A DNA stretch of 64,000 nt from Pandoraea apista (GTDB lineage: Bacteria > Pseudomonadota > Gammaproteobacteria > Burkholderiales > Burkholderiaceae). This document shows, one piece after another, positions 1 to 64,000 of this stretch; position 1 is the first letter of the stretch; each line of letters opens with the position of its first letter. The notes beneath the pieces are model-generated. The model saw nothing but the letters and a program-made list of their open reading frames with translations. It made no database searches and was not told where the DNA came from. The position numbers and the translations under genes are program-made. Location: the NCBI RefSeq assembly GCF_001465595.2, contig NZ_CP013481.2, positions 3,472,001-3,536,000 on the forward strand, in the 5' to 3' direction.

Positions 1-2081
<2,081 letters not shown>

Positions 2082-2109
2082 GAGTGCCTCGAATGCCTCA
2101 TTTCAATAT

Positions 2110-3915
2110 TCAATGCGCGCCGATCATCGCCAGATGTTCGGCGACGGGACCGAGTGCAAGCGCCGGTACGTAGGTGAGCGCGCCCACCAGCAATACCGTG
2201 CCGAGCAACAGCACTACGAACAGCGGACCGTGCGTGGGCAACGTGCCTGACGTTGCGGCAATCCGTTTCTTGCGGGCGAGTGCGCCGGCAATGGCCAGCA
2301 CCGGCACGATCACCCAGAACCGGCCGAACCACATCGCGACCGCCAGCGTGTTGTTGTAGAACGGCGTGTTGGCCGACAAACCGGCAAACGCGCTGCCGTT
2401 GTTGTTCGCCGCCGAGCTATAGGCGTAGAGAATTTCCGAGAAGCCGTGAGTGCCGGGATTTGCAACGCCCGCCTGACCTGCCGCGGCAAGCACCGCGACG
2501 GCGGTACCGCACAGCACGAGCAGCGGCGTCATGAGAACGGCGACGGCGACCATCTTCATCTCGAACGCTTCGATCTTCTTGCCGAGGTATTCTGGTGTGC
2601 GCCCGATCATCAGTCCGGCCACGAACACCGCGAGCATTGCAAAGACCAGCATGCCGTACAGGCCCGAGCCGACCCCGCCGAAGACCACTTCACCCAACTG
2701 CATCAGCAACATCGGCACCATGCCGCCCAGCGGCGTGAGCGAGTCGTGCATGGCGTTGACCGCACCGCACGACGCAGCCGTCGTCACCGTTGCAAAAATG
2801 CCCGACGCAGCGATACCGAAGCGCGTCTCCTTGCCTTCCATGTTGCCGCCGGCCTGCGTGGCGCTTGCTTGCTGGTCTGCACCAAGCGTCGTCAGCACAG
2901 GGTTACCGGCTTGCTCGGCTGACACCGTGGCGACCGCGGCAATTGAGAATGCGATCGTCATGGCGGCGAGAATCGCCACTCCCTGACGACGATCGCCCAC
3001 CATGCGGCCAAATGCGGAGCAAAGCGCCGCCGGGATCAGGAAGATCGCGAGGATCTGCAGGAAATTCGACAGCGGCGTCGGGTTTTCGTACGGGTGAGCC
3101 GAGTTCGCGTTGAAGAAACCGCCACCGTTCGTGCCGAGCATCTTGATCGCTTCCTGCGAGGCGACCGGGCCCATCGGCAGTGTTTGCGTCTGTGTCACGG
3201 CAGGCGTCGTCACCGGCTTACCGGCGGCATCGACCTTCGGCTGACCGTCCGGGCCAAGCACCGGATTGTCGTAGTGCGTAGCTTGCAGCGTGCTCACGTC
3301 CTTATAGGCGTCGAAATTCTGAATCACGCCCTGACTCATGAACACGGCGGCGATAACGATCGACAGCGGTACCAGAATGTAGAGCGTAATGCGGGTCATA
3401 TCGACCCAGAAATTGCCGATCGTCTGCGCCGTGTGGCGCGCGAAGCCGCGAATGAGCGCAATGACCACCGCGATACCCGTAGCGGCCGACATGAAATTCT
3501 GAACGGCCAGACCGAGCATCTGCGTCAGATAGCTCATGGTCGATTCGCCCGAGTAGCCCTGCCAGTTCGTGTTCGAGATGAAACTCACGGCCGTGTTCAT
3601 CGACGAGTCGGGCGTCACGGCGCCAAACCCTTGCGGGTTGAGCGGCAGCCAGACTTGCCAGCGTTGCAGCGCGTAGACCGCGAAAGCACCGAGGGCGTTG
3701 AAGCCGATCAAAGCCAACGCGTAGGCGCGCCAGTGCATTTCCTTTTCGGGATCGATACCGCACAGGCGATAGAGCCCGCGCTCCAGAGGCGCGAACCAGC
3801 GGTTCACACGAGATTCGCCGGCGAGAACGTCGGCCATGAAATGGCCGAGCGGGCGAGCCAGCACCAGCAGCACGACGAGGAATACGCCGAGCTGAATCCA
3901 GGCATTGACTGTCAT
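2110..3915 (-). CDS. kdpA: KdpA, potassium-binding and translocating subunit
   Basis: Channel-like inner-membrane subunit of KdpFABC, 601 aa, near the usual family length. About ten hydrophobic segments alternate with four selectivity-filter-like loops: [26 protein letters not shown] and ANNNGSAF. It starts at ATG 3915, whose first bases overlap the TGA stop of kdpF (ATGA), so translational coupling is likely. kdpB follows after 28 nt. Function rests on family knowledge; the pore-loop signatures are directly visible. Confidence 0.97.
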
Positions 3916-4004
3916 GCTAGGTCCTCCGGCTTGAACAGCGCGTAGACGAGATAAACGAGCAGCGCGAGCGTGAGTCCGCCGCTCAGCCAGTACATGGCTG
4001 TCAT
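3912..4004 (-). CDS. kdpF: KdpF, small stabilising subunit of the Kdp ATPase
   Basis: A 30-residue single-span membrane peptide. A hydrophobic core ([14 protein letters not shown]) is followed by a short polar tail FKPEDLA, the usual KdpF pattern. In E. coli KdpF stabilises the KdpABC complex. Its start overlaps the stop of the upstream small ORF (ATGA at 4001-4004), and its stop overlaps the kdpA start in the same way, giving a chain of coupled cistrons. It is small enough for automatic callers to miss. Confidence 0.9.
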
Positions 4005-4093
4005 TGCTGCCCCCCTACCGACGCGCAGAACGCGACAAAGCCGACGGTCGTGGCAGCGAACACCGCGATAACGCCGAGATATAACCAGTCCAT
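4001..4093 (-). CDS. small membrane protein at the head of the kdp operon
   Basis: A 30-residue ORF (begins [16 protein letters not shown], ends SVGGQQ) with one predicted membrane span. It has a good ribosome binding site, AGGGAG 5 nt before the ATG at 4093. Its stop overlaps the kdpF start by ATGA. From memory, comparable tiny ORFs precede kdpF in other bacteria, but I know of no assigned function. The context suggests an accessory Kdp peptide or a leader that couples translation. Its reality is supported by the RBS, hydrophobicity and overlap rather than by length. Confidence 0.7.
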
Positions 4094-4187
4094 GACAACT
4101 CCCTATCGTGTGGCGGCCGGCACGCCACGGGCGCGACGCGCCTTCGCATGCACATGCCAGCCGTGAACTGAACGATACGGATCGGCG

Positions 4188-4236
4188 CGTAAAGACGGGG
4201 ACAAAAGGGATAAAGGGGGTGTAAACAACGCGTAAA
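4188..4236 (-). promoter_or_regulatory. candidate KdpE binding array upstream of the kdp operon
   Basis: Read on the minus strand, TTTAC/TTTAT half-sites occur with plus-strand coordinates 4232-4236, 4221-4225, 4210-4214 and 4189-4193. Spacings are 11, 11 and 21 bp. An approximately helical-turn direct repeat is the pattern expected for an OmpR/KdpE-family response regulator. The array sits 95-145 bp upstream of the first kdp ORF. KdpE itself is not in the window, so the assignment is inference. Confidence 0.5.
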
Positions 4237-4237
4237 C

Positions 4238-4270
4238 AAAAAGCCCGCCGATATCGCTATCGGCGGGCTT
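4238..4270 (-). terminator. rho-independent terminator of the solute-binding protein gene
   Basis: A 13-bp perfect stem (AAGCCCGCCGATA pairing with TATCGGCGGGCTT, loop 4254-4257) is followed on the minus strand by TTTTTGTTTAC. It lies 62 nt after the stop of the gene ending at 4332 and just before the kdp control region, insulating the two units. Confidence 0.85.
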
Positions 4271-4331
4271 CAGACCTGGTTGTAGACGCGAGCGTAGCGG
4301 GCTCTCTGCCCGCCGGCGCCTCAGCCGCGTG

Positions 4332-5303
4332 TCATTCGGTCACTTGCGACCCTTTGTGCCAAACCTCGATCACCTCCTTGCTCGGCTCGAGGTTCAGGTT
4401 CACGTTACGCGGAGGAATCGGTTGCTGGAACCACTTGCGCTGGAGGCGACGGATCTCGCCCGAGCTGAAGACGTGGGCGAGCGTCGTATCGACAAAGCGT
4501 TTGAATTGCGGATCGTCGCGGCGCAGCATCAGCGCGTTGAGCTCTGTCTCCAGCGGCGCACCGACGATGACAAAGTCCCCCGGCTCACGTGCCGTTGCGC
4601 GCAGACCGGCGAGCAGCACGTCGTCCAGTGCGAACGCTTTGGCGCGTCCGGTTTCTAGCGTCATCATCGATTCGCCATGATCGCGAGCAGGAATCACACG
4701 GAACCCGCCCTTGTCGGCCTGAAGGCGTGCCAGGCGCTCACCGGTGGAGCCGGCCGATGCCACGAGATTCTGCCCCTTCAGGTCTTCGAGACCGCGAATA
4801 TTGTCCTTCTTGTTCACCAGCAGGCGAACCTCCGAGACATAGTACGGATGACTGAAGCCGACCTGTTCGGCACGTTCCGGCGTAATCGTATTCGGGGCGC
4901 AATCGAGGTCAACCGTACCGTTCTTCACCAGCGGAATGCGGTTCTGCGGGGTAATCGACATTTCGCGCACGCGCAGATTCGGCATATTGAGGGCCGACTT
5001 CACGGCGTCGACGACCGCGTAGCAGAGATCCATCGTGTAGCCGACGGGCTTGCCCTTGTCGTTCACGTAGGCGAATGGAATGGCGGCTTCGCGGTAACCA
5101 AGCGTGATAAGGCCTGTGTCGTGAATTTTCTTGAGGGTGCCGGTCAGATCGCCGTTCAGCGTGGGCAGCGCGACGACGGCGTCTGCCTTGGCGGGGGCGG
5201 CCATGGCCGTCGATACCGCACCGGCGGCGGCAAACCAGACGGAGAGACCTAATGCGACGCGTTTGGCGGCGACTTTCCAGTTGACTTCAGCGAAACCGTT
5301 CAC
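4332..5303 (-). CDS. ABC-type amino acid solute-binding protein, family 3 (orphan)
   Basis: Periplasmic binding protein of the glutamate/aspartate-binding (SBP_bac_3) type, 323 aa. An N-terminal signal peptide ends near AMA-AP (residue about 36). The mature part carries GLITLGYREAAIPFAYV, DLDCAPNTITPER and LVASAGSTGERL, typical of this fold. The GTG start at 5303 has AGGA upstream. No permease or ATPase gene lies beside it, so it must serve a transporter encoded elsewhere or act as a sensor input. A paralogue lies at 7380-8549. The ligand cannot be told from sequence. Confidence 0.88.
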   Translation of the reverse strand: MNGFAEVNWKVAAKRVALGLSVWFAAAGAVSTAMAAPAKADAVVALPTLNGDLTGTLKKIHDTGLITLGYREAAIPFAYVNDKGKPVGYTMDLCYAVVDAVKSALNMPNLRVREMSITPQNRIPLVKNGTVDLDCAPNTITPERAEQVGFSHPYYVSEVRLLVNKKDNIRGLEDLKGQNLVASAGSTGERLARLQADKGGFRVIPARDHGESMMTLETGRAKAFALDDVLLAGLRATAREPGDFVIVGAPLETELNALMLRRDDPQFKRFVDTTLAHVFSSGEIRRLQRKWFQQPIPPRNVNLNLEPSKEVIEVWHKGSQVTE

Positions 5304-5419
5304 AGCAAATTCCTATCGGATTAACAGCACGATAGGAATTTACAGACATAGGGCCCGGAGGGCAAAGAAACCTTAGTCATTAGCTTATGCAGGCGGCGAC
5401 GGGAAGCCATTACCGGCGA

Positions 5420-6328
5420 CTACGCTTCCAGATGCTCTCGCATCAGTTCGTCAAACCACTCCATAAAAACGGTCAACCGTCGCGAGCGCTGACGACGGTG
5501 AGGGTACAGCAGCGAGACTGGCATCGACGCCGGCCGGTGCGCTGGCATCACCTCCACCAACTCCCCCGAGTCCAACAGGTATTGCACATCGAACCGCGGA
5601 ATCTGAATCAGTCCCAAGCCAGCCCGACAACAGGCAATGTAGTCCTCGGCGTTGTTCGTCACCACACGGCTGGGAACGTCCACAGTGCATTCGACGCCCT
5701 CTTCACTCAGGTACTCCCATGGCAACTCCCGGCCCGTTGTGGGCGAGGCGTACCCCACCATCGCATGCCCGGCGCTCAGTCCATCCGGGTGCTCGGGAAC
5801 GCCGTTTTCCTTCAAGTAAGCGGCACTAGCACAATTGATCAATGCAATCGTACCTAACAATCGCACCACAAGACTGCTGTTATGCAAGCTCCCCACGCGC
5901 ACCACGCAATCCACGCCGTCTTGCACAAGATCGACAGCACGATCGCTCGATCGCAACATCAGTCGCAAATGTGGGTGCCTCTGCAATAGCGTCGGCAATG
6001 CCGGCGCTATCAGTCGACGCGCGATTCGACTGGGCACGTCGATCTGAAGCAGACCCGATACCTGACGCTGACTGGCATGGAACAGCGAATCGATTTCCTC
6101 CACGTTTGCCAGTACCGCGCGCACACGTTCGAGCAGCAGCGCACCGTCAGCCGTTAGTCGCACCTGACGAGTGGTCCGGTGCAGCAACCGAGCGCCTACC
6201 TCGCTCTCCAATTGCTGTATGGCGGCAGACGCCGAGGCACGCGGCACATCCAACGCATGCGCCGCTTTGATGAAACTGCCCATCTCGGCAACCTTCAAGA
6301 AGACTCGGTACCGGTCAAATCTATCCAT
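5420..6328 (-). CDS. LysR-family transcriptional regulator
   Basis: 302 aa. The N-terminal winged helix-turn-helix (residues about 5-65) includes FLKVAEMGSFIKAAHAL and LLHRTTRQVRLTADG, followed by a LysR substrate-binding domain. It lies 105 nt downstream of, and on the same strand as, the SDR gene, so it may share that transcript or have its own promoter in the gap. The HTH belongs to the CrgA/DmlR-like subgroup of LTTRs common in Burkholderiales. The target and inducer are unknown; the SDR gene is the obvious candidate. Confidence 0.93.
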   Translation of the reverse strand: MDRFDRYRVFLKVAEMGSFIKAAHALDVPRASASAAIQQLESEVGARLLHRTTRQVRLTADGALLLERVRAVLANVEEIDSLFHASQRQVSGLLQIDVPSRIARRLIAPALPTLLQRHPHLRLMLRSSDRAVDLVQDGVDCVVRVGSLHNSSLVVRLLGTIALINCASAAYLKENGVPEHPDGLSAGHAMVGYASPTTGRELPWEYLSEEGVECTVDVPSRVVTNNAEDYIACCRAGLGLIQIPRFDVQYLLDSGELVEVMPAHRPASMPVSLLYPHRRQRSRRLTVFMEWFDELMREHLEA

Positions 6329-6433
6329 GTTCGCCTTTGCCGCTGCGCCTTATTCGGCGCAGAACGAATTGTCTCTGGATGTTGATTCCCTACGGAAGAT
6401 CGTTATCCCTCATGGACGAGTGTCGCACACCGC

Positions 6434-7222
6434 TCACTTCGTGGTGTAGCCGCCGTTGATGAGAATTGTCTGCCCGGTAATCCACCAGCCATCGCTGACA
6501 AGGTGACGAATAAACGGCACAACGTCTTCGATGTCGGTGAGTCCGGTCTTGCTAAACGGGGACAGCGCCGCAGCGGTTTTGTGGTAAGCCACGGCATCCT
6601 CCCCTTCGGCGGGATAGAAGAACGGCGTGTCCATCGGGCCCGGCCCGACTGCCGTCACCGAAATGCCGCGCGCGCCCAACTCCTTGGCCGCCGCACGAGT
6701 GAAATGCTCCACCGGTGCTTTCGTGCCAGCGTAGGACGCGTAGAACGGCGTGAAAGCCCCTAGCAGCGAAGTCACCAAGGTCAGGACTTTTCCATGGTCG
6801 TTGACGTGCTTTCCCGCCTCTTTGAGGAAGAAGAACGCCGTCTTCGAATTGACTGCACTCATCTCGTCGTATTCGGCTTCGCTAATCTCGACCAGCGGCT
6901 TCTTTAGCACCTTGCCTACCGTATTGATCGCAATGTCCGGGCGGCCAAATGTCCTGACGGTGTCGGCAAACAGTTTCTCGACGGCGGCAGCAGTGCTGAG
7001 GTCTGCTTGAAAAGCGACTGCCTTGGCGCCCAAAGCCTCGATTGCAGCCACGGTCTCGTCCGCATGGGCTTTGCTGGCCTGGCTGTTGTAGTGGACTGCG
7101 ATGGCTTTGGCGCCATGCTGTGCCAAGTCGCGAGCAATCAATCCGCCCAGGTTCTTCGCACCCCCTGCGATCAGAACCACTTTGCCCTTTATCGAGTGAT
7201 CGGCCATCGGAATCTCCTTCAC
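6434..7222 (-). CDS. short-chain dehydrogenase/reductase (SDR)
   Basis: 262 aa, classical SDR length. An N-terminal Rossmann motif, IAGGAKNLGG, binds NAD(P); a serine in LVTSLLGAF precedes the catalytic YAGTK (YxxxK). The C-terminal VSDGWWITGQTILINGGY matches the family end. It probably reduces a carbonyl or oxidises an alcohol; the substrate is not inferable. The LysR gene follows 105 nt downstream on the same strand. ATG is at 7222; an upstream GGAGATTCC provides the ribosome site. Confidence 0.92.
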   Translation of the reverse strand: MKEIPMADHSIKGKVVLIAGGAKNLGGLIARDLAQHGAKAIAVHYNSQASKAHADETVAAIEALGAKAVAFQADLSTAAAVEKLFADTVRTFGRPDIAINTVGKVLKKPLVEISEAEYDEMSAVNSKTAFFFLKEAGKHVNDHGKVLTLVTSLLGAFTPFYASYAGTKAPVEHFTRAAAKELGARGISVTAVGPGPMDTPFFYPAEGEDAVAYHKTAAALSPFSKTGLTDIEDVVPFIRHLVSDGWWITGQTILINGGYTTK

Positions 7223-7379
7223 GAATAGGTCGCGTGTTAAACAATGAGGATCCCAATCTACCCCCTATCCGCCGGCCTACCAATTCCCAAATTCAGGATA
7301 GACAATCCAGAAAATCGTTCTAATGCGACGCGCGCTTCGCGGGCCAGCGAACTGGTGCTGGTCGAAATGAGGCGAGGCG

Positions 7380-8549
7380 TTAGCTCCCGGGAGGTTGAGG
7401 GGAGGCCGAGGCATCGTGTTCCGTGGGTTTAGGAAGCGGGTCAGGTTTAGCATCCCGACCTGAAGCGGCACCGTAGCGGGCACCGGCGGCCCAGACAGCG
7501 AGCACATCGGCGGACAGGCCGAGATTCAGGTTGTGCCCGAAGGGCGGCACGGCGGTTTGAAACGATTCGCGTTGAAGTCTGGCGACTTCGCCGTTGCGGA
7601 ACATCTCGGCGAGTGCGGCGTCTACGCTGGCCTTGAAGGCGGGATCGTCCTTCGGCAGCACCAGAGCGTAGTACTCAGGGCGATCCGACAGCGGTGGCCC
7701 GACGATTTCGAAGCGATCGGGCGACTTGCTCGTGGCGCGCAGCCCTTCGAGAAGCACGTCATCGAGTGCGAGCGCTTGAGCCCGATGTTCGCGCAGCATG
7801 CGAAACGCGTCAGCGTAGTCGCGTGCCATGAGCAGTTGGAAGCCCGCACGGAGGTGGTGGGCTCGCACGAGCCGCTCAGCGGTGGTGCCTTGCACAACAG
7901 CGAGGCGGAGCCCCCGCATGTCGTCGACGGACGCGATACCTGCGCCTTTCCTCACCAGCAGGCGAATGTTCGCCGCATAGTATGGAAGGCTAAAAGCCAC
8001 CTGCTTTCCCCGCGTTGCCGTGACGGTCGACGGTGCGCAATCAATGTCAATGGCGTCGCCCTTGATTAACGGGCCGCGCATCTGCTCGATCACGCGAACA
8101 GGTGTCACGCGCAGGTCTCGCATCGCCAGCTCGCGTTGCAACGCGGGCACGATACGTTGGCAGAGTGCCCATGCCAGCCCCGTGGGTCGATCATTCGCGT
8201 CGACGTACGAAAACGGTACAGCCGTCTGCCGATAGCCGAGCACGATGCGACCTCGCTCGCGAATACGTGCCATCGTGGGCGCCACGTCAGACGTCGCAGA
8301 TAACGTAGCAACCCTATCGCCCAATGCCGGCGAATCCTCCGCATACTGCGGCAACGGCAGCCCCACCGTATTCACGCGTGGCAACCCTGGCATCGGCGGC
8401 TCTCCGGCGCGCGCCATGACGGGGGCCACAATCGCCAGCCCGGCGATCGACGTCAGCAGAAAACGAAGGGATTTACGTAGAAGGCCCGCGACACCAGCCG
8501 CAGACGAGGACGAAAACAACGGGCAAAGAGGCAGGGACATAGTCGGCAT
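7380..8549 (-). CDS. ABC-type amino acid solute-binding protein, family 3, paralogue of 4332-5303
   Basis: 389 aa, longer than the family norm because of an extended N-terminus and a roughly 40-residue low-complexity Pro/Asp/Ser tail. A hydrophobic signal segment (residues about 25-47, ending VMARAGEP) precedes the binding domain. Shared signatures with the 4332-5303 protein are VLGYRQTAVPFSYV, DIDCAPSTVT and VQGTTAERLV. No permease or ATPase gene is adjacent. Two start codons (8549 and 8540) are possible. The ligand is unknown; polar amino acids are likely for the family. Confidence 0.86.
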   Translation of the reverse strand: MPTMSLPLCPLFSSSSAAGVAGLLRKSLRFLLTSIAGLAIVAPVMARAGEPPMPGLPRVNTVGLPLPQYAEDSPALGDRVATLSATSDVAPTMARIRERGRIVLGYRQTAVPFSYVDANDRPTGLAWALCQRIVPALQRELAMRDLRVTPVRVIEQMRGPLIKGDAIDIDCAPSTVTATRGKQVAFSLPYYAANIRLLVRKGAGIASVDDMRGLRLAVVQGTTAERLVRAHHLRAGFQLLMARDYADAFRMLREHRAQALALDDVLLEGLRATSKSPDRFEIVGPPLSDRPEYYALVLPKDDPAFKASVDAALAEMFRNGEVARLQRESFQTAVPPFGHNLNLGLSADVLAVWAAGARYGAASGRDAKPDPLPKPTEHDASASPQPPGS

Positions 8550-8657
8550 GGGGCCTGGGGCCAGGGAGGAAAGTGCCCATACCTTAGAACGCTCCCTCTC
8601 CCGCTTTCCCCCGTCACACGCCTTTTAAGACTTTTCCCTTGGAACGAATTTCGATAA

Positions 8658-9245
8658 TCAGCGCGTCTGTGCCAACAGCGTTTGCAGCAGCCGCTCGTCG
8701 TCATCCAGCGTCGGTGCGGTGTTGTCGAAACGAATGAGTCCGGGGAACGCCGCGGCGGGCGGCAGGAAACGGCGTACACGGTACTCGTCCCAATGCGCGA
8801 GCTTGTAAGCGTCGTTCGGATTGCCGCGATGCTCGATGCGCGCCTTCGCTTGCGCCTCGTCCAGATCGACCCAGACCACATGAACGCCCACGTCGTCATC
8901 GATACCGAGCCATGCACGGTCGAACAACAACCCTTCGCGCAACTCGCGAGACAGCGGCCCGACCACCAGAACATTCACACCGAGGCGCAGATTCTCCCGC
9001 GCCGTCTCCAGCAGTCCGGCATACTCCGGCTCGCGCAGCGTCTGCAAATACAGCGGACTGTCCCGGTCATTCGGATTACCGGTCAGCGCGCCCATTACCG
9101 ACGCGCTGTAATCGCCGTAAAGCGTATCCTTGTCCAGCAGGCAAAACGCCTCGCCGCTACGCGCGATCAACGGTCGGATCAACCGCTTTGCGAGCGTTGT
9201 CTTGCCTGCACCCGAGTGACCGCAAAAGAAAATGAGGCGGGTCAT
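8658..9245 (-). CDS. P-loop ATP-binding protein (kinase-like)
   Basis: 195 aa. An N-terminal Walker A motif GHSGAGKTT (residues 9-17) opens an AAA_33-type nucleoside/small-molecule kinase fold. VVWVDLDEAQAKARI resembles the LID/specificity region of such kinases. Its start overlaps the stop of the preceding cupin gene by 4 nt (9242-9245), so the two are co-translated. The phosphate acceptor is unknown. Confidence 0.8.
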   Translation of the reverse strand: MTRLIFFCGHSGAGKTTLAKRLIRPLIARSGEAFCLLDKDTLYGDYSASVMGALTGNPNDRDSPLYLQTLREPEYAGLLETARENLRLGVNVLVVGPLSRELREGLLFDRAWLGIDDDVGVHVVWVDLDEAQAKARIEHRGNPNDAYKLAHWDEYRVRRFLPPAAAFPGLIRFDNTAPTLDDDERLLQTLLAQTR

Positions 9246-9619
9246 GATTGCGCCTTGCGCTCGAACATCACGAAATGCTTACGGACCGGCTCCACCACTT
9301 CGAACACCCCTTCGAAGCCCGCCGGGATCACACAGGCGTCGCCCGGCCCGAACTCCGACACGTTACCGTCGAGATCGCTGATACGAATACGGCCCTCGAT
9401 CACCGAGAAATACTCCTGACGATGCGCACCGAAAGCGATGCGCCACGCGCCGACCTCACACGTCCATTCCCCGCAATCGAACTCGCCCAGCGCATCGGTG
9501 TAGAACGGACGCGTTACCCGTTGCGGATTGCCGCTCACGCGGCGGGCCTCAGCGGGATGATCGAAGATGGCTTCGCCCGCCTGATCGGGCGCAAAGGTAA
9601 TCAGAGAAGGAGCAGTCAT
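9242..9619 (-). CDS. cupin-domain protein (DUF861/cupin_3 type)
   Basis: 125 aa from ATG 9619 (begins MTAPSLITFAP). A longer frame to 9691 exists but would overlap cnoX, so the inner start is preferred. The cupin core shows QEYFSVIEGRIRI, FGPGDACVIPAGFEG and VVEPVRKHFVMF, the signature of the DUF861 group related to ureidoglycine aminohydrolase-like cupins. It is followed with 4-nt overlap by the P-loop kinase and preceded by cnoX at 38 nt, suggesting a cnoX-cupin-kinase transcript. Its substrate is not known. Confidence 0.8.
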   Translation of the reverse strand: MTAPSLITFAPDQAGEAIFDHPAEARRVSGNPQRVTRPFYTDALGEFDCGEWTCEVGAWRIAFGAHRQEYFSVIEGRIRISDLDGNVSEFGPGDACVIPAGFEGVFEVVEPVRKHFVMFERKAQS

Positions 9620-9657
9620 CGGCGTGCCGTCGGTGAAGAAAAGAAAAGGAAGTGGGC

Positions 9658-10512
9658 TTAGTTGAGCGCCGCGCTCAGCTTGCGTCGCCATACGGCGACC
9701 GTGGCCGGATCGGTTTCGGACAGCGCATCGAAAATGGCCAGCATCGACTTGCGGCCGGCGTCGTCGCCAAACGAACGGTCGCGCTGCACGATATCCAGCA
9801 ACGTCTGCAAGGCCGGCTCGTATGCGCGGTCGGCCAGATAACGATTCGCCAGATCGAGCCGCGCCTGCAAGTTATCCGGCTCAGCCGCCACGCGCGCGAG
9901 TAATGTCTGCGCGGGCGGCAAATGGCTCGCCTGCTCCGCCGCAGCGATGCGCGTGGTCAGCGCGGCGATGCGGGCGTCACCGCTCGCGGCCGTACGCGGC
10001 GAAAGCAACGTCAGCTCCGTGCGCGCACTCCCGACGTCGCCCATCCCCAGCAAAACGTCGACGAGATCGAGGCGCACGTCGTCATGCGCAGGGTCCAGCG
10101 CAAGCGCGGCCTGCAACGCATCGCGCGCGACCTCCGGCTTGCCCTCTTGCAAAGCCCCACGCGCCACGCGACGCGCCATCTCCGCCGGATTCGGCACCAC
10201 GCGGTCGATGAACGCGCGCAGTTGCCCCTCGGGCAGCGCCCCCACAAACTGGTCCACGGGCTCGCCGTCCACGAACGCCACCACCGTGGGCAGACTGCGC
10301 ACGCCGTACTCCGCGCAAAGCTGTGCGTTCTCGTCAGCGTTGATTTTCACAAGACGAATGCGTCCCTGGGCTTCCGCCTCCAGCTTTTCCAGCAGCGGGC
10401 CAAGCACGTTGCATGGGCCGCACCACGGCGCCCAGAAGTCGACCAGCACAGGCACCTGATGCGAGACGGACAGCACGTCGGTGTCGAAACTGGCGAGGTT
10501 GGTATCGATCAT
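9658..10512 (-). CDS. cnoX: CnoX/YbbN-type thioredoxin-TPR co-chaperone
   Basis: 284 aa. An N-terminal thioredoxin domain (residues about 5-110) has the active site WAPWCGPC; the remainder is a TPR-like helical region containing LLARVAAEPDNLQARLDLA. E. coli CnoX protects substrates from hypochlorous acid and hands them to GroEL/DnaK; its thioredoxin site is degenerate, whereas this one keeps CxxC and so could also act as a redox protein. The gene diverges from the antiporter gene at 10684. Assignment rests on the two-domain layout and length. Confidence 0.9.
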   Translation of the reverse strand: MIDTNLASFDTDVLSVSHQVPVLVDFWAPWCGPCNVLGPLLEKLEAEAQGRIRLVKINADENAQLCAEYGVRSLPTVVAFVDGEPVDQFVGALPEGQLRAFIDRVVPNPAEMARRVARGALQEGKPEVARDALQAALALDPAHDDVRLDLVDVLLGMGDVGSARTELTLLSPRTAASGDARIAALTTRIAAAEQASHLPPAQTLLARVAAEPDNLQARLDLANRYLADRAYEPALQTLLDIVQRDRSFGDDAGRKSMLAIFDALSETDPATVAVWRRKLSAALN

Positions 10513-10628
10513 AGATTCGTATTGAGCATGGTAAATTGCGTTTACAGCGGCCGTTACTTATCGAATACGGCCGCCAGCTACAAGCATGGTAATCGCAAAA
10601 CTGGGCAAATCGGTACGGACGCGCTTTA

Positions 10629-10656
10629 GCGCGCCGGGTTCCCTTCCCCGGCGCGC
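10629..10656 (+). other. GC-rich hairpin in the leader of the antiporter gene
   Basis: GCGCGCCGGG (10629-10638) pairs perfectly with CCCGGCGCGC (10647-10656) across an 8-nt loop, ending 27 nt before the antiporter ATG. It has no T tract. It could affect translation initiation or only be a stable leader structure; no known riboswitch pattern was recognised. Confidence 0.45.
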
Positions 10657-10683
10657 GCCGTCCCACGACAGGCAGGGAGGCAC

Positions 10684-13266
10684 ATGCACGCAGGCCACGG
10701 CACCGCAATCTTCTTCACGCAGCTCCTTTTACTGGTCCTCGTCGGCCGTCTGCTCGGCGAGGTAATGCAACGCCTGCGGCAGCCCGCAGTCATGGGCCAG
10801 TTGCTGGCGGGCGTGGTACTCGGCCCGTCGGTCTTCGGTGCGCTCATGCCTGCCTGGCAACATGCCGTATTCCCCGACTCGGAAGCCCAGAAAAAGATGC
10901 TCGACGCGGTCTCCGAGCTGGGGGTGCTGCTGCTTCTGCTCTCCACCGGACTGGAAACCGACCTCGGCCTCGTTCGCCGCATGAAGCGAATGGCGATCTT
11001 CGCCTCCGCAGGCGGCATGCTGATTCCGTTCGCCTGCGGGTTCGCACTCGGCTGGCATCTGCCCGATAATCTGCTGCCACACCCCGAAGCGCGACTCGTC
11101 ACCTCCCTCTTCCTCGGCACGGCACTCTCCATCTCGTCGGTCAAAGTCGTGGCCATGGTCATTCGCGAGGTGGACTACCTGCGCCGCAACATTGGCCAGA
11201 TCATTCTCGCGGCCGCCATTCTCGACGACACCACTGGCTGGATCATCATTGCGGCCATTGCCGGCTTGGGCGCGAGCGGTTCGATCGATCTCGGGCACCT
11301 GTCGTTCAGCCTCGGCGGCACGTTGCTGTTCATCGTGCTGTGCTTCACCGTCGGCAAACGGGCCGTCGCCGTGGCGGTGCGCTGGACGAACGACCGCTTC
11401 ACCAGTGAAATGCCCGTGCTGAGCGCGATTCTCGTCATCACCTTCGTGCTGGCGCTCGCGACCGACAAACTTGGCGTGCACACTGCGCTGGGCGCCTTCA
11501 TGGCAGGTGTCATGATCGGACAGTCGCCCATTCTCATCGAACAGATCGAAGCGCAGCTACGCGGGCTCATCGTCGCCCTCTTCGCCCCTGTGTTCTTCGG
11601 CGTGGCGGGGCTGTCGGTCGATCTGACGATCCTGTTCGACTGGCGAATGCTCGGGCTCGTCGCCGGCCTGATCCTGATTGCCAGCATCGGCAAATTCTCT
11701 GGATGTTTCATCGGCGGACGCCTCGGCGGCATGTCCTCGGCCGAAGCCCTGGCCCTTGCGACCGGTATGAACGCGCGCGGCTCCACCGAGATTATCGTGG
11801 CGAGCATCGGGCTGTCGCTCGGTGTCCTCAGCAAAGACCTGTTCACGATGATCGTAATCATGGCACTCATGACTACGCTCATCATGCCACCCGTGTTGCG
11901 GCGAGCGCTCGTTCGCATTCCGCTCTCTGAACAGGAGAAAGCGCGACTTGAGAAGGAGGCCGCCGAAGAGAAGGACTTCCTGCCGAACGTCGAACGCATT
12001 CTGGCCGCCGTCGACGGTAGCGCCAACGGACGCTTTGCCGCCTGGATCGCCGGCCTGACGGCCGGGGTGCGCGGCACGCTCACGACGGTGCTGGCGCCGG
12101 CACCTGCCGCCACCGACGGCGGAAAGACCGCACGCACGGCGAGCAGGTCTGCACAGGAGGCACTGGAGCCTGAAGGTGCCGGACAACGCAAACCTGCCGG
12201 GCATCACGAGAACGACGACGACCGGAACCAGGCGAACGGCAAGGGGGCCGACGACGAAGGCACCGGGCGCGACGCCTACGACATTGCCCTCGCAGCGGCC
12301 ACGCTGGCGGTGGCGCGGGCGCCTGGCACGCCGGGCGTGGAAGACGATGCGAGCCAGAATCACGCACGCGAGGCGTCGCGGCTGGTGCTGCGCGAGCGTA
12401 CGGGCAAGCCGCCCCAGAAGACCCCCGAGCTGCCGCATGGGCCGGTCAAGGAAAGCAAAACCCGGGGTGACGACGACACGCCAGCACCATCGGACGGTAG
12501 TGACACCCATGCCCCGCGACACGAGCCGGTGGGCGAAGCGCACGACGACAAGCGCGTGAGCGAGGCAACCGAGGAAGGTGATTTCGGCGCGCGTGATCCG
12601 TCTGACACTGCACATGAGCAAGAGGTATCGCACCCCGACAGCAGTCACGAAGCCACTCGAATTTCCGACGAAATCGCCAAGGGCTACGGCTTCGTGATCG
12701 CCGGATTCGACGCGCCCGGCGAGGAATCCGATTCGGATGTCCCACCGCTCCCCCTGCCCACGGGCGTCCTCCCGCTGACCAAGGCGTTCGATGGCGCAAT
12801 CGGCATCGTACTCGCGCATGGCGACCATATCCGCCAACCCGATGCGTCGCTGAATATCCTCGTCCCGGTCTCAGGCACCGACTATTCGAGGCACGCAGCC
12901 GAACTCGCCATCACGCTGGCACGGGCGGCCAACGCGCCCGTCACCGCTCTGCACGTCTCTGCACGCGTCGCGCCGGGCATGCTGCATCGGCGCTGGCGTC
13001 CGAGGGTGCTGCGCCCAGACGCCGCCGAAGCCGCGATGATGGAAAATCTCCACGCGCTGGCAGAACGAAACGGCGTAAAGCTGCGCACGCGCCTGCTCGC
13101 TGGCGGCAAGGTCGACGAAGCTGTGCTGCATCAGATCCATCACGGCAAGCACAATCTGCTCGTACTCGGCGTGCAACCGCGTTTCGGCGACCGCCTCAAC
13201 TTCGGCGCGATCTCGCACCGCCTGCTTGAAGAGCGCCGCTGTTCGGTCATTGTGCTGAGTGCGTGA
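10684..13266 (+). CDS. CPA2-family cation/proton antiporter with interrupted tandem USP domains
   Basis: 860 aa. Residues about 1-405 form a Kef/NhaP-like Na+(K+)/H+ exchanger domain with about 12 membrane spans (LLAGVVLGPSVFG, ALSISSVKVVAMV, LDDTTGWIIIAAIAG, MNARGSTEIIVASIG). The cytoplasmic part begins with a universal-stress-protein strand ERILAAVDGSANGRFAAW at about 437, which breaks off near 472. About 185 charged, low-complexity residues follow, and USP-like sequence resumes at about 660 (AKGYGFVIAGF). A second USP domain occupies about 720-860 (LNILVPVSGTDYSRHAAEL, HNLLVLGVQPRFGD). Ion specificity is unknown. It diverges from cnoX. Confidence 0.9.
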   Translation: MHAGHGTAIFFTQLLLLVLVGRLLGEVMQRLRQPAVMGQLLAGVVLGPSVFGALMPAWQHAVFPDSEAQKKMLDAVSELGVLLLLLSTGLETDLGLVRRMKRMAIFASAGGMLIPFACGFALGWHLPDNLLPHPEARLVTSLFLGTALSISSVKVVAMVIREVDYLRRNIGQIILAAAILDDTTGWIIIAAIAGLGASGSIDLGHLSFSLGGTLLFIVLCFTVGKRAVAVAVRWTNDRFTSEMPVLSAILVITFVLALATDKLGVHTALGAFMAGVMIGQSPILIEQIEAQLRGLIVALFAPVFFGVAGLSVDLTILFDWRMLGLVAGLILIASIGKFSGCFIGGRLGGMSSAEALALATGMNARGSTEIIVASIGLSLGVLSKDLFTMIVIMALMTTLIMPPVLRRALVRIPLSEQEKARLEKEAAEEKDFLPNVERILAAVDGSANGRFAAWIAGLTAGVRGTLTTVLAPAPAATDGGKTARTASRSAQEALEPEGAGQRKPAGHHENDDDRNQANGKGADDEGTGRDAYDIALAAATLAVARAPGTPGVEDDASQNHAREASRLVLRERTGKPPQKTPELPHGPVKESKTRGDDDTPAPSDGSDTHAPRHEPVGEAHDDKRVSEATEEGDFGARDPSDTAHEQEVSHPDSSHEATRISDEIAKGYGFVIAGFDAPGEESDSDVPPLPLPTGVLPLTKAFDGAIGIVLAHGDHIRQPDASLNILVPVSGTDYSRHAAELAITLARAANAPVTALHVSARVAPGMLHRRWRPRVLRPDAAEAAMMENLHALAERNGVKLRTRLLAGGKVDEAVLHQIHHGKHNLLVLGVQPRFGDRLNFGAISHRLLEERRCSVIVLSA

Positions 13267-13392
13267 CACGTCCCGCACGACTATCCGCGCTGCCGAATGC
13301 CGAGGCAAAACGCCTGCGACCGATCACCTCGATAGCAGGCGCTGGAATGCCGGGTTGCCGGATTGCCCGGCGGCGGCAACGCGGAAAACGGC

Positions 13393-14292
13393 TTATTTCG
13401 CGGTCGGCTTGCGCTCGGGCAGCGCAATCCACTCAGTCTCGCCGGGCACGGTGCCCATCTGCTGGGCCGTCCAGGCCGCCTTGGCCTGCTCGATACGTTC
13501 ACGGCTCGACGACACGAAGTTCCAGAAGATAAAGCGCTCACCGTCAAGCGGCGCGCCGCCCAACAGCATCAGCCGTGCGGGTTGGTCGCCTGCAACGATG
13601 CGCACGTCGGTGTGCGGCGCGAGCACGCCCATGCGCTGCGCCGGCAGGACTTCGTCGTTCACCGTTACCTCGCCCTGCACGGTGTAGACGGCGCGCTCGG
13701 CGTACTCGGGCGGCAGCACGAACGCGGCGCAAGGCGCCATATCGACGGCCAGATAGAAGATGGGCGAGAACACCTTCACCGGCGCCTTTTCACCGAACGC
13801 TTCCCCGAGAATCAGGCGCATATGCACGCCCGGCAGAAAGATATCGGGCAGCGACGACGCCTCATGATGCGCGAACGTCGGCTCGGTCTCTTCATCGGCC
13901 TGCGGCAGCGCGACCCACGTTTGAATGCCGTGAACGTCACCGCCGCGCTCACGTACCTCCGGCGGCGTGCGCTCAGAATGCACGATGCCGCGTCCGGCCG
14001 TCATCCAGTTCACCGCCCCCGGCGTAATGCGCTGGTCGCTACCGAGGCTGTCGCGATGCCAGATCTCGCCGTCGAACAGATAAGTGACCGTTGCCAGCCC
14101 AATGTGCGGATGCGGGCGAACGTCCATGCCCTGCCCCGGCGCCAGCGTGGCCGGGCCCATATGGTCGAAGAAGATAAACGGGCCGACCGTCTTGAATGGC
14201 AGGCTGGGCAGACTGCGTTGCACGGTAAAGGCACCAATGTCGCTCAAATGCGGCTTGAGTACGGCAAGAAAGGGGCTCGTGGAATCAGTCAT
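13393..14292 (-). CDS. pirin family protein
   Basis: 299 aa two-cupin-domain protein. The N-terminal metal-binding signature is visible: FIFFDHMGPATL, PHPHIGLATVTYLF and GRGIVHSERTP, supplying the His/Glu ligands. The C-terminal domain (ERAVYTVQGEVTVN...DVRIVAGDQPARLMLLGGAPL) is typical of pirins. Some bacterial pirins are quercetinases, while others bind metabolic enzymes; which applies here cannot be decided. It converges with the antiporter gene and diverges from greB. Confidence 0.93.
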   Translation of the reverse strand: MTDSTSPFLAVLKPHLSDIGAFTVQRSLPSLPFKTVGPFIFFDHMGPATLAPGQGMDVRPHPHIGLATVTYLFDGEIWHRDSLGSDQRITPGAVNWMTAGRGIVHSERTPPEVRERGGDVHGIQTWVALPQADEETEPTFAHHEASSLPDIFLPGVHMRLILGEAFGEKAPVKVFSPIFYLAVDMAPCAAFVLPPEYAERAVYTVQGEVTVNDEVLPAQRMGVLAPHTDVRIVAGDQPARLMLLGGAPLDGERFIFWNFVSSSRERIEQAKAAWTAQQMGTVPGETEWIALPERKPTAK

Positions 14293-14493
14293 TGCGCGAT
14301 TCTCCTGCGGTCATGGGGGCGGGCTGCATCGATTGTAGAGGACATTGGCGAGGCACTCCATGACACCTGAGCATGATTGCCGGATGGCCAATTCGGGCAA
14401 ATCGGGCTCGCGCACATGGCTGAGGCACATCGAACCTATAATGCAGGCATCCCGAAACGCATTTCTGCACGCGCTCGTTGCGTGCCTGGACTT

Positions 14494-15054
14494 ATGAACA
14501 AAGCCTTCGTCAAGGAAGACAGCGGCGACGACGATGACGATCTCGACGCCGGTGCCCCGGAAATTCCGGCGGGCACCAAGAACTACATCACACCGGCCGG
14601 CTACCGTCGCCTGAAGGACGAATTGCTCGACCTGATCGACAATCAGCGCCCCGAAGTCGTGAAAATCGTATCGTGGGCGGCATCCAATGGCGATCGCTCG
14701 GAGAACGGCGACTACATTTACGGCAAGCGGCGTTTGCGCGAAATCGACCGGCGTATCCGCTTTCTCACGCGACGCCTCGACAATGCGGAAGTCGTCGACA
14801 CGCGCCGTCAGGAGAACGTCGATCAGGTGTTTTTCGGTGCAGAGGTGACCTATGCCGATAGCAAGGGCGACGAACACAAGATCATGATCGTCGGCATCGA
14901 CGAAGTCGATCTCGACCGGGGACATGTCAGTTGGATTTCGCCCATCGCCCGCGCGATCACCAAGGCGAAGATCGGCGACACGGTGCCGCTGCGCACCCCG
15001 GCCGGACTCGAACAGATCGAGATCCTGGACGTGCACTATCCGCCGTCGGAATGA
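14494..15054 (+). CDS. greB: transcription elongation factor GreB
   Basis: 186 aa from ATG 14494. An upstream extension to 14377 is open but does not look like Gre protein. A very acidic N-terminal stretch (residues about 8-17) precedes the Gre coiled coil (YITPAGYRRLKDELLDL; ASNGDRSENGDYIYGKRRL), whose tip acidic pair stimulates RNA cleavage in backtracked RNA polymerase. The C-terminal FKBP-like domain ends ISPIARAITKAKIGD...EIL. It converges on spoT with a shared terminator between. GreB is chosen over GreA because of the long basic coiled coil and RR-rich segment. Confidence 0.94.
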   Translation: MNKAFVKEDSGDDDDDLDAGAPEIPAGTKNYITPAGYRRLKDELLDLIDNQRPEVVKIVSWAASNGDRSENGDYIYGKRRLREIDRRIRFLTRRLDNAEVVDTRRQENVDQVFFGAEVTYADSKGDEHKIMIVGIDEVDLDRGHVSWISPIARAITKAKIGDTVPLRTPAGLEQIEILDVHYPPSE

Positions 15055-15100
15055 CAACGACGCTCACGAGAACTTTCAGCGTCTGAAAAATCGCGGCAGA

Positions 15101-15141
15101 GACGGTGCCGGCGCGCCACGATCGACGGGGCGCCGGCCGTC
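15101..15141. terminator. bidirectional hairpin between greB and spoT
   Basis: GACGG-GCCGGCGC (15101-15114) pairs with GCGCCGG-CCGTC (15130-15141), with one mismatch bulge and a 15-nt loop. It sits in the 90-nt gap between convergent greB and spoT, so it can serve both. It lacks a clear T tract. Confidence 0.6.
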
Positions 15142-15144
15142 TCG

Positions 15145-17559
15145 TCAGAAGTTACCGCGTTCGCGCGCCACGCGCATGGCGTGCAGTTCTTCCTGATGGC
15201 GCTCGCTCGGACGCTCGCGCGCCACACGCATCACATCGGGATTCACACGGATACGGCGCATCACGTTGGCCAGATGCACGCGGTCGCTCACCTGAATGAG
15301 GAAGCGCAGCGTGGCCGATTCGTCCGGCACCACTTCATCCATGCCAATGTGCACAATGTTGGCGTCAGACGCGGTAATGTCGGCTGCCACCCGCGAAAAC
15401 ACGCCGCGGTTGTGATGCACGAGCACCTTGATCCCAACGTCGAACAAACGTCCCGGCTGCGGCGCCCACGCAACGTCGATCCAGCGGGTCGGATCCTTGC
15501 GATGAATGCGGCGGGCGACCGGGCAGTCGGTCGTGTGGATCGCCATGCCCAGACCGATACCGATATACCCCATGATGGCGTCGCCCGGAATCGGACGGCA
15601 GCACGACGAGAACTGCACCGACATGCCTTCCGTCCCCGTGATGAGCACCGGCGGGCCAACGTTCTCGTCGCCTGTGCGCGGCGAATCGGGATCGTCCGGG
15701 CTATCGGTGTCATTCTCGCTTTCCTTGCCCGACAAGAGCACGGCCAGACGCTTGGCCATAACAGCCGCCACGCGGCGTCCGAGCCCGATGTCCGCGAAGA
15801 TGTCCTGCCGGTCCTTGTTACCGGTCCACTGCGCGAGCTTGTCCCAGATCTCCGGCGAAATCTCGCTCATCGTCAGGCCATAGCCCTTGAGCGCCTGTTC
15901 GACCAGACGCTCGCCAAGCTGCACCGACTCGGCGAAACGCATCGTCTTGAGGTAATGACGAATGGCCGAGCGCGCCTTGCCCGTGCGCACGAACCCGAGC
16001 CAGACAGGGTTCGGCTTGGAATACGGCGCGGTGATGACTTCCACGATATCGCCATTCTTCAACTCGGTGCGAAGCGGCAGCAACTCGTTGTTGATCTTGA
16101 CGGCAACACACTGATTACCCAGATCGCTGTGCACCGAATAGGCAAAGTCGAGCGCCGTCGCACCGCGCGGCAGCGCCATGATGCGCGCCTTGGGCGTGAA
16201 GACGTAAACGGCGTCGGGGAACAGGTCGATCTTGACGTGTTCGAGGAACTCGGTCGAATCGCCGGTCTCGCTTTGAATGTCGAGCAACGACTGCAACCAT
16301 TGATGCGCATGCTTCTGCACATCGTTCATATCTGCGCCACCGTTCTTGTACAGCCAGTGGGCAGCCACGCCCGCCTCCGCGATCTCGTGCATGCGGCGCG
16401 TGCGAATCTGAAATTCGATGGGGGTACCGAAGGGGCCCACCAGGGTCGTGTGCAACGACTGGTAGCCATTAACCTTCGGGATTGCAATGTAGTCCTTGAA
16501 CTTGCCCGGTACCGGCTTGTAGAGCGCGTGCAGAACACCGAGCGACAGATAACACTGCGCATTCGACTCGACCACAACGCGGAAGCCATACACGTCGAGC
16601 ACCTGCGAGAACGACAGTTGCTTTTCCTGCATCTTGTTATAGATGCTGAAGAGCGTTTTCTCGCGGCCAAAGACGTCGGCACTCACACCGCCATCGGTGA
16701 GCGCCTTCTCGACGGCGTCGAGGATCTTGCCGACCACTTCGCGCCGGTTGCCGCGCGCGGCCTTCACGGCCTTGTCGAGCACGGCGTAGCGACGCGGATG
16801 ATAATTCGCGAAGCTCAGGTCCTGAAGCTCGCGGTAGGTATTGTTCAGACCGAGACGGTGCGCAATGGGCGCATAGATGTCGAGCGTCTCGCGCGCCACG
16901 CGGCGCCGCTTTTCCGTCGACGTGACGCCCAGCGTGCGCATGTTGTGCAGGCGGTCCGCGAGCTTAACGAGGATGACGCGAACATCGCGCGCCATCGCCA
17001 GCAGCATCTTGCGGAAACTCTCGGCCTGCGCTTCCTCCCGGCTGCGAAACTCCATCTTGTCGAGTTTCGACAGACCGTCGACCAGTTCTGCGACCTTCGG
17101 GCCGAATCGCTCGGCGAGCTCGGCCTTGGTCACCCCCTGGTCTTCCATCACGTCGTGCAACAGGGCGGCCATGATCGACTGCGCATCGAGTTTCCACTCG
17201 GCACAGATCTCGGCAACGGCAACGGGATGGGTGATGTAGGGTTGTCCGCTCTGGCGATATTGGCCCAGGTGGGCCTCGTCGCTGAACTGGAATGCCTCTT
17301 TGATTTGCGCGAGATCGCTTTCCTTGAGGTATTCCCCAAGCATGCCCTTCAGACGGGCAATCGAAACGACCTCATGCTTACGCGGCTGCTCAGGCGTTGC
17401 GGTCGGACCGAACAAATGCCGGTACGACTGCTCTAGCAGCGCATCGATGTATTGCCGCGTGGCGCTTTCGCCCTTCTTTTTCTTGCGCTCGGGCTTCGGC
17501 TCCCCCGCTTTGGGTTCATCCGCAGCGATGGACGCGGCCGGTGATTTCGCATGACTCAT
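15145..17559 (-). CDS. spoT: bifunctional (p)ppGpp synthetase/hydrolase SpoT
   Basis: 804 aa RelA/SpoT homologue. The HD hydrolase domain has LLHDVMEDQG (HD at residues 135-136, intact). The synthetase domain includes YGFRVVVES and KFKDYIAIPKVNGYQSLH. A TGS domain (DLFPDAVYVFTPKARI) and a C-terminal ACT domain (FDVGIKVLVHHNRGVFSRVA) complete the standard order. The intact HD motif marks a SpoT/Rel-type enzyme able to degrade (p)ppGpp rather than a RelA-type. The lysine-rich N-terminus is about 60 residues. It follows rpoZ at 60 nt, preserving the proteobacterial gmk-rpoZ-spoT order. Confidence 0.96.
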   Translation of the reverse strand: MSHAKSPAASIAADEPKAGEPKPERKKKKGESATRQYIDALLEQSYRHLFGPTATPEQPRKHEVVSIARLKGMLGEYLKESDLAQIKEAFQFSDEAHLGQYRQSGQPYITHPVAVAEICAEWKLDAQSIMAALLHDVMEDQGVTKAELAERFGPKVAELVDGLSKLDKMEFRSREEAQAESFRKMLLAMARDVRVILVKLADRLHNMRTLGVTSTEKRRRVARETLDIYAPIAHRLGLNNTYRELQDLSFANYHPRRYAVLDKAVKAARGNRREVVGKILDAVEKALTDGGVSADVFGREKTLFSIYNKMQEKQLSFSQVLDVYGFRVVVESNAQCYLSLGVLHALYKPVPGKFKDYIAIPKVNGYQSLHTTLVGPFGTPIEFQIRTRRMHEIAEAGVAAHWLYKNGGADMNDVQKHAHQWLQSLLDIQSETGDSTEFLEHVKIDLFPDAVYVFTPKARIMALPRGATALDFAYSVHSDLGNQCVAVKINNELLPLRTELKNGDIVEVITAPYSKPNPVWLGFVRTGKARSAIRHYLKTMRFAESVQLGERLVEQALKGYGLTMSEISPEIWDKLAQWTGNKDRQDIFADIGLGRRVAAVMAKRLAVLLSGKESENDTDSPDDPDSPRTGDENVGPPVLITGTEGMSVQFSSCCRPIPGDAIMGYIGIGLGMAIHTTDCPVARRIHRKDPTRWIDVAWAPQPGRLFDVGIKVLVHHNRGVFSRVAADITASDANIVHIGMDEVVPDESATLRFLIQVSDRVHLANVMRRIRVNPDVMRVARERPSERHQEELHAMRVARERGNF

Positions 17560-17619
17560 ACGTGTACCTGCATCGTCGAGCGGCCCGGAACGTCACATCG
17601 CATCAGTGCAGTCTCCTGA

Positions 17620-17826
17620 TCAGAGCGGCACTTTCTTGAGCATCTCGATGCCCACCTGACCCGCAGCGATTTCGCGCAGCGCGACAACGGTAGGCTTGTC
17701 CTTGTTGTTCTCGAGCTTCGGCGTGTGACCTTGCGCCAGTTGGCGGGCGCGGTAGGTCGCGGCGAGTGCCAACTCGAAGCGATTCGGGATTCTTTTCAGG
17801 CAGTCTTCAACGGTAATACGGGCCAT
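17620..17826 (-). CDS. rpoZ: RNA polymerase omega subunit
   Basis: 68 aa, typical length. [19 protein letters not shown] and [11 protein letters not shown] are the conserved omega N-terminal motifs. Omega binds the beta-prime C-terminus, helps assemble RNA polymerase and in proteobacteria forms part of a ppGpp site. Its position between gmk and spoT is conserved. An AAGGAGG-like site (CTTCCTT complement) sits just upstream of the start. Confidence 0.97.
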
Positions 17827-17916
17827 AAGGAGGTTCCTTCTTGATATAAGGCGTATTCTATCGCAGCCGGCGCAGGCTCGCGCAAAACGCGAGCGCCACC
17901 GGCCAAGCGCAGGGGG

Positions 17917-18594
17917 TTACGGGTGCTCGTTCGGCGCGTGGATGTCCAGATCCGTGAACAATGTCTTGTGCCGGGCGTACTGGGAAGCGAAGCGCAAACG
18001 CACCGCAGTGAAGACCGATTGCAGTTGGTCGAGGGCACGCTGGAATTCGTCGTTGATGATGATGAAATCCGCTTCGGGCGCGTGGGCGATTTCGCCGCCG
18101 GCCGCCAGAAGACGACGTGCGATCACCTTCGGCTCGTCTGTGCCGCGCTTCTTCAGCCGCGCTTCGAGCGCCTCGATGGACGGCGGCAGAATGAAAATGC
18201 CGACCGCATTCGAAAAGCGCTTGCGCACCTGTTGCGCACCCTGCCAATCGATCTCCAGCAGCACGTCCCGGCCTTCGCGCATCTGCTCTTCGATCCACAC
18301 GCGCGACGTGCCGTAGTAGTTGCCATGCACTTCGGCACTTTCCAGAAACTCGCCGCGCTTGCGGCGCTCCAGAAACTGCTCGACGGAGATGAAGTTGTAA
18401 TGCACGCCCTCTTCCTCGTTCGGACGCGGTGCGCGCGTGGTGCACGAGATCGACAGGCGAACCTCGCTGTCCTGCGCGAGCAACGCGTTGACGAGCGTGG
18501 ACTTGCCCGCGCCCGACGGGGCGACCACCATGAACAGATTGCCGGGATACTCGGCATGCAGCGCGGGGGGCGTGACTTGCGATTGCGGGGTCAT
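17917..18594 (-). CDS. gmk: guanylate kinase
   Basis: 225 aa. Phosphorylates GMP to GDP. The P-loop [17 protein letters not shown] lies at residues about 22-38, and the GMP-binding region contains [17 protein letters not shown] and [16 protein letters not shown]. It is slightly longer than E. coli Gmk owing to an N-terminal extension of about 18 residues. yicC lies 5 nt upstream on the same strand and rpoZ 90 nt downstream, so yicC-gmk-rpoZ-spoT probably form one unit. Confidence 0.96.
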
Positions 18595-18599
18595 GCGAC

Positions 18600-19529
18600 T
18601 TACTCCAGATTCTGCACTTGCTCTCGCATCTGCTCGATGTAGAGCTTGAGCTCCATCGAGGCATCGGCGAGTTCCTTCGAGGCGGCCTTCGAGCCGAGCG
18701 TATTCGCTTCGCGATTGAGCTCCTGCATCATGAAGTCCAGCCGTTTGCCGACCAACCCTCCCTTGTCGAGGATGTGGCGGGTTTCCTTCAGGTGAGCGTC
18801 CAGGCGCGTGAGTTCTTCCGCCACGTCGATACGCACGCCATACATCGTCACTTCCTGACGAATGCGTTCGGCGATTTCCTCCTTGCCGGGCGCGGCCGAG
18901 CCTTCCGGCACGACGACACCCAGCGCCTCCTGCAGCCGATCGATGATCTTCTGCTGATGGCGCGAGATCAGCTCCGGCACCAGCGGCTGCAAGCCGGTGA
19001 GGATCTTCTCCATGTTCTCGATACGCTCGATGAGGCTGGCCTTGAGCTGCGCACCTTCACGTTTGCGTACGTCGACGAGATCGCCGATGGCGGCGCGTCC
19101 GGCATCGATCACCGCGTCGCGCAGCGCTTCGGCAGTCACCGACTCTTCGCCGAGCACGCCCGGCCAGCGCAGAATTTCGCCAGTGCGCATACGTTCCGCG
19201 TCCGGGAAAATCGCGAGAACCTGCTGTTCGAGTTCGGAGAGTTGTTTGACGGCGTCGAGATTGAGCGCACCGTTCGTGCCACTCTCGGGACGCTGCACAT
19301 TGATACGAATATCGACCTTACCGCGCGAGAGCTTCGCAGTGAGCGCTTCGCGCAGCACTGGCTCGCAGGCACGCGCTTCTTCCGGCATACGGAATGCCAG
19401 ATCGAGGAAGCGCGAATTAACCGTGCGCAATTCGACCGACACGCTCGCGCCTGCGGCTCCATCGGCATGCGCAATGTCGCGCGTGACGCTGGCGTAGCCG
19501 GTCATACTGTAGATGTTGTTGTCTTTCAT
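18600..19529 (-). CDS. yicC: YicC family protein (endoribonuclease-like)
   Basis: 309 aa from ATG 19529; a GTG at 19547 would add six residues and has GAGG close by, so the start is uncertain. The N-terminal family mark is [13 protein letters not shown], and the C-terminal DUF1732 part includes [17 protein letters not shown] and [17 protein letters not shown]. YicC proteins act on RNA in E. coli and B. subtilis, affecting small-RNA decay. It is directly upstream of gmk (5 nt gap) and divergent from rph across about 200 nt that hold both promoters. Confidence 0.94.
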
Positions 19530-19740
19530 CGGGGTGTCCGGTACCACAGCCTCGTGACAGTTTTTCAGCGAGGGGGTGCAGCAATCGGATTCGCATGCAT
19601 GGATGAAACGCGATTATCGCATTTTCCTGCCTTGTCCTCAGGAATCGGCACGCGGCGCCGGGCGGCGATGCCAGGCTCGACGCATTTAGCGATACCATTC
19701 GGGTATTGCCGCATAAATTCACCTCGCAGGACATTCACTC

Positions 19741-20469
<729 letters not shown>

Positions 20470-20471
20470 CG

Positions 20472-21089
20472 ATGGCGATGCACAAGATCGTGCTGGCGTC
20501 TAACAACCCGGGCAAGCTGCGCGAGTTCGCCTCGTTGTTCGAGCCGCTCGGCATCGAGTTGGTGCCGCAGGGCATGCTTGGCGTTTCCGAAGCCGAAGAA
20601 CCCCACGTGACCTTTATCGAGAACGCCTTGGCGAAGGCGCGGCATGCTGCGGCGGCGACCGGACTGCCGGCACTGGCGGACGATTCCGGCCTGTGTGTGC
20701 CGATCCTCGGCGGCGCCCCGGGCGTATATTCCGCGCGCTACGCCGCCCGTGCCGGGCGCGAAAAATCGGATGCCGCGAACAACCGTCATCTGATCGAACA
20801 ACTCGCACCGCACGCCGACACCCCCGGCTATCGCGACGCCTATTACTTCGCAGCGCTCGTACTGGTGCGTCATGCCGAAGATCCGCAGCCAATCATTGCC
20901 GAGGGCCGTTGGGATGGCGAGATCGTCGACACGCCACGCGGCGCACACGGTTTCGGCTACGATCCGCATTTCCTCATCCGCTCGTTGAATCAAACGGCTG
21001 CGGAACTCGATCCCGCCGTCAAGAACGCCCATAGCCACCGGGCGCGCGCCTTGCGCGTACTGCTGGAAAAAATGGGCCGGGAGGCGTGA
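20472..21089 (+). CDS. rdgB: XTP/dITP diphosphatase (RdgB/HAM1)
   Basis: 205 aa from ATG 20472 (MAMHKIVLASNNPGK). Removes non-canonical purine triphosphates (ITP, XTP) from the nucleotide pool. Motifs: SNNPGKLREF substrate loop, LPALADDSGLCVPIL and AHGFGYDPHFLI. It lies 2 nt after rph and abuts hemW, whose ribosome binding site lies in the last codons of rdgB. Confidence 0.96.
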   Translation: MAMHKIVLASNNPGKLREFASLFEPLGIELVPQGMLGVSEAEEPHVTFIENALAKARHAAAATGLPALADDSGLCVPILGGAPGVYSARYAARAGREKSDAANNRHLIEQLAPHADTPGYRDAYYFAALVLVRHAEDPQPIIAEGRWDGEIVDTPRGAHGFGYDPHFLIRSLNQTAAELDPAVKNAHSHRARALRVLLEKMGREA

Positions 21090-21094
21090 GCGGT

Positions 21095-22315
21095 ATGAGC
21101 GAGTCCGTGCTGCCCGTGCAGAACTTCCTGCGGTCCGGCAAAATCAGTTTGCCGGCATTGCCGCCGATGTCGCTGTACGTGCACTTTCCGTGGTGTGTGC
21201 GCAAGTGTCCGTACTGCGACTTCAATTCGCACGAGTGGCGCGGCGATGGCGGCGCGCAGGCCTTCCCCGAGCAAGCCTATCTTGACGCGCTGCGTCAGGA
21301 TCTGGAGCAAGCGTTGCCGCTGGTGTGGGGGCGCCCCGTGCACACCGTCTTTATCGGTGGCGGCACGCCAAGCTTGTTGTCGGCGGCGGGGCTGGATCGT
21401 CTGCTATCGGATCTGCGCGCACTGCTGCCGCTCGACGCCGACGCCGAAATCACCATGGAAGCGAACCCCGGCACATTTGAAGCCGACAAGTTTCGCAGCT
21501 TCCGTGCGAGCGGCATCAACCGGTTATCCATCGGGATTCAGAGCTTCAACAGCGAGCATCTCAAGGCACTCGGACGTATTCACGATGGTGACGAAGCGCG
21601 TCACGCGATCGAGATTGCCCAGGCGAACTTCGACAACTTCAACCTCGACCTGATGTTCGCGTTGCCGAACCAGACGCTGGCGCAATGCCAACAGGACGTT
21701 GAGACTGCTTTGTCGTTCGCGCCGCCGCATTTATCGCTGTATCACCTCACGCTCGAGCCGAACACCCAATTCCACAAGTATCCGCCTACCGTGCCGGATG
21801 ACGACACGGCTGCGGACATGCAGGACTGGATCGCAGAGCGCACGGCGTTGGCAGGTTATGGGCATTACGAGGTGTCGGCGTATGCGCAACCGCATCGTCG
21901 CGCGAAGCACAACGTGAATTACTGGGAGTTCGGCGACTATCTCGGCATTGGCGCAGGCGCGCACAGCAAGATTTCATTCCCCCACCGGGTGCTGCGTCAA
22001 ATCCGGCACAAGCATCCGCAACGGTTTATGGAAGCGGCGACGGCTGGCAATGCCGTTCAGGAAGAGCGAGAAGTGGACGTGCGCGATCTGCCGTTCGAGT
22101 TCATGCTCAACGCGTTGCGGCTGACGGACGGCGTGAAGAGCGAGCTTTTCGCGGACCGTACCGGCTTGCCGATGGCAAAAATTGCCAGAGCGCTGGCGGC
22201 CGGCGTCGACAAAGGATTGCTGGTGGACGATCCGCAGCGCATCGCCCCGACCGAGTTGGGCCAGCGCTTCCTGAACGACCTTCAGGGAATGTTTCTGGAG
22301 CGCGACGGGAAGTAA
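21095..22315 (+). CDS. hemW: HemW-type radical SAM haem chaperone
   Basis: 406 aa from ATG 21095; a GTG at 21086 is also in frame, but GGGAGG lies 10 nt before the ATG. The radical SAM cluster motif CVRKCPYC (CxxxCxxC) is followed by DFNSH, and GGGTPSLL is the SAM-binding glycine motif. HemW proteins resemble coproporphyrinogen dehydrogenase HemN but lack the upstream fourth Cys motif and act in haem transfer. It is third in rph-rdgB-hemW. Confidence 0.93.
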   Translation: MSESVLPVQNFLRSGKISLPALPPMSLYVHFPWCVRKCPYCDFNSHEWRGDGGAQAFPEQAYLDALRQDLEQALPLVWGRPVHTVFIGGGTPSLLSAAGLDRLLSDLRALLPLDADAEITMEANPGTFEADKFRSFRASGINRLSIGIQSFNSEHLKALGRIHDGDEARHAIEIAQANFDNFNLDLMFALPNQTLAQCQQDVETALSFAPPHLSLYHLTLEPNTQFHKYPPTVPDDDTAADMQDWIAERTALAGYGHYEVSAYAQPHRRAKHNVNYWEFGDYLGIGAGAHSKISFPHRVLRQIRHKHPQRFMEAATAGNAVQEEREVDVRDLPFEFMLNALRLTDGVKSELFADRTGLPMAKIARALAAGVDKGLLVDDPQRIAPTELGQRFLNDLQGMFLERDGK

Positions 22316-22361
22316 TCTTCCGCCGTCGCATGCGCGTGCGTTCGGCGGCTTATTTCAGCGA

Positions 22362-22388
22362 GACATGCGCCGTTGCCCGGCGCATGTC
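22362..22388. terminator. perfect hairpin between hemW and acyl-CoA synthetase gene
   Basis: GACATGCGCCG (22362-22372) pairs with CGGCGCATGTC (22378-22388), 11 bp with a 5-nt loop, between convergent genes. There is no T tract, so its role as a terminator is inferred from position and stability. Confidence 0.55.
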
Positions 22389-22451
22389 CGCCCGCCTGCC
22401 GTCCCGCCCTCCTCCCTCGTCATGGGCTCCGGCGTCGGGAACACACCGGCA

Positions 22452-24194
22452 TCATCCCAACGACGTGCCCATCTCCCGCAACGCCTTGCGGATGATCTTG
22501 CCGGTCACTGTCATCGGCAGTTCCGGCAGAAAGACCACCTTACGCGGATACTCATGCGCCGCGAGGCGATGCTTCACGAAATCCTGAATTTCCTTCGCGA
22601 GAGCATCGGACGGCATATGTCCTTCGCGCAGCACCACGAACGCCTTCACGATTTCCGTGCGGAGTTCGTCGGGCTCTCCGATCACGGCGGCGAACTGTAC
22701 CGACGGATGGCGGATCAGGCAGTCTTCGATGGGGCCGGGGCCGATACGATACCCGGCGCTGGTGATCACGTCGTCCGAGCGGCCCGTGAACGTGATGTAG
22801 CCTTGTTCGTCCACAAACCCCGAGTCACCGGTAAGCAGGTAGTCGCCGCGGTATTTTTCCATCGTGGCGTCCGGGTTGTGCCAGTAGCCCAGGAACATGA
22901 CGGGGTTGGGCCGCGCGATGGCAATGTTGCCAACGGTGCCTTGGGGAAGCGGCTTGCCGTCGTCATCGACGATGGTGACGGCATGACCGCGTACGGCGCG
23001 TCCAATGGCGCCGGGCAGCGCTGGAAATTCGGCGGCGCATGACGAGACGACCATGTTGCATTCCGTCTGTCCGTAGAACTCGTTGATATCGACGCCGAGG
23101 TGCTCGCGTCCCCAACTCAGCAATTCGGGGCCCAGCGACTCGCCGCCGCTGGCGACCGAGCGCAGTTGCAGCGGCCAGTGCTCGCGCGGCGACGGGACGG
23201 TGCGCAGCATCTTGAGCGCCGTGGGCGGCAGAAAGGTATTCCGCACGCCGTGGCGCGCCATCAGATCGAAAGCCGCGACCGGATCGAACTTCTCGAAGCG
23301 TCGCGAGAGGACGGGCACGCCGTGATGCAGGGCCGGCAGGAGGACGTCGAGCAGTCCACCGATCCATGCCCAGTCTGCGGGTGTCCAGATCAGATCGCCA
23401 TCTTGTGGAAAGCCGTTGTGCGACGTCTCCACACCCGGCAGATGACCGAGAAGCACCCGATGCGCGTGCAGTGCGCCCTTGGGCTTGCCGGTGGTGCCGG
23501 AGGTATAAATGATGAGCGCGGGGGCGTCGGCGCGGGTCTGGACGGGTTCGAAGTGAGGATCGCGCGAGGCGATGGCGGGCCAGAGGGCGAGCAGACCGTC
23601 TTCGGCAACACCCCAATCCTTGTCGTCGGCGACGTGATGATGCGCTTCGGGGAGGTCATCGTGCACGACGTAGACGAGGCGCAGGTCCGGAATTTCGGCG
23701 CGAATGTCGTCGATCTTCCCAATGCTCGCGAGGTCGGTGACGAGCACGGCGGCGCCGGAATTTTGCAGGCGATAGGCAAGCGCTTCCGGGCCGAAGAGTG
23801 TGAAGAGAGGAACGGCGATGGCGCCGAGTTTATAGGCGGCAACGTGTGCGACGAGTGTGGCGGGCGATTGCGGCAGGAAGATGCCGATGCGGTCGCCGGC
23901 CTTGACACCGTTGGCGCGCCATTCGTTGGCGAGTTGATTCGAGAGTTGTTTGAGGACATCGAACGTGAGTCGCACGTGCGAGCCGTCTGCGCTTTCGTGA
24001 ATGAGGGCGAGACGGTTGGTACCGTCGGCCCATTTGTCGCAGACATCGACGCCGATGTTGTAAAGGGTTGGAATTTGCCAGGTGAAAGCGTTGGCAGTCG
24101 GGGCGTCGGTCACGCGCTCGCCGCTGGCGTCGTTTGACGTCTCTTGGGCGGAATCGCGGGAGGTGTCGGCATCCATGCGGTGTCTCCGGGTCAT
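22452..24194 (-). CDS. AMP-forming acyl-CoA synthetase
   Basis: About 580 aa from ATG 24194 (GAGG 6 nt upstream); ATG 24176 with GGAG upstream is equally plausible. It belongs to the ANL superfamily: phosphate loop IIYTSGTTGKPKGAL, NEFYGQTECN (A5), LLTGDSGFVDEQGYI (A7), ITSAGYRIGPGPIED (A8) and the C-terminal catalytic-lysine region VTGKIIRKALREM. Overall resemblance is to acetyl/medium-chain acyl-CoA ligases (Acs/AcsM type). It converges with hemW. Chain-length preference is not inferable. Confidence 0.9.
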   Translation of the reverse strand: MTRRHRMDADTSRDSAQETSNDASGERVTDAPTANAFTWQIPTLYNIGVDVCDKWADGTNRLALIHESADGSHVRLTFDVLKQLSNQLANEWRANGVKAGDRIGIFLPQSPATLVAHVAAYKLGAIAVPLFTLFGPEALAYRLQNSGAAVLVTDLASIGKIDDIRAEIPDLRLVYVVHDDLPEAHHHVADDKDWGVAEDGLLALWPAIASRDPHFEPVQTRADAPALIIYTSGTTGKPKGALHAHRVLLGHLPGVETSHNGFPQDGDLIWTPADWAWIGGLLDVLLPALHHGVPVLSRRFEKFDPVAAFDLMARHGVRNTFLPPTALKMLRTVPSPREHWPLQLRSVASGGESLGPELLSWGREHLGVDINEFYGQTECNMVVSSCAAEFPALPGAIGRAVRGHAVTIVDDDGKPLPQGTVGNIAIARPNPVMFLGYWHNPDATMEKYRGDYLLTGDSGFVDEQGYITFTGRSDDVITSAGYRIGPGPIEDCLIRHPSVQFAAVIGEPDELRTEIVKAFVVLREGHMPSDALAKEIQDFVKHRLAAHEYPRKVVFLPELPMTVTGKIIRKALREMGTSLG

Positions 24195-24337
24195 GTCTGG
24201 CCTCGCACGGTAACGCGGGGGGCGTTCACCGCACGTCTTGAAGCATGATGCATGCCGGAGGATGACAAGACAAGGGGTGGATGAGGAAAACACTAGGATT
24301 TGAGCGGGTAGCGGGGTAATTTGGGTGTGGGGGAGGC

Positions 24338-24365
24338 TTCACATGGCGTGCGGAGCGGGTATAAT
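24338..24365 (+). promoter_or_regulatory. sigma-70 promoter of tRNA-Ser
   Basis: TTCACA (24338-24343) and a perfect TATAAT (24360-24365) are separated by 16 bp. The promoter lies about 125 nt upstream of the mature tRNA 5' end. Confidence 0.65.
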
Positions 24366-24492
24366 GCCGGCTGCCGTGCGGTACCGGTCTGCGTCGGAGT
24401 CCCGACGCCGATTCCCCCGGACCGCACGCATCCCAACGCCGTCTTTTCAGACGGCATCCCATGCCACGACACTCGGTCGTGCGCAACGCCCC

Positions 24493-24582
24493 GGAGGCGT
24501 GCCAGAGTGGTTTAATGGACTGGTCTTGAAAACCAGCGAAGGGGTAACCCTTCCGTGAGTTCGAATCTCACCGCCTCCGCCA
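24493..24582 (+). tRNA. tRNA-Ser (anticodon UGA)
   Basis: A 90-nt class II tRNA. The acceptor GGAGGCG (24493-24499) pairs with CGCCTCC (24572-24578), followed by discriminator G and an encoded CCA. The anticodon stem CTGGT/ACCAG encloses loop CTTGAAA with anticodon TGA. A long variable arm (CGAAGGGGTAACCCTTCCG) and the T loop TTCGAATC are present. The sequence 3' of it changes character and leads into an accessory island, so its 3' end may be an integration site. Confidence 0.96.
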
Positions 24583-24871
24583 GTTTTTCCCTTAATAGCA
24601 ACGTTTGCGGCCGCTAACTCGCGGGCTAACTGCCCTGCGCTCTTTAGCTCTGCCGGAAATTAGCATTCGGACGAGCAAGCGCGACCATTTTGCAACGATC
24701 GGAAAAGGATCTACATCGGTAATATCGCGATGCCGAAGAGCCGATCGGCCCCCTGTTGGCCCTCCAACTTGACGCCGCTCCGCGCCGGACGGGACGATCT
24801 GAGCGCACCCATCATTACCCCAATAAGTTTGAGGTACGATACGTTTTCCCAGATCGAAAACATCAAGAAAA
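24583..24871. other. junction between tRNA-Ser and the accessory island; no convincing gene
   Basis: 289 nt without a supported ORF. GCTAACT occurs twice as a direct repeat 12 bp apart (24613-24619 and 24625-24631), about 30 nt beyond the tRNA CCA end, which might be an integrase arm site. Base composition shifts from GC-rich to AT-rich towards 24830. No second copy of the tRNA 3' end was found by eye in the window. Confidence 0.4.
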
Positions 24872-26338
24872 ATGAAAACAAAACACGACCTCAAGATCTA
24901 TTTCTCAGATTTCTTTGGCGTCACGCCAACCGCCGTTGAGGATTATGGGGCTTTCAACATCTCTCTCCTTGGCGACCTCCCGCTATTCATTGACCCCTTT
25001 CTTCTCTTCAACAGCGAAAACAAAGATTACCAAATACTTCATGACGAAATAATTAAGTACATGCTCTTCCTTAAGAAAAAATCGTCAGGAGAGCTTCCAA
25101 AAGAATTGGTTAAGGCATGGTTTTACTTCCCAGAAGTTAAGCAAAACTGGTTCGGCTACAGCAAAACTGGAAACGACGGACGCGGCCTAGGAAAAGAGTT
25201 TGCATTTTCACTAAAAAGAAACTTCATTTCAGCGTTTGCGGATTTTGGCAATGAATCGCGAACAGGCACTCACCTCGGAAAACTTACCCTCATAAAAAAT
25301 GGCGTTGGGAAAGACAACATTAGCGACTTTACATGCAATCTCATAAAAGGTTTTTTAGCAGAGTACACTGAAAATTTCGCAAAAAATCACATAGATCCGA
25401 AATACTTATCAAAATTCAACATCGGAAAGACTAGCTTTAACTACAAAACTGAGAGTTGGGCAACGAAAGAATACACACTTCCCAAATTCGGCAACGATTT
25501 CGTGCTGCTCACCCCCGTCAACATACTTACTAAAGACGATGCTTGGATATCCCACAACGGTTTTGTTGAGGATTTTTCACGAGTTCTAAGCACAGTAGAA
25601 AATGCCGTTCTACGCAAGCAGATGGAGAACTATTTTATCTCGGCACTTCCGACCCAACCGACAAAAACGGAACGGGAGTCGGCAATCGAAAAGGTTGTGC
25701 AGCAGTACCCAGAATTGCTTGATTTGTACGTAAAAATTCAGGAAGACTCGTCGTCTGATGCCACATCAACCAGCGCGGACAAGGTGCAAGCCGCGTATAC
25801 AATTTTCGTTAACCAGATAAAGCATCTCGCGAGCCTTCTTGATAAGACAAAATTCTACGAAACAAACACCAGCAGCTATACAGAGGGAATGAAAAGAATT
25901 CAATTCCTCAAAGACGTGATCGAACAACAGGACGGATATAGATTATTTTACATCGATGGAAAACCGATATCCCGAGAAAGCGATATTCAAATTATGTTCA
26001 AGCTAACGTGGTTTGCATCGTCATATAGCGCAGACGCCGAAGTGAACAACGGACGAGGTCCAGCAGATTTTCTCGTATCTTATGGAAGTGCAGACAAATC
26101 AATAATTGAATTCAAACTTGCGAAAAACACTCAACTTGAAAAAAATCTGAAGAAACAAGCCGAAATATACTCACAGGCATCAAAAGCCACGCACCCACCA
26201 ATTAAAGTCATATTGTTTTTTACACAACCAGAACTTACAAAAACAACTTCTATACTCCAGAAGCTCAAGCTCGACAAATGTCCGGAGATTGTCCTCATCG
26301 ACGGACGCGGAAAGATTTCCGCGTCGAAAGCAACATAA
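24872..26338 (+). CDS. uncharacterised protein with C-terminal PD-(D/E)XK nuclease-like motif; candidate defence gene
   Basis: 488 aa, strikingly AT-rich with A/T-ending codons, unlike the GC-rich flanks, so recently acquired. The N-terminal half has DYGAFNISLLGDLPLFIDP, KQNWFGYSKTGNDGRGLG and GVGKDNISDFTCNLIKG. The C-terminus shows a nuclease-like pattern: D399 in GRGPADFLVSYG, E413-F-K415 in SIIEFKLAKNTQ, and Q429-x-x-x-Y433 in KKQAEIYSQAS. That D-(13)-ExK-(13)-QxxxY arrangement fits PD-(D/E)XK enzymes. From memory, similar N-termini occur in proteins of defence islands, but I cannot verify this. It is the first gene after tRNA-Ser and converges on an integrase remnant 8 nt away. Confidence 0.75.
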   Translation: MKTKHDLKIYFSDFFGVTPTAVEDYGAFNISLLGDLPLFIDPFLLFNSENKDYQILHDEIIKYMLFLKKKSSGELPKELVKAWFYFPEVKQNWFGYSKTGNDGRGLGKEFAFSLKRNFISAFADFGNESRTGTHLGKLTLIKNGVGKDNISDFTCNLIKGFLAEYTENFAKNHIDPKYLSKFNIGKTSFNYKTESWATKEYTLPKFGNDFVLLTPVNILTKDDAWISHNGFVEDFSRVLSTVENAVLRKQMENYFISALPTQPTKTERESAIEKVVQQYPELLDLYVKIQEDSSSDATSTSADKVQAAYTIFVNQIKHLASLLDKTKFYETNTSSYTEGMKRIQFLKDVIEQQDGYRLFYIDGKPISRESDIQIMFKLTWFASSYSADAEVNNGRGPADFLVSYGSADKSIIEFKLAKNTQLEKNLKKQAEIYSQASKATHPPIKVILFFTQPELTKTTSILQKLKLDKCPEIVLIDGRGKISASKAT

Positions 26339-26346
26339 AGCGTTTG

Positions 26347-27138
26347 TCACTTAGTGGGGTCCACCTTGTCCCCGCGACGGTTGCGCATGTATCGCTCGGT
26401 AGTCATTATGCTTGTGTGCCCCAGCTGCTTTTGGGCTGCACGGACATCGCCGGAACTTTCGACCGTGTCCGTGCCAGCCTTAGCTCGCAGATCTCGAAAC
26501 TGAATGTTTTGAGCACCACTTAGCCCGGATCGCATCCGAGCCTCGGCGAACATCGACTGAATCGACTTGATGCCGATCGCATCACCCCGCTCATTGACAA
26601 CCAGTCGCGTGCTGCACTTTTGAATTTCTTTTTGTTTTTTAATACGCTGCAACGTCTGCTTGAGTTGTCCGGCGACGCAAATACGTAGTTTGACTCGCGT
26701 CTTCCCTTGCTGCACGCACAAGTAACCATCCATGATGTCCTGATCCCTCATTTTCAGAACGTCAGACGGCCGCTGCCCCGTCAAGTAGGCCAAGTCCATT
26801 GCATCACGCAAGGGCTGGCGCGCATTCTCATATATTGCGCGGTATTGAGCATCCTCAATATAGACGTCTCTTGCTCGCTCTCGGAACCCTTTTATTCCGG
26901 CGCAAGGATTTTGTAAATTTGTATACCCCCACTCTCGAGCCTTGTTCCAGAAGTGCGAGAACAAGGCCTTCTCTCGATTCGCACGCACCTGTCCTTCCGT
27001 ACCTTTGACTTCCTTTCCGCCAGCGCGCAGGGTGTCTACAGTGGTCCGCACACGCCAATCCAAATACTGGCGGATGTTGATCGGCTTGCTCTCATCAAGT
27101 GGAGCTGGCGGGTCGTCAAAGAAGGCGTAGTGTAGTGG
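26347..27138 (-). pseudogene. tyrosine recombinase/integrase, 5'-truncated
   Basis: The C-terminal catalytic domain is present: TGQRPSDVL (first catalytic Arg), FRDLRAKAGTD (second Arg, with the usual preceding His replaced) and LGHTSIMTTERYMR (His and nucleophile Tyr). Upstream, the frame stays open through YAFFDDPPAPLDESKPINIRQYLDW, then hits TGA at 27139-27141. The N-terminal arm-binding/SAM-like region of a full integrase (normally about 330 aa or more) is missing and no start codon with an RBS is evident; a TTG at 27063 gives 238 aa. Probably inactive, a relic of the mobile element that entered at tRNA-Ser. Confidence 0.8.
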
Positions 27139-27280
27139 TCAACCCATCCCGGACATTGCGTTAAGTTTTTCTTCCGCTACGGCAGGAGCTAGCGCCTCGT
27201 CGCACACAACCATTTTTCGTCAAACAAACAACATGGATGACAGACTCGGCGCCTCCTCCCGTAGGCATCTAACATGCACC

Positions 27281-27415
27281 TTAGAAAAAAAACCTTTTGA
27301 TTGCCATAGCCCCCAAGATTGCGCACGCTACGGCAACACATACCCAATAGACGGTTCGATCTTTTGAACTCATTTTCTCCCATTGCTCTGGGGTTGGTCC
27401 TCCGCCTGCAGCCAT
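27281..27415 (-). CDS. 44-aa single-span membrane protein, candidate immunity peptide
   Basis: 44 residues from ATG 27415, 11 nt after the stop of the FhaB/CdiA fragment, with GAGG 5 nt before the ATG. A polar N-terminus (GPTPEQWEKMSSKDR) is followed by one hydrophobic span (VYWVCVAVACAILGAMAI) and a basic KRFFF end. Tight coupling to a contact-dependent-inhibition-type C-terminus suggests an immunity role, but this is position-based inference; no family is recognised. Confidence 0.55.
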   Translation of the reverse strand: MAAGGGPTPEQWEKMSSKDRTVYWVCVAVACAILGAMAIKRFFF

Positions 27416-27426
27416 AATTACCTCGC

Positions 27427-29538
27427 TTATTTCAACGGTTCCGTTACCTGAGTGGAATGCCCCCAAGGCTGTACGCCGACGGTGAGCGGACCTAGCGTAC
27501 CGATGCCAAATTCAATCCCGGTCGCCCCTCCATACGAATGGGTGATCGCACCACTAACGTTAACCCTAAAAGGTGTTGGAATGGAAATGAACATCTGATT
27601 GCCGTCCCCTGCAAGGAAACTGCTAGTTCCTTTGGCGCTGTCAACACCAAAGATCCAGCCAACGGTGGCGCTTAAACCAGGCCGCCAAGAAATTGAAGAT
27701 GGATTTGTTTGAGCCACGCCCCCTGATAGATAGGTAGATCCATCGTAGAAATTGATGACGCCGGTCACAACCCCAGATAAGGCCCCGGTATTCAATGTTC
27801 CGTAGTCGGGCTTAAGACCACGACCACTTGTGCCCAACCCTGCTGAATAGTCCCCCGTATTAAATCCCGGTGGAAACGGCCCGTTACCTTGACTATTCGG
27901 CAAATCGGCGGGCGAGCGCCCAATACTCTCAGACGACGATACGTTCCAGCTGTACGGCGAACTTCGGCCCCCAGTATTCGCTGCGATCAGGTCGCGCAAC
28001 GCATCGGGAGGTGGGGATAGCATCGCAGCATTCTGGACAAGATACTTGTTTCCGGACGTATCGATGAAAACACGCATGCCGGTACTATCGTAAATCTCCT
28101 TTGCCTTTGTGTCGGCATTGAGCGGCACTACCATTCCCGTCCACGCGGTCTCGCCGTAGGCGCTGTTATTGGCTGAGCGCATAGCATTCTCAATTTGATC
28201 TATCGAGATCGGAGATCCATCTTGGTTGACGATGCCTCGCCGTCTTGCATCCGCCAAGACCCTCTTAGCGAGCACCTTTTCATCCGGATGCAACTGCCGA
28301 TTAAACCGATCAACGTTATACCCGGTGAACGCCCCAGAACTTCCACCAACCGCTGCCCCCACCGCCGTACCAACGCCCGTCGCCACAATCTGTGCCAACG
28401 CCTGATCGATGTCGGCATTCCCCGTCGGATGTGCCTTCTGAATGTTCTCGCTCAGTTCGTTCAGCGCGCCACCAAGCTTCGACGTAAGCCCTGCGCCTAG
28501 CGCACCACCCAAGGCATTCCCGCCTCCTAAGCCTGCGATGATCGCTCCACCTGCAGCGTGCATTGCCGCACGGTAGTCACCGCCCTCCTTCCAGTCGTCA
28601 GCTTCCTTCTGATACTGCGCCTTCAACTCCGGATCGGTCGTAGCATCGGCCAGCTTTTGCGCCGCCTCTCGCTTCTTATCTGCATACGTCCCGATATCCC
28701 GCGCCACCGCTTCCCCGGCCGCCGTCGCGGCCGCCATCAGGCGCGACTGATTGTTAAGCAGGTTCTGCAAATCCGGTGTGCGATTCACCGTTTCGTTCAG
28801 GTTCGACGTGTCGCGGTTCAGACTGGCGAGATCCTGCGTCTGATTCGCGCCGTTCGTCAGCGTGATCGTGCCTTCGCTCACGCCGCTGCGCGTCACACCT
28901 CGCTCGCTCCCGCTCTCCGACTGCGGCAGCATGGGTGCGATGCCACCCGTGTTCTTGCCCGAGCTCGGCCCCGTCGTACGCTCGTTAGCGCCGCCATTAC
29001 CGAACGTGCCCCCGCCGCCAAAGCCGAAGCTGTTCGCGCTGTAGTCGGAATGGTTCTGGATATCGGAGAACGTCAGCGTGCCCGTCGTCAGTTGGTTCTT
29101 CGACGGATCTGCCGTACTCGCGATGTACGCGCCCTTCAGATCCGTATTGCCCTTGACGTCGACGTCGAACCCGCCAGACCCGGCCTTAATCCCAGATTGC
29201 TCAACAACACCAGCGTAGTTGCCGCTCGCGTTACCGCGCGAATAGCTGAAGCTGCCCGACGCACCTCCCATGCTCGCGCTGAAGCCACCGCCCATACTCT
29301 CCTGATGTGCCGAACTCTCGCTCGTGTCCTGCACGCTGGCGATGTTCAGATCGCCGCCCACACGCGCAATCACTTTGTCCGCATTCACATTGCCGCCGAC
29401 GATATTCGTATCGCCGCCGCTCACAATCACTGCCGTATTACTCGCGTTGATATGCGAGTTGTTCTGGAAAGTCGAATCCGAGTTAGCGTCGCCGTTGGAC
29501 TTTGAGAACGATGCCGATACACCCCAGCCACTGGTCAT
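27427..29538 (-). CDS. orphan FhaB/CdiA C-terminal fragment (two-partner-secreted polymorphic toxin)
   Basis: 703 aa, only the C-terminal part of proteins normally over 2000 aa. Residues about 1-250 are filamentous haemagglutinin repeat material (VSGGDTNIVGGNVNADKV, GGFSASMGGASGSFSYS). About 300-400 is the Ala/Gly-rich pretoxin region, ending VDRFNRQLHPDEKVLAKRVL, a common Burkholderiales CDI element; no VENN motif was seen. The last roughly 170 residues (GALSGVVTGVINFYDG...GATGIEFGIGTLGP) are glycine-rich with beta-strand character and may be the toxin. The frame is closed by TAA just upstream of its ATG, and no signal peptide or TPS domain is present, so it is a displaced cassette. Confidence 0.8.
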   Translation of the reverse strand: MTSGWGVSASFSKSNGDANSDSTFQNNSHINASNTAVIVSGGDTNIVGGNVNADKVIARVGGDLNIASVQDTSESSAHQESMGGGFSASMGGASGSFSYSRGNASGNYAGVVEQSGIKAGSGGFDVDVKGNTDLKGAYIASTADPSKNQLTTGTLTFSDIQNHSDYSANSFGFGGGGTFGNGGANERTTGPSSGKNTGGIAPMLPQSESGSERGVTRSGVSEGTITLTNGANQTQDLASLNRDTSNLNETVNRTPDLQNLLNNQSRLMAAATAAGEAVARDIGTYADKKREAAQKLADATTDPELKAQYQKEADDWKEGGDYRAAMHAAGGAIIAGLGGGNALGGALGAGLTSKLGGALNELSENIQKAHPTGNADIDQALAQIVATGVGTAVGAAVGGSSGAFTGYNVDRFNRQLHPDEKVLAKRVLADARRRGIVNQDGSPISIDQIENAMRSANNSAYGETAWTGMVVPLNADTKAKEIYDSTGMRVFIDTSGNKYLVQNAAMLSPPPDALRDLIAANTGGRSSPYSWNVSSSESIGRSPADLPNSQGNGPFPPGFNTGDYSAGLGTSGRGLKPDYGTLNTGALSGVVTGVINFYDGSTYLSGGVAQTNPSSISWRPGLSATVGWIFGVDSAKGTSSFLAGDGNQMFISIPTPFRVNVSGAITHSYGGATGIEFGIGTLGPLTVGVQPWGHSTQVTEPLK

Positions 29539-29692
29539 CGATTATTTTTTCGTACTGCTGATCGATGATGTTGATTGACTCGCGAAATTTCTCAACCCAA
29601 ACGTTCAAGGAACGCGTTCGATGGGGACGAAGTACCACGCTGGTTGCAAGCTACGCTCAGGGACTAGATGATCGACATAACCTAATTTAGGT

Positions 29693-29917
29693 TCACGCCC
29701 TCCGTTGCCCTCGCCGCAAGAAAAACGCAATGCAAAAATACAAGCAAATTGCCGAGGTCAAGACAAACATGCCCAAGAGCATATATTCGTTATTTGTATC
29801 GAACACTTTGCGCGCCACGATAACGACGATTGCCCCCCAGAAGACACTTGAACATAGAAATGCTCCACCAACTATAAGTAGCAAGCGGATCGAGGCGACT
29901 ATGCGGCTAACGTTCAT
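29693..29917 (-). CDS. 74-aa membrane protein with two spans, candidate orphan immunity protein
   Basis: Two hydrophobic helices (residues about 9-35 and 43-68) and a basic RRGQRRA tail; it starts at ATG 29917 with only a weak upstream AAGAA. It lies immediately upstream of the orphan CdiA-like fragment on the same strand and next to an IS end. In CDI loci, an immunity gene often precedes an orphan toxin module, and this would fit. No family recognised. Confidence 0.45.
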   Translation of the reverse strand: MNVSRIVASIRLLLIVGGAFLCSSVFWGAIVVIVARKVFDTNNEYMLLGMFVLTSAICLYFCIAFFLRRGQRRA

Positions 29918-29951
29918 TTTTTAGATTCTTGGATATCATTAAATGTCTTTA

Positions 29952-29976
29952 TGGAGCGGCCAGCCTTTCGTAGACA
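29952..29976 (+). repeat. left terminal inverted repeat of the IS3-family element
   Basis: A 25-bp repeat beginning TGGAGCGGCCAG and ending TAGACA; matches the reverse complement of 31160-31184 at 21 of 25 positions. Confidence 0.85.
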
Positions 29977-30014
29977 TCTTCGAGCCATAGTCTACGGCAA
30001 CCGAGGAGGTCAGC

Positions 30015-30239
30015 ATGAGTGGCAAGCGGTACACGGATGAGTTCAAGATCGAGGCAGTCAAACAGGTAACCGAACGCGGTCATTCGGTGGCAGAGGTGGC
30101 CCAGCGTTTGGGTATCACAACCCACAGCCTTTACGCATGGAAACTGAAGTTCGGCAGGCCCGACGCCGTGCGGCAGGCGGAGCTGGATCAGAACGCCGAG
30201 GTTCGGCGACTGAAGGCCGAGCTCAAAGCGCATGACTGA
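30015..30239 (+). pseudogene. IS3-family orfA, frameshifted near its end
   Basis: Helix-turn-helix transposase N-terminal protein (YTDEFKIEAVKQVTERGHS, AQRLGITTHSLYAWK), 74 aa to a premature stop. The expected tail (MTEERDILKK...) continues in another frame from 30232, implying a one-base insertion at the CTCAAAGCG stretch. A run of nine A follows at 30255-30263, where IS3 elements often use programmed frameshifting; its length no longer fits. Confidence 0.85.
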
Positions 30240-30307
30240 GGAACGGGACATTCTAAAAAAAAAGCCGCCGCGTACTTTGCAAAGGGATAACGGCAAGGTA
30301 CGCGTTC

Positions 30308-31158
30308 ATGCGAGCCCATCTCGGCGAGTTCCACCTGCACTCGATGTGCCGAGTCCTCGGCGTGCATCGCAGCGGCTATTACGTCTGGCAGCGGCAGACA
30401 GTCGGAGCCCGCAAGCGCGAGGATGATCGATTGCTCGGTTTGATCAAGCATTCCTGGCTAGCCAGCGGGGGCGTCTATGGCTACCGCAAGGTCACGGTGG
30501 ATTTGCGTGAACCGGGCGAAACGTGCAGCCGTCACCGCGTCCATCGCATCATGAAAGGCGAAGGTCTGCGGGCAGAAGTGGGCTATGGCAGCAAGCCCTG
30601 CTATCGGGGTGGTCCAGTCGGCGTGATCGCCAACGTGCTGAACCGTGAGTTCGCGCCAATCGCACCGAATCGGGTCTGGGTAACGGATATCACGTGCATC
30701 CGGACTTACGAAGGCTGGCTGTATCTGGCGGCTGTTATGGATCTGTACTCGCGCCAGATCGTTGGTTGGGCTACGCGCTCGACGATGACCAGCGATCTGG
30801 TTTTACAGGCGTTGTTGGCTGCGGTTTGGATACGCAAACCGGGACCCGGTGTCATGGTGCATTCAGATCCGGGCAGTCAATTCACGAGCGATGACTGGCA
30901 GTCATTCCTGAAGGCGCACCATATGGTGCCAAGCATGAGTCGGCGCGGTAATTGCCACGACAATGCCGTGGCCGAGAGCTTCTTCAGCGCCCTAAAAAGG
31001 AGCGAATCAAGCGGCGCATCTATCCGAGTCGGGCGAGCGCGACCTCGGACCTGTTCGATTACATCGAAGTGTTTTATAACTCGGTTCGTCGGCATGGTTC
31101 CGCCGGCGATCTTTCACCGATTGAGTTTGAGCGGCGCTACGCGCCAAACGGCTCGTGA
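30308..31158 (+). pseudogene. IS3-family orfB transposase, frameshifted
   Basis: DDE integrase-core transposase. VWVTDITCI gives the first Asp and VMVHSDPGSQF the second; DNAVAESFFSALK gives the Glu. At about 31000 a run of five A shifts the frame: the true C-terminus (KKERIKRRIYPSRASATSD ... ERRYAPNGS, stop at 31158) is in the next frame, while the upstream frame runs on out of register to 31168. Start at ATG 30308. Inactive. Confidence 0.88.
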
Positions 31159-31159
31159 G

Positions 31160-31184
31160 TGTCTATGAAACTCTGGCCGGTCCA
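31160..31184 (-). repeat. right terminal inverted repeat of the IS3-family element
   Basis: Begins TGTCTATGAAAC and ends GGCCGGTCCA; the inverse of 29952-29976 with four mismatches. It starts two bases after the reconstructed orfB stop. Confidence 0.85.
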
Positions 31185-31372
31185 AACCGCATTTTGAACG
31201 ACAGCAAACTGCCGTCTGTCGCCGGATTGCTAGGGTGCGCATGCGGGCCGGATCGTGGCACACGCTATACAGCGCAGACCAACGCGACCGATTCCTCTTC
31301 GAAAACGATCACGACGGCCTAGTCGCCGTCGGCGTCCGGGTGCAGATAACCCCGCTCACAGTGACAAGCCTG

Positions 31373-31720
31373 TCAGACAACCTCAACCGGACCGTGGTCA
31401 TCACAGTGATCGCCATGCGGATGATGGAGATGACCGTTAACCAAGTAGTCGACATGATCGCCGTGCGGAACAGGTTCGTGGCCGCAGCCGGGCCCGTGTA
31501 CGTGACCTGGTTCATGACCACCGCAGCCCGGCGTACATTGATTCGGATTCTTGGCATTGACCTCAATGCTGTGTTCGTCGACGTGATCACCGTGCGGATG
31601 ATGTAAATGGCCGTCATGCAGATAGTCGACGTGGTTGCCATGCTTGATTGCGGTGTGCCCACAACCAGGACCGTGCACGTGGTTATGGTGGGCGTGATGC
31701 GGTTCGTTGCAAGTGCTCAT
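31373..31720 (-). CDS. histidine-rich repeat protein, probable metal binder
   Basis: 115 aa with two near-identical units of about 40 residues, each running HVHGPGCGHxxxxHG...HVDYL...GHLHHPHGDH, joined by a segment with TPGCGGHEPGH. About a quarter of residues are His, and paired Cys/His (GPGCGH) suit Zn, Ni or Cu binding. No signal peptide, so cytoplasmic. It has a strong ribosome site (GGGGGA) 5-7 nt before the ATG. It stands alone in the island; a role in metal storage or as a chaperone is inference from composition. Confidence 0.75.
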   Translation of the reverse strand: MSTCNEPHHAHHNHVHGPGCGHTAIKHGNHVDYLHDGHLHHPHGDHVDEHSIEVNAKNPNQCTPGCGGHEPGHVHGPGCGHEPVPHGDHVDYLVNGHLHHPHGDHCDDHGPVEVV

Positions 31721-32331
31721 GCGAGTCCCCCTCTAATATTTGCCCACACAAGACCGTCCTCGGCCATAGTCGGCAAAAATGGAACGAATATCTCGGCCAC
31801 GGTACCCATCCAACGATATCTTCGCAGCCCCCCATTCAATAGACTAAACCGGGTTTGACGGATATCGAGTTTGCGGGACGGGATTCCGGCGTTTGGAAAA
31901 ACCGGATCAAAACGCATCGCCACGTCAGCACAAGAATACTCCCCGGCTGCTTCGAGCGTCAAACGCATTGCTTATTGGTGTGGGGGAGACTGTTTGTGGC
32001 GGACAAATGCGCCGAAGTGAGCCTCCCCAAACGCTATTTGACTGCCTGTAGACGGCTGCCTTCGACCGATTCTGTTGCAGAACTCGGCGCAATCGATCTC
32101 GCAAGGTTCTTCTACCCTCTTCCCATCAAGTCGCGCAGGCGACTCAGCCGCTCGCTCGTCAGCAACGTTGACGCTCAAATGTCCGCGCAAAAGCGTCGAT
32201 GAACGGCCGGAGTTGGCTGTGGATTCCGCCGGGCATTCGCATGCCTCACGGCCAAAAATCATCTAAAAGGAAAATGGTATCGGCGTCGACTGCTCAAAGA
32301 GACCGCGATATATTCCGTTCGGCGGATTCCA
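31721..32331. other. gene-poor stretch of the island
   Basis: About 610 nt upstream of the histidine-rich gene and downstream of the BrnT-BrnA gene. Open frames on either strand (about 80-115 codons) have no recognisable domains, no good ribosome sites and odd composition; I see no gene. The promoter of the histidine-rich gene must lie at its left end. Confidence 0.4.
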
Positions 32332-32898
32332 TCACACCCAATGCGGATGCTCTGCAATGAACTGCCGCAGCGCCGCATCGATACGCGTTTGCCAACCGCT
32401 ACCGGACACCTTGAAGTAATCGACAACCTCCGGCGACAATCGAATGTTGATTCGCTCCTTCGTTATTTCAGCCTTGGGCCGACCACGCGGCTTGAGCAAT
32501 TTCTCGTCAGCCTCTTCGCCCACGATCCCCGGCAACACCTCATTCGCAGGCCGCGCCTTGGCGAAGTCCTTCTTCGTCCCTTCCGGATTCTGCGAATCCT
32601 GACGCATTTGCTTTTTGATCTTAGCGTCCTCAGCCGGCGTAGGAAAGACGGTTCCCGGCTTAAGTTTCGGCATAGCGTTCACCGCTCGCGAATTCGCCTT
32701 GCGCAAGCTGATGACGTGTATTTTTTCTGTGCGAGCCACGAGGGCCAATGCGAACAGCCGGTCACCGATCTGCCCGAACGCCCAGTAACGTCTTTCGCCA
32801 TAGTCGGCTAGAACCTCCTCTTCGATCACCGCGCTGCCCCATTCAACATCCTGGGCTACCGTGAACGGCACCCCCCGTTCCCGCAGTTCAAATTTCAC
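32332..32898 (-). CDS. BrnT-BrnA toxin-antitoxin fused in one frame
   Basis: 188 aa from GTG 32898 (GGAGG 5 nt upstream). Residues about 1-73 match BrnT (ERGVPFTVAQDVEW, YGERRYWAFGQIGDRLFALA, IHVISLRKANSR), a RelE-fold ribonuclease toxin, though the usual first residues are replaced. From residue 76 the sequence is a full BrnA antitoxin (MPKLKPGTVFPTPAEDAKI ... ITKERINIRLSPEVVDYFK, GWQTRIDAALRQFI). Normally these are two genes. Shifting the junction frame yields CGG TGA just before the BrnA ATG, so a small indel probably removed the brnT stop. BrnA may still be made from the internal ATG. Confidence 0.8.
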   Translation of the reverse strand: MKFELRERGVPFTVAQDVEWGSAVIEEEVLADYGERRYWAFGQIGDRLFALALVARTEKIHVISLRKANSRAVNAMPKLKPGTVFPTPAEDAKIKKQMRQDSQNPEGTKKDFAKARPANEVLPGIVGEEADEKLLKPRGRPKAEITKERINIRLSPEVVDYFKVSGSGWQTRIDAALRQFIAEHPHWV

Positions 32899-32947
32899 CG
32901 CCGCCTCCAGAGTTCTTTGTTTACCGTGGTAGTGGCTACTGACTTTT

Positions 32948-33054
32948 GTAGGTGATGCTCCGCAAAAGCAGGCAATCGCACCATTTGACGCGTCCCTTGG
33001 ACGAGGCTATGGCAAACGTGCTTTAGTGCAACTAGTGACGGCTTTTGGCCACGA
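32948..33054 (+). pseudogene. possible GNAT acetyltransferase remnant
   Basis: One short frame reads LGRGYGKRALVQLVTAFG, resembling the acetyl-CoA-binding RGxGxGxxAL motif of GNAT enzymes, with no start and no rest of the domain. It lies in the 310-nt gap (32899-33208) between the BrnT-BrnA gene and tcuR, which otherwise shows nothing but tcuR's upstream region. Weak call. Confidence 0.25.
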
Positions 33055-33208
33055 GCAGCCTTTCAACCGAGCCGCTGGAAGGTCATTCGAGAGTCCGTTT
33101 TCGCGCCGGTCGCAGACGCTATAGGGGACGCGCTGTGGTCCCTATACCGCAGATTGTCTGACGACGTTCTGTCAGAATATTCGCCTAATCCCTCTGACCG
33201 GTCACGGA

Positions 33209-34162
33209 ATGGAACTCAGACAACTACGCTATTTCCTCAGCGTCGTGGAACACGGAAGCATGGGCAAGGCAGCGCTGGAACTCGGTGTGGTGACCTCGGC
33301 ATTGAGTCAGCAGATCAGCCGTCTCGAAGGCGAACTGTCCACGCGTCTGCTGCAACGCACTTCGGGGGGCGTCGTTCCGACCGACGCGGGTTTGGCGTTC
33401 TGGCGTCAGGCACAACTCGCGCTGCGTCATATCGAAGATGCAGCGCTCGCCGCACGCTCAGCACGTCTTTCGGGGCATGTCAGCGTCGGCATGGCGCCGA
33501 GCACGGCGAGCGTGCTAGGTGTCCCATTCATGCAGGCCATGCGCTCGCGCTATCCCGATGTGCGGCTGCATATGGTCGAAAGTCTCTCCGGCTATCTTGC
33601 GTCCATGCTGAGTGCGCGCCAGATCGATCTCGCCGTGCTGTTCCGAGAGGAGTCCGCGCAACGCTGGAGCGTGCTGCCGCTGCTGGACGAGCGGCTGTTC
33701 CTGATCGGCGTAGGCGATCTCGATGGTATGCCGACGAGCGCATCCGTCCGGCTTAAAAATCTCGGCAGGCTTCCGCTCATTCTTCCCAGCGGCACGCATG
33801 GGCTGCGTTCGCTGCTGTTATCAGCGTTCAGGCGCGCCGAATACGAGCCGAACATCGTCGCCGAAGTCGACGGCCTTGCGCTCCTGATGGACTTCGTTCG
33901 CACCGGCATCGGCGCGACGATACAGCCGGGCGCGGCGCTCGCAAGGCCCGAGAATGTGATTCTGACGAGCGTGCCCGTCGCGGAAAAATACGCCACGCGG
34001 CCCAACATACTCGCCAGCATCTCCGACGACGAACTGTCTCCCGCCGGTCTTGCTGCGCGCGTGGTGCTCGCCGATGTCGCCCGTCAACTGGTGCGGGAAG
34101 GCCGTTGGCCCGGAGCGCGACTACGGGAACCCCCGCCTTCACAAAAAGTGAAGACCCCTTGA
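33209..34162 (+). CDS. tcuR: LysR-family regulator, probable tcuR
   Basis: 317 aa. The N-terminal HTH begins MELRQLRYFLSVVEHGSMG and includes LQRTSGGVVPTDAG; the C-terminal effector domain includes HVSVGMAPSTASVLG. It is transcribed in the same direction as, and 63 nt ahead of, tcuABC. In Salmonella TcuR activates tcuABC in response to tricarballylate; the context supports the same role here, but the inducer could differ. Confidence 0.85.
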   Translation: MELRQLRYFLSVVEHGSMGKAALELGVVTSALSQQISRLEGELSTRLLQRTSGGVVPTDAGLAFWRQAQLALRHIEDAALAARSARLSGHVSVGMAPSTASVLGVPFMQAMRSRYPDVRLHMVESLSGYLASMLSARQIDLAVLFREESAQRWSVLPLLDERLFLIGVGDLDGMPTSASVRLKNLGRLPLILPSGTHGLRSLLLSAFRRAEYEPNIVAEVDGLALLMDFVRTGIGATIQPGAALARPENVILTSVPVAEKYATRPNILASISDDELSPAGLAARVVLADVARQLVREGRWPGARLREPPPSQKVKTP

Positions 34163-34225
34163 CGGCTGGCGGGTAGCGACGCGGGCACGAGACCTTTACG
34201 ATTTGTCCAAAAGGAGACAAGTCTG

Positions 34226-35635
34226 ATGGTCGATGTGCTCGTAATCGGAGGAGGCAATGCCGCGCTGTGTGCCGCATTGATGGCGCGCGAAGCGGGCGCC
34301 TCGGTCCTACTTCTCGAATCCGCGCCGCGCGAATGGCGCGGCGGCAACTCGCAACACACGCGCAATCTGCGCTGCATGCACGATGCGCCGCAAGACGTTC
34401 TCGTCGATGCTTATCCGGAAGAGGAATTCTGGCAGGACCTGTTGAAGGTCACCGGCGGGATCACGAATGAGCATCTCGCACGTCTGACGATCCGCGCGTC
34501 GTCGTCGTGTCGGCCGTGGATGCAGAAGCACGGCGTACGCTTCCAGCCGCCGCTGTCCGGCGCGCTGCACGTCGCACGTACCAACGCATTCTTCATGGGC
34601 GGCGGCAAAGCACTCATCAACGCGTATTACCGCAGCGCCGAAGCGCTCGGCGTCGATATCCGCTATCAAACGCCCGTCGATTCCCTTGAACTCGACGGCA
34701 ATCTCTTTATCGCGGCGCGCAGCGGCAGTCAGCGCTTCGAGGCACGCGCCTGCGTGCTGGCGGCGGGCGGTTTTGAATCAAATCGCGAATGGCTGCGCGA
34801 AGCGTGGGGGCAAAACGAGCGCGGCGAATGGCCCGCTGACAACTTCCTGATTCGCGGCACGCGCTTCAACAAGGGCGTGCTCATCAAGCATATGACCGAC
34901 GCCGGTGCAGACATGATCGGCGACCCGTCGCAGTCGCACTGCGTCGCCATCGACGCACGCGCGCCGCTGTATGACGGCGGCATCTGCACGCGCATCGACT
35001 GCGTGTCGCTAGGCGTCGTGGTGAATCGCAACGCCGAGCGCTTCTACGACGAAGGCGAGGATTTCTGGCCGAAGCGCTATGCAATCTGGGGACGGCTCGT
35101 CGCGCATCAGCCGGGGCAGATCGGTTATTCGATTATCGACTCGAAGGCAATCGGCCGCTTCATGCCGCCAGTGTTTCCGGGTGAAAAAGCCGACACGCTG
35201 CCGGAACTCGCCCGCAAGCTCGGGCTGCCGGAAGCACGCTTCGTGGAAACACTCACGCGCTATAACGATTCATGCCGCGACGGCACCTTCGACCACACCG
35301 CGCTCGACGACTGCCACACCGAAGGCCTCGCGCCGCCAAAAACACACTGGGCGCGCCGAATCGAGACGCCGCCGTTCTACGGTTATGCGTTGCGGCCAGG
35401 CATCACGTTCACGTATCTCGGTCTCAGGACCAATGACCGCGCGCAGGTCCACTTCGGCGGCAAAGCCAGTGAGAACCTGTTCGTAGCCGGCGAAATGATG
35501 GCCGGCAACGTGCTCGGTAAGGGCTATACAGCGGGCGTCGGCATGTCGATCGGCACGGCCTTCGGGCGCATTGCCGGGACGCAGGCCGCGCGCGCCGCAC
35601 TCAAAACAACGGAGGCAACCAGTGCAGCAGTCTGA
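34226..35635 (+). CDS. tcuA: FAD-dependent tricarballylate dehydrogenase TcuA
   Basis: 469 aa flavoprotein of the fumarate reductase/succinate dehydrogenase type. The N-terminal FAD motif [17 protein letters not shown] is followed by [18 protein letters not shown]. In the C-terminal part, [16 protein letters not shown] and [19 protein letters not shown] close the active site and FAD fold. It oxidises tricarballylate to cis-aconitate, which can enter the TCA cycle. AAGGAG lies 9 nt before ATG 34226. tcuB starts inside its last codons, so the two are coupled. Confidence 0.92.
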
Positions 35636-36830
35636 CGCGCTCGTGCCCGATCGCACGCGCACGGTGTTATCGGTCGATACGAACAAAAATCCACACGGCG
35701 GCACAGCGCGCGTGATCCCCATTGCGCCGATGAGCGCCAGCGAAACCGAAGTGGCGCGGCAGATGCAGATCTGCAACGCCTGCCGCTATTGCGAAGGCTT
35801 CTGCGCCGTGTTCCCGGCGATGACGCGCCGCCTGGAATTTGGCAAGGCTGACGTCAACTATCTGGCAAATCTCTGCCACAACTGCGGCGCGTGCTATCAC
35901 GCTTGCCAGTACGCCCCGCCGCATGAATTCGGCGTGAACGTGCCGAAAGCGATGGCCGAAGTCCGGCTCGAAACCTACACCGAATACGCGTTCCCCGCGT
36001 CGTTCGGTGCGCTGTACAAGCGCAACGGCCTGACTTTGTCGGTGGCACTGGCGGCCGGACTCGCGCTGTTTCTGCTGCTCGGCAGCGCATTGCACGGCGG
36101 CTTGCCGGGCGATGCCGCGCCAGCGAACTTCTACGCGATATTTCCGCACAACCTGCTCGCGGCAATGTTCGGCACCGTATTCCTGTTCGCCATTCTCGCG
36201 CTCGGCGTGGGTGTCACGCGCTTCTGGCGCGACGTATCGACAGGCACGGCGAGTGCGCCAGCCGTCGCTGAAGCGGCCAAGAACGCGCTGACGCTCAAGT
36301 ACCTGGACGGCGGCCATGGCGACGGCTGCAACGAAGAGAACGATGCCTTCACGCTGGCGCGGCGCCGTTTCCATCATCTGACGTTCTACGGCTTCATGCT
36401 GTGCTTTGCGGCAACCGCGGTCGCGACGCTCTATCACTATGCATTCGGTCTGGAGGCGCCGTATCCGTTGCTGAGCGCACCGGTGCTGCTGGGAACGGGG
36501 GGCGGCATCGGACTGATTGCGGGGCCGGCGGGACTGCTGTGGCTGAACCTGAAACGCGCGCCGGAGCGAGGCGATAGCCGTCAGCGGCCAATGGACCGCG
36601 GCTTCATCGCGCTGCTGCTGCTGACGAGCGCATCCGGTCTCGGACTGCTCGCGTTCCGCACGACCTCGGCGATGCCATCGCTGCTCGCGATCCATCTTGG
36701 CATCGTGATGGCGCTGTTCGCCACGCTGCCTTACGGCAAGTTCGCGCACGGCGTCTTTCGCTCGGCGGCGTTGCTCAAATCATCGATAGAAAAGCGGCAA
36801 CGCAACACACAGAGCCTCAGCTCGGATTAG
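35622..36830 (+). CDS. tcuB: TcuB, iron-sulfur/membrane electron-transfer protein
   Basis: 402 aa from GTG 35622, which has GGAGG 6 nt upstream and overlaps the tcuA stop by 14 nt. Two cysteine clusters fit 4Fe-4S centres: C51, C54, C57, C61 ([11 protein letters not shown]) and C85, C88, C91, C95 ([11 protein letters not shown]). The C-terminal half has about six membrane spans with several His residues that could bind haem ([15 protein letters not shown]). TcuB passes electrons from TcuA's FADH2 to the quinone pool. Confidence 0.92.
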
Positions 36831-36839
36831 CAGTCACCA

Positions 36840-36857
36840 GGGCCCCCTTGGGGGCCC
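36840..36857 (+). other. short hairpin between tcuB and tcuC
   Basis: GGGCCCCC and GGGGGCCC form an 8-bp stem with a 2-nt loop in the 56-nt gap. No T tract, so it may protect the upstream mRNA end or modulate tcuC expression rather than terminate. Confidence 0.5.
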
Positions 36858-36886
36858 ATCACTATAGATAAGAACCAGGAGACGAA

Positions 36887-38206
36887 ATGACCCGCAGAGA
36901 ACCGATCGCCGCTACGTCCGGCGTTTCGCCCATGACGAGGGCCGCCGCCGTGTTGCGCGTGACCAGCGGCAATTTCATCGAACAGTTCGATTTCTTTCTG
37001 TTCGGCTTCTACGCGACATCGATCTCGAAGATCTTTTTCCCGTCCACCAGCGAGTTTGCCTCGCTGATGCTCACCTTCGCCGTGTTCGGCGCGGGCTTTC
37101 TGATGCGTCCGCTCGGCGCAATCTTTCTCGGCGCGTACATCGACAAGGTCGGGCGGCGCACCGGGCTGATCGTGACACTCTCGATCATGGCGAGCGGCAC
37201 TATTCTGATTGCCTGCGTGCCAGGGTACGCGACCATTGGCCTGCTCGCGCCAGCGCTCGTGCTCCTCGGGCGTTTGTTGCAGGGCTTCTCGGCGGGTGCG
37301 GAACTGGGCGGCGTGTCTGTCTATCTCGCGGAAATGGCGACGCCCGATAACAAGGGCTTTTACACGAGTTGGCAATCGGCGAGCCAGCAGGTCGCTATCG
37401 TCGTAGCGGCGGCCATCGGTTATGCGCTGAACCAGTGGCTGTCCGCGCAGCAGATCAGTGCATGGGGCTGGCGCGTACCGTTTTTCATCGGCTGCGCGAT
37501 CGTGCCGTTCCTGTTCATCCTTCGCCGTTCGCTGCAGGAGACCGCAGCGTTCGAAGCGCGGCGGCATCATCCGCAGGCGCGCGAGATTTTTGCGATGCTG
37601 CTCGGCAACTGGCGCACCGTCATCGGCGGCATGCTGCTGACGGCGATGACCACCACCACCTTCTACCTCATCACTGTCTATACGCCGACATTCGGGAAGT
37701 CAGTGCTGAACCTGTCCGCCGCCGACAGCCTGATGGTGACGCTGCTCGTGGCCGCATCGAATTTCGTCTGGCTGCCGATCGGCGGCGCGATCTCCGACCG
37801 CATCGGCCGCAAGCCGCAGTTGCTCGCCATTTCCGTGCTGGCGATCTTCACGGCTTATCCGGCGCTGTCCTGGCTCGCCGATGCACCGAGCTTCGCGCGC
37901 ATGCTGATCGTGCTGCTGTGGTTCTCGTTCTTCTTCGGCATGTACAACGGCGCGATGGTCGCCGCGCTCATCGAAGTGATGCCGGTCGAAGTGCGCGTCG
38001 CGGGCTTCTCGCTGGCATTCAGTCTCGCGACGGCGCTGTTCGGCGGCTTTACGCCAGCGGTATCGACGTATTTGATTCAGGTCCTGCATGACAAGGCCGC
38101 ACCGGGCTACTGGCTGAGCTTCGCAGCGCTCTGCGGCTTGTGTGCGACGCTCGGGCTGTATCGCCGCCGCGAGGGCAGCAACGCGTCGGCGGTATCGTCG
38201 GCCTGA
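36887..38206 (+). CDS. tcuC: TcuC, MFS tricarboxylate transporter
   Basis: 439 aa, 12 predicted membrane spans. The metabolite:H+ symporter family motifs are visible: [49 protein letters not shown] and [13 protein letters not shown]. It imports tricarballylate or citrate by proton symport. ATG 36887 has AGGAG 8 nt upstream. Last gene of tcuRABC, followed by a terminator hairpin. Confidence 0.9.
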
Positions 38207-38233
38207 TCGCCCTTACATCGGCGCGTTTCAGTC

Positions 38234-38257
38234 AGCCCGGCTTCGCGCCGGGCTTTC
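38234..38257 (+). terminator. terminator after tcuC
   Basis: AGCCCGGC and GCCGGGCT (8-bp perfect stem, loop TTCGC) followed by TTT, 28 nt after the tcuC stop. Confidence 0.75.
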
Positions 38258-38378
38258 GCGTCGTCACCGGCAACAAGACAGGGCGATGTGGTCCAGTTGG
38301 CGCAGCAACGCAGGCCACTCAATCCTGCCGGAAGCGTGGCACGTCTGCGGCTGATCGCTCATATGCCAGACGCGCAGA

Positions 38379-38828
38379 TCACGAGCTGAAGGCTGATTCG
38401 ACTGACCGACGCTTATGTTCATGGCCGTCACGCCCGGCGGTGTATTGCGCATCGGTGACATGCTCCAGCCACACGACGTTCTTGCCGTCGAGCGCTTCCT
38501 GAACGGCGATATGCGTCATCGAAGTGGTGGGTGTTGCACCGTGCCAGTGTTTGTGACCCGGCGGGCACCAGATGACATCGCCCGCACGAATCTCGACGAT
38601 CTCCTCGCCTTCGCATTGGGTCCAGCCGCAACCGGCCGTGACAATGAGCGTCTGGCCGAGCGGATGGGTGTGCCACGCGGAACGTGCGCCGGGCTCGAAG
38701 GTGACACTGGCACACGACACACGCGCCGGTGCCGGCGGGTTGTTCAGAGGGTCGATGCGAACCGTACCGGTAAAAAACTCGGCGGGGCCCTTGATGGAAG
38801 GTTGTGATCCGACGCGCTTCAGTTCCAT
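38379..38828 (-). CDS. cupin-domain protein (mandelonitrile lyase/quercetinase-like)
   Basis: 149 aa from ATG 38828 with AAGGAG 7 nt upstream; a longer open frame to 38906 is not needed. Cupin motif 1 is [18 protein letters not shown] and motif 2 is [16 protein letters not shown], supplying His/Gln/His metal ligands. Small cupins of this kind often occur beside LysR regulators and carboxymuconolactone decarboxylase or aldo-keto reductase genes. It diverges from the LysR gene at 38958, its probable regulator. Confidence 0.9.
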
Positions 38829-38957
38829 GGTCAACTCCTTGAGGTGGCTTTCACGCGGCTTGCCCATGCAAGCCATGCACATATGGCGAATGTACAAGCC
38901 CCCCAATTGTTTGAGAAGATTGCAAAATCGGCATACTCTGGTGCAAGAATTTCACCA

Positions 38958-39851
38958 ATGCAAAGAGAGAATCTGAACGATCTGCAAGCGTTCGTAACGG
39001 TTGCCCGCGAGCGCAGCTTCACGCGAGCCGCCGCGCAACTGGGCATTTCACGCTCGGCGTTGAGTCACGCCATGCTCGCGTTGGAAGCTCGGCTAGGCGT
39101 GCGCCTGCTCACGCGTACCACGCGCAGCGTGTCCACCACCGAGGCTGGTGCGCGCTTGCTGGGGACGTTGGCGCCCCGGCTCGACGAAATCGAAGCGGAG
39201 CTGGCGTCGCTGACGTTGCTACGGGATAAACCGGCTGGCACCGTGCGCATCACGGCACACGATCACGCCATCGCCACCGTGCTTTGGCCGCGACTCATGC
39301 CGTTGTTGCACGAGTACCCGGACGTCCGTCTGGAATGCAGCGTGGACTATGCGCTCACCGATATCGCCGCGCATCGCTTCGATGCGGGCGTACGCGTCGG
39401 CGATCAGGTGGACAAGGACATGATTGCGGTACGCATCGGCCCCGACTTCCCTATGGCAGTTGCCGGTTCGCCTGCTTATCTGGCGGGGAAATCTGTTCCG
39501 GTCACGCCGCGCGAACTCACGGAACATCGTTGTATCAATTTGCGCCTGCCGACGCATGGCGGTCTGTACGCCTGGGATTTCGAGAAAGACGGAGAGTCGC
39601 TCAACGTACGTGTGGACGGCCAGACAGTCTTCAACAACACCTTCCTGATGCTGCAAGCTGCACTCGACGGCATGGGGTTGGCGTATTTGCCGCTCGATCT
39701 GATTGAGCCCCATATCGCCGATGGCAGGCTGGTGCCCGTGCTGCAAGCGTGGTGGCCGCGACTGCCCGGCTATCATCTTTACTACGCCAACCGGCGCCAG
39801 CTTTCCCCCGTGCTATCCATGATGATCGAGACGCTTCGCTTCGACGGCTAA
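38958..39851 (+). CDS. LysR-family transcriptional regulator
   Basis: 297 aa from ATG 38958 (MQRENLNDLQAFVTVARE); an upstream extension to 38844 does not resemble LysR proteins. HTH residues about 6-66 include AAAQLGISRSALSHAM and LLTRTTRSVSTTEAG. The effector domain includes YALTDIAAHRFDAGVR. It belongs to the DmlR/CrgA-like group and diverges from the cupin gene across 129 nt, the usual LTTR layout. Confidence 0.92.
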   Translation: MQRENLNDLQAFVTVARERSFTRAAAQLGISRSALSHAMLALEARLGVRLLTRTTRSVSTTEAGARLLGTLAPRLDEIEAELASLTLLRDKPAGTVRITAHDHAIATVLWPRLMPLLHEYPDVRLECSVDYALTDIAAHRFDAGVRVGDQVDKDMIAVRIGPDFPMAVAGSPAYLAGKSVPVTPRELTEHRCINLRLPTHGGLYAWDFEKDGESLNVRVDGQTVFNNTFLMLQAALDGMGLAYLPLDLIEPHIADGRLVPVLQAWWPRLPGYHLYYANRRQLSPVLSMMIETLRFDG

Positions 39852-39857
39852 CAGACG

Positions 39858-39883
39858 TCGCCCGGTCGTGTATGCCCGGGCGA
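39858..39883. terminator. hairpin between the LysR gene and the outer-membrane gene
   Basis: TCGCCCGG (39858-39865) and CCGGGCGA (39876-39883) pair perfectly across 10 nt, 7 nt after the LysR stop and before the convergent gene ending at 39936. No T tract. Confidence 0.55.
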
Positions 39884-39935
39884 TCTCGGCGCGCAGCGCC
39901 CGACAAGCGTGTTTTGCTATCGACGGCCTGCGATG

Positions 39936-40955
39936 CTAGAAGATCAGCGTGCCCGTTGCCATGAACGTCTGCGTGCTCTTGAAGCGGTTCGTGCTCGCAA
40001 TGGTCGGCACCCAACGCGCCGAGAACGAGAGAGGCAGCTTGCCGTCGATCTTCGTGTCGTAGGTCACGATCGGCCCAAGCGCAACGTCTTGCCCGCGAAA
40101 CCCACCCAGGCGATCGGCGGTTACGCCGCTGTCACTGCCAAGCTGCTGCGTCGTGCCCACGACAAGACCGACGCCCACCCCATTCGAGAATTTCTTCACC
40201 CCCATCGCGTCGAGCGTGAACAGCGGCGCGTTCTGATAGCCGGTGGCGTTATTGCGCGTATAGAACTGCAAGCCGGCCACCACGTTGAACTCCAGTCCAT
40301 ACGAGGGCACATACTTCGTATAGGCCACCTGAGGGATAAACGTCCAGTTGTTCAGACCCGTGTTGGCCAACGAGTTCGCATCGTAGCGCCCGGTCGGCGC
40401 CCAGATGTTGAGCGAGAACGCGATATGGTCGTTCTGCGAGAAGTGGTAACCGGCAATGATTGGCGCGAAGCTGATGTCGAACAGGTTCGACGCCCGCTGT
40501 GACGTCGTCGCGTTGTGGCTGCCGGCCCCAAGAGACGCCTTCACGTTGGTCCACATGTAAGGCAACGTGAAACTCGATGCGAAATTCCATGCCCCGGTGC
40601 CCGTCTCCCACGTCTTCATTAACGTAGCAAGCGTCAGAGCAATCTGCCCGTCGAGTCCTAACGACGTCTTGCCCGCCACCGGCACCTGCCGGTCTCCACC
40701 GACATTTCCGTTGAAATAGATCTGCGAAACGTTTGCGATCCAGATCGGCTCGGGCAACACGACTCCGATACCGGACTGAACGGCCGTGCCCGACATCGGA
40801 CGCCCGAGTGCCCCTTCCGTGGCTTCGGCGGGCGCCGCCGCGACCATAAGCGTTGCGGCGCCCAACACAATGGCAGGCCGTCTGAGCGAGGTCGATTTCG
40901 GGGAAATCCGTTGAAACAGGCGCGGTGAAATCACGAGAAAGTCCTCATGCGTCAA
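39936..40955 (-). CDS. outer-membrane beta-barrel of the MetA-pathway/SphA-like transporter family
   Basis: 339 aa. A hydrophobic signal region (residues about 27-45, ending AEA-TE) precedes repeated amphipathic beta strands (WIANVSQIYFNGN, WNFASSFTLPYMW, HIAFSLNIWAPTGRYD, LEFNVVAGLQFYTRNN), and the chain ends in Phe, as outer-membrane barrels do. This pattern fits the phenol_MetA_deg family linked to aromatic compound passage. The start could be a later Met. It is flanked by convergent LysR and an intergenic region; no catabolic operon adjoins it, so the substrate is unknown. Confidence 0.8.
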   Translation of the reverse strand: MTHEDFLVISPRLFQRISPKSTSLRRPAIVLGAATLMVAAAPAEATEGALGRPMSGTAVQSGIGVVLPEPIWIANVSQIYFNGNVGGDRQVPVAGKTSLGLDGQIALTLATLMKTWETGTGAWNFASSFTLPYMWTNVKASLGAGSHNATTSQRASNLFDISFAPIIAGYHFSQNDHIAFSLNIWAPTGRYDANSLANTGLNNWTFIPQVAYTKYVPSYGLEFNVVAGLQFYTRNNATGYQNAPLFTLDAMGVKKFSNGVGVGLVVGTTQQLGSDSGVTADRLGGFRGQDVALGPIVTYDTKIDGKLPLSFSARWVPTIASTNRFKSTQTFMATGTLIF

Positions 40956-41707
40956 CGCCGGACCCTGGCCCGGCGTCGGTCGATAAATAAACGGAAATGG
41001 TGGAGGCCGGCGTCAAGCGCAAAGGCTGTCGGCAACGCCTACCGGAAGCGGACAATGTCGGCCGGCTGGCAAAGGCAAATCCATTGGACACCGCCCAATT
41101 CATAGTTGCCGCCGCCCCACCTCGATGCGCTCGTAGACATCGATGACCGACAATTCAGACATTTGCCCTTTCGTGCGTGAAAAATAGTGGAAGTTTTGAG
41201 GACCGGTATTTGAATAATCGTCGCACTTCGTTGAATCACACCCCCAGCCCAATCATTTTGGCTCGGCAACCGCTTGCGCCCCGGCAACGCGCAAACGCGA
41301 GCGAACAAAGTGACACGCAAACTTGTACGCGTCGCACGGCAAAGGGCGCTACATACGGTAGACGTCGAATCAGAATGTTTCAAATCCAGAGCGATGACAA
41401 GTATCAAACCATCGAACGAGACGAATTGAAGAGGGAAATGAGACGACGGGATCTTGTGTCAAGAAAGCTGCGTGACAGAATTAGATGTCCTGATGATGAA
41501 GCCGCACGAAGGCTCGGGCGTCAATGATCTGAGCGCCTTAAAGACGCACGAAAATCCACGGCTTCCTGTCTTTCTCTGTGTTTGACGAACGAATGAGCGA
41601 CGCGCAATCCAGCAAGGACGCCGGCCGATTTTGCCCGCCTCGTTCGCATGTTCAGCCCTTGTGGCGAAGACTCATTGACTGTGTATGACAACTGATAGGG
41701 AAGAACG
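40956..41707. other. 752-nt intergenic region
   Basis: No gene with family support. One small plus-strand frame from ATG 41375 to 41527 (50 codons, basic and charged, MFQIQSDDKYQTIERD...) could be a peptide but lacks a clear ribosome site. GC content is lower around 41180-41500 than in the flanks. Promoters for both flanking genes must lie here. Confidence 0.35.
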
Positions 41708-42295
41708 ATGCAGAAACGAAACCCCACGCTAATGGTCGCAGCCGCACTCGTCGCCGGCAGTCTTGCGCTCGCCGGTTGCACGACCACCTCCGACAAGCCC
41801 GACACTGCTGCGACAAGTGCGTCCAAGGGAGCGGCAATCGACGCCAGCGTCGACGCAACGCTGTCGCGGCTCTATTCCACGGTCAAGGGCTCGCGCGAAC
41901 TTGTCGCGAAGTCTCGCGGCGTGCTGGTCTTCCCGGAAGTGATCCAGGCCGGCTTCATCGTCGGCGGTCAGTCTGGTAACGGTGCACTGCGCATTGGCGG
42001 CAGTTCGGTCGGTTACTACAACACGTCGTCGCTGTCGGTCGGCCTCCAGGCTGGCGCGCAGTCGAAGGCAATCGTCTTCCTGTTCATGACGCAGAACGCA
42101 CTCGACGAGTTTCGTCATTCGGACGGCTGGGCCGCAGGTGCAGGCGCTTCGGTCGCGCTCGTGAAGGTCGGCGCAAACGGTGCGCTCGACACGACTACCG
42201 CTACCGCCCCCGTCCAGGTAGTCGTAATGACAAATACCGGCCTGATGGGCGACGTGTCGATCAACGGCACGAAGGTCACGAAGCTCAAGATCTAG
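41708..42295 (+). CDS. SYLF/Ysc84-domain lipoprotein
   Basis: 195 aa. The lipobox LALAGC sits at residues about 19-24 after a hydrophobic signal, so it is lipid-anchored in the envelope. The SYLF/Ysc84 actin/lipid-binding fold is shown by SRGVLVFPEVIQAGFIVGG, GVS-like GSSVGYYNTSSLSVGLQAG and LFMTQNALDEFRHSDGW. GGGAAG lies 5 nt before ATG 41708. Bacterial members are common but little studied. It is alone on its transcript. Confidence 0.9.
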   Translation: MQKRNPTLMVAAALVAGSLALAGCTTTSDKPDTAATSASKGAAIDASVDATLSRLYSTVKGSRELVAKSRGVLVFPEVIQAGFIVGGQSGNGALRIGGSSVGYYNTSSLSVGLQAGAQSKAIVFLFMTQNALDEFRHSDGWAAGAGASVALVKVGANGALDTTTATAPVQVVVMTNTGLMGDVSINGTKVTKLKI

Positions 42296-42611
42296 GGGCA
42301 GCGATGGGCATGCGCAGGGGCCGAAGCTGGCCACTGCGCAAATGCCCGAGCCGGTGCTGCGCAACGCAGCGGGGAATCCGGGCACGTCGGGAACGAGATC
42401 AAACGGCCTTTTCAGAAGATCAAAGGCGAGGTGCGGCGGGCATTGCTAATGTAGGTCATGGCGCCGGATCCATACGGTGCCGAGTGCATCCGCCGATGCG
42501 CGGCGGCCGGCCTGGGTTACGCGGTTTGGCGAAGACGGACTAGCGCATCTCCCGCGCGAACCCAGAGAATTTGCAGCCCCCACGTCCTCCCGGATTTCTT
42601 GCGTGCCCGAC
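42296..42611 (+). other. 316-nt gap before the ClpV-like gene
   Basis: An open frame continues upstream of the chosen clpV-like start to 42477, but the sequence there is low-complexity and not conserved-looking. No hairpin terminator or clear promoter stands out. Confidence 0.35.
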
Positions 42612-45281
42612 ATGACAACTCGCGATACCACTCCCATGCTGCAACGCCTCAACACCCACTGTGCGATGGCACTCGAGGCAGCCGCGAGCCTTTGCCGGCT
42701 AAGGCTATCCGACGAGATCACGGTCGAACATTGGGTGCTGACGCTCCTTGAGGCCGGCGATGGCGATATCCCCGCCATCATGAATCACTATGGCATCGAC
42801 GTCGATCTCCTCTGGAACGTCCTGATGTCCACCGTTGACCGACTGCCGCGAAATCTGCGAAAAGACCCAATCCTGTCACCTCAACTGGTGAGTCTGCTTC
42901 ATGCCTGCGCAGACAACGCGCACTGGCCGGTCCGTTCGGCTCACTTGCTTCAGGTCATCATCGACTTACCGCAAGTGCTGCGCGCCCCCTCGCTCTGGCC
43001 GCAGTTGAGTTTCAGCAGTGCTCAAATCGGCAAGCTCATCCCTCAACTTGGCACCGACACATGCGAAACGCAGCAGCCCTTTAGCGCTCCCTCGGCGGTC
43101 GTCGAATCGATGCTGCAAATGCCGTTTCTGCCCGAAAGACTATCCAAAGGGCATTTCCCCGGCTCGGCCTCGGCTAATGATATCGACAAGGCATGGGAGG
43201 CCGCCGCACTGCCACGCTACACGACAGACCTCACGAAGCAAGCCCGGGATGGAGAACTTGACGCGGTCTTCGGGCGCGACCGGGAGGTTCAGCAGTTGGT
43301 CGAAGTATTAGCCAAAAGCCAGAGAAACAACCCGATCCTGGTCGGCGATCCTGGCGTAGGCAAAACCGCTTTGGTGGACGGCCTGGCACTTCGCGTGGCC
43401 AACGGCGACGTGCCGAATGTCCTCAGCGATATTCGTATCCTGACACTCAACCTCGATTCATTGCGGGCCACAGCCGAAGGCGAAGGGAAATTCGAGCAAC
43501 AACTGAATACCGTCATCGACGCCGTAAAAGCGCTTGCGGAGCCGGTACTTCTGTTCATTGACGAAGTCCATACGCTCTGCGATTCGCGTAGTGCGTCCAA
43601 CGGGCCAGCCGCAGGGAATCTATTCCGGCGCGTGCTCGCGCGCGGTGGCGTCCAAACGATTGCAACGACAACGTGGACCGAATACAAAACCATCGTCGAG
43701 CACAATGCCACACTGACACGTTGTTGCCAGATCATTGAGGTCAACGAGCCGGACGACGACGCCGCATGTCTGATGCTGCGCGGACTCAAGTGGCACTACG
43801 CGACCTTCCATCGAGTCCATGTGCGCGACGAAGCGCTGGTGGCCGCCGTCAAACTCGCACGCCGCTACATTCCAGCGCGCAAGTTGCCGGAGAAAGCCTT
43901 CGATTTGCTTGATACGGCGGCCGGTCGCGTAAGAATGGCATTGGATGTCGCACCAGCGGCGCTTCAGCGCGCCTCGGCCACTGTCAACGCACTCGAAATC
44001 GAGCAAGCCACACTTGAATTCGATGTTGCCGAAGGAAGCGTCGACGCGTCCAGACGATTGAAGGACCTTGAGAGCTCACTTCTTGCCGCCAGAGCCGCAG
44101 CGACCGACGTTCGCATTCGTTGCGCAAGCGAGCGCGAACTCGTCGATGCCATATGGGTACAGCGCGACGCTGCGCCCGAGGCGCGAGACGCCAGCGCATT
44201 GGCACTCGCCTGCGGCGCATTGGCTCAGGCTCAGGACTCGCCACCGCTGGTGGCCGCCGACGTCGACGCGCACGTCGTCGCGCAGGTGGTGTCTGAGTGG
44301 ACAGGAATTCCTGTTGGCAATCTGGTCACCGACGAGCCCCGCAATCTCCTCGCGCTCGACACCCTATTGGGTTCGCGTGTCGTGGGTCAGCAGCGCGCCG
44401 TTCAAGCGCTCGTTGCGCGTCTGCGTACTGCCAACGCCGGGTTTGCGCCGGCGCACGCGCCGTCCGGGGTATTTCTTCTGACCGGACCTGCCGGGGTCGG
44501 GAAGACCGAGACGGCGTTGGCGCTGGCCGATATCCTGTTCGGGAGTGAGGCCGCGCTGATCCCTCTCGACTTGTCCGAGCACAAAGAGTCCCGCAGCGTG
44601 TTCCGGCTGACGGGATCGCTGCCGAATGACACCGGACATGGTCTGGAAGGCGTGCTGACCGAAGCGGTGCGTCAGCGGCCGTACAGCGTTGTCCTGCTCG
44701 ACGAGCTTGAGTATGCACACCGGGACGTTCTTGACCTGCTCTGCCGTGTATTCGATGGCCGCGTGACTCGTGACGACGACGGACGTGCTATCGATTTCCG
44801 CCACTGCATCTTCCTGATGACGTCGAGCGCAGGGGCCGACGCAATAGCGTCAATCGCCGCCGGGCAACCGGATGTGTCAGAGGAAACACTGTTAGACGCG
44901 GCTCGGCCGGCGTTGTTGACGCAGTTCCCAAGCGCGTTACTCGCGCGCGTCCAGATCCTGGTGTACCGTCCGCTCGAAACACCGGCGCTGAGGGAAGTGG
45001 TGCTACTGAAAATTGGAAAAATCGCGCAGCGCCTCAAGGATAAACATGGCGTGACGCTGGTCTCGGACGACGCGCTGGTAACGATGTTGACACACCGCTG
45101 CCTCTCGTTGCATGCGGGCGCGCATGGCATTGACACGTATATCAATCAGCAGATCCTGCCGAGAATATCTCGTGAAATTCTCGCCAGCCGGGTTTCGGGC
45201 AAGGTACCGCAGCGTATAGCGCTGGCGCTTTCGCACGACGGTCAGCTTGACGTCGATGTCGTAGCCAACGCCGCACACTAA
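42612..45281 (+). CDS. clpV: ClpV-like (TssH) class I Clp AAA+ ATPase, isolated from any T6SS cluster
   Basis: 889 aa from ATG 42612. An N-terminal Clp domain (residues about 8-150) is followed by AAA-1 with Walker A GDPGVGKT (245-252) and Walker B LLFIDEVH (DE 317-318). A short coiled M-domain (about 400-510) precedes AAA-2 with Walker A GPAGVGKT (625-632) and VVLLDELEYAH (DE 697-698; families usually have EVEKAH). ClpV disassembles contracted TssB/TssC sheaths; the short M-domain and SEWTGIPVGNLVTDE favour ClpV over ClpB. No other type VI genes are in the window, and the start lacks a good RBS, so its role is uncertain. Confidence 0.78.
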   Translation: MTTRDTTPMLQRLNTHCAMALEAAASLCRLRLSDEITVEHWVLTLLEAGDGDIPAIMNHYGIDVDLLWNVLMSTVDRLPRNLRKDPILSPQLVSLLHACADNAHWPVRSAHLLQVIIDLPQVLRAPSLWPQLSFSSAQIGKLIPQLGTDTCETQQPFSAPSAVVESMLQMPFLPERLSKGHFPGSASANDIDKAWEAAALPRYTTDLTKQARDGELDAVFGRDREVQQLVEVLAKSQRNNPILVGDPGVGKTALVDGLALRVANGDVPNVLSDIRILTLNLDSLRATAEGEGKFEQQLNTVIDAVKALAEPVLLFIDEVHTLCDSRSASNGPAAGNLFRRVLARGGVQTIATTTWTEYKTIVEHNATLTRCCQIIEVNEPDDDAACLMLRGLKWHYATFHRVHVRDEALVAAVKLARRYIPARKLPEKAFDLLDTAAGRVRMALDVAPAALQRASATVNALEIEQATLEFDVAEGSVDASRRLKDLESSLLAARAAATDVRIRCASERELVDAIWVQRDAAPEARDASALALACGALAQAQDSPPLVAADVDAHVVAQVVSEWTGIPVGNLVTDEPRNLLALDTLLGSRVVGQQRAVQALVARLRTANAGFAPAHAPSGVFLLTGPAGVGKTETALALADILFGSEAALIPLDLSEHKESRSVFRLTGSLPNDTGHGLEGVLTEAVRQRPYSVVLLDELEYAHRDVLDLLCRVFDGRVTRDDDGRAIDFRHCIFLMTSSAGADAIASIAAGQPDVSEETLLDAARPALLTQFPSALLARVQILVYRPLETPALREVVLLKIGKIAQRLKDKHGVTLVSDDALVTMLTHRCLSLHAGAHGIDTYINQQILPRISREILASRVSGKVPQRIALALSHDGQLDVDVVANAAH

Positions 45282-45295
45282 CCGTTGTCACACCC

Positions 45296-46465
45296 TTATC
45301 CTGGCGTCTTGACGCTAGTGGCCGCCGCAGTGGCGCTCAGAAAATCGTCAGGAAACGGCGTCAGCTTCTTGAGCGGGGTCGCGATTCGCCGCGCTAAATT
45401 GTCCGAAGCAGGATTTGCGTAATTCAACAGATGCGAGTACAAGCTCGCAACGTCCTGATCAGCGAGCTCAAAGGAAAAGGCCTGCTCACGCGCCTCCGTC
45501 GGTGTCACCCCGAAACGCGCCCGGAATGCCCTCAGGAAATGGTTACTCCCGGAGAACGCCAGTTCGTGAGCCAAGCGTGTAATGGACAAGGCGCTCCGCC
45601 CGTTGCCCTGCGTCAAGGCCCGATAAGCAGCGTCCAGCCGCTTATTGCGAATCACCGTTGCAATGCCGCCGTCTGCCTCAAAAATGCGGTAGAGATGGGC
45701 ACGCGAAACGCGAAATCGCGCGATGATGGCATCCAGCCCCAATGACGGTGACGTGAGATTGGCATTGATATAGGAGAGGACTTGCGTGCGCAGCACGCGC
45801 GAGAGCACCGAGTCTTCGTTGAATCGTGCCGCCTCGGATTTCCTGGCCAGAATCTCGGCAAGCAGAGTCACCGCACCGCTCTCGACACCCAGCGCTTCGT
45901 CTCCTTCGATTCCGGCGGCAACATCCGACAAACTAATGAGAAAGCTGGCAAGTAATCGCGTGACAGCTTGTTCCGCCTTGATGACGGTTCCATGGATGCT
46001 TCGTCCGCCGGTCGCTTTGTCGATCGCCTCGCGCGGGACGATCAAACTTACCGTTGCACCGGGGCTGATCTGTGTATTGGCAACGCGAGAGAGATCCATG
46101 GCGATGATGTCGCCCGGACGAACGGCGACAGGCCTGCCGTCGCAATCACCATCCAGCGAGCCCGAAACAAATAACTGAATCAGGTACTGGTCGAGACTGC
46201 TGCTCAACGCCAATTTCCGGCTTCGCTCATGTCGCTGTGAATTAAACGCCGTCTCGCCTATCAACAACCGGCCGATGTGCGTCGACGTCAACGCGCCCTC
46301 GAGATTTCCCCCTTTTTCACTCTTGATGTGACGTGCGTCGAAAAACGGGCTAATGAGCTTGCGGCACGCGTCGTTACGCTCCTCCGGCAACAGATAGGCC
46401 GTCGAAAACGTCACGCCGCTAGTCGACTGCAAGCCGTACGCGTCCGATACAAGGTTAGTGAGCAT
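45296..46465 (-). CDS. AraC-family regulator with AraC_binding_2-type N-terminus
   Basis: 389 aa. The N-terminal sensor-like region (residues about 20-200; SLDQYLIQLFVSGSLDG, DIIAMDLSRVANT) resembles the NitR/FeaR group. The HTH_18 domain spans about 225-330 (IIARFRVSRAHLYRIFEAD; SITRLAHELAFSGSNHFLRAFRARFGVTP). A tail of about 60 residues follows. It converges on the ClpV-like gene with only 14 nt between. Target and effector unknown. Confidence 0.88.
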   Translation of the reverse strand: MLTNLVSDAYGLQSTSGVTFSTAYLLPEERNDACRKLISPFFDARHIKSEKGGNLEGALTSTHIGRLLIGETAFNSQRHERSRKLALSSSLDQYLIQLFVSGSLDGDCDGRPVAVRPGDIIAMDLSRVANTQISPGATVSLIVPREAIDKATGGRSIHGTVIKAEQAVTRLLASFLISLSDVAAGIEGDEALGVESGAVTLLAEILARKSEAARFNEDSVLSRVLRTQVLSYINANLTSPSLGLDAIIARFRVSRAHLYRIFEADGGIATVIRNKRLDAAYRALTQGNGRSALSITRLAHELAFSGSNHFLRAFRARFGVTPTEAREQAFSFELADQDVASLYSHLLNYANPASDNLARRIATPLKKLTPFPDDFLSATAAATSVKTPG

Positions 46466-46666
46466 GCGTTATTTTCCTTAGTGCCAACGCGTCATATGCG
46501 GAACCTGAAGACAGAATGTTCTGGCTGTCTTCAACAGAACCCATCTTCGGTGGCACTTACAGAAATATAGGGAATTTCATTTGACAGGCGATGAGAACAA
46601 ATACCACAAAACTCGCTTAACTAAGCATCAGGGCGCATTTTTGCAACATCTTTTTTTCCCACCCCG

Positions 46667-47533
46667 TCACTTCCTTTGTTTCGCTGCCCAAAGCGAATTT
46701 TCCTCGCGCCGCTTATCTGCCATTGAAGACTGCCGATCCGCACGGAATTGAGATGGCGTCAGACCCATGTGATTCTTGAAGGCGACACTAAAATTGCACG
46801 GGCTTCGGAAGCCGACCTCATGTGCGACATCCGTAATCGAAATACCGGAGTGCTGCAGCAACCACGCCGCGCGCCCCAGCTTCTCCCGTCTCAGATGCTC
46901 GGACACCGAAACCCCCAGCTTTTCCCTGAAGTCCCGCGACAACCGGCGATCACTGGCGCCCACGGCGCTTGCCAGCGTCTTCGCATTGATGTCGGCGATG
47001 CGTCCTCCATTGATCAACGTCATTGCGATACGGGTGTTCCGCGATGCACGATCAGCCCGCTCGGGTTCCGCCGGATTGTTGGCACCGCGTACGATACGCA
47101 ATTGCACACGCACCCGCGCGATCAATTCCTCGGGCATGAAGGGGGACACGATGCAATCGGAGGCCCCGGAAGCCAATGCTCGGCTGCGGGTCTCGCTAGC
47201 CCCCTGCGCATCGACGTAGATGATGGGGACGCCACGAAGACGTGCCGCACCGCTCACCAGACAACAAAAGGCCCTTGCATCCATTCCAGCCAAGGCACCA
47301 TCGACAACAAACGCCGTCGGCGGAGAGACAAGCGCCTCGTAATAGCTCGTCCAGCCATCGCTCACTTCCCTCACGTTGAAAAGTTGAGCGCGCAGTTCGC
47401 CAATCACCTCTTTGAACGCACCGGGGCGCTCATTCAATATCCAGATTGAGGCACGTACCGCTGCGTTGGCGGCGGTTCTGCCCCCGTTTTCCTGTGAGAA
47501 ATGAGGCCCGAAGGCAGGTAGCGCGTTCATCAT
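46667..47533 (-). CDS. AraC-type regulator with degenerate receiver domain (A)
   Basis: 288 aa from ATG 47533, which overlaps the stop of the upstream paralogue by 4 nt. Residues about 30-150 resemble a response-regulator receiver: an Asp remains in TAFVVDGALAG, but the conserved Lys is replaced (CIVSPFMPEEL). The C-terminal AraC HTH runs about 190-275 (TLASAVGASDRRLSRDFREK; SITDVAHEVGFRSPCNFSVAF). No histidine kinase lies nearby. Probably works without standard phosphorelay. Co-transcribed with the gene at 47530-48384. Confidence 0.82.
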   Translation of the reverse strand: MMNALPAFGPHFSQENGGRTAANAAVRASIWILNERPGAFKEVIGELRAQLFNVREVSDGWTSYYEALVSPPTAFVVDGALAGMDARAFCCLVSGAARLRGVPIIYVDAQGASETRSRALASGASDCIVSPFMPEELIARVRVQLRIVRGANNPAEPERADRASRNTRIAMTLINGGRIADINAKTLASAVGASDRRLSRDFREKLGVSVSEHLRREKLGRAAWLLQHSGISITDVAHEVGFRSPCNFSVAFKNHMGLTPSQFRADRQSSMADKRREENSLWAAKQRK

Positions 47534-48384
47534 GGCGCCGCTCCCTCTCGCTCGCCTCCCCGCCACTGAGAAGTACCAGCCACCGACTTCCGGCTTGTCG
47601 CCGTGGCGACGTTCCCGCTTTGGCGCGCTCCGCTCCGTCCAAATCGGTATTCGGATGGCGTTTTTCCAGTCTCTTGCCGGAATGCCGTCGCAAAGTTGGC
47701 ACCATCGCAAAAGCCCAGCAGTTCGGCGATAGCCGTGACGCTCATGAGGCTTTCCTCAAGCAACATCCGGGCAATGTCCATCCGGCGCCGCCGAAGAAAT
47801 CGCACAACGCTATAGCCCATAACGCTCCGGAAGGCGGTGTCAAGGTGACCGACAGAAACTCCGATACGCGAGGCCAGCAACTGCTGAGAAATGTTGCCGA
47901 TCTCGGTTTGTGAAAGGTATTTCACCGCCAGTTGGCAGATTTCCTGTTTGCGTGAGCCCGTGATTTCCCGAATCTCCCGCGAGGCTGCAACGTCAGCAAT
48001 CTGCCACCGATTCTTGATATGCATTCCGATACGCAAGTCTAATTCCCTGGCCGATGCACTCGCGTCGATGTAGTCGACAGCGCCAGCCCGGAAGCACCGC
48101 ACCCGTAATGCGGGTTCCTGTTCGGGGCCGAACGCAATGATCGGTGCATCGCGCTGCCGCAACACGTCATGACACCTGGAAATCGCATCAACGTTAGCAT
48201 CCCGAACCCCGACAAGCACCAGATCGGGCAATTCGCCCGTCAGGCAGCTCTCCAGAGCCTCAGTCACGCTGCGCACTGTGCGCAGGACGATGCCGCTCAA
48301 GTTTGCACTTTCCCTGATCCCCATCAGGTGGCCGATGCCGCTGTCAACCAACACGTAGCGACCGGATTGCGATTGCCGTTGCAT
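47530..48384 (-). CDS. AraC-type regulator with degenerate receiver domain (B)
   Basis: 284 aa from ATG 48384, chosen because GGGGAGA lies 5 nt upstream and the length then matches its paralogue; the frame is open to 48624. The receiver-like part has LPDLVLVGVRDANVD, where the phosphorylatable Asp is Gly, and DYIDASASARELD, where Lys is lost. The C-terminal AraC HTH (QQLLASRIGVSVGHLDTAF; SVTAIAELLGFCDGANFATAF) is intact. The ATGA overlap with regulator A suggests equimolar expression and perhaps heterodimers. Confidence 0.82.
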   Translation of the reverse strand: MQRQSQSGRYVLVDSGIGHLMGIRESANLSGIVLRTVRSVTEALESCLTGELPDLVLVGVRDANVDAISRCHDVLRQRDAPIIAFGPEQEPALRVRCFRAGAVDYIDASASARELDLRIGMHIKNRWQIADVAASREIREITGSRKQEICQLAVKYLSQTEIGNISQQLLASRIGVSVGHLDTAFRSVMGYSVVRFLRRRRMDIARMLLEESLMSVTAIAELLGFCDGANFATAFRQETGKTPSEYRFGRSGARQSGNVATATSRKSVAGTSQWRGGEREGAAP

Positions 48385-48883
48385 GGCGTCTCCCCGTTGA
48401 TACAAGCCAGACACGCTCGCTATCGGAAGCCGATAAGTCTGCGCCTTGCCGTGTAGCACGCCCCCACCGTAACGCGTCCGTGGTTGCTGCCGCACACCAT
48501 CGATCCGGCCGAACGGCACATCAAGGATCATGGGAGCATTGTCGTCAACATCGGAGAACATGACTCGCCCTGGCGTCTCAGAATTCCGCCTTTTTTGTCT
48601 CCCGTCATCCGTATTCCACGCCAAAGCGCACGAAAAAGCCGGTCGATGGCTTATCGCCTCGGCAAAAAACGACAGTCAGCAATGTATCCGTTCCCGCAAT
48701 CTGCAAGCCTAATGAATGTTTCTCGCCATCCTCTTTGAAGAACCCAAAAACGATATTGAATTACCGTCTCACCGGGAACCGAATTCGCGAAAGACCACGT
48801 CGAGATCGGCAATTCGGGCATTACCGCTTGGGCCACAGTTCGCCGCTAAACCGTCGGGGTGGGCGAAATGGGCAAACCGAACC
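48385..48883 (-). other. upstream region of the AraC-type pair; no gene
   Basis: About 500 nt between the OmpR-type regulator and regulator B. An in-frame extension of regulator B to 48624 is open but lacks domain character. It must contain the promoter of the pair; I see no convincing -35/-10 or operator. Confidence 0.35.
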
Positions 48884-49672
48884 TCACTGGTGCGTTCGCA
48901 GCGAAACGGGAGACCACACGTGATCGTCATCGAGAGGTTTTGCCGAACGCAGAATCCGGTACCCTTGCCCGCGTACAGCGGTCAGTTGCAACTCACCCGT
49001 GACGCTGAACTTCAGCTTGTTTCGTAGCCTGACCACCAGAACGTCGATGCGGCGAGTGTCCCGGTCGACATTCAGACGCCAGACATTTCGCAAGAGCGCT
49101 TCTCTGGGGACAGTTCGCTCGAAGTTGGAGAAGAGTGTCCAGGCGACATCGAATTCGAGATCCGTCAACGCGACGGGACGCCCCGCCACCAGCACGGAAC
49201 GCGTGGCAATGCACAATTCGTAAGCCCCGATTTGAATATGTGCGGGACGGCGCGTGTTTTGGAGTGGCCTTCGCACCAGTGCGCGCAGACGTGCCAGAAA
49301 GACTGACGGTGCGCAGGAGGCATCGACACATTCGCTGGCACCGGCGTCGAGCGCCATCACGACTTCGTGATCGGTCATTCGAACGCCAATCACCAGAATC
49401 GGTACGGACGGATTGCGCAGATGCACGACCCCGATCTGTTCAAGCGAGGCCCAGCCCACCCTCTGAAAATCAATCACGACGACGTCCGGAACCCCATTCT
49501 CAATGGCGGCAAGTGCCTTTTCGAGCACATGAAATCTCAGGACGTAATGCCCGTCTCCCACTATCGAGCGTGCGAGTGCCTCAACCTTCGCGTGGTCCGA
49601 GCGTGAAGGTGTCACGACCGGCGACGTGTCCGCGTCGAGAAACGCCGACTCAGTCAGTATCAATGCAAACAC
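48884..49672 (-). CDS. OmpR-type winged-helix regulator with degenerate receiver
   Basis: 262 aa from GTG 49672 with GGAGG 7 nt upstream. The receiver-like domain keeps an Asp in PDVVVIDFQRVGW but lacks the N-terminal acidic pair and the Lys (ECVDASCAPSVFLARL). The C-terminal trans_reg_C domain is clear: VALTDLEFDVAWTLFSNFE and RIDVLVVRLRNKLKF ... AVRGQGYRI. Same strand as the AraC-type pair, about 500 nt upstream; no sensor kinase adjoins. Likely an atypical, phosphorylation-independent regulator. Confidence 0.82.
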   Translation of the reverse strand: MFALILTESAFLDADTSPVVTPSRSDHAKVEALARSIVGDGHYVLRFHVLEKALAAIENGVPDVVVIDFQRVGWASLEQIGVVHLRNPSVPILVIGVRMTDHEVVMALDAGASECVDASCAPSVFLARLRALVRRPLQNTRRPAHIQIGAYELCIATRSVLVAGRPVALTDLEFDVAWTLFSNFERTVPREALLRNVWRLNVDRDTRRIDVLVVRLRNKLKFSVTGELQLTAVRGQGYRILRSAKPLDDDHVWSPVSLRTHQ

Positions 49673-50276
49673 CGTTTATCCTCCGGCTCGCCCCGCGACG
49701 CCATGCTTCGGTGCGCGAAAAAAACCAGCCTGTCTGTTTCGTAGTCCGTTCATCATTCGCTCGCCCATTCGGGGAATCCAGCGAGTTCGGACGATTCGCT
49801 TTATACATTCAGGCAACAGGCGTCGCGTTTGATAGCTGGCACGAAATGTTTGATATCGGCACCCTGCCCAGCACGACATCGCCGGGAGATAAATCGTCCT
49901 CTCCCGAGTATTTGGGCCAGCTGCCACCAATTCGTTCTAAAGGCGATGGACTGCGATAGCAACATCTTCCTTACAAGTGTCCACGTCAGAGTCCCTGGCC
50001 AGAAACGCCCCTCACTACCCGTCACGGCGAGCACGTCTCGAATTCGTCTCATTCTTATCGCCAATTTGACTCATTTGGACACCAACCCCGTATCTGCCGA
50101 AAGCGGCCGGGGTACAGTCCGGGAACCATTGCCGTGAAGCGTGCCACCGAATGTTAGGTCGCTATTTTTGCGAGCGAATAGATAAGCAAGCTCCTTTTCT
50201 TTACGGCAAGACACCGGCTATTCCATGCTCAATGCGCGATCAATTTTCAATCACGTTGAAGCGAGAACCCTCATCT
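49673..50276. other. 604-nt intergenic region between divergent genes
   Basis: Holds the promoters of the OmpR-type regulator (leftwards) and the phosphatase (rightwards). Open frames here have no domain signal. Composition is somewhat AT-richer near 50150-50290. Confidence 0.35.
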
Positions 50277-51107
50277 ATGCGCTTTAAAAATCCCCCATTG
50301 ACGTGCATGCTCGGCGTCGCGCTTCTGAGTCTTGTCAGCGCAGCGGCGACCGCTTCAGACAGCTCGCCAAATCCGAAAATCACCGATCCGCACTTCAAGT
50401 TCGCGGCCGGCTATCTCCCGCCAAAGGACTTGCCGGACAGTCTTGAATTGCTCGGGCCGCCACCGGCCGAAGGGAGTGCCGCACTCGCCCGCGACGAAGC
50501 CGCGCGGGAAGCCACCGTGCCGTTGCGCGGCAAGACGCGCGCCGATATCGCGCGTCTCGACGCCGATCTGGTGTTTCCACAGCCAGCCAAGAACTTCTCT
50601 TGCGCAATGGGCGTCGACATCGATCAAAAGAAAACGCCTCGCCTCTATCACCTGATGGAGCGGGTACTGACCGATGCAGGGATGTCGACCTATGGTGTCA
50701 AGAACAAATACAACCGCACTCGTCCCTTCGTAGTCCACAACGAAGGGACATGTATGCCCGAGCAGGAACCATTGCTGCGTCATGACGGCTCCTACCCGTC
50801 GGGCCACACGTCCGCGGGCTGGGCATGGGCACTGGTTTTGGCTGAAATCAGCCCGGATCGCGCCGACGCACTGCTCAAACGTGGCCTGGCGTTCGGCCAA
50901 AGCCGAGTTGTCTGCAATGCCCATTGGCAAAGCGACGTGGACGCCGGACGCACGATGGGCGCCGCCACGGTGGCGAAGCTCCATACCAATGCGGAATTTC
51001 TCGCCGATGTGAAGGCCGCTCGCAAGGAAGTTCAAACCGCACGAGCCAAGCGTTCAGCGCCGGCGCTCGACTGCGGCGCAGAAGACGCAGCCCTGTCTGC
51101 TCAATAA
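50277..51107 (+). CDS. class A non-specific acid phosphatase (PhoN-like), periplasmic
   Basis: 276 aa from ATG 50277, chosen because a signal peptide follows directly (LTCMLGVALLSLVSAAATA). The PAP2 signature is complete: KNKYNRTRPF (KX6RP), GSYPSGHTSAG (PSGH) and SRVVCNAHWQSDVDAGR (SRX5HX3D). It releases phosphate from organic phosphomonoesters in the periplasm. A monocistronic unit. The ribosome site is weak. Confidence 0.92.
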   Translation: MRFKNPPLTCMLGVALLSLVSAAATASDSSPNPKITDPHFKFAAGYLPPKDLPDSLELLGPPPAEGSAALARDEAAREATVPLRGKTRADIARLDADLVFPQPAKNFSCAMGVDIDQKKTPRLYHLMERVLTDAGMSTYGVKNKYNRTRPFVVHNEGTCMPEQEPLLRHDGSYPSGHTSAGWAWALVLAEISPDRADALLKRGLAFGQSRVVCNAHWQSDVDAGRTMGAATVAKLHTNAEFLADVKAARKEVQTARAKRSAPALDCGAEDAALSAQ

Positions 51108-51270
51108 CAACGCCCTCGGATGCGCTCGCTCGACTACCAAGGCGAGCACACCGAAAGAGACGGGGCGTCGCGCCCCACTATCGGGCTCGCTAACGCCTCA
51201 CCGGTGAGCTCCGATGGCGGAATGGGTGCCACCCGGTTCCGCCGACCGTCAACAAGGAATTGTCGTCGTT

Positions 51271-51570
51271 ATGACAAAGCAGTCCGTTCGTGCGTGGCTC
51301 ACCGCCGCAGCGCTCACACTCGCTAGCGGCATTGCCGTCGCGGAAACGATCATCATCGCGCCCCACGAGCCGCCCGCCGCGCGCGTGGAAGTCGTGCCAG
51401 CCCCACGCGCAGGTTATGTCTGGGACCCGGGCCATTGGCGCTGGGCCCCAGGCGGGTACGTCTGGGAGCCGGGCCACTGGCAAGCGGTGCGCGCCGGACA
51501 TCACTGGATCCCCGGCCATTGGATTCGCTTCGGTGCGAATTGGCGATGGATTCCGGGTCACTGGGACTAA
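51271..51570 (+). CDS. exported WxPGHW-repeat protein
   Basis: 99 aa from ATG 51271, with a signal peptide (residues about 8-25, ending IAVAE). After a Pro-rich linker, four WxPGHW-type repeats follow (WDPGHW, WEPGHW, WIPGHW, WIPGHW), spaced 13-17 residues. Proteins with YXWGXW/WXXGXW repeats (BcpO-like) are common in Burkholderiales envelopes but have no settled function. It lies between the phosphatase and DUF1254 genes on the same strand. Confidence 0.85.
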   Translation: MTKQSVRAWLTAAALTLASGIAVAETIIIAPHEPPAARVEVVPAPRAGYVWDPGHWRWAPGGYVWEPGHWQAVRAGHHWIPGHWIRFGANWRWIPGHWD

Positions 51571-51691
51571 ATCAGCGCCGCCAGTCTCACCGATCGACGA
51601 GCCCGGTCGCGCCGATGGCGATCACCTGGGCACGCGCGCCAAAAGCCCGACAAATGCATCGCTTTAGCCACAACTCCAAAGGGGGAATCGA

Positions 51692-53260
51692 ATGATATTC
51701 AACCGTACCCGTAGCCTTGTCACGGCTACCCTCATCGGCGCACTTTGTGCCCCGGGTGTCTACGCGCAAAAGGCTCCCGATGACGCTGCGCCCACACGTG
51801 GGTTCAACACCTACATTCCGCCGGAAATCCTGACGCCGGATACCGTGCAGACCCGAATCGGCACGCTCAACTTCGTCGACGGCGTGCCGACGAAAGAGAC
51901 CGCCCAGCTAGCCTTCGACAACCTCGACTTCCTGCGCGGCGTGGAGGTGTTCCTCAATCTCATGCCTGCGGCGAGCATCGAAGCCATCCGTCGCTCGACG
52001 GTTGCATTGGGTGCCACCAAGAGCCATCAGGCCACGATCTACGATCAACTGGCCGATTCCAATCCGCTTCTGCTCACCGCCAACACCGACACGGTCTACG
52101 CCTTCTCCATGCTCGACTTGCAGACCGACGGCCCAACCGTGGTCGAGGTCCCGCCGGGCAGCGGTCCGGGAACGGTCAACGACGCGTTCTTCCGATTTGT
52201 CGTCGACATGGGCGCTCCCGGGCCGGATCGCGGCAAGGGGGGCAAGTATCTGATCGTGCCGCCGGACTACACCGGCAAGCTCCCCAAGGATGTGAAGGAC
52301 GGTGGCGAGTACTTCATCTCGCGCTCCCCCTCCTATGTGAACTTCGTAGTCCTGCGCGGATTCCTGGTGAACGGCAAACCCGACGCGGCGTCGAAGATGT
52401 TCCGTAACGGCTTCAAGGTCTACTCGCTGAGCCGCGCAAAGAATCCGCCGAAGATGGAGTTCATCAACTCCTCCAAGCAAGCCTTCAACACCGTGCACGC
52501 CAACACCTTCGCGTTCTTCGAAGAACTCGATCACGTGATTCAGAAGGAACCCATCGGCTTCATCGATCCCGAACTGCGAGGCCTCGCTGCGTCGATCGGC
52601 ATCCGAAAAGGCAAGACATTCTCACCCGATGAACGGATGACGAAGATTCTTACCGACGCGGTCGCCGTCGGCAATGCCACCGCCCGGTCCATCAGCTTCC
52701 GCAGTCGCGATCCCCGTGCGGCGCTGTACCCCAACAGTGCATGGCGCATCAGCTTTATCGGTGACGACTATCGCTGGCTCGGCGGTGACGGCCTCTCCGG
52801 GCGCGACCTCGATGCGCGCACGAACTTCTTCTATGTCGCGACCGTCAACACGCCGGCCATGGCAGCGAAACTGGTCGGTGCAGGTTCGCAGTATGCCGTT
52901 GCCAGCAACGACTCGACAGGCAAGCCCCTGGATGGTGCGAAGTACTATCGGCTGCGCATTCCCAAGAACGTGCCCGCAAAGGACTTCTGGTCAGTGGTCG
53001 TCTACGATCCGCAGACCCGCTCCGAACTCCAGACCTCGCAACCGTTCCCCAGCAAGAACAACAAGCGTGACAAGCTGATCGCCAACGCCGACGGGTCGGT
53101 CGATCTCTACTTCGGACCGGCCGCCCCCAAGGGTAAGGAAGCCAATTGGATGCAAACGGTGCCCGGCAAGGGCTGGTTCACGATTCTGCGACTCTACGGA
53201 CCGCTTGAGCCGTGGTTCGACAAGACGTGGAAACCGGGTGAAATCGAAGAAGTGGAATAA
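51692..53260 (+). CDS. DUF1254/DUF1214 periplasmic protein
   Basis: 522 aa with signal peptide (LVTATLIGALCAPGVYAQ). The DUF1254 domain (about 70-200: LLLTANTDTVYAFSMLDL, PTVVEVPPGSGPGTVNDAF) is followed by DUF1214 (about 390-510: YYRLRIPKNVPAKDFWSVVVYD, ANWMQTVPGKGWFTILRLYGP). Family members are widespread and mostly uncharacterised. Its own terminator lies 48 nt downstream. GGGGGA lies upstream of ATG 51692. Confidence 0.93.
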   Translation: MIFNRTRSLVTATLIGALCAPGVYAQKAPDDAAPTRGFNTYIPPEILTPDTVQTRIGTLNFVDGVPTKETAQLAFDNLDFLRGVEVFLNLMPAASIEAIRRSTVALGATKSHQATIYDQLADSNPLLLTANTDTVYAFSMLDLQTDGPTVVEVPPGSGPGTVNDAFFRFVVDMGAPGPDRGKGGKYLIVPPDYTGKLPKDVKDGGEYFISRSPSYVNFVVLRGFLVNGKPDAASKMFRNGFKVYSLSRAKNPPKMEFINSSKQAFNTVHANTFAFFEELDHVIQKEPIGFIDPELRGLAASIGIRKGKTFSPDERMTKILTDAVAVGNATARSISFRSRDPRAALYPNSAWRISFIGDDYRWLGGDGLSGRDLDARTNFFYVATVNTPAMAAKLVGAGSQYAVASNDSTGKPLDGAKYYRLRIPKNVPAKDFWSVVVYDPQTRSELQTSQPFPSKNNKRDKLIANADGSVDLYFGPAAPKGKEANWMQTVPGKGWFTILRLYGPLEPWFDKTWKPGEIEEVE

Positions 53261-53307
53261 GGACTAGCGAACGGTGTCATCCGCGAAAGGATTGGCAAGA
53301 TGATTGG

Positions 53308-53342
53308 GGCCGCCTGCTGACATAGCGAGGCGGCCTTTTTTG
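53308..53342 (+). terminator. rho-independent terminator after the DUF1254 gene
   Basis: GGCCGCCT (53308-53315) pairs with AGGCGGCC (53328-53335), followed by seven T. Confidence 0.9.
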
Positions 53343-53481
53343 TACATGCCGACTTGCGCGTGCTCCCCCGGCCTGCCATACCGACGCCATATCCCCGCAA
53401 CAAATTTGCCTGATATTCTTGCGGACGAAAGACGCGTGATTCGAGCCGCGTTTTCTGCCTCTACCGTAAAGAAAATCCATC

Positions 53482-54537
53482 ATGACAACAACACCTGGGT
53501 CCGTTGCACAGACAACAACGGGCGTAGCCGCAGGTCTGGCAATCCTGTATTTTCTTCGCCCGGTACTCATTCCTTTCTTCCTCGCCATCCTTCTGCGAAT
53601 TCTGATCTCGGGCATTGTCTCCGTGGTCGTACGCCTGCTGCCGCGGGCGCCGAAATGGCTGGTCCTGGTGGCGAGCGCAGCGATTGTGGGCTTCAGCGCC
53701 TATAGCATTTTCATCATCACGCTTCAGGGCATCAGCGATCTCATCAAAGCGTCCCCCGACCTGCCGGGGCAACTCGACCGCCTGATCCGGTCTGCCACGG
53801 TGGGCTTTGGACGGAAGTTCGATCTGGCAACCGTGCTCGGCTTGATCGATTTGCCCCAGCTCGAACACAGCCTTGCCTCATGGTTGGGGAATGCCGTGTC
53901 GATGGCATTTCTAACCTTGCTGTTTCTTGTGTTCATGCTGTTTGGGGCGACGAGAAGCCGCGATCCCAAGATTCTGAGGATCACGACGAGCGAGGCCCGA
54001 GCGAATTCTCAACGCATTGTGCTCAACAAGATCGTGCATGGCGTGCAGGCGTATCTGATCTCTCAGACGGCGATCAATCTGGCCATTGCCGTGATCTCCG
54101 CCGTGGTCTTCCGCGTTGCCGAACTGCCCAATACGGCATTCTGGGCGGTAACGGTGTTTCTTCTCGCCTTCATGCCCGTGATCGGACCGTTCGTCGCGAG
54201 CGTCGTGCCTGCATTATTTGCAGCGATTCATAGCGATTCGATCACGATGCCGCTCGTGGTGTTTGCCGTCACGCTTTCGATCTTCCAGATCGCGCACAAT
54301 CTCGTACAGCCCAAGCTCCAGGCGAAAAGCACCAATACCGACCCACTCTTCGGACTGTTCGCATTGGGCATCTGGACGCTGGTGTGGGGTATGCCCGGCG
54401 CGATTCTGTCGACCCCGCTAACCGTCCTTGTGATGGTGATCGCGGCGCAGTTCGAAAGCTCACGCTGGCTGGCAATTCTCATATCGCACGACGGCGCGCC
54501 CGACGCCATGCTTCCGCCACCTTCCGAAGGGAAATGA
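53482..54537 (+). CDS. AI-2E/PerM family membrane transporter
   Basis: 351 aa with about 7-8 membrane spans. N-terminal pair AAGLAILYFLRPVLIPFFLAILL, a central amphipathic region (DLIKASPDLPGQLDRLIRS), then FLLAFMPVIGPFVASVVPA and the family-typical NLVQPKLQAKSTNTDPLFG near residue 275. Members export autoinducer-2 or act as Na+/H+ antiporters; which applies here is unknown. Apparently monocistronic. Confidence 0.9.
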   Translation: MTTTPGSVAQTTTGVAAGLAILYFLRPVLIPFFLAILLRILISGIVSVVVRLLPRAPKWLVLVASAAIVGFSAYSIFIITLQGISDLIKASPDLPGQLDRLIRSATVGFGRKFDLATVLGLIDLPQLEHSLASWLGNAVSMAFLTLLFLVFMLFGATRSRDPKILRITTSEARANSQRIVLNKIVHGVQAYLISQTAINLAIAVISAVVFRVAELPNTAFWAVTVFLLAFMPVIGPFVASVVPALFAAIHSDSITMPLVVFAVTLSIFQIAHNLVQPKLQAKSTNTDPLFGLFALGIWTLVWGMPGAILSTPLTVLVMVIAAQFESSRWLAILISHDGAPDAMLPPPSEGK

Positions 54538-54582
54538 GCGTGTAGTGCCGCGCCCGGAGGCTTGTACGGCGCGCCGGCGCAC

Positions 54583-54607
54583 AAAAAAACCGCCTCGATC
54601 GAGGCGG
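54583..54607 (-). terminator. minus-strand rho-independent terminator with no recognised gene
   Basis: CCGCCTCGATCGAGGCGG (54590-54607) is an 18-bp perfect palindrome with a 7-A tract to its left, so on the minus strand it is a stem followed by TTTTTTT. It faces a leftward transcript coming from the acnB upstream region, where no minus-strand gene was identified. Confidence 0.75.
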
Positions 54608-54953
54608 CGAGGCTCCTTGCCAACTGGGGGGCCAGCAAAGAGAGGTGCGGTGGAGGTACACCGCGGGGAGAACGATTCGCCTGCATCAACGCCTTCGAGT
54701 TGAGCCGCGCAATCGTTGGAAACCAGCGTAACCTGAGCGTCACGGCGTCACAAGACAGATCGCCCGGGATTCGGCATCCCACATCAGAACTCAATGCCAG
54801 GGACGGAAAATTCAAAACCCCGAGGCGCTCGTAGCGACCGCCCCGCCTTCGTGGCCCCCCCCGCCCCGCGGCGCCGTTGAAACGTTCCCGGGCAATCTTT
54901 CCCGATTTCGGCAATCGTCTGGCCATGTTGGCGTCTCAATCACGCCACTCAAC

Positions 54954-54965
54954 TCTTATATAAGA
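54954..54965. promoter_or_regulatory. palindromic operator candidate upstream of acnB
   Basis: TCTTATATAAGA is a perfect 12-bp palindrome, followed at once by TATAAGA, a third half-site. It lies 10 bp upstream of the acnB -35 box, a place for an activator or repressor. The AT-rich form stands out from the GC-rich surroundings. From memory, similar sequences precede TCA-cycle genes in related species; not verified. Confidence 0.5.
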
Positions 54966-54975
54966 TATAAGACAT

Positions 54976-55004
54976 TTGACGCAACGAAGCGCCCGGACTA
55001 AAAT
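54976..55004 (+). promoter_or_regulatory. sigma-70 promoter of acnB
   Basis: TTGACG (54976-54981), 17-bp spacer, TAAAAT (54999-55004): near-consensus. Transcription would start about 70 nt before the acnB ATG. Confidence 0.75.
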
Positions 55005-55082
55005 CACGATCAAAGTAGCGCCCGGTATAGCCTTGGAGGCCTGACAGGCCTTCCCCCGAAACGCAACACAGCAGGTCTCCCC

Positions 55083-57668
55083 ATGCTTGAAAACTATCGT
55101 GCTCACGTGGCCGCACGCGCCGCGCTTGGTATTCCTCCCCTGCCGCTGACGGCACAGCAGACCGCCGAACTGGTCGAATTGCTGACGAACCCGCCGGCTG
55201 GAGAAGAGCAGACCCTGCTCGACCTGATCACCCATCGTGTGCCTGCCGGCGTGGACGAAGCCGCTCGCGTGAAGGCTGGCTTCCTCGCCGCCGTTGCCAA
55301 GGGCGAAACCCCGTGCGCGCTCATCTCGCGTGCCCGCGCGACCGAACTGCTCGGTACGATGCTCGGCGGCTACAACATTCAGCCGCTGATCGAACTGCTG
55401 CAGGACGCCGAAGTCGGCACCGTCGCTGCCGACGCCCTCAAGAAAACCCTGCTGATGTTCGATCAGTTCCATGACGTCAAGGAACTGGCCGACAAGGGCA
55501 ATGCCAATGCGCGCGCCGTGCTGCAAAGCTGGGCCGATGCCGAATGGTTCACCAGCCGTCCGGAAGTGCCGGAAAGCCTGACCATCACCGTGTTCAAGGT
55601 GACGGGCGAAACCAACACCGACGACCTCTCACCGGCGCCGGACGCCACCACGCGCCCTGACATTCCGATGCACGCACTGGCGATGCTCAAGAATGCGCGC
55701 CCGGGCATCACCCCGGAAGAAGACGGCAAGCGCGGTCCGGTCAAATTCATCGAATCGCTCAAGGAAAAGGGCCATCTGGTCGCCTATGTGGGTGACGTGG
55801 TCGGTACCGGTTCGTCGCGCAAGTCGGCCACCAACTCGGTGCTTTGGTTCACCGGCGAAGACATCCCGTTCATCCCGAACAAGCGCTTCGGCGGCGTGTG
55901 TCTGGGCAGCAAGATCGCCCCGATCTTCTACAACACAATGGAAGACGCCGGCGCCCTGCCGATCGAACTCGACGTGTCGAAAATGGAAATGGGCGACGTG
56001 GTCGAACTGCGTCCGTACGAAGGCAAGGCCCTGAAGAACGGTGAAGTCATTGCCGAATTCCAGGTCAAGTCCGACGTGTTGTTCGACGAAGTGCGCGCCG
56101 GTGGCCGTATTCCCCTCATCATCGGTCGCGGTCTGACCGCCAAGGCCCGCGAAGCGCTCGGCCTGCCCCCGTCGACGCTGTTCCGCCTCGCGCAGCAGCC
56201 GGTCGATACCGGCCGTGGCTTCTCGCTGGCACAGAAGATGGTCGGGCGCGCCTGCGGCCTGCCTGAAGGTCAGGGCATTCGTCCGGGCACGTACTGCGAA
56301 CCGAAGATGACCTCGGTCGGCTCGCAAGACACCACTGGCCCGATGACCCGCGACGAGCTCAAGGATTTGGCATGCCTGGGCTTTTCCGCCGATCTGGTCA
56401 TGCAATCGTTCTGCCACACCGCGGCTTATCCGAAGCCGGTGGACGTGAAGACGCACCAGACCCTGCCGAACTTCATCAGCACGCGCGGCGGTATCGCCCT
56501 GCGTCCGGGCGACGGCGTGATCCACTCGTGGCTGAACCGCATGCTGCTGCCCGACACCGTGGGCACCGGTGGCGACTCGCACACGCGTTTCCCGATCGGC
56601 ATCAGCTTCCCGGCAGGCTCGGGTCTGGTCGCCTTCGCGGCAGCCACCGGTACGATGCCGCTGGACATGCCCGAGTCAGTGCTGGTCCGCTTCAAGGGCA
56701 AGATGCAGCCGGGTGTCACGCTGCGCGATCTGGTGAACGCGATCCCGCTGTATGCCATCAAGCAAGGTATGCTGACCGTGGCCAAGCAAGGCAAGAAGAA
56801 CATCTTCTCGGGCCGCATCCTTGAAATTGAGGGCTTGCCCGACCTGAAGGTCGAGCAAGCGTTCGAACTGTCGGATGCCTCCGCCGAGCGCTCGGCCGCC
56901 GGTTGCACGGTGCATTTGAACAAGGAACCGATCATCGAGTACCTCAACAGCAACGTTACGCTGTTGAAGTGGATGATCGCCCAGGGCTATCAGGACCCGC
57001 GCAGCCTGCAACGCCGTATCACGGCGATGGAGCAATGGCTGGCCGATCCGAAGCTGCTCTCGCCGGACGCCGACGCCGAGTACGCCGCGGTCATCGAGAT
57101 CGATCTGGCCGACATCCACGAGCCGATCGTGGCTTGCCCGAACGATCCGGACGACGTGAAGACCCTCTCGGATGTGGCGGGCGCGAAGATCGACGAAGTG
57201 TTCATCGGTTCGTGCATGACCAACATCGGTCACTTCCGTGCGGCGTCGAAGCTGCTCGAAGGCAAGCGCGACATTCCGGTCAAGCTGTGGGTTGCCCCGC
57301 CGACCAAGATGGACCAGAAGCAGTTGACCGAAGAAGGTCACTATGGCGTCTTCGGCACGGCCGGTGCCCGTACGGAAATGCCGGGCTGCTCGTTGTGCAT
57401 GGGTAATCAGGCACAAGTGCGTGAAGGGGCAACGGTCATGTCCACGTCGACCCGCAACTTCCCGAACCGTCTGGGCAAGAACACGAACGTGTACCTTGGC
57501 TCGGCCGAACTCGCAGCGATCTGCTCGCGTCTGGGCAAGATTCCGAGCAAGGAAGAGTACATGGCCGACATGGGGGTGCTCGCGACCAACGGCGACAAGA
57601 TCTACAAGTACATGAACTTCGATCAGATCGAAGACTTCAAGGAAGTGGCTGACACGGTGCAGATGTAA
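55083..57668 (+). CDS. acnB: aconitate hydratase B
   Basis: 861 aa, the AcnB length. Interconverts citrate and isocitrate in the TCA cycle, also handling 2-methylisocitrate in some species. Domain order is AcnB type: N-terminal HEAT-like domain ([20 protein letters not shown]), domain 4 swivel (DNL-like [36 protein letters not shown]), then the Fe-S core ([46 protein letters not shown]), with cluster cysteines in GSCMT and CSLC. A strong promoter and palindrome lie upstream and a terminator downstream; monocistronic. Confidence 0.97.
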
Positions 57669-57726
57669 GTCTGACGCCGGGCGACAGCGCGCGGTTTGCG
57701 CGGTAACCCGGCAGCATCACTATCGA

Positions 57727-57766
57727 ATGGCGTCTGGAGCCTTGCGCTCCCGGCGCCATTTTTTTA
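57727..57766 (+). terminator. rho-independent terminator after acnB
   Basis: ATGGCG...GGAGC pairs with GCTCC...CGCCAT around a CTTGC loop, followed by a run of seven T; 58 nt after the acnB stop. Confidence 0.85.
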
Positions 57767-57969
57767 TGGACGCGATGGACCGCGGTTAGCCAGGGGCAAG
57801 TCGCGTGGGTCATCAAACCTATTAAACATCCGCAGAAAACTGCCGTTATCCCTCAGACGGTCCGGCGCCGGTCGTCCGGGCGTAGCAATCCTCAAGTCTG
57901 CGGCCACCGGAATCTTGTGAATTTCCACCGCAGCAATACGAGGCCGTTTCATTATCACAAGCAGACGAG

Positions 57970-58836
57970 ATGAATCTGAGATTACGATATGGCGTCGCCA
58001 CGGCGCTGCTCTGTGCCCTTCTGGCGGGTTGCGAGGACTCTGAAATCGGTCAGGTGAAAGCCGCCAGCGACCCTGTCGATGCCACGCAAACTTATGGCTC
58101 AGCATTGTCCGAACGGGCCGCCTGTAAAAGCGTCAGTTGGAAAACGTTCAAAGACAGCAGCAACCGCACGGCGGTCGAATATCGCTGCGAACTGAACGAC
58201 GCCGTCGCCGAGCTGAACAAGGTTCGCGACGCACAGATCGAAGAGATCAACGGCTATCTCAAGGCGAGCAACGAGAACCTCGGGAAAGCGATTGAAGGCG
58301 CGGCGGGCGACGCGGCTCGCTATGCGAAGCTCGTTGAAGAGAAGAAAGCCGAATTGCAGCAGATCGACGAGAAGAGCCAGGCCCAAACGGCCGGCATGGA
58401 TGGCCCGTCGGCGCTGAAGGCCAGGCAAGTGTGGGACGCCTCCCGGGCTTACGCGGCATCGGAACTGGAACGCTACCAGGCAGAACTGGACAAGGCCAAT
58501 GCCGGCGCGAATACCGCGTCGCTGGAAGGATCGCGGCAAAGCTACGAGCAGCGTTATACCAACGACATCGCCAATCTCCACCGGAAATATGACGGCGTGA
58601 AATCCGTCACGGAAGTGATCCAGTGGGTCGTGAACGACAAGCAGGTCGTTCCGACCTATTTTGGCTTTGACATCGACTCCGAACTGGGCAAGAAGACCAA
58701 CGACAAGTCGGCGCAGTTCCGAGGCTTTCTGCAACAAATGGGGCAGCAGCGCGGGCAGGATTACGTGGCTTGGGTCGCACCGATGGTCCTGACTGGGATT
58801 TCCGCCACGACCGAAAAACAGGCATCGCCGGGCTAA
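57970..58836 (+). CDS. putative lipoprotein with coiled-coil region
   Basis: 288 aa. The signal peptide ends in lipobox LLAGC (Cys at about 21), so it is envelope-anchored. Residues about 55-85 contain SWKTFKDSSNRTAVEYRCEL, then a long helical, charged region (about 75-215, with EKKAELQQIDEKSQAQ) likely to form a coiled coil. The C-terminal part (YFGFDIDSELGKKTND) is globular. I recognise no family. Monocistronic, between acnB and the TetR gene. Confidence 0.75.
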   Translation: MNLRLRYGVATALLCALLAGCEDSEIGQVKAASDPVDATQTYGSALSERAACKSVSWKTFKDSSNRTAVEYRCELNDAVAELNKVRDAQIEEINGYLKASNENLGKAIEGAAGDAARYAKLVEEKKAELQQIDEKSQAQTAGMDGPSALKARQVWDASRAYAASELERYQAELDKANAGANTASLEGSRQSYEQRYTNDIANLHRKYDGVKSVTEVIQWVVNDKQVVPTYFGFDIDSELGKKTNDKSAQFRGFLQQMGQQRGQDYVAWVAPMVLTGISATTEKQASPG

Positions 58837-58936
58837 CCCCAAATTCCGCCGCGCATAGCAGCACAAGCAGGAGGGGCGCCACCAATAAGCGCGCTACCTC
58901 CCGCTCCCCTCCTTCCGCCCAAGCGTTGCAACGCGC

Positions 58937-59620
58937 TCACGATTTGATATGCCGCTCCAGCAAATCGATATCGTCGCGCAGCAACTTCAGCACCCCCGCA
59001 GCACTCTGCTCGCTCAACTGCCGCCCGGCCTCCTGTTCGACCGAGCGCAGCGCCATATCGGCAATCTGTTCCGCGATCTCGTCAACGTTGCGCGGGCCGG
59101 AGGGCGTGAACCACCAGGCCGTCCAGTTACACATGCCGATGATCGAAAAAGCGGCGACCTTCGCATCCATCACGCGAAACTGACCGCGCTCGATACCCAA
59201 CTCGATCGCTTGCCGGAACTGCTCCAGCACCGCACGGCGCGACTGCTCGGCCAGCTTCCTCTGCTTGAGCGGCAAATTGTCCTCGTTGCGTTCCACCACG
59301 CGGAATTGCAACGGATGCGTCAGGATCAGATGCGCGTGCCGCAGCACCAGATGCCGCAGCATCGCGGCCGGTTGCCGCATATCCTCCGGTAACGCCTCAG
59401 ACGCCAGCGCCCCCGCCGCGCGAGTGACCACCGTGGTCAACACTTCGAGAATCGCTTCTTTGCTCTTGAAGTAGTAGTACAGCGCCGGACGGCTCACCCC
59501 GACGACATCCGCAATGTCGTTGAAGCTCGTGCCATCGAAACCCCGCTCGATGAACAGCCGCGTGGCGACTTCCAGAATGTTCTCCCGCAACGCGTCGCTT
59601 TTGGTCTGTGCTTTGCTCAT
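58937..59620 (-). CDS. TetR-family regulator of the adjacent aromatic-acid operon
   Basis: 227 aa. N-terminal TetR HTH at about 12-58: ILEVATRLFIERGFDGTSF, VGVSRPALYYYFKSKEAIL. The C-terminal ligand domain resembles TetR_C regulators such as KstR2-type (ERNEDNLPLKQRKLAEQSR; WTAWWFTPSGPRNVDEIA). It is divergent from the operon starting at 59805, with a TTTAC-N6-GTAAA operator candidate between, so it is probably the operon's repressor. The effector may be a CoA thioester, by analogy with related TetR proteins. Confidence 0.9.
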   Translation of the reverse strand: MSKAQTKSDALRENILEVATRLFIERGFDGTSFNDIADVVGVSRPALYYYFKSKEAILEVLTTVVTRAAGALASEALPEDMRQPAAMLRHLVLRHAHLILTHPLQFRVVERNEDNLPLKQRKLAEQSRRAVLEQFRQAIELGIERGQFRVMDAKVAAFSIIGMCNWTAWWFTPSGPRNVDEIAEQIADMALRSVEQEAGRQLSEQSAAGVLKLLRDDIDLLERHIKS

Positions 59621-59753
59621 AACGACTCTTGGTCTCTCTTTTGACGACAGCGTCAGAAAACCCCAACGATAACCAAATTCCCCCGCCGCGCAAAGGCTTA
59701 CGGGCAGATAGCCTCAAGATTTTTTACGCACCCGTCAAATTTACCCAAAAATG

Positions 59754-59769
59754 TTTACTCATTCGTAAA
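59754..59769. promoter_or_regulatory. operator candidate in the TetR/hydrolase intergenic region
   Basis: TTTAC-TCATTC-GTAAA, an inverted repeat with 5-bp arms, followed 15 nt later by another GTAAA. It lies about 40 nt before the hydrolase ATG, where a repressor could block the promoter. A strong GGAGGTGAGGAG ribosome site follows. Confidence 0.5.
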
Positions 59770-59804
59770 AAATTAAACTAGTATGTAAAAAAGGAGGTGA
59801 GGAG

Positions 59805-61091
59805 ATGAGTCAACGACAGCAAAGCCCGGGCGAAACCCGAGGCGCGACGGCGGGATTTCTCAACACGGACTGGAATCCGCGAGACCTGCCATTGGGTGCG
59901 ACGACGCGCAACGTCGTCCTACGCACCGCAGACGGCGCGGCGACGAGCGGCGCGCTTTACACCGCAGGATCGCCAGATACCGTGGTGTGCATCATGCATC
60001 CCCGCGAATTCATGGCATGCCATTACCTGATCCCGGAAATCGTGGAGGCTGGTTACGCCGCGTGGACCCAGGCCCCACGCTCGGTCGGCAACGACATGCG
60101 CCTCGAACACGAATTCGCGCTTTATGATGTGGCGGCCAGCATGCGATTTCTCCGTGAAGCGGGATTCAAACGCATCGTTCTGCTCGGCAATTCTGGAGGC
60201 AGTGGCCTCTATGCGCTATACGCGCAGCAGTCAGGGCTCTCCCCGGGAGCGCGCATCGAACGCACCCCGGGCGGACGTCCGACGAAGCTGGCCTCGCTCG
60301 ATATGCCGACCGTCGACGGCATGGTTTTCGTCGCCCCCCACCCCGGACAGGGGGCGCTGTTGCAGACCTGCATCGATCCGTCGGTAACCAACGAGCACGA
60401 TGCGCTGTCCGTCGACCCGACGCTCGACCCGTTCGACCCGGCCAACGGGTTCGTACCGAAACAGCCGGGCGCTGCTCCCTCGACACGTTACGACGCCGAC
60501 TTCGTGACACGCTACCGCGCCGCGCAAACCGCTCGTGTCGCGCGTCTCGATGCCATCGCACGTGACTTGATCGCGACACGTCAGGGCGCGCGCGAGCGCC
60601 TCAAACGCAGTGCAGATCAGCCCGACGCCCGCCTGCGTCGCATGGCAGCCCACACACCATTGATGACCGTCTGGCGAACCGATGCCGATCTGCGCTGCTT
60701 CGACCTGACGCTGGACCCGTCCGACCGGCACTTCGGCTCGCTCTGGGGCAGCGATCCGTTCACATCGAACTACGGTTCAGTAGGTTTCGGCCGCGTTTGC
60801 TCCCCCGAGGCCTGGCTCTCGACGTGGTCGGGACTGTCCTCAAACGCCTTGCTGTCGAAAACCGCACCGGCCATCGTTCAGCCCACACTGCTTATCGAAT
60901 ACACGGGCGATCAGGCGTGCTTTCCCAGCGTCATCGCAGACATCTACGCCAGCCTCGGCACCGCGCAAAAATCGCACCGGCGCGTGCGCGGCGACCATCA
61001 CGGCCGGGCATTGGCCGAAGGCGAAGAGGCCGGGCGCTACCTTGCGGGCCGTTTGCTGCAGGACTGGCTGCGCGAAACCTTCCCGCAGTAA
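59805..61091 (+). CDS. alpha/beta hydrolase
   Basis: 428 aa. The nucleophile elbow is GNSGGSG (Ser at about 132) after FKRIVLLGNSGG; the oxyanion region may be MHPREFMACHY near residue 66. A late His lies in RGDHHGRALAEGEE (about 400), fitting the catalytic triad. Probably hydrolyses an ester, C-C bond or thioester in the pathway encoded by this operon. Strong ribosome site (GGAGGTGAGGAG). First gene of the operon, followed after 52 nt by the VOC gene. Confidence 0.85.
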   Translation: MSQRQQSPGETRGATAGFLNTDWNPRDLPLGATTRNVVLRTADGAATSGALYTAGSPDTVVCIMHPREFMACHYLIPEIVEAGYAAWTQAPRSVGNDMRLEHEFALYDVAASMRFLREAGFKRIVLLGNSGGSGLYALYAQQSGLSPGARIERTPGGRPTKLASLDMPTVDGMVFVAPHPGQGALLQTCIDPSVTNEHDALSVDPTLDPFDPANGFVPKQPGAAPSTRYDADFVTRYRAAQTARVARLDAIARDLIATRQGARERLKRSADQPDARLRRMAAHTPLMTVWRTDADLRCFDLTLDPSDRHFGSLWGSDPFTSNYGSVGFGRVCSPEAWLSTWSGLSSNALLSKTAPAIVQPTLLIEYTGDQACFPSVIADIYASLGTAQKSHRRVRGDHHGRALAEGEEAGRYLAGRLLQDWLRETFPQ

Positions 61092-61143
61092 CGCACCCTG
61101 CCCATACCTCCAATTTGCACCATCGAACTTCGGGAGACCCGAC

Positions 61144-61788
61144 ATGAAGTTGAACGACATCCCCGCAGCCGATCTCGCCTTGCGTCTGCATGGCGTGGAT
61201 CACACGGCGCGGCCAACCTGGCGACTGCGGCAGACGGTCGAGTTCTATCGCGACGTTCTCGGCCTGCCGCTGATTCACACGATCTCGGCGCGCGGCTGGG
61301 GGCCGGCGACACACCCGGACTTCTTGCACTTCTTCTTCGATAGCGGCCACGGCAGCACGATCGCCTTCTTCTACTATCTCGGCAGCGAGGAGCCGGCATC
61401 CCTCGCCCATCGTCCCGGCCGCGCACCGTTCCCCGACGACCATGTATTCGACGCCACGCATACCGCATGGCTGGTCGACAGTCCGGAAGCGCTCCGGGCA
61501 TGGAAGACGCGGCTCGAAGCCCGCGGTGTGGAAGTCTCGACCGAAACCGCCCACGAAGTGATCGAGTCGATCTACTTCCGCGATCCGAACGGCTACTTCA
61601 TCGAGATCACCCGGAAATTGCGCCCGCTGGAAGGTATCGATGCACGCGACGCGTCGGTCACGCTTGAAGCCGCCATGGAAATCGAAGACGAAGCCCGGGC
61701 CGGCGGCGCCCCGTTCACCAGTATCGATACCGTGTGGCAACGCAAGGCGCAGCGCCTGCGCCAACGTCTGCGTGGGGAGAGTCGATGA
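61144..61788 (+). CDS. VOC-family protein (glyoxalase/extradiol dioxygenase-like)
   Basis: 214 aa from ATG 61144; GGGAG lies 7-11 nt upstream. Vicinal-oxygen-chelate modules: LHGVDHTARPTWRLRQTVEFYRD... contributes a His, FDATHTAWLVDSPEALRAW a second His and PNGYFIEITRKL the Glu. These three are the usual metal ligands. It might be a ring-cleaving dioxygenase, isomerase or hydratase. Its stop overlaps the next gene by ATGA. Confidence 0.85.
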   Translation: MKLNDIPAADLALRLHGVDHTARPTWRLRQTVEFYRDVLGLPLIHTISARGWGPATHPDFLHFFFDSGHGSTIAFFYYLGSEEPASLAHRPGRAPFPDDHVFDATHTAWLVDSPEALRAWKTRLEARGVEVSTETAHEVIESIYFRDPNGYFIEITRKLRPLEGIDARDASVTLEAAMEIEDEARAGGAPFTSIDTVWQRKAQRLRQRLRGESR

Positions 61789-62057
61789 TGAGTACCCCAT
61801 CGTTACAACCGCTGCAAATCTTCGTCCTCAACGTACCCGAGTTCGCGTCGCTGACCGAAGCCGCACGCCAATTGCCGTCGTGCCGCGTGGAAAACCTCGG
61901 CGACTACACCGTAATTTCCAGCGACGTACCGATCGCCTTCGAACGCCGCGCACTGGGCCTGAAGCCCGCTGTCTGGTACGGATTGTTCACGGGCGGCCTC
62001 GACGCCCGCATCGAAAGCTACGAACGCGACATCGTGCGGATCGCCCCGCGCGCATAA
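61785..62057 (+). CDS. 90-aa protein of unknown function in the aromatic-acid operon
   Basis: 90 aa from ATG 61785, overlapping the VOC stop by 4 nt. Soluble, no signal or membrane span; contains LQIFVLNVPEFASLTEAA, FERRALGLKPAVWYGLF and GGLDARIESYERDIV. I recognise no family. Tight coupling between the VOC gene and the ligase gene suggests a pathway partner or small enzyme subunit. Confidence 0.7.
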   Translation: MMSTPSLQPLQIFVLNVPEFASLTEAARQLPSCRVENLGDYTVISSDVPIAFERRALGLKPAVWYGLFTGGLDARIESYERDIVRIAPRA

Positions 62058-62086
62058 CGTCGCCACAGGAACGTGCAGGAGACAAT

Positions 62087-63796
62087 ATGAGCGGTATCTA
62101 TCACCGGATCGACGGCGTGACGTACTGTCCGCCGGACCTGGCACAGCGGTATTTCGCGTCGAACGCCTGGGTGGACAGCACCCTCGGCGACGCCCTGCGG
62201 GCGACGGCTGCACGTGTGCCAGAGCGCGCAGCCTACCTCAGCGACGAGGCTACCCTGACCTTCGCCGCGCTCGACATGCGCAGCGAACGGCTGGGCGCTG
62301 CGCTGATCGAGCTGGGCCTGCGTCCGGGCGACCGGGCGATCTTCCAGATGGGCACCTGCGTCGACACGGTCATCGCCTTGATGGGGGCCTATAAGGCGGG
62401 TGTCGTCCCCGTATGCGCCGTACCGCAGTACCGGGAAATCGAAATCGGCCAGTTGGTTTCGCAATCCGAGGCACGCGGCTACTTCGTGCAAGCGGACTTC
62501 TCTGCGTTCGATCTCGTCGGGTTTGCCCATCGGATGATGGCGCGGCACCCGTCGCTCGAGCATTTGCTGGTGGCACGCGGGGAGCAGCGCACCCACGCTG
62601 ACGCGGGCTACCACGCCATCGACCGTCTGATCCACGCCATGCCGCCCGAGCGCGCCCGCGCCGTGCTGGCCGACATCCGTATCGGCAGCGAGGACGTGTT
62701 GAGCTTCCAGCTCTCGGGGGGCACGACCGGCGTGCCGAAGATCATCCCGCGCTTTCATGCGGAGTACATCGGTCACTCGCTGACATGGATGCGCCACATC
62801 GGCATGACCGAACACAGCCGCATGATCTGGTCGCTGCCGTTGTTGCACAACGCCGGTCAGCTCTACGTGCTCGCATCGACCGTGGCGACCGGCATGACGA
62901 CCGTGTTGATGCCGCGCGTCGACATCGCCCGCATGCTTACGCTGATCGAAACACACCGTGTCACGCATGGCCTGTCGATCGGGCCTGTCGCGCCGCAGAT
63001 GATCGCGTACAAGGATGTTGGCAAACACGACCTGTCCTCCCTGCAACTCTTTGGCACGATGAGCCGTGCCGACTCGCTGGAAGCCCACCTCGGCGTGCCG
63101 TGCTTCAACCTCTATGGCACGACCGAAGGGCTGCTCATGGGCGCTGGCGCTCACCTGCCTGCGGCGTTGCGCCATCACACGCAAGGCCTGTCGGGGTGCG
63201 ATGACGACGACATTCGCGTGCTGTTTCCGGGCACGGACACACCCGCTGGCGAAGGCGCCGCCGGAGAGCTGTGCTTCCGTGGACCGTCGAGCCTGCGCGG
63301 CTATTACAAGGCCCCCGAAGCAACGGCCCAGACCCTGACGCCGGACGGCTTCGTGCGCACCGGTGACATGGTGACGGAGAAGGTCATCGACGGGATTCGC
63401 TGCTTCGCCTTCGAGGGGCGTTTGCGCGACAACATCAATCGCGGCGGCGAGAAGATCGGATGCGAAGAAGTCGAAGCGTTCGTCAGCCATCACCCCGCGG
63501 TAGCCGACGCCAAGCTGGTCGCCATGCCCGACCCGGTCTACGGCGAACGCGGTTGCGTCTACCTGATCCTGCGCCCCGGGCATGCTGCCCCTTCCGTCAC
63601 CGAACTCGCCGAGTTTCTCGTCGGCCACGGTCTGGCGAAGTTCAAATGCCCGGAGCGTATCGAGACAGTCGACGAATTCCCGGTGACGCGCGTTGGCAAG
63701 GTCGACAAGGCCGCATTGCGAGCCGCCATCGCCGGACGTCTTGCGGCAGAAAGCGCGCCTACCGGCACAGTCCGGCCTGCAAAGGAGAACGCATGA
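62087..63796 (+). CDS. aryl-acid AMP ligase (DhbE/EntE-like)
   Basis: 569 aa from ATG 62087 (CAGGAG 7 nt upstream). ANL-superfamily motifs: FQLSGGTTGVPKIIPRFH (A3), FNLYGTTEG (A5), GFVRTGDMV (A7), DNINRGGEKIGCEEVEA (A8) and VTRVGKVDKAALR (A10 Lys). Overall it resembles 2,3-dihydroxybenzoate/salicylate-AMP ligases. His254-Asn255 in LLHNAGQ align with the A4 His-Asn pair that DhbE uses to hold its substrate, so an ortho-hydroxylated benzoate is plausible. The next gene is a thioesterase, so catabolism through aryl-CoA is more likely than siderophore synthesis. Confidence 0.88.
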   Translation: MSGIYHRIDGVTYCPPDLAQRYFASNAWVDSTLGDALRATAARVPERAAYLSDEATLTFAALDMRSERLGAALIELGLRPGDRAIFQMGTCVDTVIALMGAYKAGVVPVCAVPQYREIEIGQLVSQSEARGYFVQADFSAFDLVGFAHRMMARHPSLEHLLVARGEQRTHADAGYHAIDRLIHAMPPERARAVLADIRIGSEDVLSFQLSGGTTGVPKIIPRFHAEYIGHSLTWMRHIGMTEHSRMIWSLPLLHNAGQLYVLASTVATGMTTVLMPRVDIARMLTLIETHRVTHGLSIGPVAPQMIAYKDVGKHDLSSLQLFGTMSRADSLEAHLGVPCFNLYGTTEGLLMGAGAHLPAALRHHTQGLSGCDDDDIRVLFPGTDTPAGEGAAGELCFRGPSSLRGYYKAPEATAQTLTPDGFVRTGDMVTEKVIDGIRCFAFEGRLRDNINRGGEKIGCEEVEAFVSHHPAVADAKLVAMPDPVYGERGCVYLILRPGHAAPSVTELAEFLVGHGLAKFKCPERIETVDEFPVTRVGKVDKAALRAAIAGRLAAESAPTGTVRPAKENA

Positions 63797-64000
63797 TAAG
63801 CACCGAATATGTGGTGAGCGAGCGGCCTTTCGTGGTGCGCCGTCAGGTGAGATGGGGCGAATGCGACCCGGCCGGCGTCGTCTACACGGCGACCTTCTCC
63901 GACTACGTCATCTCCATTGCGGAGTTGTTCTACGGCTCGCTCTTCGGGGGCACGCCGCAGGCGGTGAAGAACCGGCACGGATTCGGCACGCCCACCCGTG
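63793..64000 (+). CDS. 4HBT-type acyl-CoA thioesterase (N-terminal part, cut by window)
   Basis: Starts at ATG 63793, overlapping the ligase stop by ATGA; GGAG lies 6 nt upstream. The first 69 residues contain RWGECDPAGVVYTATFSDY, the hot-dog-fold signature with catalytic Asp of 4-hydroxybenzoyl-CoA thioesterase-type enzymes. It would release a CoA thioester made by the neighbouring ligase or a downstream hydroxylase. The rest lies outside the window. Confidence 0.88.
   Translation, partial: MISTEYVVSERPFVVRRQVRWGECDPAGVVYTATFSDYVISIAELFYGSLFGGTPQAVKNRHGFGTPTR

Follow-up and report, generated by a model that had tools for sequence, protein, structure and literature searches.

The gene at 24872–26338 of the window (the whole 64,000-nucleotide stretch of Pandoraea apista DNA analysed here) probably encodes a self-contained, single-protein nuclease acting against phages or plasmids, carried as the defence cargo of an integrative element in tRNA-Ser. 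The family to which it belongs is already on record as a domain of unknown function and, partly, as a PADLOC candidate, and we describe it as a probable PD-(D/E)XK effector whose front domain is unmatched. The relevant features are as follows.

24493..24582, + strand: tRNA-Ser (TGA), the integration site
24525..24583, + strand: attL, formed by the 3' end of the tRNA, of which relatives have a duplicate, attR
24872..26338, + strand: DUF8370-family gene, 488 aa with an ATG start, from the ORF list
24872..25606, + strand: N-terminal domain, with no match among solved structures and 45 of 56 invariant columns
25976..26305, + strand: C-terminal probable nuclease domain (aa 369–478), from a PDDEXK_9 match below cut-off and a structure model
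26066–26068, 26108–26110 and 26114–26116: codons of D399, E413 and K415, respectively
26347..27130, − strand: integrase relic, a tyrosine recombinase missing ~100 N-terminal residues; homology ends at 27130
32329..32885, no strand assigned: right end of the element, 89–90% identical to the right ends in L095 and L096 and including BrnT/BrnA-like sequence
32875..32910, + strand: decayed attR, 28 of 36 positions matching the tRNA 3' end at 24548–24583

The initial annotation had singled out this ORF, its foreign base composition, an adjoining tRNA-Ser and an integrase relic, all of which were borne out. The ORF and its ATG start are exact, the gene has a GC content of 41.7% against 60.6% for the whole window, and the tRNA lies ~290 bp upstream. 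The relic is real: its ORF (26347–27063, − strand) matches Phage_integrase (E=2.2e-21) and, but for approximately 100 residues missing at the start, is homologous to the 360- and 366-residue integrase ORFs of relatives. A promoter and terminator scan of 24580–26500 returned fewer sites than shuffled sequences. The protein is laid out as an N-terminal domain (aa 1–245), a helical middle (~245–355) and a C-terminal PD-(D/E)XK-like domain (~356–480).

The case for a nuclease begins with the pattern D399-(13)-E413-x-K415 plus Q429-xxx-Y433, previously remarked upon as typical of PD-(D/E)XK enzymes. It is not a product of chance, all five residues being kept in 87/87 loci (80 genome loci, six viral loci and one paralogue of 26% identity; in-frame stops number ten in L091 and one in L022). 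An alignment of 59 sequences shows no variation at E413 or K415 and at least 90% conservation at D399, Q429 and Y433. Pfam PDDEXK_9 (PF08011) matches aa 369–435 at E=6.6e-5; as its 23.3 bits fall below the curated cut-off of 25.5, the window protein is not filed under this family. One homologue (P0076, among at least 120 listed) carries PF08011 in the precomputed listing. The full-length structure model (pLDDT 83.7) arranges the C-terminal elements as helix 369–380, strand 412–416 (with E413xK415), helix 422–435, strand 444–449, helix 452–464 and strand 473–477. Structure prediction had been suggested as a check on the assignment, and the model agrees with a PD-(D/E)XK core at the C-terminus, though the loop bearing D399 (385–406) has pLDDT <50 and fold matches are weak. 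Among the VIA-align rows of the model, 24 of 50, including ranks 2–5, are proteins which we take to have the PD-(D/E)XK fold. Lectin matches among solved structures (E=0.076 and up) were set aside as chance.

Strict conservation is concentrated at the other end of the protein. The 59-row alignment has 56 invariant columns, 45 of them within residues 1–245, five within 246–355 and six within 356–488; by mean conservation, however, the front (0.67) and the rear (0.69) are comparable, with the middle lower (0.55). A candidate SLATT_6 or 2TM effector at aa ~262–350 was rejected, its matches being weak and far under the given cut-offs (E=0.017 in Pfam, 0.0046 in NCBIfam and 0.003 in PADLOC). The N-terminal motifs that had been called conserved are indeed so: N92, W93, G95, N101, G103 and G105, as well as G146, D148, S151 and D152, are invariant across the 59 aligned sequences, and N92 is kept in 79/87 loci of the wider set. 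Across both branches of the family (97 rows), D35, E88, D148, S151, D152 and T166 do not vary, and D41 is kept in 90% or more. Modelled alone, the domain reaches a mean pLDDT of 82.3 and a pTM of 0.83, with residues 11–220 mostly well predicted and a dip at 131–150. No match to it was found among solved structures, and profile searches of these with A1 and A4 returned nothing at E ≤ 1. Its conserved acidic and polar residues suggest a site for binding or catalysis.

The family is large and widely spread. A protein search returned 6017 homologues at E ≤ 0.001 among 7999 scored candidates. Among the 120 listed, close named homologues (60–72% identical) are mostly from Burkholderiales, e.g. Burkholderia, Mitsuaria, Roseateles, Variovorax and Herbaspirillum. 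In the precomputed listing, the window protein (P0001) and nearly all of these 120 have both PF28130 and PF28123, P0107 having PF28123 alone. When one genome per species was scanned, 384 encoding loci emerged; a tree of the best 80 of these, the set analysed here, mixes phyla: Pseudomonadota alone accounts for eight changes, at least six of them forced by well-supported branches, a pattern which fits transfer and is no proof of it. Within the window's genus the gene occurs in 1/32 genomes, the window's own. That genome also encodes a paralogue of 26% identity (L002, G000:C1:3250001-3251407), which heads another branch, with 832 homologues among 7999 candidates scored for it; neither this paralogue nor the 447-aa ORF adjoining it matched any phage record. 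A Methanobrevibacter bin (L027) encodes nearly the same protein as a Bacteroidota bin (L050), on very short branches; we suspect a mis-binned contig and claim no archaeal spread. Among plasmids, 16 of 72,556 records match, and in ten of these the match spans 80% or more of the protein. PHROG 30194, a group of viral proteins of unknown function, matches over the full length (E=1.5e-26), and distant relatives thus exist in phages.

The setting of the gene in the window is that of cargo. It had been described as the first cargo after a tRNA, correctly so, and the far end of its element can be placed at the decayed attR (32875–32910), a site missed by a search allowing three mismatches in 23 bases. 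The flank which follows (window from 32885 on) resembles the post-attR flank in L095 (80%) and L097 (88%). The element so delimited measures ~8.4 kb, from 24525 to ~32910, and is probably stranded, given its truncated integrase and decayed attR. A 188-residue ORF (32332–32898, − strand) combines BrnT toxin-like and BrnA antitoxin-like sequence, which are usually two separate genes, and the elements in L095, L096, L097 and L102 have similar DNA as their right end. What looks like the 3' portion of a CdiA-like gene for a contact-dependent toxin lies stranded within the element, as a 703-residue ORF (27427–29538, − strand) that starts with haemagglutinin repeats (Fil_haemagg_2, E=1e-19) and ends in an Ntox22 domain (E=9e-45). 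ORFs at 30015–31168 (+ strand) resemble, by eye, an IS3-family insertion within it. No psu, sid or P4 primase was seen by eye among the window ORFs, the P4 context being seen only for E. coli homologues and the viral contig L086, which carries an integrase, a DUF8370 gene and Psu in order.

Other genomes of the genus use the same site. A 1 kb query comprising the flank and the tRNA matches 32/32 genomes, 28 of them almost end to end (one as two pieces) and the other four only partially. Among the 20 stretches downstream of tRNA-Ser which we examined for elements, six (L095, L096, L097, L102, L105 and L110) repeat the 3' end of the tRNA as a copy of 41–63 bp lying 1.8–15.5 kb away; within the genus, tRNA-Ser (TGA) looks like a hotspot for integration. 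Integrases akin to the window's relic are encoded in four stretches (L094–L097). In the slot that lies between tRNA and integrase, where the window has the DUF8370 gene, L097 has an AbiU-like protein (E=5e-26), L096 has HerA, LmuA and LmuB, and L095 has other ORFs. Outside this slot, the elements encode AbiEii (L097, L105) and, in L095, a type II methyltransferase. The relatives' elements yielded 43 ORFs of at least 100 aa, of which 37 were scanned, ten of them singly; seven of these ten, picked as likely cargo, have PADLOC matches and three have none.

A second cargo position is found in E. coli. A search with the DNA of a Mangrovibacter homologue, from which more divergent copies could escape, found the gene in 17/5426 E. 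coli genomes, always chromosomal and at 80–81% identity. All 17 copies adjoin a P4-like integrase; integrase, gene and psu are contiguous in 16, and an IS21 precedes psu in one. A query of integrase, gene and psu accordingly matches 16 genomes over all 3808 bases or all but seven, and the 17th over 85% because of the IS21. In two annotated regions the order is tRNA-Leu, integrase, DUF8370 gene, psu, ogr/Delta, sid (or a hypothetical gene instead) and primase. Other E. coli strains have in this slot a GmrSD-type protein, a Kiwa KwaB-like protein or an ATP-binding protein. Rousset et al. (2022, PMC9122126) describe the int-psu locus of P4 satellites as a reservoir and hotspot of anti-phage systems.

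Such company could also befit a nuclease that maintains the satellite or island carrying it and is not aimed at phages. The gene does travel with integrases (Phage_integrase occurs in 5 of 115 nearest ORFs in the neighbour scan described below), yet it is found in unrelated elements without a shared partner. Moreover, 2459 E. coli genomes match some part of the int-gene-psu query against the 17 which carry the gene, so that satellites seem not to need it; we consider a maintenance role unlikely.

Phage-like contexts raise another alternative, that of a selfish, homing-type nuclease which promotes its own spread and is no defence gene. On two related IMG/VR contigs (L090:6663-8144 and L091:4937-6194), which look like contractile-tailed phage, the DUF8370 gene is inserted by itself next to a tail sheath gene (the sheath domain was scanned in L090) and on the opposite strand, and the L091 copy is broken by its ten stops. 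Homing endonucleases are found in such places. In L087 the gene lies near terminase and capsid genes, with L088 similar by eye, and the placements in L090, L091 and L087 count against a plain defence story. Against homing, however, all 17 E. coli copies occupy one satellite cargo slot that is elsewhere filled by the genes named above, only six loci are in viral contigs, and the window protein has no match in 50,697 phage records. Homing is, in our estimation, very unlikely.

The neighbourhoods of homologues elsewhere were surveyed, as the initial annotation had advised, and homologues recur in mobile and defence settings; the window's type of element carries other defence genes in relatives. 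Neither of the two computable outcomes named in that annotation as counting against its reading came about, and its interpretation is supported. The nearest ORFs, taken as those of 150 aa or more within 3 kb, number 151; we scanned 115 of them, those of L003–L063, and used as a control 97 distant ORFs from 61 loci; neighbour ORFs were called naively, as the longest non-overlapping ones, rather than by a gene finder. The 115 nearest ORFs match 314 PADLOC families at E ≤ 1e-10 versus 90 for the 97 distant ORFs. Among the most frequent near DUF8370 are mads_2 (four ORFs) and type I REase, AriA, PtuA, AbiLi and NsnB (three each, some possibly being overlapping ATPase models). No family recurs in more than one distant ORF, yet BrxL, ZorA and SduA are among those found there. 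The family is associated with defence genes or hotspots, and the contrast with the control, a difference of degree, is suggestive only.

The immediate neighbours include restriction-modification (RM) genes. A same-strand ORF ends within 60 bp upstream in 19/78 loci, and one starts within 60 bp downstream in 15/75. The gene directly follows hsdR in L009, L030 and L036, hsdS in L073 and a type III res gene in L069; other adjoining upstream genes among those scanned encode an N6/N4 methylase (L015) and a SIR2-like protein (L026). In L009 and L030 (Alcanivoracaceae and Legionellaceae bins) the order is hsdR, DUF8370, YgjP-like metallopeptidase, with spacings of +2 to −58 bases. A Paenarthrobacter plasmid has a methyltransferase, a helicase, a GIY-YIG nuclease and the DUF8370 gene in a row; three further plasmid contexts are less telling. 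Placement within RM operons suggests that the protein catches what RM misses, or RM's failure.

These placements also bear on an abortive-infection effector, whose N-terminal domain would sense infection or lost RM function and whose nuclease would destroy the cell's own DNA or RNA. PrrC, which senses loss of RM function, sits beside its type I RM system, and the positions directly after type I and type III RM genes and after the SIR2-like gene are in keeping with such a role, as are the AbiU-like and AbiEii genes which the window's element type carries in relatives. On the other hand, no constant partner or inhibitor gene accompanies the family (no Pfam family exceeds 5, and no PADLOC family 4, of the 115 nearest ORFs), and most invariant residues fall in the putative sensor, unlike in fast-evolving phage sensors. 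We regard abortive infection as possible, though not as the favoured reading; it rivals direct attack only, and not a role in defence.

Under the favoured reading of a single-protein defence nuclease, the N-terminal domain would serve as a switch or specificity part, recognising something conserved, either in the invading nucleic acid or in the state of infection. Recognition would then license the C-terminal PD-(D/E)XK domain, which, judging from motif and model, may cleave DNA. We favour as trigger something chemically conserved, such as a DNA modification, a DNA structure or a nucleotide, over a particular phage protein, because the N-terminal domain holds most of the invariant residues and is not fast-evolving. 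The protein may act as a stand-alone, methylase-free (type IV-like) restriction factor or as a nuclease back-up to RM systems. A more encompassing proposal is somewhat doubtful: that of a hitherto unrecognised, phylum-spanning, one-protein immune family in which an N-terminal domain of new fold, with an acidic and polar set of residues (the invariant D35, E88, D148, S151 and D152 and the nearly invariant D41), binds an invasion signal that is itself conserved and switches on the PD-(D/E)XK nuclease, serving both as satellite or island cargo and as a fail-safe in type I and type III restriction operons.

Experimentally, this is an easy system to approach, with one gene of fewer than 500 residues, thousands of relatives, natural E. 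coli copies and clear catalytic residues, and with satellites that place the gene in a slot used by other strains for anti-phage genes. Should it prove active, the known defence families would gain a widespread one that the PADLOC models used match only in part, and a tractable question would arise, namely what a conserved N-terminal domain with no solved relative recognises.

Among known systems, the protein resembles the PD-(D/E)XK superfamily (PDDEXK_9, CdiA-CT DNases, type II restriction enzymes and Card1/Can2) in its D...ExK...QxxxY pattern and order of elements; match scores are weak, however, and its N-terminal 245 residues have no counterpart among solved structures. It belongs to DUF8370 by its listed Pfam domains PF28130 and PF28123, under a name which denotes no function and is taken from the annotation of one E. 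coli homologue as 'DUF8370 family protein' (NZ_OZ547117.1). The initial annotation could not tie it to a named defence system, and this holds, the nearest being DUF8370 and the unvalidated PADLOC phage-defence candidate PDC-M36A (PDLC04597), in which the 'M' presumably denotes multi-gene. The latter matches the N-terminal half of the window protein (aa 11–235, E=6.4e-22) and five other family members, from E=5.7e-9 (L002, likewise over its N-terminal part) to 6.3e-23 (P0105). The window protein's match covers only positions 8–225 of the 457-residue profile, however, which confines the correspondence to the N-terminal half, and no constant partner gene was seen. A search of the open-licence literature, supplements excluded, found no paper naming or testing DUF8370, PF28130, PF28123, PDC-M36 or PDLC04597, and PMC9252829 contained no PDC terms. 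Finally, the E. coli copies are, in 17/17 cases, cargo of the int-psu slot which PMC9122126 presents as a hotspot of P4 satellites, whereas the window copy resides in another kind of element, at tRNA-Ser.
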